In this document: positions 1 to 31,707 of the stretch, piece after piece
Layout of the letters: each line of letters begins with the position of its first letter
Numbering within the stretch: position 1 is the first letter of the stretch
Virus record (IMG/VR): IMGVR_UViG_3300032087_003108
Location: 1-31,707 of that record
DNA length: 31,707 bases
Strand: one strand, 5' to 3'
Source: a virus
Notes under the pieces: generated by a model
What the model was told of the DNA's origin: nothing
The model's database searches: none
The model's input: only the letters and a program-made list of their open reading frames with translations
Made by a program: the position numbers and the translations under genes

Positions 1-100
1 ATGGACGCACATCTGCTTCTGGTTGTTTAGTTAGAATACTGTGCTTACATACTTGATAAGCAATATCTTCTCTTGTGTCATATCCTACAAATACTTTCAT
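1..100 (-). CDS. Glycosyltransferase-like protein, N-terminal fragment (cut by window edge)
   Basis: Only the first 33 codons lie in the window; the gene runs off the left edge. The translation starts MKVFVGYDTREDIAYQVC, followed by a KHSILTKQP stretch. The pattern of a short beta strand, GYD-x-RE and then an Ala/Tyr-containing helix ending in S-I is the usual N-terminus of GT8-like (GT-A fold) glycosyltransferases found in phage and bacterial glycan clusters. The start codon overlaps the stop of the upstream nucleotidyltransferase-cupin gene as TAATG, which implies translational coupling. It would transfer a sugar from a nucleotide-sugar donor, fitting the three sugar-nucleotide genes before it. 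The donor-binding DxD region is outside the window, so the family call rests on about 30 residues. Confidence 0.6.
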   Translation of the reverse strand, partial: MKVFVGYDTREDIAYQVCKHSILTKQPEADVRP

Positions 101-855
101 TAATCTCTTCTTTCAATATCATCTTCTGTAAGTTCTGTGCCCATCCAGACTTCTATAACTTTTGCAGTATTATCACCTATATTAGTTGCTTTATGCCAAG
201 TAAGAACAGGTATATCTATACTATCTCCTGATGAGTATGTTTTAGTTTCACAGTCACCATTATCATATTCTAATGCCATTTGTATTGTGCCTTCTACGAC
301 ATGCCAGTGTTCTGAACGTTTGAAATGGCGTTGGTCACTAAGTGCTTTACCTGCATCAAATGCAAGTTTTTTTGTAGCCCATCCGTCACCTTTATCAAGC
401 ACAGTATATCTGCCCCAAGCACGTTCTGTAGTAGGTTGTGCCCATTCTTTGAGTATCCAACTACTTGAATTCTTTTTATCTTCGCCTCCGACACCAAACG
501 CAAACTCAACATCTTTGTATATCATTTCTGGAATGTTGTCTTTGGTTCTATCACCGCCGTTGGCAAATATTACTTTTGTTTGACTACCTACTGTAGACAA
601 CACAGTAAATATTGCCGCACAGGCAGTATCGTCGTCATCGTTGAATCCTATTACTTCGTTTACACAATCTAATTCTTTAATGATTGCACAACGTTCTTCA
701 AAAGGCATAAACGCTTTGCCTTTTTTACGTTCAAGCCAAGCATCACTGTTCACACCTACTACTAGATGATCTCCTAATTCTTTTGCTGCTTTGAAATATT
801 CTATATGACCTGAATGCAGCGGATCAAATCCGCCAGTTACAATAACTACTTTCAT
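100..855 (-). CDS. Nucleotidyltransferase fused to a mannose-6-phosphate-isomerase-type cupin
   Basis: Two domains are visible in 251 residues. Residues 1-135 are a cytidylyltransferase-like (HIGH superfamily) domain: GGFDPLHSGH gives the HxGH nucleotide-binding motif (H14, H17), with GVNSD at 34-38, an ER pair at 54-55 and NGGDR at 99-103, as in RfaE2/TagD-type enzymes that load a sugar or alcohol phosphate onto CTP or ATP. Residues 143-245 match the C-terminal cupin of type II phosphomannose isomerases: RAWGRY, then Q175-x-H177-x-K179-R-x-E182-H-W, IP-x4-H221, and IEVWMG near the end. The second metal-ligand His of the cupin motif is Lys179. The fusion suggests a bifunctional sugar-phosphate isomerase/activation enzyme; the substrate is unknown. 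It follows the dehydrogenase by 29 nt, has a late box 4 nt before its ATG and no Shine-Dalgarno sequence. Confidence 0.85.
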   Translation of the reverse strand: MKVVIVTGGFDPLHSGHIEYFKAAKELGDHLVVGVNSDAWLERKKGKAFMPFEERCAIIKELDCVNEVIGFNDDDDTACAAIFTVLSTVGSQTKVIFANGGDRTKDNIPEMIYKDVEFAFGVGGEDKKNSSSWILKEWAQPTTERAWGRYTVLDKGDGWATKKLAFDAGKALSDQRHFKRSEHWHVVEGTIQMALEYDNGDCETKTYSSGDSIDIPVLTWHKATNIGDNTAKVIEVWMGTELTEDDIERRD

Positions 856-859
856 GCAG

Positions 860-867
860 TATTTATG
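860..867 (-). promoter_or_regulatory. Late promoter box CATAAATA, 4 nt from a start codon
   Basis: On the minus strand CATAAATA is followed by CTGC and then the ATG of the nucleotidyltransferase-cupin gene. The box resembles the T4 late promoter TATAAATA. Taking the T4 spacing, transcription would start at or within one base of the ATG, giving a leaderless mRNA. A GTACGTAC palindrome (867-874) lies directly upstream. Inferred from sequence match and position only. Confidence 0.5.
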
Positions 868-884
868 TACGTACTTTATTCAGT

Positions 885-1622
885 TTAATTTTTTGGTAAT
901 TTAGAATTGTCTTCGTGTACCGATTTGATTAAATTATAATCCATGTTTAATTTATCAATTAAATTTATAAGTGCAACTGTATCTTTTGGCAAACAAGCAC
1001 CACTGTATCCACGCAAGTTTTCATTTACGTTGAGATATTGTCCACTGGTCTTTTCTGTTTTAATATATGCATTTTTTATTATATCATAGTTTGCATTGTA
1101 TTTTGCAGACAAATCATACATTAAATTAGCAAATACAATACGCAAACTTGCATATGTGTTGTTGTAGAATTTTAAAATTTCTGCTTCTACTGGTAACATA
1201 TACTCTACAGATTTAGGCAAGAACTTAAAAGCGTCAACTACAGTTCTAGCAATTGCTAAATTATATGTTCCTATTGCTAACAATTTACAATCTTCAAAAT
1301 CTGTATCAGCATAATCTTGTCTTAAAAATTCAGGTACAAAGCAAATATCTAAATTATGTTTTTTCAATAATTTGTCTGTAGTTCCAGGAAGTATTGTACT
1401 ACGTATTGCAACAACACCTTTATACTGAAACAAACTAATTTCTTGTAAAACTTTTTCTACATTATTTTCATGTGTACAAACAAATACTATTTCTGTATCC
1501 AGTACATCTTGTATTTTTGTATTGAATTTTATATCGTGTTCTACTACAGTATGTCCTAGTTTTTCAAAACCTTTGACGTTTGCCTTACCTACATTACCAA
1601 CACCAATTACGCCAATTTTCAT
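885..1622 (-). CDS. Short UDP-glucose/GDP-mannose dehydrogenase-like protein lacking the C-terminal domain
   Basis: The N-terminus has a Rossmann dinucleotide motif, GVIGVGNVG (residues 4-12). Residues 75-82 (STILPGTT) and PEFLR (97-101) match the UDP-glucose/GDP-mannose dehydrogenase family. The central helical domain has K151 and N155 in LKFYNN, and the catalytic cysteine is C210 in GACLPKD, with D214. The protein ends 35 residues after the cysteine, at 245 aa, whereas family members are about 390-450 aa; the C-terminal UDP-sugar-binding domain is absent. All visible catalytic residues are kept, so it is not an obviously decayed gene. It might oxidise a nucleotide sugar with a partner protein supplying substrate binding, or act on another substrate. 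The ATG overlaps the stop of the epimerase gene (ATGA, 1619-1622), so the two are translationally coupled. Confidence 0.85.
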   Translation of the reverse strand: MKIGVIGVGNVGKANVKGFEKLGHTVVEHDIKFNTKIQDVLDTEIVFVCTHENNVEKVLQEISLFQYKGVVAIRSTILPGTTDKLLKKHNLDICFVPEFLRQDYADTDFEDCKLLAIGTYNLAIARTVVDAFKFLPKSVEYMLPVEAEILKFYNNTYASLRIVFANLMYDLSAKYNANYDIIKNAYIKTEKTSGQYLNVNENLRGYSGACLPKDTVALINLIDKLNMDYNLIKSVHEDNSKLPKN

Positions 1623-2491
1623 AGTAGACTTTCCACAGTTTTTTTAAGTCCAACTTCTAAAGGCGTGTAGTCTGTAAATCCTGTTAGCATTTGTACTAGT
1701 GTTGTATCTGGGCATCTACGTGTTACACTGCCTTTGGGTCCTGGTAGTACTTCTAACTTATCTGGATTTATGCCCATGTATCCCATTATAAGTTTTGCTA
1801 CAGTACTAATAGTTACTTCATTATCATTGCCAACATTTACTGTTTTATTGATACAATTGTTTACAAGATTGTCTGTCATTTTTACAGCATCGTCAATATA
1901 ACAAAAACTACGTGTGTCGTTGCCTTTGATATAATACAATCCTTGTTTACAACGTTCTACAAACTCATTTATAAAATGGTCAACTTGTCCTGGACCGTAT
2001 ACATTAAAATATCTTATGATCAAATATTCTAAGCCACTGTTTGCTACTAGGTTTTCACCGAGAGCTTTCGGAATGCTATAACTCCATCTTGGATTTGTAA
2101 TGTCGTTAAACACAACCGGTACTTGCTCATCAGTTGGCACATGGTAATAACCTGCATCAATTGCTCCATTAAATATTTCACACGTACTAGCAAAAACAAA
2201 TTTAGTGTCGGTATTTCTATAACGTTCAATTAAATTTATTGTTGGTATTGTATTGTTTATCAATACATCTGTAGGTTGCTCATAAAAAAGGTTAGTACCA
2301 TTTGTTGCCGCAAGGTGTACTACAACATCATAATCAGGCAATAATTGTGTAGTGGCTTTATTTGTTAAATCTTCTCCACGGATTTTTTTATCATACGGCA
2401 CTACGTGTGCTTTTTGCTGTTGCAAATGCTTGTAATAATGACTGCCGATAAATCCGTGTGATCCGGTTAGTAATATTTTAGAGTGTTGCAT
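1619..2491 (-). CDS. NAD-dependent epimerase/dehydratase (extended SDR)
   Basis: A 290-aa extended short-chain dehydrogenase/reductase. The N-terminal TGSHGFIGSH (residues 9-18) is the TGxxGxxG NAD-binding motif. HLAA at 59-62, a Ser in FASTCE (S102), the catalytic Y138-x3-K142 pair in YSIPK and RYFNVYGPGQ (160-169) are the usual order of motifs in nucleotide-sugar epimerases and dehydratases such as UDP-glucose 4-epimerase or UDP-glucuronate decarboxylase. The exact substrate cannot be read from the sequence. It likely interconverts a nucleotide sugar in the cytoplasm, before or after the neighbouring dehydrogenase. It starts inside the last codons of the UvsX-linked helical protein gene (14-nt overlap), so the sugar genes are an extension of the recombination operon. 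Confidence 0.9.
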   Translation of the reverse strand: MQHSKILLTGSHGFIGSHYYKHLQQQKAHVVPYDKKIRGEDLTNKATTQLLPDYDVVVHLAATNGTNLFYEQPTDVLINNTIPTINLIERYRNTDTKFVFASTCEIFNGAIDAGYYHVPTDEQVPVVFNDITNPRWSYSIPKALGENLVANSGLEYLIIRYFNVYGPGQVDHFINEFVERCKQGLYYIKGNDTRSFCYIDDAVKMTDNLVNNCINKTVNVGNDNEVTISTVAKLIMGYMGINPDKLEVLPGPKGSVTRRCPDTTLVQMLTGFTDYTPLEVGLKKTVESLL

Positions 2492-2933
2492 CTTCCATAC
2501 CTGCTACTCGCAGTTTAACAATGTTTGTAATTTGCCATTGTTTTTGATCAAGTGCCTTTAATACACCCAACCACTTGTTTCGCATTAGTGCAAATTCATT
2601 TATGATTTTTTCATAATCAACAACATCTTGTTCACCGTCAACATATTTTTCTACGTCACGACTTGACAATGCTCGTTGATAATTTTCAAGATATTTACGA
2701 AAAAATGAACTGCGTAATTTACGCAGTTCTATATTTAAATATTCTAATATGGCTTCTAGTTCTTGTAGTTGATTAAATCGATGTTCAACAATGCCTGGCA
2801 TCTCTGCACTTGCCTTTTCAATATTTCCTTTTAACTTTACTTCTAGCTTTGCTGCTTGAAGCTCAGTATCAAAATACTGTATAGCTGCCGGAACTTGTGT
2901 AATATCTCTACTTACTCGGCTGTACCATGCCAT
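2478..2933 (-). CDS. Conserved UvsX-linked helical protein (possible UvsY-type mediator)
   Basis: A 151-aa protein that looks almost wholly alpha-helical, with heptad-like Leu/Ile spacing around residues 50-80 and a charged centre (YQRALSSRDVEKYVDGEQDV). There is no signal peptide or membrane segment. I recognise the general type as a protein found next to UvsX in marine T4-like phages. The size (T4 UvsY is 137 aa), the helical make-up and the location two genes after uvsX would fit a recombination mediator that loads UvsX on gp32-coated ssDNA. No diagnostic UvsY motif is visible, however, and cyanophage proteins annotated UvsY look different, so the function is a guess. Its ATG overlaps the stop of the 74-aa gene (TAATG). 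Confidence 0.7.
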   Translation of the reverse strand: MAWYSRVSRDITQVPAAIQYFDTELQAAKLEVKLKGNIEKASAEMPGIVEHRFNQLQELEAILEYLNIELRKLRSSFFRKYLENYQRALSSRDVEKYVDGEQDVVDYEKIINEFALMRNKWLGVLKALDQKQWQITNIVKLRVAGMEDATL

Positions 2934-3157
2934 TAGTTATCCCACTCATCTTCGTAATCGTCTTGATCCATTTCTAAATAATATTGAATAGCAGCATCTA
3001 AAGTTTTATCTACACCTAACATACCTTTGAGTTGTATGTCATCCATACCATAATCGATCAGTGTATCAACATACTTTTCAGCTGCCATTTCAATGTGTTT
3101 CTTGTCTAGATACTCTTTAAACAAATCCCACAGATCGGCGACAAATTCTTCATTCAT
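2933..3157 (-). CDS. Small acidic conserved phage protein
   Basis: A 74-aa protein, very acidic at the C-terminus (DQDDYEDEWDN). Helical segments are likely: EFVADLWDLFKEYLD and a central AAEKYVDTLIDYGMD. No catalytic motif, signal peptide or transmembrane segment is visible. I know of no assigned function; similar small proteins sit beside UvsX in marine myoviruses. The gene starts 8 nt inside the end of uvsX and its stop overlaps the next ATG, so it is made together with UvsX. An acidic partner for a recombination or ssDNA-binding protein is possible but unproven. Confidence 0.75.
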   Translation of the reverse strand: MNEEFVADLWDLFKEYLDKKHIEMAAEKYVDTLIDYGMDDIQLKGMLGVDKTLDAAIQYYLEMDQDDYEDEWDN

Positions 3158-4238
3158 CTAATACAGGCTCCTCGTCATGATCCACAACTTCTCCGGTTGC
3201 GTTAGCGATATTTACCAATTGTTCTTCTTTTGCCGGTAAATCGGCCATGATCATTTCGAGTTTGTCACCTGTCCAATTCTTACGATATTCTAGTGTTTCT
3301 ATATTATTGCTATCAATATACTTGTAGCGATTGCCTTGTTTTTCAAGCAGTCCTTTTGCTTCAAGCAAATCAAACATACCTGAATATGGATCCATACCTG
3401 TTTCATATGGAATCTTCACTTGTACTGCTTCAAACGGTTTAGCGTAACGTGTTTTCATAACCTTACACGCTGCTCTAATACCATGTACTTGCGAAGTTTT
3501 GTTACCATCAGCGTCTTCTTTGAGTTTTAGTTTCTTCATGGCAACAACCATTGAACTTGCATACACAAATCCGCTACCGCCTGAAATCTTATCATCCGGA
3601 TCAAACATATCTTGCGATGCGTAAGTGTGGTTAGTAACACACATACCTACATTGTAACTGCCAAACATATTTACACAGTTAGTAACCAATGCTTTAAGTG
3701 CTTTTGCCTTACGACCCATATCACCTTTCATATCACCTGCTTCAAACTGATTTACTTCAGTTGGTGACATAAGCATACCCAATGAGTCTACAACAAACAA
3801 TACTTTAGGACGATCTTCTTCGTTCATTGAACGATAATCATCCATAAATGTTGAGATAGTTTTAGCAACATCGTCAATCATTGCCATGTTTAGTTTTAGC
3901 AAATGCTCAGGTTCGCAACTAACACCTAGTGCTTCTAGCCATGTTTGGTCTAGTGCGTTTTCTGAGTCAATTAGCACTACAAAGATGCCTTGCTCTTGTG
4001 CTGACTTTACAATATTGCCAGACACAATGTAAGATTTGCCTGCACCTGATTCGCCTGCAAACACGCTTACTTTACCAAGAGGAATACCCTTACGGAAGTC
4101 ACCACTTAGTAGATAATTTAGTGCATAGTTACCTGTACTGATCCAGTCTTGTGGATCATTAAAGCCTGCACTCATACCTTTAATAGAATTTGTTAAACTG
4201 TTTCGAAACTTGCTAGGATCGAATGCCTTAGTAGCCAT
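3150..4238 (-). CDS. uvsX: UvsX RecA-like recombinase
   Basis: A 362-aa RecA/Rad51-family strand-exchange protein. The Walker A motif GESGAGKS is at residues 62-69, the catalytic-glutamate region DSENALD at 91-97, and the Walker B VLFVVDSLG at 146-154. Lengths of T4-family UvsX proteins are about 350-390 aa, so this is full size, and the acidic C-terminal tail (DHDEEPVLDE) is typical. It forms filaments on ssDNA and drives recombination-dependent replication and repair together with gp32. The start is supported by a GGAG Shine-Dalgarno sequence 7-10 nt upstream. It is downstream of gp32, separated by a hairpin that may reduce readthrough, and leads an operon that continues into sugar-metabolism genes. 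Confidence 0.96.
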   Translation of the reverse strand: MATKAFDPSKFRNSLTNSIKGMSAGFNDPQDWISTGNYALNYLLSGDFRKGIPLGKVSVFAGESGAGKSYIVSGNIVKSAQEQGIFVVLIDSENALDQTWLEALGVSCEPEHLLKLNMAMIDDVAKTISTFMDDYRSMNEEDRPKVLFVVDSLGMLMSPTEVNQFEAGDMKGDMGRKAKALKALVTNCVNMFGSYNVGMCVTNHTYASQDMFDPDDKISGGSGFVYASSMVVAMKKLKLKEDADGNKTSQVHGIRAACKVMKTRYAKPFEAVQVKIPYETGMDPYSGMFDLLEAKGLLEKQGNRYKYIDSNNIETLEYRKNWTGDKLEMIMADLPAKEEQLVNIANATGEVVDHDEEPVLDE

Positions 4239-4265
4239 ATATATCTCCTATTCTAAAAAGTGTAG

Positions 4266-4285
4266 GAAAGGGCCGAAGCCCTTTC
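4266..4285 (-). terminator. UUCG-capped hairpin between gp32 and uvsX
   Basis: On the minus strand an 8-bp perfect stem GAAAGGGC/GCCCTTTC is closed by a UUCG loop, beginning 3 nt after the gp32 stop codon. C(UUCG)G hairpins are common T4-family terminators and 3'-end stabilisers. Only a weak pyrimidine stretch follows on the minus side (UUUCCUACACUUUUU counted from within the stem), so partial termination or protection of gp32 mRNA is more likely than a full stop. The T-run on the plus side is not linked to any plus-strand gene. Confidence 0.7.
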
Positions 4286-4288
4286 TTT

Positions 4289-5296
4289 TTATTGACCTTG
4301 ACGTGCTCTGATCATTGCTAGAATGTCTTGTGCACCGCCTGCTGATTCTTCTGCAGGTGCTGCCTCTGCTGCTGGAGCAGGTGCAGGTTCGGGTGTTGCT
4401 GCCGGAGCAGGTGCTGGATCTTGCCAACCAGTATCATTTACTGTTTCAGCTGCCGGTGCTGCCGGTGCTGCTGTTGGCGCAGGAGTAACTGGATCACCTG
4501 TACGTGCTGCCATGCCTACTGGACGGAAGTAATTGCTCCAACGATCTGGATCATATACTTCACCATCTACACTTGCTTCAAACATTTCAGTAAGAACTTT
4601 AAGTTCTACTTCACCTGGCTTTTTAGGAAGGAAATCATTTAGATTAAACAAACCGTGATTATTCACCGCTGCCATCTCTGCATCACCTAGTGGACGCTCT
4701 CTACGTGCCCAATTACTTGCGCCGTAATCTGCATAACCACCTTTTGTACCTTTTGACAAACGGAAGTCTACACCAGCAGTATAATCTGTTGGTAGTTCTT
4801 CCATATCTGGGTCCATAAGTGCTGCTTTGATTAGTTGGAAGATTTGTGGACCAATAATAAATCGACGAATCGGATTCTCTGGTTGTGAATCTTCTTTAAG
4901 TGGATCATCAGTTACAAACCCTTGGAAGATGTATGAACGCTTTTTCCAATACTTACGACCCATATCTTCTAGACTTGGATCTTTAAACCAGCCACGTACC
5001 TCTTGCAAGATTGGGCATGATTCACCATACATTTCCATACACGGAACTTGTACTTGTACTGGACGAGAACTTGTGTCTCCTTTTACTCCAGCAAATGGAA
5101 GTTTGATCATCAAACGTTCTTTCCAAAAGAAAGTGTTTGAATCGTCGCCATCAGGTAAGAAACGCAACGTTGCAGTTTCGCCTTCTTTCATATTCCAAAA
5201 TGGGTAAATTGCGTTATCGCCACCGCCTGTTCGTTGTCCGCCAGCGCCGGCTTCTTGTTCTTTGAGCTTTGCTCTAATTTCTGCTAATGATGCCAT
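4289..5296 (-). CDS. gp32: gp32 single-stranded DNA-binding protein
   Basis: A 335-aa ssDNA-binding protein of the T4 gp32 family. The N-terminal basic region and the OB-fold core are visible: YPFWNMKEGETATLRFLPDG at 31-50, FWKERLMIKLPF, and a CMEMYGESC segment (C86, C94) in the place of the T4 zinc-binding region, as in marine relatives; the full T4 Cys/His set is not obvious. Residues about 265-325 are a long Ala/Pro-rich low-complexity linker with scattered Glu, ending in a short segment AQDILAMIRARQGQ; in T4 the acidic tail recruits UvsX, polymerase and primase partners. It coats ssDNA in replication and recombination. A strong AAGGAGG (5304-5310) decides the start. It has its own promoter region upstream and a hairpin at its end. 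Confidence 0.95.
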   Translation of the reverse strand: MASLAEIRAKLKEQEAGAGGQRTGGGDNAIYPFWNMKEGETATLRFLPDGDDSNTFFWKERLMIKLPFAGVKGDTSSRPVQVQVPCMEMYGESCPILQEVRGWFKDPSLEDMGRKYWKKRSYIFQGFVTDDPLKEDSQPENPIRRFIIGPQIFQLIKAALMDPDMEELPTDYTAGVDFRLSKGTKGGYADYGASNWARRERPLGDAEMAAVNNHGLFNLNDFLPKKPGEVELKVLTEMFEASVDGEVYDPDRWSNYFRPVGMAARTGDPVTPAPTAAPAAPAAETVNDTGWQDPAPAPAATPEPAPAPAAEAAPAEESAGGAQDILAMIRARQGQ

Positions 5297-5357
5297 AGTT
5301 ATGCCTCCTTATATATTGCCTATGTTCTATGTGCCTTTAGTGTGCAGCACAATTACT

Positions 5358-5386
5358 ATACTACACAATGTTATTTATCTTGTCAA
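5358..5386 (-). promoter_or_regulatory. Sigma70-type promoter with nested late box, upstream of gp32
   Basis: On the minus strand TTGACA (5381-5386) is followed by exactly 17 bp and TAGTAT (5358-5363). Inside the spacer lies GATAAATA (5372-5379), a T4-style late box. The arrangement would allow host-type early or middle transcription and phage late transcription of gp32 from overlapping sites. About 60 nt of leader would precede the ATG, enough for translational self-control by gp32 as known in T4, but no pseudoknot was identified by eye. The rest of the 126-nt gap shows nothing else beyond the hairpin at 5414-5441. Confidence 0.65.
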
Positions 5387-5413
5387 CTATTTTTTTGACA
5401 AAAATTTCAAATG

Positions 5414-5441
5414 GTTAGCCGATTATTTTAAACCGGCTAAC
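5414..5441 (-). terminator. Hairpin at the end of the 721-aa gene
   Basis: An 8-bp stem GTTAGCCG/CGGCTAAC with a 12-nt AT-rich loop includes the last codons and the stop of the 721-aa gene. On the minus strand it is followed by CATTTGAAATTTTTG, a weak U-rich tract. It may end that transcript before the gp32 promoter. Moderate support only. Confidence 0.45.
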
Positions 5442-7588
5442 GCTGAGATTCTATCTAGTTCTTGTGATTCGCCTTGTATCGATTGTATGTCTTGTTTAAC
5501 AAAATCCATAATAAATTTGGCTTCATTACCAACCTGATTTCTTAATCTTTTCATTGCATTTTGATCGCCTTGTTGAACTTTAAAAAGATTTTTTTTCATT
5601 CCGATTGCATTCTGAGTTGTTTTTGTGCCACCACCTGCGTTTTTGATATCATGGCCTACCCTGGCTATCTCAGTATAAATGTCTAACAAAGCCTCCACAT
5701 TAGTTTGAGCGTAGGGTACTCCTCGTGCATCGCCGTTTGGATTATTTATTACTAGTGGAGCACGTTCTTGGTATCGTTTTGCTAGTTCTTTTGCTTTTGA
5801 TTCAAAATTTGAAGTTGTGTATCCTTGTTTAGCACCTTGAATGCCGCCACTGACTGCACCTTTGACAGCATCCCAAACACCTTCTTCCATATCAACTTCG
5901 CCTAGTTTTTTCTGTTGGTATTTTGTATACGCTTGGCCTAGACGTTCTATGAACTGACTTGCTGGCTTGATATATTGATCACCATAGTCTTTTTCTACAC
6001 TGGTCAATACTGCTGTTTCGCCTTTTGGAAACTTGCCTGTTTGTCTATCAAAATAACTTAGAATAAATTCGCCTAATGGTGTTTTTTGGTCTTTTTCGAT
6101 TGTGATCTTTTCGCCATCTGGACCGTCGATTTCGTCGCCTTTTTCCTTGCCGTTCATTTTGGCTTGACGTACTGCGTGTGCGTATGCATTGCCTTCGTCT
6201 GTTTCTTGTTCGCCTTCTACTTGCGCACTAAAGTTATCAGCAAATTGTCCTAACAATTTATCAAATGCCATATCTATTTCTGACTCTGTGTTTACGCCTC
6301 TAGTACTACCTGTTGGTTGTCCATTAGGTGCAAGTTCGCTCGTACCGCCTGCACCAATGTTTACATCTGGGCCTATTTGGCGCCACATAAACATTCCGCC
6401 TTTTGCTGGTATAATTTCAAAATCTTTGCCTTGCTCTTGATATCCATTTGCTAACGCATCATCAATTGCTTTTTGTTCTGTAGGAAAAATATCATCGCTT
6501 GTTCTTTGTTGCGGTCTTAGTTTTGGACGTGGACTAGTTGCAGGTGCTCCGCCTAACGCTTGTCCAACTGCTGCATCTATGCTTGCCTTATCTACTTCAT
6601 TTACGATATCTTCAAATGCAAGTTCTTGCGGCTTTGCTGATTCACCTACTAAGTTGTAAATGTATGGAAATACATCTTTTAGTTCTTCGTTAAATTGTTT
6701 TACTGTAAGTTGATCGATCCAGCTATCTGCAATATCTTCAGGTACTTCAGTTTTTTCAGTTGGCTCAAAACTTTCAAATGCTTTCGTATAATTTGATGGC
6801 TTTTGGAGATTTTGAATAGTTTTACGCACGGTAGCAATACGCTCATTTACTGTGTCCATATGCTCAGCTAGACTTTCTGCCATTACACTGCTACGCCCCA
6901 TGTAAGTTTTGAACTTGCGGAGATTTGAAAGTTCTTCACTTAGGCCTGTGATATGTTTGCCGAAGTCATCAAACGGATGCCCACCTTCGCTAACATGAAC
7001 AGCCATTGCTCGTGCGCCGCTCAAATGTTTAAAAGGATATTTAAACTTTTCGCCTGCTGCATTTTCAATAAAAAGTGAACCAATTTTTTTAGTTCTGCTT
7101 TCGCCTTCTTCAATATTACCTGTGTGCTTGATGCTTAGTTTAGCATTGCCAATACGTTGATAACTTGTTTTATTTGTTCCACGTAATGCTGATTCGTTCA
7201 TTGTTGTTTCTCCGCGATTTGCCGCCATGTAGCCGTAATCTCTTTGTGTAAAGTTAGATTTGTTTATATCTCTTACTTCAAAATTTAGTAAACGTTTTTT
7301 GGCAAAAACTCTAACACCTTTTAAAAAATCATACCAATCGTCTCGTTCTGTAAATCCTACATTTTCAGTAAAATCTTTATTGTACATGATTGTTACACCT
7401 GACTTCTCATCAAGTGATACACTTACTTTACCTAAAACACTATCTTGACTTTTAAAATCAAATTCATAAAATCTAGCAAGTGCAGGTTCGTTAGTTACGT
7501 TGCCTTCGCCGTCGCCGATTGTAACGCTTGGAAAGCGTCCACGTATTTTATTAAAAAGTTGTTCTGCTACTACGTTTAAATCTCTCAT
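5423..7588 (-). CDS. Large uncharacterised protein, probably virion-associated
   Basis: A 721-aa protein with no signal peptide, membrane segment or recognised catalytic motif. The first 330 residues look globular (for example KIGSLFIENAAGEKFKYPF and the HLSGARAMAVHVSEGGHPFD stretch); residues about 340-460 are Pro/Gly/Gln-rich and probably flexible; the C-terminal third is helical and ends LDRISALAGLK. I recognise the style of a conserved structural protein of marine T4-like phages but know no function. A related short motif (RILDLAGVK) occurs in the 542-aa protein. The start ATG has no Shine-Dalgarno sequence; it lies 7 nt after a late box that overlaps the stop of the large terminase gene. 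Sitting between the terminase and gp32 with late-type signals suggests a late, virion role. Confidence 0.75.
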   Translation of the reverse strand: MRDLNVVAEQLFNKIRGRFPSVTIGDGEGNVTNEPALARFYEFDFKSQDSVLGKVSVSLDEKSGVTIMYNKDFTENVGFTERDDWYDFLKGVRVFAKKRLLNFEVRDINKSNFTQRDYGYMAANRGETTMNESALRGTNKTSYQRIGNAKLSIKHTGNIEEGESRTKKIGSLFIENAAGEKFKYPFKHLSGARAMAVHVSEGGHPFDDFGKHITGLSEELSNLRKFKTYMGRSSVMAESLAEHMDTVNERIATVRKTIQNLQKPSNYTKAFESFEPTEKTEVPEDIADSWIDQLTVKQFNEELKDVFPYIYNLVGESAKPQELAFEDIVNEVDKASIDAAVGQALGGAPATSPRPKLRPQQRTSDDIFPTEQKAIDDALANGYQEQGKDFEIIPAKGGMFMWRQIGPDVNIGAGGTSELAPNGQPTGSTRGVNTESEIDMAFDKLLGQFADNFSAQVEGEQETDEGNAYAHAVRQAKMNGKEKGDEIDGPDGEKITIEKDQKTPLGEFILSYFDRQTGKFPKGETAVLTSVEKDYGDQYIKPASQFIERLGQAYTKYQQKKLGEVDMEEGVWDAVKGAVSGGIQGAKQGYTTSNFESKAKELAKRYQERAPLVINNPNGDARGVPYAQTNVEALLDIYTEIARVGHDIKNAGGGTKTTQNAIGMKKNLFKVQQGDQNAMKRLRNQVGNEAKFIMDFVKQDIQSIQGESQELDRISALAGLK

Positions 7589-7595
7589 TATAAAC

Positions 7596-7603
7596 TATTT
7601 ATC
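7596..7603 (-). promoter_or_regulatory. Late promoter box GATAAATA overlapping the terminase stop codon
   Basis: On the minus strand the terminase stop TGA runs into the box (TGATAAATA), followed by GTTTATA and the ATG of the 721-aa gene. With T4 late spacing the leader would be only about 2 nt. Match and position are the only evidence. Confidence 0.5.
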
Positions 7604-9182
7604 AATAACTGCTACTAACAAAGATCGGCATTGGCATTTCATAATCGTCTTCGTGTTCAATTTGACTGAATGTATTGTACACTGTAGGATCCCAATCTTT
7701 CATTACGCTCATAACTCTAAGTGTCAATAATAAACTACTTACTAAATCATCATAGTGTCCTGGTTTGGCTTGAAAGCTACTACCTGCTGCAATATATGCT
7801 TTTAATTCACTTAGCAGTGCTTTACTACGCACTGTGAGTTTATCATTTTCTATCATTGTTTTTAATCTAGCACATGCTGTTGTTTTTGAACTATGAGTAG
7901 TGTTGAATCCTTTACGGAACTTTCTTACGTGTCCTTTACGTATAGGTTCGCTGATAAACAAGCCTGGTATGTTTTCTTCACCAAAATCATTTATAACAAG
8001 TAATGCTGCTTCGCCAATACCGTTGTTTTCTACACTCCAATATATATTACTACTTGACTTCATTTCATCTGCAAGGTATCTACATATGTCTGCCAACACA
8101 CGTATTTGTCCAGGAATAGCAGTAGTGTTATGTTGCCATTCGCCTACTTGTTCATACGTAGGTAATTCTATAACCTGTATTGCTGCAAAGTCGCCACCTG
8201 TGCCCATACTAGGATCTAAACCTACAACATATGATTTCTTAGCATCAGGTTTTTTATACCAACGCACTTGTCCCATTCTAATAATAGGATCTATGCCTTC
8301 CATTGCTGCTAGTTTTATACTGTTTATAAGTGTTTCGTCAAATACTAAGAATTCACAACCGTATTCACGTCTAAACTTTTCTTCGCCGATACGACCAATT
8401 TCTTCTTTTTTCCATTGTTCGTCTCTATCCGGATGTTCGTGCCATTCTGCTCTAAAACTGTGAAATCCATTTATGCCTACATCGTTTTCATTACCATATT
8501 CGTCAAACTTTTGTTCCGCTTGTTTCCAAATAGTAGCAAACGTATCTTCGTCACTGTTAGGTGTACTAGTAATAATAGCACGACCACCTGTTGCTAGTGT
8601 AGGTGAAATCGAAGTCCAAAACTCTTCCGCAATGTTAGGCATAACAAATGCAAACTCGTCACAGTACAGTAATGAAATTGACATACCACGTCCTGTGTTT
8701 CCTGTTGTTGTTTGGCTTACAATTCTACTACCATTCTCAAACTCAATGCTACCTTTGTTGTAACTTGTAACACCTGCTCTGATATGATCTGGACAAGTTT
8801 CATACACAAAACGTATGCGAGACATAATCTCCTGTGCGCCTGTGTATTTGTGTGCAGCAATAAGAATAGTTTGATCTGGATTAAACATTGCGTACCAAGC
8901 CAAGTATATACTTGCACATGTAGTTTTGCCTGTTTGTCTAGGCATCATATTGATATTAAATCGATAGCTATGATAACTATCCATTAAACCTAACTGATAT
9001 TCAAAAGGATCAAACAGCAACTTTCCTTTTACAGGATGCTGAATAAATGCAAAGTGTTTTGCAAAGTGCAAATAACCTGTATCTGGATCCATACAAGCAA
9101 GTAAGTCTTCAACTTGCTCGTTTGTGTACGTATCCTTTTGATTTGCCTTTTTAATTAGTACGCCGTCTAAACTTTTACTCAT
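7602..9182 (-). CDS. gp17: Large terminase subunit gp17 (packaging ATPase/nuclease)
   Basis: A 526-aa packaging motor. The Walker A motif PRQTGKTT is at residues 81-88, the Walker B LLYCDE at 171-176, and the coupling motif STPNS at 206-210. The RNase H-fold nuclease domain shows its three acidic positions: D323 in VVGLDPSMG, E384 in WSVENNG and D478/D479 in HYDDL. T4 gp17 is 610 aa, so this is slightly short but complete. It cuts concatemeric DNA and drives it into the prohead together with gp16 and the portal. I chose the ATG at 9182; an in-frame TTG five codons upstream overlaps the terminator T-run and is less likely. The ATG has no Shine-Dalgarno sequence and lies 4 nt from a TTAAATA box. 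Confidence 0.97.
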   Translation of the reverse strand: MSKSLDGVLIKKANQKDTYTNEQVEDLLACMDPDTGYLHFAKHFAFIQHPVKGKLLFDPFEYQLGLMDSYHSYRFNINMMPRQTGKTTCASIYLAWYAMFNPDQTILIAAHKYTGAQEIMSRIRFVYETCPDHIRAGVTSYNKGSIEFENGSRIVSQTTTGNTGRGMSISLLYCDEFAFVMPNIAEEFWTSISPTLATGGRAIITSTPNSDEDTFATIWKQAEQKFDEYGNENDVGINGFHSFRAEWHEHPDRDEQWKKEEIGRIGEEKFRREYGCEFLVFDETLINSIKLAAMEGIDPIIRMGQVRWYKKPDAKKSYVVGLDPSMGTGGDFAAIQVIELPTYEQVGEWQHNTTAIPGQIRVLADICRYLADEMKSSSNIYWSVENNGIGEAALLVINDFGEENIPGLFISEPIRKGHVRKFRKGFNTTHSSKTTACARLKTMIENDKLTVRSKALLSELKAYIAAGSSFQAKPGHYDDLVSSLLLTLRVMSVMKDWDPTVYNTFSQIEHEDDYEMPMPIFVSSSY

Positions 9183-9186
9183 ACTG

Positions 9187-9194
9187 TATTTAAC
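9187..9194 (-). promoter_or_regulatory. Late-type box GTTAAATA directly before the terminase ATG
   Basis: On the minus strand TTAAATA is followed by CAGT and ATG. It lies immediately after the T-run of a strong terminator, so transcription of gp17 would need a new start here, and that start would fall on the ATG itself. The first base departs from the better boxes in the window. Confidence 0.45.
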
Positions 9195-9195
9195 C

Positions 9196-9222
9196 AAAAA
9201 AATAGGGCCCGAAGGCCCTATT
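9196..9222 (-). terminator. Intrinsic terminator with UUCG loop, after the 542-aa gene
   Basis: On the minus strand a 9-bp perfect stem AATAGGGCC/GGCCCTATT is closed by UUCG and runs into a seven-T tract. It begins 18 nt after the stop codon of the 542-aa gene. This is a classic T4-family terminator and the strongest in the window. Confidence 0.9.
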
Positions 9223-9239
9223 GAGTTCTGGGGGGTGTA

Positions 9240-10868
9240 TTATTTTTTGCGTTGTGCCAATGCTGCAAGCAGTTGTGATTTAATTGTTTCTTCTAATTCT
9301 GCTTCTTCTGTGTTCATTGGGTTATCACCGCCTGCTGTTGCTGGATACGATCCTTTTTCTTTGTGTAGATCGTTACCTGCTGGAATACTTGCACTCATAT
9401 CGTTTGCATAAGTGGTCATTTCTTCATCTGGTTCAGTTGTAGCATCTTCAAATCCGCCATCTTCATTTTCTTCTGCAACAGATTCTTCTGGTGCCATTAA
9501 ACGAATCATGTCGCCCATGCCTGGCTCTTTTGGTTTACTACCGCAGCCTCCCATTGGTTGACTTGGGCCGTGTACTTTGCCGCAAATTGGGCAAGGCTTA
9601 GGACCAGGATTGATATCATCTGGTTCTACCATTTTTGCGCCATCAGCGCCTGCTAATTGCATCATGCGGAGTATTTCTGCTACTTCGCTTGCATCAGCAC
9701 CATTGATATTGATGCTTGCTTCGTCTAGTTTCTTTTTCATTTTTACTCCTGCTAGATCTAATATTCTTGACTCTTCCATATCGTCAATTGTTTTGTATCT
9801 GATTTGACCTAATAATGCACCTGTATCAGCTTGTGCTGCACCTCTGCCTCTAGTTCTCGGCATGTTAGGAATTGAACTAATATCAATTACACCTCTTGTA
9901 GGATCATCCTCTACTCTACCACCACTTACTGTGATGCCAAATACTTCTTCGTAAAACGATCTCCAAGATCTTCTTTGCCAGAAATCGTCGGCTTGATTTT
10001 TTGCATCTACTAGCATTCTTAGAAGATCGCCATTAAATCTTTCAATTTGATCATCAAACTTTGTTTGTGCTTCAGGCGACAATCTAGTTCTAATAGTATC
10101 TGCTTCTACACGCCCGCTTGGAGCAGGTTCTGCAGGTGTCTCTGGCTCTTCTTCTGGTTCTGCAGGTGTCTCTGGCTCAGGTGTTTCTGGCTCAGGTGGG
10201 GTTGGATCGGTAGGTTCTGGAGGTGTCTCTGGCTCAGGTGTTTCTGGCTCAGGTGGGGTTGGATCGGTAGGTTCTGGAGGTGTTTGCTCTGGTGCACTAT
10301 CATCCTCAGGTGCTTTAAGTTTTTCAATAGCACTACGTGTTTCTGGACCTACTATACCATCAACTGCAATACCTTGTGATTGTTGTAATGTTCTTACAGC
10401 TTGTTCAGTTTTAGGTCCAAAGATACCATCCTGTTCACTTTCTGGCATACCTAATCTACGTTGTAGTTCTTTAACACCTTCGCCTCTACTACCTCTACGT
10501 AGTAAACCTTGATCATAACTTGCGCCAGTTACCGGACGTGGATTTTGTGAAGGTGCAGCAGGTGCGGCAGCGGCGGTTGCGCCTCCTGGTCTTGCAGTTG
10601 GATCATTGCCAAAATTTTCGCCTGGTCCATAAGGAACACGTTGTCCATTTTCAATTCTACCTTTGATAGTAGCAGGATTCCATCTACCTAAAAATCCTTC
10701 TCCGGTTGGATTACCGTTCCATCTTACAATACCATCTGCACTTCTAAAATATAAATTTCCGTCAGTATGTACCATAACAGGATTCATGCCGCCGATGCCG
10801 CCATAATGGGTAGGTACAAAATTTGTCGGTGCTGCTTCTTTGATTACTTTTACTTCAGAAATTTTCAT
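9240..10868 (-). CDS. Virion-like protein with peptidoglycan-binding domain and Pro-Glu repeats
   Basis: A 542-aa multidomain protein. Residues 120-186 are a peptidoglycan-binding (PG_binding_1) domain: LRRGSRGEGVKELQRRLG, DGIFGPKTEQAV, LQQSQGIAVDGIVGPETR. Residues 187-250 are a Pro/Glu/Thr linker with a perfect 19-residue repeat. A helical part follows (255-310), then RILDLAGVK at 368-376, and a CPIC-x3-H-x8-C cluster (C426, C429, H433, C442) that could bind zinc. The C-terminus (470-542) is acidic and disordered-looking. No lytic catalytic domain is seen, so it is not an endolysin by itself; a capsid- or tail-bound wall-binding protein is a reasonable guess. An AGGAG sequence supports the start, 1 nt after the preceding stop. 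It lies between gp16 and gp17 and ends at a strong terminator. Confidence 0.85.
   Translation of the reverse strand: MKISEVKVIKEAAPTNFVPTHYGGIGGMNPVMVHTDGNLYFRSADGIVRWNGNPTGEGFLGRWNPATIKGRIENGQRVPYGPGENFGNDPTARPGGATAAAAPAAPSQNPRPVTGASYDQGLLRRGSRGEGVKELQRRLGMPESEQDGIFGPKTEQAVRTLQQSQGIAVDGIVGPETRSAIEKLKAPEDDSAPEQTPPEPTDPTPPEPETPEPETPPEPTDPTPPEPETPEPETPAEPEEEPETPAEPAPSGRVEADTIRTRLSPEAQTKFDDQIERFNGDLLRMLVDAKNQADDFWQRRSWRSFYEEVFGITVSGGRVEDDPTRGVIDISSIPNMPRTRGRGAAQADTGALLGQIRYKTIDDMEESRILDLAGVKMKKKLDEASININGADASEVAEILRMMQLAGADGAKMVEPDDINPGPKPCPICGKVHGPSQPMGGCGSKPKEPGMGDMIRLMAPEESVAEENEDGGFEDATTEPDEEMTTYANDMSASIPAGNDLHKEKGSYPATAGGDNPMNTEEAELEETIKSQLLAALAQRKK
10165..10278 (-). repeat. Two perfect 57-bp tandem copies coding a Pro-Glu linker
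   Basis: Positions 10165-10221 and 10222-10278 are identical over 57 bp (19 codons), with further partial copies before 10165. They encode the PEPTDPTPPEPETPEPETP-type linker of the peptidoglycan-binding protein. Exact DNA identity in a protein linker points to a recent duplication by slippage or recombination. Confidence 0.95.
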
Positions 10869-10869
10869 A

Positions 10870-11427
10870 TTATGCTCCTACTGGACTTTTTGTATTCTCA
10901 GCATCGCCAATGTCTTTGCTTTCACCTGCAGGCGCTTCGCCAACATAATCGTTGTCTCTTTCTTTACGTGCTGTTTCTAATTCTTTTAGCAAGTTCATTA
11001 CTCTAGCACCGCCTGCGTCTTCCTGAGCAGTTTCGCCACCTAATTCTTCAACTGTTAGTTTTGATACATATTCTTCTTTTGAATCTTCTTGCTGATATAG
11101 TTCTTGTGGTTCGTTTGGATTACGTACGATAATATGACTTTGCGGTACACTGCACACGCTGCCTAAATATTCTTGCAAAACTTGTACAGTTGTTGGATAT
11201 GTCAATTCAACTTCATAATAGTGTACTTCACAATTTTCTAATTGTGGAAAATCTAAAGGACGCTCTTGGATTGGTGTTTTTTTACCTGCTGACATTTTGG
11301 TAATGCCAAACTTTTGCAATCCTGTTTCTAGCATGTCCTCGCAACCGTCAGGTTGTTCACCTGCGATGCCAATTTTAAATTCATATGTTTTCTTTGATTC
11401 TGTTAAATAATCAGCAAAATTTTTCAT
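10870..11427 (-). CDS. Conserved phage protein of unknown function, head-gene neighbourhood
   Basis: A 185-aa protein. Residues 1-105 look like a compact alpha/beta domain with KKTPIQERPLDFP at 49-61 and YEVELTYPTTVQVLQEYL further on; the remainder is acidic and probably disordered, with a helix MNLLKELETARKERDN. I recognise the N-terminal pattern (FADYLTES followed by an alternating strand pattern and a TPIQE-x-PLDFP motif) from cyanophage and pelagiphage structural-region proteins with no known role. It lies between the small terminase gene (gap 22 nt) and the peptidoglycan-binding protein (gap 1 nt), so a role in head assembly or packaging is possible. An AGGAT Shine-Dalgarno sequence and an upstream late box at 11451-11458 support the start. 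Confidence 0.75.
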   Translation of the reverse strand: MKNFADYLTESKKTYEFKIGIAGEQPDGCEDMLETGLQKFGITKMSAGKKTPIQERPLDFPQLENCEVHYYEVELTYPTTVQVLQEYLGSVCSVPQSHIIVRNPNEPQELYQQEDSKEEYVSKLTVEELGGETAQEDAGGARVMNLLKELETARKERDNDYVGEAPAGESKDIGDAENTKSPVGA

Positions 11428-11449
11428 CGATATATCCTAAACTATAATA

Positions 11450-11932
11450 CTATTTATCTTTATCTATACCTTTTAGACGCTCTAATAGACTGTTACGATC
11501 TGTAACAACATATCCTTCTCCTGGAAGTATATCACCGTCTCCTGGTCCGTTGTCTCTATCCATTTTTTCTTTTTTAAGTTGTAGCTCTACCATTTTTAGT
11601 TTTTTATCTAGTTTAGCAACTTTGGCATCCAAACTGGTTTTGAGCATTGTGCCAGCTACTTCAAATACTCTACCACTGTAACGACTTTCTACGTTCATGC
11701 CCAAGTCCATCAAGTCATCGTATGCAGTCATTGCTTTGTCAGCAACTTCATTTAGTTCTTTGTCTGCCATATCACCTAAGCCTTTTACAGCAGGTAACGC
11801 ACTGGCTATTTTGTCAAACTCGGCAATGTCTCTAAATGTATCTTCATGCTCTACCACCGGAGCTCGTTCTTCCTGATCTTTAAGATCAGCATTGTCTGGC
11901 AAATTTAACATGTCTTCTAATTTTTTAGTCAT
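11450..11932 (-). CDS. gp16: Small terminase subunit gp16
   Basis: A 160-aa protein matching the T4-family small terminase in size and layout: an acidic N-terminus (DTFRDIAEFDKIAS), then AMTAYDDLMDLGMN and a conserved SRYSGRVFEVAGTMLKTSLD helix, and a long Lys-rich coiled coil (about 105-130). T4 gp16 is 164 aa and forms rings that recognise DNA and regulate gp17. It is separated from gp17 here by two other late genes. The start has only a weak GGAA upstream; a TATAAT and a GTAAATA lie 15-35 nt before the ATG, but without a clear -35. Confidence 0.85.
   Translation of the reverse strand: MTKKLEDMLNLPDNADLKDQEERAPVVEHEDTFRDIAEFDKIASALPAVKGLGDMADKELNEVADKAMTAYDDLMDLGMNVESRYSGRVFEVAGTMLKTSLDAKVAKLDKKLKMVELQLKKEKMDRDNGPGDGDILPGEGYVVTDRNSLLERLKGIDKDK
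11451..11458 (-). promoter_or_regulatory. Late promoter box GATAAATA overlapping the gp16 stop codon
   Basis: On the minus strand GATAAATA is directly followed by G, so the gp16 stop TAG lies at its end (AAATAG). It is 23 nt before the ATG of the 185-aa gene, leaving room for a normal short leader with an AGGAT ribosome-binding site. Confidence 0.55.
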
Positions 11933-11957
11933 AATACTATTCCATTATATGCTAACT

Positions 11958-12497
11958 TTATTTACCCCAGTTTTTATTGGTGTTCATATAAGCGGTTATA
12001 GTTGCACGCCAATTGTTACCACTTTCGTAACTATGCCAGGTTTCGTTGTTATTTCCAGCAAAAATTAAACATCTTCCAGGCTTCCAAGGTATTTCAAGTT
12101 TATCTTTATTATTCATATCTGACATTACATATGTTCCGATGCTTTTTAAAGGACCTATATATGTAACAAAAGTCCATATTTTTGTTTCATCATCGCAGTG
12201 AGGTTGAAATTTATATCCTGCAGGATTTATTGCTAAATGACCTAATGCATGTAATTTTTTATATTGTCTGGGAGATTTATAATTTAATTCTTTTATTACA
12301 TCAGGCATTTTGTCAATTGCTGTTTGTAAAATATTTTTATATGGTTCTTCGATTGTATCAGTAGTATAATGAAACTTAGAATTTTTTTCTTGTATATGTT
12401 TTTGTGCAATATAAGAAAGTTTTGCTACATCTTGCTTTTCAATAAAATTATCAACAACCCAGTGTTTCCACGGAAATGTTTGTTCAAAAATTTTCAT
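11958..12497 (-). CDS. 2-oxoglutarate/Fe(II)-dependent oxygenase
   Basis: A 179-aa double-stranded beta-helix oxygenase. The iron ligands are H100-x-D102 in PHCDDETK and H155 in TWHSYES, and R164 in RATITAY is placed to bind 2-oxoglutarate. The order and spacing fit prolyl-4-hydroxylase-like phage enzymes, which are frequent in marine T4-like phages. It would hydroxylate a protein, sugar or nucleic-acid substrate in the cytoplasm; the substrate is not evident. Its ATG overlaps the gp4 stop codon (ATGA), so it is co-translated with a head protein. Base composition is lower in GC than the flanking head genes. Confidence 0.88.
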   Translation of the reverse strand: MKIFEQTFPWKHWVVDNFIEKQDVAKLSYIAQKHIQEKNSKFHYTTDTIEEPYKNILQTAIDKMPDVIKELNYKSPRQYKKLHALGHLAINPAGYKFQPHCDDETKIWTFVTYIGPLKSIGTYVMSDMNNKDKLEIPWKPGRCLIFAGNNNETWHSYESGNNWRATITAYMNTNKNWGK

Positions 12498-12931
12498 TTT
12501 CTTTTACCTTGGTGGAAAATATCTCCTTCGTTTACAACTCTAAATGTCATGCCTTTTTGTTTACAATAGGCTCTAGCTGCTGTCCACTTAGCTTGATTTA
12601 CAACGTAGTGTGCTTTATTTGCTCTACTATTTCCTAATTGATTTTTAAATGTATGATTAGCAGGTTTAACTTCAATAAGTTCTACATGCTGATTTCCTGT
12701 TTTATCATTATATACAATAAAGAAGTCAGGAACATATATTGTATATTTTCCTGTGAAAGGATTTCTGTATGGTATACGTATTGCTTCACTTGCCCATTTT
12801 GTAATATTATCATTTTGATCGCACATGCGCATGAATGCAAATTCCCAACTGCTACGATACGTAGGAGTACGACCGCCAATATACTTGTCAGGGTTTTTGA
12901 GAGTAAATTTGCCTTGGGCAAAACGTCCCAT
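12494..12931 (-). CDS. gp4: gp4 head-completion protein with PD-(D/E)xK nuclease core
   Basis: A 145-aa protein matching T4 gp4 (150 aa). Visible shared features are the GRFAQGKFTLKNPDKYIGG start, RSSWE at 26-30, a glutamate before IRIPYRNPFTGKY, PD at 68-69 (VPDFFIVYN) and E87-x-K89 in LIEVKP, which make up a PD-(D/E)xK endonuclease core. In T4 gp4 is needed to finish filled heads before tail joining and is related to TnsA-like nucleases. The start codon overlaps the previous stop (TAATG). Confidence 0.92.
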   Translation of the reverse strand: MGRFAQGKFTLKNPDKYIGGRTPTYRSSWEFAFMRMCDQNDNITKWASEAIRIPYRNPFTGKYTIYVPDFFIVYNDKTGNQHVELIEVKPANHTFKNQLGNSRANKAHYVVNQAKWTAARAYCKQKGMTFRVVNEGDIFHQGKRK

Positions 12932-13305
12932 TACAATCTCACATTTCTGTTTTCAGTAGTTTCTATATTGTAATTGTTTTTATAACCTAATGCACTAATT
13001 CTACTTCTGTTATTGTTTAAAATAGCACTGACTAATCTACTCAGTTGTACTTCGTCTAAACCTTCTAGCGTATCAATCAAATCAAATACTTTTTTATTTT
13101 CTGCTTTTGCTTGTTGCAAAATTACCGTTGCAACTGAAATTGCAGCATCTTTTGTGAATTTTCTTTTTGTAAAAAATCCAACAACAGTATCGACTTCATT
13201 GCTGGTCAAACTGATTTGTTTAGTAAAATACCTATCAAACAGTTGTCTTACTTCTTTACCGCTGTCTTGTTTTTGTGCTTTTTCTTCTTCTGCATAACTG
13301 CTCAT
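12931..13305 (-). CDS. Conserved helical protein of the head/baseplate region
   Basis: A 124-aa mostly helical protein. Conserved-looking stretches are VRQLFDRYFTKQISLTSNEVDTVVGFF and LEGLDEVQLSRLVSAILNNNR. I recognise this type from cyanophage genomes, where it sits next to gp4 and a tube-like protein with no assigned role. It starts with a TAATG overlap on the preceding tube-fold gene and has AGGAA upstream. A virion or assembly role is inferred from its place only. Confidence 0.75.
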   Translation of the reverse strand: MSSYAEEEKAQKQDSGKEVRQLFDRYFTKQISLTSNEVDTVVGFFTKRKFTKDAAISVATVILQQAKAENKKVFDLIDTLEGLDEVQLSRLVSAILNNNRSRISALGYKNNYNIETTENRNVRL

Positions 13306-14579
13306 TACAAGATTCCTATTTCATTCAAACGAGCAACAAAACCTTCTGTACTAGATTCTGTTACTGCTGCTTGTTCAATTTGCGATTTTACATTAGGCGA
13401 TAAAGTGTCATAAAATTGTTTTGATTCTTGTATATTTCTACCTGTATAAGTTGATAGTTGAGTTGTAGTACGGCCTCTTGCAAAATCTGATAATCGTTGT
13501 TGATTACTACTTACTTCTCTATTAAATTGCTGATTACTTATGTTAGAACTTACAAAAGTACTAACTGGTTGTGCATTTGTAAAATTGTTTTCATTTGCTC
13601 TACTAGGAAAAAAGTTAGTAGTATTGTTTGGAGATAATATAGTTTGTCCAATAGGTTGTGTATTTGTAGGAAGTTGTGATTCACGTTGTTGTGAATTAAA
13701 GTCGGTAAGAGTTATTAAATTAGATAACAAATCTGTAAATACTTCTCCCCAGAATGTATTGTCATTTGTGTCTTTTGCAATAGTGCTAGTGCTTACACTT
13801 TCATAAGGACTAGGCATAGTATCGTAATGACTAATATCTCCAAAACTTTGTATTTTTTCTGGACTTGTAATTTCTCTATCATACAGTACACTTTCGTAGG
13901 CAATACGCATTGAATTACGCATTACACCTGATGCATCTGCTTGATCAACTCTATCATGTTGCCATTCTGTGATAATTGGGTTTACCAATGTAAAACTTGT
14001 AAATGTGCTTTCTTTATTTTGAGGATGCAACTGATGAATTGTAATACTATTAAAGAATGGAATGTCTGTAGGACGTCTTCTATTAAATCCATGTCTGTAA
14101 GTATTTGCAACATCTGTATCATATAGTTTTGTCTGATATGCTCTAGGTCTGCTGCTTTGATCTGTGTAGTTGCCGTCTTGATAATAATATCTATAATACG
14201 CTTCCCACAATAAACTTGTAAGTCCTGCATTGTCATCGTGGAAGTCAATGCTAACTTCGTTGTATGTAATTTGTGTTTGTACTACTTTTTTTCTGTTGTA
14301 TTGATTTAAAGTTTCTGTTTGAATACTGTATCTAGGCAAATCAGCTGCATTTGCTAATAAATTAAATTCACGTTTATTTAAAAGACTGAATACACTATTT
14401 CCTAAAACACTAAGTGCAGTAGTGTTTACATCAATAACAACATGATAAAGGAATTTAGTTTTTGGTGCTAACCTAAAATTATTGCGTCTATACAAAGCAG
14501 ATGCATGAGCAAAATCTCCCATTATGCCCTTGCCGCTATCTAAACTACTAAAGTTATCATAAAAACTGTTACTTGCCAT
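13305..14579 (-). CDS. Tail-tube-fold baseplate protein (gp54/gp48-like)
   Basis: A 424-aa protein. Residues about 40-255 resemble the tail-tube fold shared in T4 by gp19, gp48 and gp54: LPRYSIQTETLNQYNRKKVVQTQITYNEVSI, DDNAGLTSLLWEAYYRYYYQDG, and FTLVNPIITEWQHDRVDQADASGVMRNSMRIAYESVLYD. The last 170 residues are rich in Asn, Gln, Ser and Thr and may be flexible or wrap around the tube. By size and place next to gp19 it could be the tube initiator or a tube-associated baseplate protein; I cannot choose between them. The ATG lies 4 nt after a GATAAATA box with no Shine-Dalgarno sequence. Confidence 0.75.
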   Translation of the reverse strand: MASNSFYDNFSSLDSGKGIMGDFAHASALYRRNNFRLAPKTKFLYHVVIDVNTTALSVLGNSVFSLLNKREFNLLANAADLPRYSIQTETLNQYNRKKVVQTQITYNEVSIDFHDDNAGLTSLLWEAYYRYYYQDGNYTDQSSRPRAYQTKLYDTDVANTYRHGFNRRRPTDIPFFNSITIHQLHPQNKESTFTSFTLVNPIITEWQHDRVDQADASGVMRNSMRIAYESVLYDREITSPEKIQSFGDISHYDTMPSPYESVSTSTIAKDTNDNTFWGEVFTDLLSNLITLTDFNSQQRESQLPTNTQPIGQTILSPNNTTNFFPSRANENNFTNAQPVSTFVSSNISNQQFNREVSSNQQRLSDFARGRTTTQLSTYTGRNIQESKQFYDTLSPNVKSQIEQAAVTESSTEGFVARLNEIGIL

Positions 14580-14583
14580 ATAG

Positions 14584-14591
14584 TATTTATC
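14584..14591 (-). promoter_or_regulatory. Late promoter box GATAAATA, 4 nt from a start codon
   Basis: On the minus strand GATAAATA is followed by CTAT and ATG of the tube-fold gene. The box follows the gp19 terminator by 25 nt, so this gene needs its own start. T4 spacing would put the transcript start on the ATG. Confidence 0.6.
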
Positions 14592-14616
14592 TTTAAATAT
14601 ATGTGCGTATATAAAG

Positions 14617-14641
14617 AAAAAAGGAGCCTTACGACTCCTTT
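14617..14641 (-). terminator. Intrinsic terminator after gp19
   Basis: On the minus strand AAAGGAG pairs with CTCCTTT, extended by two inner pairs and closed by a GUAA (GNRA) loop, then TTTTCTTT. It is 24 nt after the gp19 stop codon. The T-rich tail makes it a good intrinsic terminator. Confidence 0.85.
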
Positions 14642-14665
14642 AATTGATGCAATCTCATTTAAGTA

Positions 14666-15304
14666 TTAAAGAGCTGCGCCGCCTGTAGCACCTGTGCCTG
14701 TTTCACTGTTTCTATCTTGGAAGTTATTAGGTGTACCTACGCCGATGTTTAATTGCACAGCATTATCATATGTGATACTCAACGCAACTGTCATTGCGTC
14801 ATTTGTGCCATATGCCATGCTACCATAATCAACACTATTTAAATAGCACCCATATAATTCCCAGGTTTCTAGTACTTGTGGAGTATTTGCTCCATTACCA
14901 CCGTCTAAGACTTCAATACGTTGTGTAAATTTATAGTCTTGACCAGTAGCAGCACTCGCTTGTTCAAAAAAGTCAAATTGTTTCTGTAGTTGTTCGCCAA
15001 CTAATTTTTGTACGTTACCATTGATATCATCACGTAAATTTACAGTAACAGGCTGCCATGTATGCTTACCTGCCATCATAATTTTACTGTTGTAAACATC
15101 TAATTGGATTGGATCAAATTGGATATTTGGTCTAGTTGCATCGATAACTTGTTTTGTTAGTTCTGTTGTGTTTCCTGTAATACCAAAGTTTTCAAGTGTC
15201 ACTCTAAAGCGATACTGTAATTTTGGCATAAGCAAACCTTGACTACTGCTAGTAGTATCGTTTGCTAATGGAACTGTTAAATTCAATAGAGTTGAGATTG
15301 CCAT
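14666..15304 (-). CDS. gp19: gp19 tail tube protein
   Basis: A 212-aa major tail tube protein. It has the family order: LQYRFRVTLENFG at 29-41, the tube beta-sheet region DATRPNIQFDPIQLDVYNSKIMMAGKHTWQPVTVNLRDD, and the ETWELYGCYLNSVDYGSMAYG segment with ALSITYDNAV near the end. T4 gp19 is 163 aa; the extra residues are at both ends, including a Gly/Thr-rich tail. It stacks as hexamers inside the sheath and conducts DNA. An AAGGAG (15315-15320) and a late box 25 nt before the ATG set the start. It follows gp18, the usual T4 order. Confidence 0.93.
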   Translation of the reverse strand: MAISTLLNLTVPLANDTTSSSQGLLMPKLQYRFRVTLENFGITGNTTELTKQVIDATRPNIQFDPIQLDVYNSKIMMAGKHTWQPVTVNLRDDINGNVQKLVGEQLQKQFDFFEQASAATGQDYKFTQRIEVLDGGNGANTPQVLETWELYGCYLNSVDYGSMAYGTNDAMTVALSITYDNAVQLNIGVGTPNNFQDRNSETGTGATGGAAL

Positions 15305-15329
15305 CTAATTGTTTCTCCTTATACACAAG

Positions 15330-15337
15330 TATTTATC
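15330..15337 (-). promoter_or_regulatory. Late promoter box GATAAATA upstream of gp19
   Basis: GATAAATAC on the minus strand lies 25 nt before the gp19 ATG, with AAGGAG between. This is a conventional late promoter with a short leader, and directly follows the hairpin at 15342-15368. Confidence 0.7.
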
Positions 15338-15341
15338 ATTT

Positions 15342-15368
15342 GTAGGGGGTTTTATTTTTACCCCCTAC
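15342..15368 (-). terminator. Perfect 9-bp hairpin between gp18 and gp19
   Basis: GTAGGGGGT pairs with ACCCCCTAC around a 9-nt A-rich loop on the minus strand, starting 9 nt after the gp18 stop. No T-run follows, so it is more likely an mRNA 3'-end stabiliser or processing hairpin than a strong terminator. It abuts the gp19 late promoter. Confidence 0.6.
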
Positions 15369-15377
15369 TTTATGATA

Positions 15378-18300
15378 TTAAAGACCTGCGATCTCTCCTG
15401 TGTTTTTGATACGTAGCGGAATGTAAATAAATTCTACTGCTTTTACTGGTTCAATAGCAATATCTACATACAGCTCATTTCTGTCAATTCTTGCAGGAGT
15501 ATTGTTTGTTTCGTCACATACTACCAAGAAGTCAAATAGTGCTCTTAGTCCTACAAGTTCAACTAGCAAACTTTCTACCTGTTGTTTGATTTCATCACGT
15601 GTGATTTTATCATTTGGTTCAAACAAGTATGGTTTTGCTAATGTGTTTAGCTGACTGCGTAAGAAAACAACAAGTCTTGCAACATTGATTCTATCCAATG
15701 CACTTGCATTTCTTGCACGAGTCTTCTGTCCAAACACAACTAACCCTGCTCCTGTTAGGAACGTAATTGGGTTGACGTTGTTTGAGTACAATGTATCTCT
15801 TACACCTTCATTCAGTGCTGTTGCAACAAATTCGCCTTCGCCATTGATATAACCTGTTGATGTAGCGTTGGTTACGCCACCACGTCTTGTACCTGCTGGT
15901 GCAAACCATGGATAAGCAACTTGGTCGTTTAATGCAAATGTACGTAGTACCATGTGTGAACTTGGAACAACAATGTTGTTGCCTGAATTATCACTTGTAA
16001 ATCCACTTGGATAGTAAACACCTAGATATTCATCTCTGCTTACCAGTCCGTTGTCATTATCTTCAACAACTGTGTTTACATTGGTTGCCCATTCATTCAA
16101 GCTGGTTGCATCACTTGTTAAACGCATTGGCGAATCACCAATAACAAATGCTGTCAAGCCTCTGTCATAGTTTAGTGTGATCATTTCACCAATTAGTTCT
16201 GGATAACCTGGAGTTGCAATCAAGTTAAAGATACGTGATTCGTCATCACGGATATCTTGGTTTTCATTTAACAATGCTTGTAGTTTTTGTACTACTACTT
16301 TACGCTGTGCTTTACGTCCAAAGCTACCCGAACCATCTACTTCATTAGCTGATTCAGTTACCCAACGGTGTGGATAATAAGCTGCCATTGAATTACCGTC
16401 ATCGCTTCCTCTGCCGTTTTCAGCAGCTAAATCAATGTAGTTACGTTCAAAACGCTTTACGTTGAATCCGCTTCTACGTAGATTCCATAGCAACATGCCT
16501 TTTGGATATAGTGCTGGATCTGGAGCATCTGGATCTAAGTAATCACTTACTAGTAGGTCTGCAATATCTCCTGCTGTTCCGCTGTTTGCACCTGCTGTGT
16601 TGTAACGTGCATCTGCAAAAATTACACCGTTTTCAGTAGTTTGATCTGTTTTATCAATTTCTACCCATGTGCTTAGTGTAGCGTTGTACTTGTAAATTGT
16701 TGGGAAGTTTTCTAAATCTGCTGTGCTTACCCAAATATCGCCAGTTACCAATGCTGCGCCGCCTGATTGTGTTTCTGGTTCACTTGCACTTACAATTGGA
16801 CCTTCAGGATCTGTGTCTGGATATTCATTTGCATATCCTTTCCATTCATCTCCGTTATGTACCATGATATCAATTTCATCAATTACACTGCTATACCACA
16901 ATGCGCCGTCTGCTGCTAGTGCAGTAGGTGCTTCGTCGCCTGCTGTATATGTTAGTTCTTTCCAAAGACTTGCTACGTAGCTGTTTGCAGCACCTGTTGG
17001 ATCATCATACAAGTTTGCAGTGCCCGAAGAATCTGAATAATCCCACGCTGGGAAAGCTGAAACAAATCTTGTGTTTGTGTCAACAATTCTAATTTCACCG
17101 CCTGTTGCATGTGTGACAACAACTTTGTTACCTGCAATTACACTTGCACTTACATTTGCTAAACCTGCTGCGTTGATTGCGCCTGCTAAGTCGTCTGCGT
17201 CAGTTGTTGCACCTGTAGCAGTAAATGCTACAGTAACAGGTGTACTCATTGCTGCACTGCCTTTTGTGCTTTCACTAATTGTAAAACTACCATCGCCTGC
17301 AACAAATGTACTTGCTGTAATAGCTGCACTTGTAATTGTTGTAGCACCTGCTGCATTACGTTTAAAGATTGTAAAGTCAGCTAAGTTTGTTGCATTTTCT
17401 GTTGTGTTTGTTTGAACATAAAGATCAGTAGTTGCAAGATTTGCGCCTGCGCCTGATAAGTCCATGTTGTAAATTGCAGCATGATTTGATGCATAAATCG
17501 GAGCACTTGATGTATCCCATAATTCAGTGTCTGCATTCCAAACTTTTACGCTCCAATTAGCACCTGCATTTGGAGTAGTTGTTTTAATCCAAATACTACC
17601 GCTTGGACGATTTTCGTCTGCTGTTTTGTATGCTGGTACACTTGTATGCGCACTTGCTTGTAATTTTGGAGCAACATAATCAACTGCACCTGTAAGTCCA
17701 GCAGCAGTCAATACGCTGCCTGTACCTGCAAATTCAAATCCATCATGTGAAGATCCGTCATTATAAAATACAACTCTGTTGTTTTCTACATTACAACGTA
17801 TACCTGTACCTGCTAATGCTGTGTTAAAATCAGCTGCAAACTGTGCTGCTGTATTTGCAGTTAGTGGAAAAGTTGCGATTAGTGTAGTTCCATCAGTTTC
17901 GTTTACTGTAAGAGTATCACCTGGAGTAAATGGAGTACCGCTAACATCAGCTGTACCAGTTACACTTGCCCAACTTGCTTTCCAGTCTGCACTACCTACT
18001 GTTACCCATGTGCCTGCTGCAATCAAGCCATTGCCTGGTGATTTATAATACAATGTAGGAACTGTTGTAAGGACCACTAGAGCGTAATCGCCTACAGCAC
18101 CAACACTTGCTTTTGGTGTATAATCGCCGCCGCCAACAACTTTAGTTGAATCTGTAATAACTATAGGTGTTTTATTTGTAAAACTTTGTCCTGTAGTGTT
18201 TGTTAAAGAGACAGCACTACCGTCCCACTCAAAAATTCCGTATCTGCTATTTGCAGTATCTAACCAATATGTTCCATCTGCAGGATTAGCAGTTGTAGCT

Positions 18301-18671
18301 GTTGCACTTGCATTCAGTGCAGCTAAGTCAATGTCTGCACGTACAACATATGCTCTGTTGCTTACACCCAAATATGAGTATGCCGCTTGCAAACCATATT
18401 CGTTCTGCTCTCCGCCGTGGATTGGATTGTTATTATTATCTACATAAAATGTCGGATCACCAAATGTATCTACTAGTTCACGCTGAGAAGTAAGTAGGTA
18501 TGGTCTTCCGGCATTTGCTTTTGTGGTACCCGGAGCAATTCCTGTTCCTGCACCATTTAGTTTATTTTCGCCAGTAGCGACAAATATAATAGGTACTGTA
18601 CCTGGTTCAGCCGGAGTATAGAAACTCTCGTCAATTACCTGGACATCTACACCTGGTGATACTAATGCCAT
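15378..18671 (-). CDS. gp18: gp18 tail sheath protein with about 560 inserted residues
   Basis: A 1097-aa contractile sheath protein; T4 gp18 is 659 aa. The N-terminus (MALVSPGVDVQVIDESFY, residues 20-115 with SYLGVSNRAYVVRADI) and the C-terminal half (about 700-1097: SRIFNLIATPGYPELIGEMI, TFLTGAGLVVFGQKTRA, and the ending VEFIYIPLRIKNTGEIAGL) are clearly sheath. Residues about 120-680 are an insertion made of W-type modules (GTYWLDT 133-139, GSIWIKT 358-364, GALWYSS 589-595, GDIWVST 644-650, each followed by a hydrophobic strand and a D/N-x-W turn) alternating with two related beta domains (about 245-325 and 455-540). The insert probably faces outward. AGGAG (18681-18685) and a late box precede the ATG. 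Confidence 0.95.
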   Translation of the reverse strand: MALVSPGVDVQVIDESFYTPAEPGTVPIIFVATGENKLNGAGTGIAPGTTKANAGRPYLLTSQRELVDTFGDPTFYVDNNNNPIHGGEQNEYGLQAAYSYLGVSNRAYVVRADIDLAALNASATATTANPADGTYWLDTANSRYGIFEWDGSAVSLTNTTGQSFTNKTPIVITDSTKVVGGGDYTPKASVGAVGDYALVVLTTVPTLYYKSPGNGLIAAGTWVTVGSADWKASWASVTGTADVSGTPFTPGDTLTVNETDGTTLIATFPLTANTAAQFAADFNTALAGTGIRCNVENNRVVFYNDGSSHDGFEFAGTGSVLTAAGLTGAVDYVAPKLQASAHTSVPAYKTADENRPSGSIWIKTTTPNAGANWSVKVWNADTELWDTSSAPIYASNHAAIYNMDLSGAGANLATTDLYVQTNTTENATNLADFTIFKRNAAGATTITSAAITASTFVAGDGSFTISESTKGSAAMSTPVTVAFTATGATTDADDLAGAINAAGLANVSASVIAGNKVVVTHATGGEIRIVDTNTRFVSAFPAWDYSDSSGTANLYDDPTGAANSYVASLWKELTYTAGDEAPTALAADGALWYSSVIDEIDIMVHNGDEWKGYANEYPDTDPEGPIVSASEPETQSGGAALVTGDIWVSTADLENFPTIYKYNATLSTWVEIDKTDQTTENGVIFADARYNTAGANSGTAGDIADLLVSDYLDPDAPDPALYPKGMLLWNLRRSGFNVKRFERNYIDLAAENGRGSDDGNSMAAYYPHRWVTESANEVDGSGSFGRKAQRKVVVQKLQALLNENQDIRDDESRIFNLIATPGYPELIGEMITLNYDRGLTAFVIGDSPMRLTSDATSLNEWATNVNTVVEDNDNGLVSRDEYLGVYYPSGFTSDNSGNNIVVPSSHMVLRTFALNDQVAYPWFAPAGTRRGGVTNATSTGYINGEGEFVATALNEGVRDTLYSNNVNPITFLTGAGLVVFGQKTRARNASALDRINVARLVVFLRSQLNTLAKPYLFEPNDKITRDEIKQQVESLLVELVGLRALFDFLVVCDETNNTPARIDRNELYVDIAIEPVKAVEFIYIPLRIKNTGEIAGL

Positions 18672-18705
18672 TTTGTTGTTCTCCTAAACAATGTTATTAT
18701 AGTAT

Positions 18706-18713
18706 TATTTAGC
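18706..18713 (-). promoter_or_regulatory. Late promoter box GCTAAATA upstream of gp18
   Basis: GCTAAATA on the minus strand lies 34 nt before the sheath ATG, followed by TACTATAATAAC and an AGGAG ribosome-binding site. The 77-nt gap holds nothing else convincing; a TTAAATA at 18754-18760 inside the end of the kinase gene may be a second weak box. Confidence 0.55.
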
Positions 18714-18748
18714 AGATCTAGGGTAAAATAGCGGTTTTGAGGGGTTAT

Positions 18749-19252
18749 CTACGTATTTAATTGCCCTTTATACAGTTCATCGACCCAAAACTCTAAGTCG
18801 TTGAGTGTACCATTATTGTCAATATAAAAGTCGGCCATGTAAGGTTCTAGTGTCATACTATCTGTAGATTCTTTAGGCAAGTAGTCACTTCTGTCAACCC
18901 AAATAGCATAATCAAAAACATTTATGTTACGCATAGCAAAGTATTCACGCTTGTTTCGTAGTCCACAATAAATGTCATGTTCTGCAAAAATAGCTCTTCC
19001 TAATGTAGCAGCATCATGTGCATTCATATCACTTATAGCATTGTACCATTCAGTTCTATGGTTATGTCTGTCCGCATAACATTCTTCTTCACTGTCGTAA
19101 TTGTATTTCTTTTTTAACAAATCATAGATAAACAATTTGGAGCAGAACGCACTGCTGCTTTCAAAACTATAGTTATATTTGTCTCTAAGAATTTCGCACA
19201 CAGTGTCTTTACCGTGTCTACCATGACCAATGACTAACAATTTTTTACGCAT
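18749..19252 (-). CDS. Deoxynucleoside monophosphate kinase-like P-loop kinase
   Basis: A 167-aa P-loop kinase. GHGRHGKDT at residues 9-17 matches the GKDT-type P-loop of T4 gp1 dNMP kinase, where Asp and Thr follow the Lys. RHNHRTEWYNAISD (about 62-75) and LGRAIFAEHDIYCGLRNKREY are consistent with the lid and substrate region, and FDYAIWVDRSDYLP with a late strand and switch-like region. T4 gp1 is 241 aa, so this is a short member. It would phosphorylate dNMPs for DNA synthesis in the cytoplasm. It is unusual to find it inside the tail gene block, between SGNH and sheath. The ATG follows a TGA in frame by one codon, so no earlier start is possible, and there is no Shine-Dalgarno sequence. 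Confidence 0.78.
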   Translation of the reverse strand: MRKKLLVIGHGRHGKDTVCEILRDKYNYSFESSSAFCSKLFIYDLLKKKYNYDSEEECYADRHNHRTEWYNAISDMNAHDAATLGRAIFAEHDIYCGLRNKREYFAMRNINVFDYAIWVDRSDYLPKESTDSMTLEPYMADFYIDNNGTLNDLEFWVDELYKGQLNT

Positions 19253-19257
19253 AATTC

Positions 19258-19286
19258 AATATACTATATTATTTTGTTTTTGTCAA
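19258..19286 (-). promoter_or_regulatory. Sigma70-type promoter whose start falls on the kinase ATG
   Basis: On the minus strand TTGACA (19281-19286), exactly 17 bp, TATATT (19258-19263). The ATG of the dNMP kinase begins 5 nt after the -10 hexamer, so transcription should start within a base or two of the initiation codon. The site overlaps the end of the SGNH gene and would give the kinase early expression independent of the late operon. Confidence 0.7.
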
Positions 19287-20082
19287 TAATATATTTAGAA
19301 AATAATTCTGCCCATTTTTCTTGTGCTGCTTCTAACGGATGATCTGATTCTTTCCCGCATTTATAATTATTTTTCTTTGCCCAATCGTAAAATCCTAAAT
19401 TTTCCTCAGTATGCACAATATTGTATAAATCTAATCGTTGTTTCATATCTTCAAAGAAAATATTAGGATAATGATGTTTTAGACTTAGTAAGTCATTAAA
19501 AGCGCATGTATAATAAAATTTAACGTTATTTGATTTTAGCCAACTTGTAAGATATTCTAATTGTTGTAAAGGATAATATATATGATTATCGGCAGTAGCA
19601 CGTCTTGTATAAAATTCTAGTATTGTGCGTGTGAGATACTCATCTGATATAAACTGTCTACGTGCTAATGATTCTTTTTTTGACCACATCCTAGTTTGTC
19701 CGTCACCATCAGAAGGCAGTGAGGTCCAGAATCTATATTCGTGATCCTGTTCTGTAGAGATATCGTTTATTACAGGATATTCTCTACGTAAAATACTTGT
19801 CCACATTATCAATACAACTATGTCTTCGGCTTTGTATGATTTTAACATTTTGTTAGTTTGATAAATTACTCGTCTTACACATGAGCCGTAACCTGTGCCA
19901 GGTATTGCTGTGTTATCTACAGTAGCGTTTTTAAATAATTTTTTTTGTACCCAGTTAGCCCAAGTAAAGTTACTGCGAGGTTTTAAAATTCCTACTGTAG
20001 GTCGTGAAGCATCCCAATCTGCTAATTCAGATCCTGCTGTAAAACTACATCCTCCGGCAATAATTTTTTTTATGTTATCCAA
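19264..20082 (-). CDS. SGNH/GDSL-type hydrolase-like protein
   Basis: A 272-aa protein with SGNH-superfamily signatures: block I GGCSFTAGSE at 10-19 with candidate nucleophile S13, block II-like IPGTGYGS at 60-67, and block V D247-H248 in SDHPLEAAQ. The block III asparagine is not obvious (LIMWTS at 91-96), so the oxyanion hole may differ. Such enzymes hydrolyse or transfer acyl groups, often on polysaccharides or lipids. A role in modifying a surface glycan or the virion is possible but not shown. The start overlaps the gp13 stop by 8 nt, so it is translated with the neck gene. Confidence 0.75.
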   Translation of the reverse strand: MDNIKKIIAGGCSFTAGSELADWDASRPTVGILKPRSNFTWANWVQKKLFKNATVDNTAIPGTGYGSCVRRVIYQTNKMLKSYKAEDIVVLIMWTSILRREYPVINDISTEQDHEYRFWTSLPSDGDGQTRMWSKKESLARRQFISDEYLTRTILEFYTRRATADNHIYYPLQQLEYLTSWLKSNNVKFYYTCAFNDLLSLKHHYPNIFFEDMKQRLDLYNIVHTEENLGFYDWAKKNNYKCGKESDHPLEAAQEKWAELFSKYIIDKNKII

Positions 20083-20842
20083 TCAAGAATCCGTAACCTG
20101 TGCCGCCTGCAACTGCCATTGCTAGATCTTGTTCTAGTTTTTCCATTTCTTGCTGTGCTTCAGCTTTGAGTGCATCGCCATTTAACGATGTTCCGCCCCC
20201 GGGTCCGGCAATAGTAGCAAATTTACTACGTGCCTCTCCTAGCATGTATTTACAACTTGCTAGTGTGTAATCTTTAATCCACTGTGCTGCTTTATAATCT
20301 TTTAGCAATTGCATGTCTGGACGATAATTGTAGCAGTACAATAATGCTTCTTCTTCTGCTCTTGGACGTTGAAGTATAGTCAATTTGCTAGTTGTTGGGT
20401 TCCATTTAAATTCGATAAATGAACCAAACATACGTCCTACTAATTCTTGCTGTTGTGCAAAGAAATCATAAGTTGCAAGCCCACCAATACCTGAACCAGC
20501 TAACAAATAGGTATTTGTATATGCCAGGTTAAATGGTTCAAACAAACTGCCGCCATCTGCGCTGCCGCCTAGTCTGCTACCAACGCTTCGCCTATAAATT
20601 TTTCTTACCTCAATAATTTCTTGTGGTAATTCATACACATTCTGGTCTTGGTTAAATTTAATAGTAACATAACTTTCTTCAACACTGTTTTCACTACGCT
20701 GCCTATACTTTGTTAAAGCCTTTGTAAGTGCAGTTTCGTAGTGCATTGGGTCTAGTTCAACGTCAACCATTCCTCCACCGAGAAATGCATTCACATAATC
20801 AAATATTTGTTGTTTTTGTGTTGTAAGGTTACTGTCTGCCAT
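20075..20842 (-). CDS. gp13: gp13 neck protein (head-tail connector)
   Basis: A 255-aa neck protein that matches the marine T4-like gp13 pattern: DYVNAFLGGGMVDVELDP near the start, KYRQRSENSVEESYVTI, FEPFNLAYTNTYLLAGSG, a GRMFGSFIEFKWNP segment, LGEARSKFATIAGPGGGTS and a C-terminal GGTGYGFLIG. T4 gp13 (309 aa) and gp14 build the neck under the portal and receive the tail. I chose the ATG at 20842 with GGAG (20849-20852) 6 nt upstream; a TTG four codons earlier overlaps that ribosome-binding site and is rejected. It is transcribed divergently from gp14, from a shared 15-bp late promoter element. Confidence 0.9.
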   Translation of the reverse strand: MADSNLTTQKQQIFDYVNAFLGGGMVDVELDPMHYETALTKALTKYRQRSENSVEESYVTIKFNQDQNVYELPQEIIEVRKIYRRSVGSRLGGSADGGSLFEPFNLAYTNTYLLAGSGIGGLATYDFFAQQQELVGRMFGSFIEFKWNPTTSKLTILQRPRAEEEALLYCYNYRPDMQLLKDYKAAQWIKDYTLASCKYMLGEARSKFATIAGPGGGTSLNGDALKAEAQQEMEKLEQDLAMAVAGGTGYGFLIG

Positions 20843-20857
20843 CTTGTTCTCCAATTG

Positions 20858-20872
20858 TATTTATGCTAAATA
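20858..20872. promoter_or_regulatory. Bidirectional late promoter: two TAAATA boxes in a 15-bp inverted repeat
   Basis: The sequence TATTTATGCTAAATA holds CATAAATA on the minus strand (20858-20865, serving gp13) and GCTAAATA on the plus strand (20865-20872, serving gp14), sharing one base pair. The outer six bases form a perfect inverted repeat, TATTTA-TGC-TAAATA. The minus box is 15 nt from the gp13 ATG; the plus box is 5 nt from the gp14 ATG. Confidence 0.7.
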
Positions 20873-20877
20873 TACAT

Positions 20878-22032
20878 ATGCCACGTTTGAGTTTATATAG
20901 GCCTGAAAGGTCACACGACTACGATTTCTTAGACAAAATGATCTATGAACAATTCACTGTAGGTGGAACCGACTTGTTGATACACAAGTACTTAGGTCCT
21001 AAATCTGTAAGTGCAGATGATGCTACACCAGAACAACCAGCATATGATGTGGTTGCAGAAACAAATATACAAGATTTATTATTTTTAGAAAATAGAGATA
21101 GAAAATACGACGAAGATATCTATACAGTAAGAGCACATTACAATGTACAAGACCAAGACTTTGATCTAAGTCAGTTTGGTTTATTTTTACAAAATGACAC
21201 ATTGTTTATGACAATGCATATAAATGCAAGTGTTAAAACATTAGGTAGAAAAATCATGCCCGGTGATGTTTTTGAACTTCCGCATTTAGTAGATGAATAT
21301 GCAGCTAATGATTTTAGTGTAGTGCTAAAACGTTTTTATGTTGTAGATGAAGTAACTAGGGCAGCAGAAGGATTTAGCCAAACTTGGTATCCTCATTTGT
21401 ATAGAGTGCGTGTAAAACAAATTATGGATTCACAAGAATACAAAGACATTTTGGATCTACCCGCAGATGATGAAGCAGGAAATACTTTACGTGATGTTCT
21501 AAGTACATATGAAAAAGAAATGCAAATCAATGACGCTGTTATTGCTCAAGCAGAAGAATATGCAAATCAAAGCGGGTATAGTACAATCCAATTTTATACA
21601 TTGAGTGTAAAAGAAAACGGCGAAGTTGCAATTGTAAGCACTGATTATCAAGACCTATTAGTGGACGGTACTATTACCAGTGACACAGTTTTTGTAACAC
21701 CCGACGGTAACGGATATCAAGGTTATCTAGTAGGTGATGGTATACCGCCTAATGGTGCGCCGTTTAGTCAAGGTACTGGATTTCCTTCAGGTGCCGATGT
21801 TGGTGCTTATTTTTTAAGAACCGACTTGCTGCCAAACAGACTGTTTAGATATGATGGCAACAGCTGGAAGAAAATAGAAGATGCTGTAAGAACAACTATG
21901 ACAAATGATGATACTAGAGATACTCTAAAAGGAACATTTATCAATAACACTACTGTAAATACAATCGGTGGCGAAGAAGTTGTTGAAAGACAAGCACTAA
22001 GCAAAGCACTAAGAGCAAAGGCAAATAACTAA
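20878..22032 (+). CDS. gp14: gp14 neck protein
   Basis: A 384-aa neck protein with strong similarity in kind to cyanophage gp14: MPRLSLYRPE at the start, YEQFTVGGTDLLIHKYLGP, ETNIQDLLFLENRDRKYD, FGLFLQNDTLFMTMHIN, KIMPGDVFELPHLVDEYA and AAEGFSQTWYPHLYRVRVK. T4 gp14 is 256 aa; the extra C-terminal part (about 240-384) contains a W-type module (AYFLRTD, LFRYDGNSWKKI, about 310-335) also seen in the sheath. With gp13 it closes the head after packaging. I chose the ATG at 20878, as the protein family begins MPRL; an ATG five codons earlier lies inside the promoter boxes. There is no Shine-Dalgarno sequence. Its stop overlaps the gp15 start (TAATG). Confidence 0.92.
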   Translation: MPRLSLYRPERSHDYDFLDKMIYEQFTVGGTDLLIHKYLGPKSVSADDATPEQPAYDVVAETNIQDLLFLENRDRKYDEDIYTVRAHYNVQDQDFDLSQFGLFLQNDTLFMTMHINASVKTLGRKIMPGDVFELPHLVDEYAANDFSVVLKRFYVVDEVTRAAEGFSQTWYPHLYRVRVKQIMDSQEYKDILDLPADDEAGNTLRDVLSTYEKEMQINDAVIAQAEEYANQSGYSTIQFYTLSVKENGEVAIVSTDYQDLLVDGTITSDTVFVTPDGNGYQGYLVGDGIPPNGAPFSQGTGFPSGADVGAYFLRTDLLPNRLFRYDGNSWKKIEDAVRTTMTNDDTRDTLKGTFINNTTVNTIGGEEVVERQALSKALRAKANN

Positions 22033-23720
22033 TGCAGTTTTTTTATGACGGACAAATACGTAGATATCTAACGCAAATTATTAGAGTGTTCAGCAACTTT
22101 AGTTACCAAGACGGCGATGGCGATCTTAAACGTGTGCCTTGTATGTACGGTGATATTACAAGACAAGTTGGCAGCATTATAAGAGAAAACTCAGAAAACA
22201 AATTGCCAAGTGCTCCTCGTATTGGTGTTTACATTACAAGTTTACAAATGGATAGAGCAAGACTTAGTGATAGTAGTTTTGTCAGCAAAGTAAATTTACG
22301 TGAAAAAGAGTTTGATTCAAACACTAATAGTTATCTTGCTCAACAAGCAAAAGGATACACAGTAGAAAGATTACATCCTACACCTTACACGTTGGCTATA
22401 AATATCGATGTTTGGAGTACTAGTACTGATCAAAAATTACAAATATTAGAACAAATCTTTATGCTGTTCAATCCAGATTTAGAATTCCAAACAACTGACA
22501 ATTATGTTGACTGGACAAGTTTAACCACACTGTATTTAGAAGATATAAATTTTAGTAGTAGAAGTATACCGGTAGGAACACAAGATGATATTGATGTTGC
22601 AACTATAGGGTTTACTGCACCTATATACATTTCACCTCCTACCAAAGTTAAAAAACTTGGTATTATTACAGATATTATTACAAGTATTTTCAATCAAGAA
22701 AACGGTACAATTAGTTTAGAAGGATTTAATCCTCCAACGGATACTGATCAAGGTGCAGCAAGTGGAACTACAGTATTACCAGATGGAACTATTGTTTCGC
22801 AAGGCACAGCAGGCATTGGTTTAAATGGTAGACTAGACAACGAAAATCCATTAGTAACAAGTTATAGAAATTTTGATATTATTGTACAAGAAGAAACTGC
22901 ACAACTTGCATTGAATAGAAAATTGCGTGTAGGAGAAATAAGTTGGCTGAATATTTTAGAAGCAGAACTTCCTGCAAGATATCAGCCTGGTATAAGTCAA
23001 ATAAGAATTCGCAGAGCAGAATTAAATTCAGAAATTGTAGGAACATTTACTATTAGAAACGGCGATGCATTTATTATGGATATAGATTGGGATGCAGATA
23101 CATTGCCAAGTAACACGCTGATTGAAGGTCCGACAAAAACTGATGGGTCAGTTGATTATATTGTAAATCCTATTGAGTTCAATCCTAGCTCTGTCAAAAC
23201 AGTAGGTACTCGTATATTATTACTAGGTCCTTTAGGTTATAGAGTAGACAGAAACTTTATAGCAACTTATAGTGATAACAAAATTCACACAGATATAGAC
23301 TTCTTTATTTTAACAAGTTCATTAGGTGCTCGCATAGGTGAGCAAACAGTTACTGGCTTTAATGTTTATGTAAATGGAATTGAAGTTTCTGCTACAGGGT
23401 CAAATGTAAATGATAAATTTTTAATTACATTAGATGTGCCATACAATGCTGACGATAGTGTGCAGTATGTTTTAAATCTCAACGAAGACGGTGCAGCGGC
23501 ATGGAAGAATGCTGACAATAGTGATTTTGTTGCCGATGCAAACGACATTGTAGAATGGGACGGATCCAAGTGGCATATAATTTGGGACGGTAGTACTAAA
23601 AACGATACTACGTATGTTACAAACATTACAACAGGACAGCAATACTATTGGAACGATTATTATTGGCAAACTGCTATAGATGGTTATTATCCAAGAGGTA
23701 CCTGGACTATTACTTTATAA
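22032..23720 (+). CDS. gp15: gp15 tail completion and sheath-stabiliser protein
   Basis: A 562-aa protein. The N-terminal 230 residues match T4 gp15 (272 aa): FFYDGQIRRYLTQIIRVFSNFSYQ, RVPCMYGDITRQVGSII, LHPTPYTLAINIDVWSTSTDQ and ILEQIFMLFNPD. It caps the tail tube and last sheath ring and joins the tail to the neck. The remaining 330 residues are extra: a region with beta-rich segments (about 280-490) and two aromatic W-type motifs at the end (VEWDGSKWHII near 507 and QYYWNDYYWQTA near 536). The gene is coupled to gp14 by a TAATG overlap and followed 13 nt later by the Nudix gene. Confidence 0.94.
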   Translation: MQFFYDGQIRRYLTQIIRVFSNFSYQDGDGDLKRVPCMYGDITRQVGSIIRENSENKLPSAPRIGVYITSLQMDRARLSDSSFVSKVNLREKEFDSNTNSYLAQQAKGYTVERLHPTPYTLAINIDVWSTSTDQKLQILEQIFMLFNPDLEFQTTDNYVDWTSLTTLYLEDINFSSRSIPVGTQDDIDVATIGFTAPIYISPPTKVKKLGIITDIITSIFNQENGTISLEGFNPPTDTDQGAASGTTVLPDGTIVSQGTAGIGLNGRLDNENPLVTSYRNFDIIVQEETAQLALNRKLRVGEISWLNILEAELPARYQPGISQIRIRRAELNSEIVGTFTIRNGDAFIMDIDWDADTLPSNTLIEGPTKTDGSVDYIVNPIEFNPSSVKTVGTRILLLGPLGYRVDRNFIATYSDNKIHTDIDFFILTSSLGARIGEQTVTGFNVYVNGIEVSATGSNVNDKFLITLDVPYNADDSVQYVLNLNEDGAAAWKNADNSDFVADANDIVEWDGSKWHIIWDGSTKNDTTYVTNITTGQQYYWNDYYWQTAIDGYYPRGTWTITL

Positions 23721-23733
23721 GATAATTATTTTT

Positions 23734-24168
23734 ATGAACAAGATTATATGCAGTGGAGCATTGTTCTATTCACTTGAAACAAAAAGATTTTTATTTCTGC
23801 ATAGAACACAAAGTAAAGCAAAAAACTTATGGGGATTAGTTGGAGGTACTAATGAGGGAAAAGAAACTCCATGGGAAGGCCTACAAAGAGAAATAGAAGA
23901 AGAAATTGGGTTCTTACCTGAAATTAAAAAAACAATACCATTAGAAACATTTGTAAGTAATGATGAACATTTCCATTTCCATACGTACCTTTGTGTAATA
24001 GACAAAGAATTTATGCCTAAATTAAATAGCGAACACAACGGATATTCTTGGGTAAGTTTTGGTGCTTGGCCAAAACCGTTGCATCATGGATTACAAAATA
24101 CTCTAAGAAGTAAAATAAATCAAAATAAATTAAAAACCATTTTACAAGTTATTGATATGATCGCTTAA
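23734..24168 (+). CDS. Nudix hydrolase
   Basis: A 144-aa Nudix protein. The full Nudix box G-x5-E-x7-REUxEExGU is at residues 38-60 (GGTNEGKE, then REIEEEIGF). The usual family size is 130-180 aa, so this is complete. It would hydrolyse a nucleoside diphosphate linked to some other moiety (NTP, NADH, nucleotide sugar, or an RNA cap as in NudE-type phage enzymes); the substrate is not evident. I chose ATG 23734 because an earlier in-frame start overlaps the gp15 coding end. It shares the gp14-gp15 plus-strand unit. Its last 20 nt overlap the 3' end of the convergent 868-aa gene, with no terminator between them. Confidence 0.92.
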   Translation: MNKIICSGALFYSLETKRFLFLHRTQSKAKNLWGLVGGTNEGKETPWEGLQREIEEEIGFLPEIKKTIPLETFVSNDEHFHFHTYLCVIDKEFMPKLNSEHNGYSWVSFGAWPKPLHHGLQNTLRSKINQNKLKTILQVIDMIA

Positions 24169-26755
24169 ATTCTTCTTTCAACCATTCAAAGTCGTTGATT
24201 TTTGCAAGTTCTTCGATGTTATCTTTGTTTAATTCTCCAAACGCTTTGCCAGATATAGCACCAGCAATGGCTGCTTTACCAAAGGGTTTATCAGTACCTC
24301 TTGTGCACCAAGCATTTAATCTAAATTCGGTTTCCTCATCTTTTTGTCTAGCAATTGTTCTACTTGCAAGTTTTGCACATTCTCTAAATCCACTACGCCA
24401 TGCACTAAATGAGTCTGTGTTAAATGCACTTGTATTACTCATTTCTTCAATGCCTTTGAATTTATCACTAATACTTGTTGTCATATCAGTTGTAGATTCG
24501 TCCATGTTTCGTGTTAAATTTGTAGGTAGTAATTTCACTCCTCCGTATCCGTAAACCAAACCATTTACTGGATTTAAACTTCTCCAAACGTGTACTGTAT
24601 CTTTACCGTCTATATCATAAGCAGGTACATAGTAATCAAATTCAAAACCATCAATTATTTCTGCATCGCCGTCTACTACCCAAAACATGTCAGTTTCAAC
24701 TAATTCAGCAGCACGTTTATGAGCTTTATGAATTCCTTTAATATCCATTACACGTTTAGTTCTTGGAAATTTTTCTGATAAGGTATCAAAATTATCATCT
24801 GCATTTGGTTCGCCATTGCTAATAAAAACAATATCGTAGGGCTTTGGATTACTACCTACTTCGTTGTATTCTTTTTTAGTTACAAAAAATCTATAGTCAA
24901 TTTCACGTTGACTGATGTTTAGTTTTGTACTTGTTAGTGCTATACCATCATAAAAGTCACCGTTTTTCCAAACATGATTTATTTTACGTTCGTATTGGTT
25001 ATGATGTGTAATGTTAAAGTTCCAATCAAAATCTGGCACTGGCAAGAAACTGTCATTTACCATCCAAAACATATCATAGTTACAATCTTTTTTTGCATTT
25101 AAATAATCTGTATAATCATTTACTGTATAGATAGGATATGGCTTCGGAGTGCTTGCTACAATTTCGTGCTCTTTCTTTTTTATTAAAAATCTATGTTCTA
25201 TTTCTTTTTCGCTTACTAAAACGTTTTTACTGAATAACACAATTCCATCGTAGTTTTCACCATTTAGAAATACATGATTTATATTTCTATCGTATGTATT
25301 ATGATGATCAAAATACAAACTAAAATCAAAATCTTCTGCAACTTCTACGTCACTCGGAACACCCCAAAACATTTCTGTATGACAATTGTATAGTGCTTCA
25401 GTGTAATCTTCATAATTATTGATTGTAAAACGTTGATAAGGTTTTGGTGTGCTTGCTACAATTTCATGTTCTTTTTTGTTTACATAAAATCTATGCTCAA
25501 ATTCTTTTTCTGTAATTTCAGCCTTAGCACATACAAGTACAATGCCATCGTACGATTTATCATTTAAGAAAACATGATTAGTTTTCATATCAAAAGTTTC
25601 TTGATTATGAAAGTATTTGTCCCAAGCAAAATCTTCTACAATATCTACATCACTTGGTATCATCCAAAACATATCGGTGCCACAACTTGCTACGGCACTT
25701 TTATATTGCTCATAATGATCAATCTCAAATCTTTCAAAATCTTTTGGTACACTTGCAACTGTGTTATGCTCAATTTTTTCTTTTATATCTCTAAAAAGAA
25801 TCTCTTCTTCGGTGATAGTTTTTGTTTTACTAAACAAAAATACACCATTATAATTGTTTCCATTTAACCAAGCATGATTAGATTTTTTATCACTGCTATG
25901 ATGGCTGATATAATAATCAAATTTAAAATCTTCATTGATTATAATCTGATTGTTATATCCCCAAAACATGTCAGTTGTGCTTTTTTCCATTGCTTCTAAA
26001 TAATCTGTGTAATTATTGATTTGGAAAATATCATATGGCTTTGGATTACTTGCCATAATGCGCACTTCTTTTTTGTTTACAAAAAATCTATGTTTTAATT
26101 CTTTTTCCGTTGCTGTATAATTTTTAGGTAGTAAAACTATACCGTCTAATTGATCAATATCTCCGTTGCCGAATACATGCGGAATATCGTAACTCCATTC
26201 ATCTGGAACATAACTGAACTTAAATGTATCTCTAATCATAGTATCATCGTATACTACCCAAAACATATCAGTGAAACTGCGTTCCTTTGCTTGTTCAATA
26301 GTATCAATTACCTGTACATCAAAATTTCTTTCAATCAACCTGTCTAATACAGTTTTATCTTTTCCAATATAAAATATTTCAAATCTGCCTGTACCCTTTG
26401 TAGGATCATAATGTCCACAAATGTGTGCATGTTTTTTTACTTCATAATCGCCAGGTGCTGTCGGAACTAGTCTAACCATTTTCCAACTTTTTACTTCACG
26501 GCTTTTTTCAAACACATAAGGAAATGCATGTATAGCAGCATCATCGTCAGGCGCAGGTTTATAGAACCAAGGAAAGCTATCATATACTTTTAAATCAGGA
26601 TCAACTAGCCAAACATAGTCAGCACTTCCTTGCCAATTTTTTATTTCAGTTTCGTCGTGTACAACAGGGTATTGTTCAAAAATATGATTTTTTAAATAGT
26701 CTTGTCCGTTGTGTACTGGATTACCAAATCTTTCAAATCTGTCTATAGCTCTCAT
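24149..26755 (-). CDS. 868-aa tandem-repeat protein built of GT-A-like modules
   Basis: Seven related modules are centred on a hydrophobic strand of the type DMFW-x2-x-D: residues 45-55 (DYVWLVDPDL), 162-170, 261-268, 360-368, 460-468, 560-568 and 688-698 (DMFWVVDGDAEI). Copies two to six repeat with a period of 99-100 residues, each with HVFLNG or similar, YDGIVLFSK, and KKEHEIVAS-x-PKPY. The last copy (about 640-745) is the most complete and looks like a GT-A (GT2-type) domain with ISNGEP, AHKRAAELV and an intact DGD; the first keeps DPD, and the middle ones have lost the DxD. Residues 750-868 form a distinct helical tail (AWRSGFRECAKLAS, DFEWLKEEF). It may be a glycosyltransferase with a glycan- or donor-like repeat array. 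It is coupled to a GT-A gene upstream by an ATGA overlap. Confidence 0.8.
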   Translation of the reverse strand: MRAIDRFERFGNPVHNGQDYLKNHIFEQYPVVHDETEIKNWQGSADYVWLVDPDLKVYDSFPWFYKPAPDDDAAIHAFPYVFEKSREVKSWKMVRLVPTAPGDYEVKKHAHICGHYDPTKGTGRFEIFYIGKDKTVLDRLIERNFDVQVIDTIEQAKERSFTDMFWVVYDDTMIRDTFKFSYVPDEWSYDIPHVFGNGDIDQLDGIVLLPKNYTATEKELKHRFFVNKKEVRIMASNPKPYDIFQINNYTDYLEAMEKSTTDMFWGYNNQIIINEDFKFDYYISHHSSDKKSNHAWLNGNNYNGVFLFSKTKTITEEEILFRDIKEKIEHNTVASVPKDFERFEIDHYEQYKSAVASCGTDMFWMIPSDVDIVEDFAWDKYFHNQETFDMKTNHVFLNDKSYDGIVLVCAKAEITEKEFEHRFYVNKKEHEIVASTPKPYQRFTINNYEDYTEALYNCHTEMFWGVPSDVEVAEDFDFSLYFDHHNTYDRNINHVFLNGENYDGIVLFSKNVLVSEKEIEHRFLIKKKEHEIVASTPKPYPIYTVNDYTDYLNAKKDCNYDMFWMVNDSFLPVPDFDWNFNITHHNQYERKINHVWKNGDFYDGIALTSTKLNISQREIDYRFFVTKKEYNEVGSNPKPYDIVFISNGEPNADDNFDTLSEKFPRTKRVMDIKGIHKAHKRAAELVETDMFWVVDGDAEIIDGFEFDYYVPAYDIDGKDTVHVWRSLNPVNGLVYGYGGVKLLPTNLTRNMDESTTDMTTSISDKFKGIEEMSNTSAFNTDSFSAWRSGFRECAKLASRTIARQKDEETEFRLNAWCTRGTDKPFGKAAIAGAISGKAFGELNKDNIEELAKINDFEWLKEEFKRSYQ
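24836..26272 (-). repeat. Five-unit protein repeat, about 100 residues per unit
   Basis: This stretch codes residues 162-640 of the 868-aa protein and covers the five regular units. They are clearly homologous in protein (TDMFW, NHVFLNG, YDGI, VASTPKPY) but diverged in DNA except for short blocks such as the VASTPKPY codons of units three and four, so the array is old rather than freshly duplicated. Confidence 0.85.
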
Positions 26756-27336
26756 AATTGGTTAGCCTTTATTCCTATGTGTGCAAGTTTTATATTAGCA
26801 TCTACGTAAGTATCATAGCCATGATGCATTGCTTGATTACAAAAGTATATATCTTCGCCGCTGTGTGTATCTAAAATTTTATTATATTCATGTGCAAACC
26901 AAGGCTTAGGCAAGTCTTCAAAAACTTGCTTTGTTATTAGCATACAACCCATACCTACTGCCCATACTTTGTGTAAACCAGTTGTTGCTGTAAGTCTTTG
27001 ATCCATGTTGTTAGGATCTGTAAATGCTACACTTTGATACGGTGCATATCTTGTACTATAATTTGCTGCTACAATATCTTTTTTGTGTGACATTAGATCT
27101 AATACTATATTGGCAGGAAAGTACATATCGCTATCTAACCAGAGCAAGTGTGTAGCACCACTAGCCAATGCTTCATTTGCTAACTGTGTTCTAGACTCAC
27201 AAACTACACTACTGCTAACAATGTGCAAGTTATAATCTATTGATAATTTTGTCAAACGACCAGTAAGATTTGCTAAACTTTTTGCAAATATTGTGTGTAC
27301 CTTGTCGCCTGCTGGAACGCAAATACTTAGTTGCAT
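26752..27336 (-). CDS. GT-A fold glycosyltransferase
   Basis: A 194-aa compact glycosyltransferase. It starts QLSICVPAGD, has RTQLANEALASGATHLLWLDSDMYFP (49-74) with the metal/donor-binding D68-x-D70, a GMGCMLITKQVFEDLP strand-helix, SGED at 159-162 and a C-terminal LAHIG with H186. This is the layout of GT2/GT-A phage enzymes that add a sugar from a nucleotide sugar. Acceptor and donor are unknown; it may act on DNA bases, a virion protein or a host glycan. The stop overlaps the 868-aa gene start (ATGA) and the start overlaps the preceding stop (TAATG), so three genes are coupled. Confidence 0.87.
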   Translation of the reverse strand: MQLSICVPAGDKVHTIFAKSLANLTGRLTKLSIDYNLHIVSSSVVCESRTQLANEALASGATHLLWLDSDMYFPANIVLDLMSHKKDIVAANYSTRYAPYQSVAFTDPNNMDQRLTATTGLHKVWAVGMGCMLITKQVFEDLPKPWFAHEYNKILDTHSGEDIYFCNQAMHHGYDTYVDANIKLAHIGIKANQL

Positions 27337-27713
27337 TAGAGCATTGTGTTTGGCATAGTTTCCTGGTTTAGATCTTTTTCAGCACTAATAGTAAGTTGAT
27401 TCCAATCACGTGCAGATCCAGTTGCTACTTTTACACATTCTTGAAAATCGTCTGGTGATAAACTTGCCATTTTGATCATGTTCTCTGGTTGTACTTTTCC
27501 AAGTGTAAGCAAGTCTGCGCCTGCTGCTTTACCAAATGTCATAATCCAATGCAATCTGTCATCATCTTCTGGAATATCCATAGCCGCAATTGCATCAGCA
27601 ACTTGTTTTTCAAGTTCTTCAGTTAGTCCAAGTCCTTGTGCTTTTGTAGTTTTTCTTTGCTTTGTATATTCCTGTGCCAAATCTACATTTAGTACTTCGT
27701 ATAGTGTTTTCAT
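27336..27713 (-). CDS. Small phage protein of unknown function
   Basis: A 125-aa acidic, mostly helical protein (MKTLYEVLNVDLAQEYTKQ, LTEELEKQVADAIAAMD, ASLSPDDFQECVKVATG). I do not recognise a family; no signal, membrane or catalytic motif is visible. I chose ATG 27713 because AAGGAA (27720-27725) sits 6 nt upstream; a longer reading from 27755 would overlap the 60-aa gene. It lies after a small beta-rich virion-like protein and before two glycosyltransferases, in a tail-fibre neighbourhood, which suggests but does not prove a tail or fibre-assembly role. Confidence 0.75.
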   Translation of the reverse strand: MKTLYEVLNVDLAQEYTKQRKTTKAQGLGLTEELEKQVADAIAAMDIPEDDDRLHWIMTFGKAAGADLLTLGKVQPENMIKMASLSPDDFQECVKVATGSARDWNQLTISAEKDLNQETMPNTML

Positions 27714-27723
27714 TATTTGTTCC

Positions 27724-27906
27724 TTAGGGTAAGATTGGAAAATAGTATCCGCCAAAACTACTACTCATACTAATAGTAGTCCCTGCACTAATACCGATGT
27801 ATGTACCTAACACACTAATGGTGTAGCTACTGGCAAATCCACCATTCACAAAATAATTGCGAATGTCACTCATTGATATTGTGTTGCCTGTTGCTGGTAA
27901 TGCCAT
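27724..27906 (-). CDS. 60-aa small virion-like protein
   Basis: A 60-aa protein: it starts MALPATGNTISMSDIRNYF, continues through SSYTISVLGTYIG, and ends near SAGTTISMSSSFGGYYF. The pattern of a MALP-x-G-x-ISMSDI start and a short (A)GTTISMSS-F-G end is one I recognise from the small modules at the ends of phage fibre and structural proteins. It may be a free copy of such a module that attaches to a virion component. TAGGA precedes the ATG and a sigma70-like promoter lies just upstream. Confidence 0.7.
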   Translation of the reverse strand: MALPATGNTISMSDIRNYFVNGGFASSYTISVLGTYIGISAGTTISMSSSFGGYYFPILP

Positions 27907-27925
27907 TACGAATCCTATTTTCTAT

Positions 27926-27954
27926 ACAATAACACACTATTTACTCTGTGTCAA
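27926..27954 (-). promoter_or_regulatory. Sigma70-like promoter with nested TAAATA, upstream of the 60-aa gene
   Basis: On the minus strand TTGACA (27949-27954), 17 bp, TATTGT (27926-27931), with AGTAAATA inside the spacer. The layout parallels the gp32 promoter. It would drive the 60-aa gene, the 125-aa gene and the two glycosyltransferase genes. The -10 is only a partial match. Confidence 0.5.
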
Positions 27955-27958
27955 TGAA

Positions 27959-27982
27959 GGATAGCCAATAAATTGGCTACCC
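27959..27982 (-). terminator. 10-bp hairpin at the end of the tail fibre gene
   Basis: On the minus strand GGGTAGCCAA pairs with TTGGCTATCC (one G-U pair) around UUUA, starting 2 nt after the fibre stop codon. The following tract, TTCATTGA, is only weakly T-rich, so termination may be partial. The G-U pair forms only in the minus-strand RNA, which supports a function in the fibre transcript. Confidence 0.65.
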
Positions 27983-27984
27983 TA

Positions 27985-30900
27985 TTATTTATCTAGTAGT
28001 TTTTGTACCATCGCTTTCAGTTCATCAATTTCTTTTTGCTGCTCTTTGATTGCTTCAATCAATACAGGCGCAATACGTTCGTATTTGACTGTTAGATAAT
28101 CGTTACCGCTTTTGCTTTCACCTGTATCAGTATCAATATCAAACGGTGCAGGAGCAACTGCTTCTGGCAATACTTCTTGAACTTCTTGAGCAAGTAAACC
28201 AACTTCACGTTTTTCAGTATCAACATCTAGTCCCCACTTATGACCTTCGTTTGTCCAATTATAAAGCACACCATTTAATGCTTTGACTTTGTCAAGTGCA
28301 TTTGGAATGTTTTCAATGTTGGTTTTAAGTCTAGCATCTGAAGAGTACGCTGTAACTTCGCCTGGGAATAGTGTATTACCACTACCATCTAGTATAGTTG
28401 CAGTTCTAGTTAGTGAACTAAACACACCTGTATACTGTCTATGATAATGTGGTTCTGTTCCATCATCACCTGTAGCAATTTCTAAGTAACCTGCGTTTGA
28501 TCCAGTAGCAGCACCACCAAATCTCCACTGGTCGTTGTCTCCCATTGTACCTTGTGTACCACGGAACGCTGTACCGCTGTTTGTAAATACCTGTGTTGCA
28601 GTTGAGTTATGCGCACCATTTGTTCTCAAGAATCCAGTGCTGTCAATACCATCTAGGGTATTAGCATCATCAGCACTAATGCCAGTTAAACCACTACCAT
28701 CACCGCTAAATGTATTAGCAGTAACATTACCAGTAATACTAATACTACCAGTTCCGCCTAGTGTGCCAGTAAAGTCATCATTGGCATCGGCACGAATGAA
28801 ACTTGCACTGCTCAATCCGTCTAACTGGTCTGCATTTAGTCCACTGCCTGCACCGTCGTTACCTGCATGCCATACAGTATAAGAAGCAGTGCCATCATTG
28901 AACACAAGTCCATTTGTGCCGCCGTCAACTTCTAGTCTAGTGTTTCCACCTTCGTTTACAATTTGTATCTTATCGCCGCTGTCAGCATATTGAATATAAC
29001 CTCTACGATCTGTTGCTTGATAGAAACTAATGTATGGCGAGCCGCTTGCACTTGTATCTGCCAAACGAATCATTTCGTCGCCTGCGTGACTCATTGTCAA
29101 CAAGCCTGCCATTGTATCTGCTTCGTCACTGCGTACAAAATTTGCACCATCGATACCATCTAAGGTTTCGGCATCTACATTAGTAAGTCCGCTACCGTTA
29201 CCAGTAAATGTGCTTGTACCAATATTGATGTTGCCAAAGCCAGTGCTTATACTACCTGCGTTTAATGCACCTGTACCTGTCAAGTTGCTGTAGGTTCCAT
29301 CAATCCTTGCGTTTGGTACTGTGCCTGATCCTAAGTTTGTAGCATTTAGAGCTTGTATACCACTACCGTTTGCAGTGTTTAGACTACCTGCATACAAGTC
29401 ACCTGCAACACCCATACCGCCGCCAACACGTACAGCACCAGTAGTTGTATTAGTTGCTGCACTTGTATCAGTAAATGTTTTAACACCATCCATGGATTGG
29501 TTGCCGCCTAGTCTTGCACCTGCAACAGTACCACTATCAAGTTCGTCTGCATTTAGTGTTGTTAGTCCGCTACCATTACCTGTAAATGTGCTAGATCCAA
29601 TATCAATGTTACCAAACCCACTTGTAATACTACCTGCACCAAGATTTCCTACACTGGTTAAACTTGATGCTACCACAGTACCGCCTAATGTAGTCGAACT
29701 TAGTACATCTACATTATTGATACGATATACTTTAGTATTTGCAATGTTTATACTTTCACTAAATTGCCATGCTGCATTTGTTACATTGTACAGCATGGTT
29801 TTGTTTGTATCACCTAACAATGTTATACCACCGCCGTTTGCTGTAATATCTGTTGGCGTGGCAACATTGCCTAATTCAATGTTTTTATCTTCAACAATTA
29901 GTGTTGTAGTATCTAGTGTTGTAGTTGTACCGTTGATTGTTAAATCGCCTTCTACAACTAGGTTACCTGCAAAGTTAGCATTACCTGTTGTATAAGCAAC
30001 AGTAAATTTATCTAATGCATCACCAAATGCTAGGTCACCTGTTGCACCAATTTGCATACGCTGTGTGTTTGCAGTGAAGAAATCTAATTCGTCATTATCA
30101 TCACCGGATGCAGTTTCTGCTCTAATAAATGTGTCTTGATCAATATCTTTAACACCGCCTAGTGTTGCCCATGCTGTGCCATCATAACCTTCAAATGCCA
30201 CGTCAGTTGAGTTGAAACGTACTTGGCCTGTTTGCACTGTTACACGTTGTCCAACTTCTCCAGGACGTTGTGCAGTAGTACCAACTGGTACTTTAATTGC
30301 AGTTGTATCAGTAAAGTCGGTGTAACCATTTAGGTCAGTGTCACCGTATGTATCAATTCTCATACGTTCTGTTACTGTTTGTAACAAATCACTAGTAGTG
30401 GATGTTTCGCCTGTGTTTACAATGAAATCACCGCCTGTCGCATTACCAGTACCAATGCCTGCCTGTATTGTAATGTCGCCACCTGCTACATCAGTTCCTA
30501 GGCCGTCGGCACCTTTGATAATACCATTGCTAGGAGTACCACTTGTTTCTGCATTACCAATAATAATGCTAGAATTTTTCAGTATCAAAGAATTGTTGAT
30601 TGTATGGCTACCTGCTGGTACATCAGTTGCTAGTGCAGTAACAAGATTGTCAGTTTGAATTGTAAATGATGTAGCATTGTCTGTTGCACCACTTACTGGC
30701 CATGTACCGTCTAAGTTTGTAACACCACTGCTTGCAATGTTTACAGTGTCCCCTGGACTAATACCTAATGTGTATGGAGTGTATGTAAATGCTAAAGTTG
30801 TACCGCTTAGAATACTACCTGTACTCTCTGCGCTTAAATATATAGCATCATCAGTAACACCACTCACTGTTGTGTTTGCAGGAATACTAGTACTTCCTGT

Positions 30901-31707
30901 AATAATCATTCCAGCTAAAATACCTGTAGTATCACTCATGATAACTTCATTGACACCATTTTGTGTAACTTCAGAAGTTGTCGCTGTAATACTAGATAAG
31001 TTTATTACAACACTTCTTGCAACAGTTGCTTCGTAACTGTCAATGAAAGGGAATATGTCTCTAGGGCCGTCTCCATTACCCATTACAATATTAGTTGCAG
31101 CACCGCCGATTTGCAGGCTAGTTACGTTTTCGTTGTAAATTCTACCTGCGCCTGTACTCTTAGAAGTAAGTGCAGCAGATCCAATATCTAGTCCTTCAGC
31201 AAGGTCAAGTGCTGTACCCCATTCAGGTGTTTCGCCATTTGATTTCAAGAAGTTGTTACGTCTACCAATGTTTAGTTGGTTTAAACTTGCAGCAGATTGT
31301 GCGTAAATGATATCGCCAATACTATATGTTGCAAGTGCTGTACCACCTTTGGTTACAGGAACAACACTGGTAAGGTTAGCTGGGTTTAGGAAGTATGCAC
31401 TATCTAGTCCGTCTAGCGTACCTGCATCAACAACACCATCTTTAATGAATACTTGTCCACTACCGCCTGTATCAATATCAAATTGAGTTTGTAAGAATCT
31501 TGCAACACCTAAACCTGAGAATGTACCAAGTGGATCGTAATCAACGTTACTAATACCAATGTTTACTGGATCTCCATAAAATTCTCCACTTACACTGCTA
31601 CCTGTTAAACTTATTGGGTTATCTACAGTTGATGCTTTTTTCAAACTTTGCACAACGGTTTTATAACTACTATCACCAAACAGTGCTGTGTCACTGTTTG
31701 GCACACC
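27985..31707 (-). CDS. Long tail fibre protein with S74 intramolecular chaperone (5' end outside window)
   Basis: About 1240 codons are in the window and the frame is open to the right edge; an internal GTG at 31704 is not taken as the start. The body is beta-rich and repetitive: units with STFTGNGSGLT-type strands, then LDGIDS-x-x-F-x-R-x-D motifs (five copies), giving a fibrous trimer. The last 121 residues are a Peptidase_S74 domain: SSDARLK (about residue 1121) with the Ser/Lys pair for self-cleavage, GLLAQEVQEVLPEAV, YLTVKYERIAPVLIEAI and a C-terminal coiled coil. After folding the fibre the domain is cut off. It probably binds the host surface. A hairpin follows the stop codon. Confidence 0.92.
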   Translation of the reverse strand, partial: GVPNSDTALFGDSSYKTVVQSLKKASTVDNPISLTGSSVSGEFYGDPVNIGISNVDYDPLGTFSGLGVARFLQTQFDIDTGGSGQVFIKDGVVDAGTLDGLDSAYFLNPANLTSVVPVTKGGTALATYSIGDIIYAQSAASLNQLNIGRRNNFLKSNGETPEWGTALDLAEGLDIGSAALTSKSTGAGRIYNENVTSLQIGGAATNIVMGNGDGPRDIFPFIDSYEATVARSVVINLSSITATTSEVTQNGVNEVIMSDTTGILAGMIITGSTSIPANTTVSGVTDDAIYLSAESTGSILSGTTLAFTYTPYTLGISPGDTVNIASSGVTNLDGTWPVSGATDNATSFTIQTDNLVTALATDVPAGSHTINNSLILKNSSIIIGNAETSGTPSNGIIKGADGLGTDVAGGDITIQAGIGTGNATGGDFIVNTGETSTTSDLLQTVTERMRIDTYGDTDLNGYTDFTDTTAIKVPVGTTAQRPGEVGQRVTVQTGQVRFNSTDVAFEGYDGTAWATLGGVKDIDQDTFIRAETASGDDNDELDFFTANTQRMQIGATGDLAFGDALDKFTVAYTTGNANFAGNLVVEGDLTINGTTTTLDTTTLIVEDKNIELGNVATPTDITANGGGITLLGDTNKTMLYNVTNAAWQFSESINIANTKVYRINNVDVLSSTTLGGTVVASSLTSVGNLGAGSITSGFGNIDIGSSTFTGNGSGLTTLNADELDSGTVAGARLGGNQSMDGVKTFTDTSAATNTTTGAVRVGGGMGVAGDLYAGSLNTANGSGIQALNATNLGSGTVPNARIDGTYSNLTGTGALNAGSISTGFGNINIGTSTFTGNGSGLTNVDAETLDGIDGANFVRSDEADTMAGLLTMSHAGDEMIRLADTSASGSPYISFYQATDRRGYIQYADSGDKIQIVNEGGNTRLEVDGGTNGLVFNDGTASYTVWHAGNDGAGSGLNADQLDGLSSASFIRADANDDFTGTLGGTGSISITGNVTANTFSGDGSGLTGISADDANTLDGIDSTGFLRTNGAHNSTATQVFTNSGTAFRGTQGTMGDNDQWRFGGAATGSNAGYLEIATGDDGTEPHYHRQYTGVFSSLTRTATILDGSGNTLFPGEVTAYSSDARLKTNIENIPNALDKVKALNGVLYNWTNEGHKWGLDVDTEKREVGLLAQEVQEVLPEAVAPAPFDIDTDTGESKSGNDYLTVKYERIAPVLIEAIKEQQKEIDELKAMVQKLLDK

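Follow-up and report, generated by a model that had tools for sequence, protein, structure and literature searches.

Escherichia coli K4 chondroitin polymerase (K4CP; 2z86/2z87) has more than one GT-A domain per chain, and both of its GT-A domains are active. Human LH3/PLOD3 pairs an active GT-A domain with a single GT-A-like accessory domain that has lost its function (PMC6082870). In phages, DNA modification is frequent among glycosyltransferases (GTs), and in T4-like pelagimyophages LPS-type GT genes lie together with the tail fibres in a single cluster for host recognition (PMC7029224). Here we describe an 868-aa phage protein in which a presumably active GT-A-like domain follows a tandem array of degenerate copies. 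LH3 is its nearest structural precedent, the two sharing an active domain (in the phage protein a presumed one) and a defunct GT-A-like one; LH3, however, combines one inactive full-size domain with a 2OG dioxygenase, whereas the phage proteins carry up to 16 half-size units, and a Pfam search of the 868-aa protein found no 2OG dioxygenase domain.

The array gene lies within a 31,707-nt viral sequence, which as a whole we call the window. Its product has seven modules, namely a weak N-terminal copy, five units of ~100 aa (u1–u5) and a C-terminal GT-A-like domain:

24149–26755, minus strand: gene of the 868-aa array glycosyltransferase, frame open throughout
26390–26686, minus strand: divergent N-terminal module, aa ~24–122, with VWLVDPD
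26072–26389, minus strand: unit 1, aa 123–228, of a longer type with an extra b1-a1 in front; YDD replaces DxD
25775–26071, minus strand: unit 2, aa 229–327, without DxD
25475–25774, minus strand: unit 3, aa 328–427, PSD at the DxD position
25175–25474, minus strand: unit 4, aa 428–527, PSD at the DxD position
24839–25174, minus strand: unit 5, aa 528–639, NDS at the DxD position
24152–24838, minus strand: C-terminal GT-A-like domain, aa 640–868, presumed catalytic, with bacterial homologues
24665–24673, minus strand: conserved, metal-binding D695-x-D697 motif of the C-terminal domain

MFW cores occur at aa 164, 263, 362, 462, 562 and 690 (spacing 99, 99, 100, 100 and 128), and a seventh, diverged core, VWLVDPD, lies at aa 48 in the N-terminal module; the seven modules claimed in an earlier note on this DNA, with copies two to six repeating every 99–100 residues, are thus all present. 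Every module has a net negative charge, and no transmembrane segments were found in the protein.

Their sequences indicate that the units and the C-terminal domain are homologous, with one fold of origin. In Smith–Waterman comparisons against 300 shuffles, pairs among u1–u5 reached z = 13–45, units paired with the C-terminal domain z = 6.5–13.5, and the N-terminal module paired with the C-terminal domain z = 8.1; the N-terminal module did not score above chance with u2 or u4. Chance or low complexity as the source of the likeness is ruled out by these shuffles. Profiles built from 44 diverse middle units and 41 C-terminal domains matched each other in hhalign with a probability of 97.1 (E 4.8e-11, 65 columns), and this, with the z-scores, bears out the earlier proposal that the units derive from a GT domain.

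AlphaFold models of the whole protein have a mean pLDDT of 85, with the units at about 90 or more. A two-unit model (pLDDT 92.2, pTM 0.81) is of high confidence over the junction, so neighbouring units are predicted to hold a defined relative orientation. Unit 1 and the C-terminal domain are modelled as strand-helix-strand-helix-strand(MFW); in units 2–5 this leading strand-helix pair is missing, and their long end strand continues into the next unit. In Foldseek searches of the PDB, the best match of the whole model was K4CP (E 6e-5), followed by ArnC, RmlT, IspD and HddC, all GT-A/nucleotidyltransferase folds matched to the full-length query and not assigned to a region of it. Among solved structures the two-unit model found nothing significant (no match below E 0.088), and all 50 of the best weak matches listed, none significant alone, were GT-A or nucleotidyltransferase folds, so that no fold unrelated to GT-A emerged. 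Judged from these models, the unit is most likely a half-domain derived from GT-A, without a close representative among solved structures. Two proteins of uncultured Caudovirales phages in BFVD, A0A6J5LK21 (804 aa, E 4e-35) and A0A6J5L5L5 (1076 aa, E 5e-33), both named ‘Uncharacterized protein’, have the array architecture by fold over their length.

The DxD motif separates the last module from the others. Per-module counts over an alignment (A4) of 25 relatives show D695 and D697 in 25/25, the C-terminal module being the only one with D-x-D in every sequence, and both residues also occur in all 41 rows of an alignment of the C-terminal domain (A5). Alongside them the domain conserves NPxN-L-YGYGxxK and WRxxFRE motifs, and all three are largely kept as far as the bacterial standalone homologues. 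In u1–u5 none of the 25 relatives has the first Asp, the position being mostly Y, P or N, and a make-up with two DxD motifs, as in K4CP, is therefore not found. The middle copies have indeed lost the DxD, as had been claimed, although its second Asp is invariant in u1, u3 and u4 (25/25). The companion claim, that only the first and last modules keep a DxD, stands for the last and fails for the first, where Asp 52 is found in 21/25 relatives and Asp 54, the second Asp of DPD, in just 7/25; this first-module motif is thus particular to the 868-aa sequence and its close kin.

More than 550 relatives of the protein were found in IMG/VR, in marine and freshwater phages related to giant T4-like phages. 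No member of the family occurs among 50,697 isolate-phage records, in which the sole matches, to Enterobacter T4-like phages and one Escherichia phage (tblastn E 3–8), were taken as chance. Nor did the array family match Pfam, PHROGs or PDB sequences: the best scores among relatives fell short of the gathering cut-offs of Pfam GT family 2 (PF00535, 15.2 vs 23.3 bits; PF10111, 18.2 vs 27.3), and the C-terminal domain stayed below every Pfam cut-off, the closest case being a paralogue with Glyco_tranf_2_2 (E 0.0019). Profile searches of Pfam and PHROGs therefore turned up no known family of multi-domain proteins to which a different role is assigned, and the literature searched, mostly without subscription papers, describes no array of this build. 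Unlike the phage arrays, homologues in bacterial contigs (Bdellovibrionia, Oligoflexia, Streptomyces) consist of the C-terminal domain alone, with related motifs and no units. In one Oligoflexia MAG (L199:6804-8711) a radical SAM/SPASM-type domain is fused to the C-terminal GT domain, and further radical-SAM-like genes adjoin.

The surroundings of the array gene are as follows:

27985–31704, minus strand: 3' part of the gene for a giant tail fibre that ends in an S74 chaperone domain
27336–27755, minus strand: 139-aa protein, a conserved member of the order between fibre and small GT, with a weak match to PHROG 1409
26752–27336, minus strand: small GT of 194 aa, Anp1 Pfam match, PHROG 1574
23680–24168, plus strand: Nudix hydrolase gene, convergent, a conserved neighbour
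100–2491, minus strand: sugar-nucleotide genes (cytidylyltransferase-cupin fusion, UDP-glucose dehydrogenase-like, NAD epimerase)

The stop of the upstream small GT overlaps the ATG of the array gene (ATGA), in agreement with the suggestion that overlap couples the array to an ordinary GT, and the Nudix gene overlaps the 3' end of the array gene by 20 nt. The small GT was rejected as the origin of the units (hhalign against the C-terminal domain, 0.2%; no relation). Relatives with 3 to 11 units, wherever their contigs reach far enough, preserve the arrangement fibre – 139 aa – small GT – array – Nudix (reverse) – gp15 (reverse). In the window the fibre ORF, cut by the end of the sequence, runs to 1,239 aa; complete homologous fibres have 3,161–3,943 aa, and few of them come from relatives with a unit number other than five. 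Most of the fibre genes of this length (L208, L211–L217) are preceded by another long ORF (~1,590–2,580 aa seen, some edge-cut). The sugar-nucleotide genes could possibly supply the donor to the array GT, a link we infer; within them, positions 100–855 encode a cytidylyltransferase-like domain fused to a mannose-6-phosphate-isomerase-type cupin. A T4-type terminase, sheath and tail sheath stabiliser mark the window as belonging to a T4-like lineage whose nearest neighbours are the jumbo phages PA5oct/Paride, Atu_ph07 and Phosso; a pelagimyophage origin was rejected, the terminase and one structural protein being closest to those same phages. At the corresponding place in Phosso no fibre, GT or array is annotated.

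While the architecture of the array protein is well supported, its function can be proposed only in conditional terms. The C-terminal ~229 aa would be an active, metal-dependent GT-A-type glycosyltransferase that transfers a sugar, and duplication of this domain's N-terminal half would have produced, ahead of it, a rigid series of half-domains without catalytic activity, which may hold or position an acceptor, or an extended substrate, at the single active site; the array would thus have a binding or scaffold role. In this phage the enzyme is probably translated together with a second GT, downstream of the gene for a giant tail fibre, which makes a fibre glycan, or failing that a cell-surface polymer, its likeliest product. 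We give this reading as a whole roughly even chances. Its presumed target is the tail fibre or a surface glycan, the fibre being the nearest candidate in the lineage of the window.

The main rival for the target is a lipid-linked or cell-surface glycan (O-chain/exopolysaccharide), in which case the enzyme would alter the host surface rather than the virion and the array would grip the growing polysaccharide. This is somewhat less probable, and the cluster that tail fibres share with LPS-type GT genes in pelagimyophages (PMC7029224) is a precedent for it. It draws further on a second lineage of relatives (L097–L118), which lacks the window's gene order and in which no fibre gene was seen beside the array; there the array GT lies among UDP-glucose dehydrogenase, epimerase and radical-SAM genes. 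On one viral contig of this lineage, the 138,699-base IMGVR_UViG_3300042559_001081 (L219, L220; bases 50000–89000), the island around a 6-unit array GT contains a UDP-glucose dehydrogenase, an epimerase and at least nine radical-SAM genes, of which several have SPASM and one is B12-binding. Two array proteins, moreover, end in a domain of the lipid-binding SCP2 type (PF02036; E 2e-7 and 3e-8). In the window, however, the array gene is tied to a fibre operon and not to a polysaccharide cluster, and the array protein has no membrane segment, both of which speak against this rival.

Complete relatives have 0, 1, 2, 3, 5, 6, 7, 8, 9, 10, 11 or 16 units, with five the commonest and 16 in a protein of 2,013 aa (L222); arrays of varying unit number, which the earlier note had suggested looking for, are therefore common in the family, and the existence of relatives with 0 units indicates that the enzyme can do without the array. 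So free a variation in copy number is also what would be expected if the array served as a stiff spacer in the structure, or as a scaffold for assembly, and bound no ligand, the chemistry being left to the C-terminal GT alone. Consistent with this, the conserved residues of the units are mostly a hydrophobic frame, and few polar residues (H, E, R, S) are invariant over 44 diverse units, so that a common ligand pocket is not evident. We nevertheless consider a mere spacer unlikely. In a unit tree, which is based on few columns and leaves many forks unresolved, the units of 5-unit proteins cluster largely by position, which suggests that the 5-unit array is old and that units keep positional identity over long divergence; the 6- to 11-unit proteins contain additional copies, specific to their lineages, of a different unit type. 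Among five relatives, with dS partly saturated, dN/dS is mostly 0.03–0.2 for the units, 0.03–0.08 for the C-terminal domain and up to 0.5 for the N-terminal module, which evolves fastest. These ratios point to strong purifying selection on the units, and units 4 and 5 are constrained as tightly as the catalytic domain, beyond what a spacer would need.

That the enzyme glycosylates DNA or nucleotides and so protects the genome of the phage, a reading brought to mind by the frequent modification of DNA by phage GTs (PMC7029224) and by a 2OG-Fe(II) oxygenase at 11958–12497 of the window, is very improbable given that no base-hydroxymethylating gene was seen in the 31,707-nt fragment, that the array gene is placed behind the fibre and that all array modules are net negative, unlike DNA-binding repeats.

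In this large family a common enzyme fold has been turned into tandem copies, variable in number, within a single protein chain. The family allows a direct test of how inactive copies of an enzyme acquire a binding role, and it points to glycan building tied to giant tail fibres and radical-SAM islands in uncultured phages. More speculatively, and with rather less than even odds, the half GT-A without a metal site may represent a new class of repeat protein, a stackable ~100-aa module tuned between phages from 0 to 16 copies as a length-adjustable ruler for binding glycan or fibre ahead of one active site.

Several variants of gene structure were seen in passing. In L164:3553-6237 the array and the C-terminal GT occupy two overlapping frames, as separate genes or joined via a frameshift. 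Seven members of the second lineage (L097, L099, L102, L103, L109, L113, L117) have an additional single-domain GT from this family, diverged to ~33% identity, which is just upstream of, or fused to, the array/GT gene. Extra C-terminal stretches at L185:6500-7186 and L089:4940-5629 match SCP2, possibly in two copies. Elsewhere in the window, positions 9240–10868 encode a peptidoglycan-binding domain and, after it, a stretch of Pro/Glu-rich repeats (PETPEPETPPEPTDPTP).
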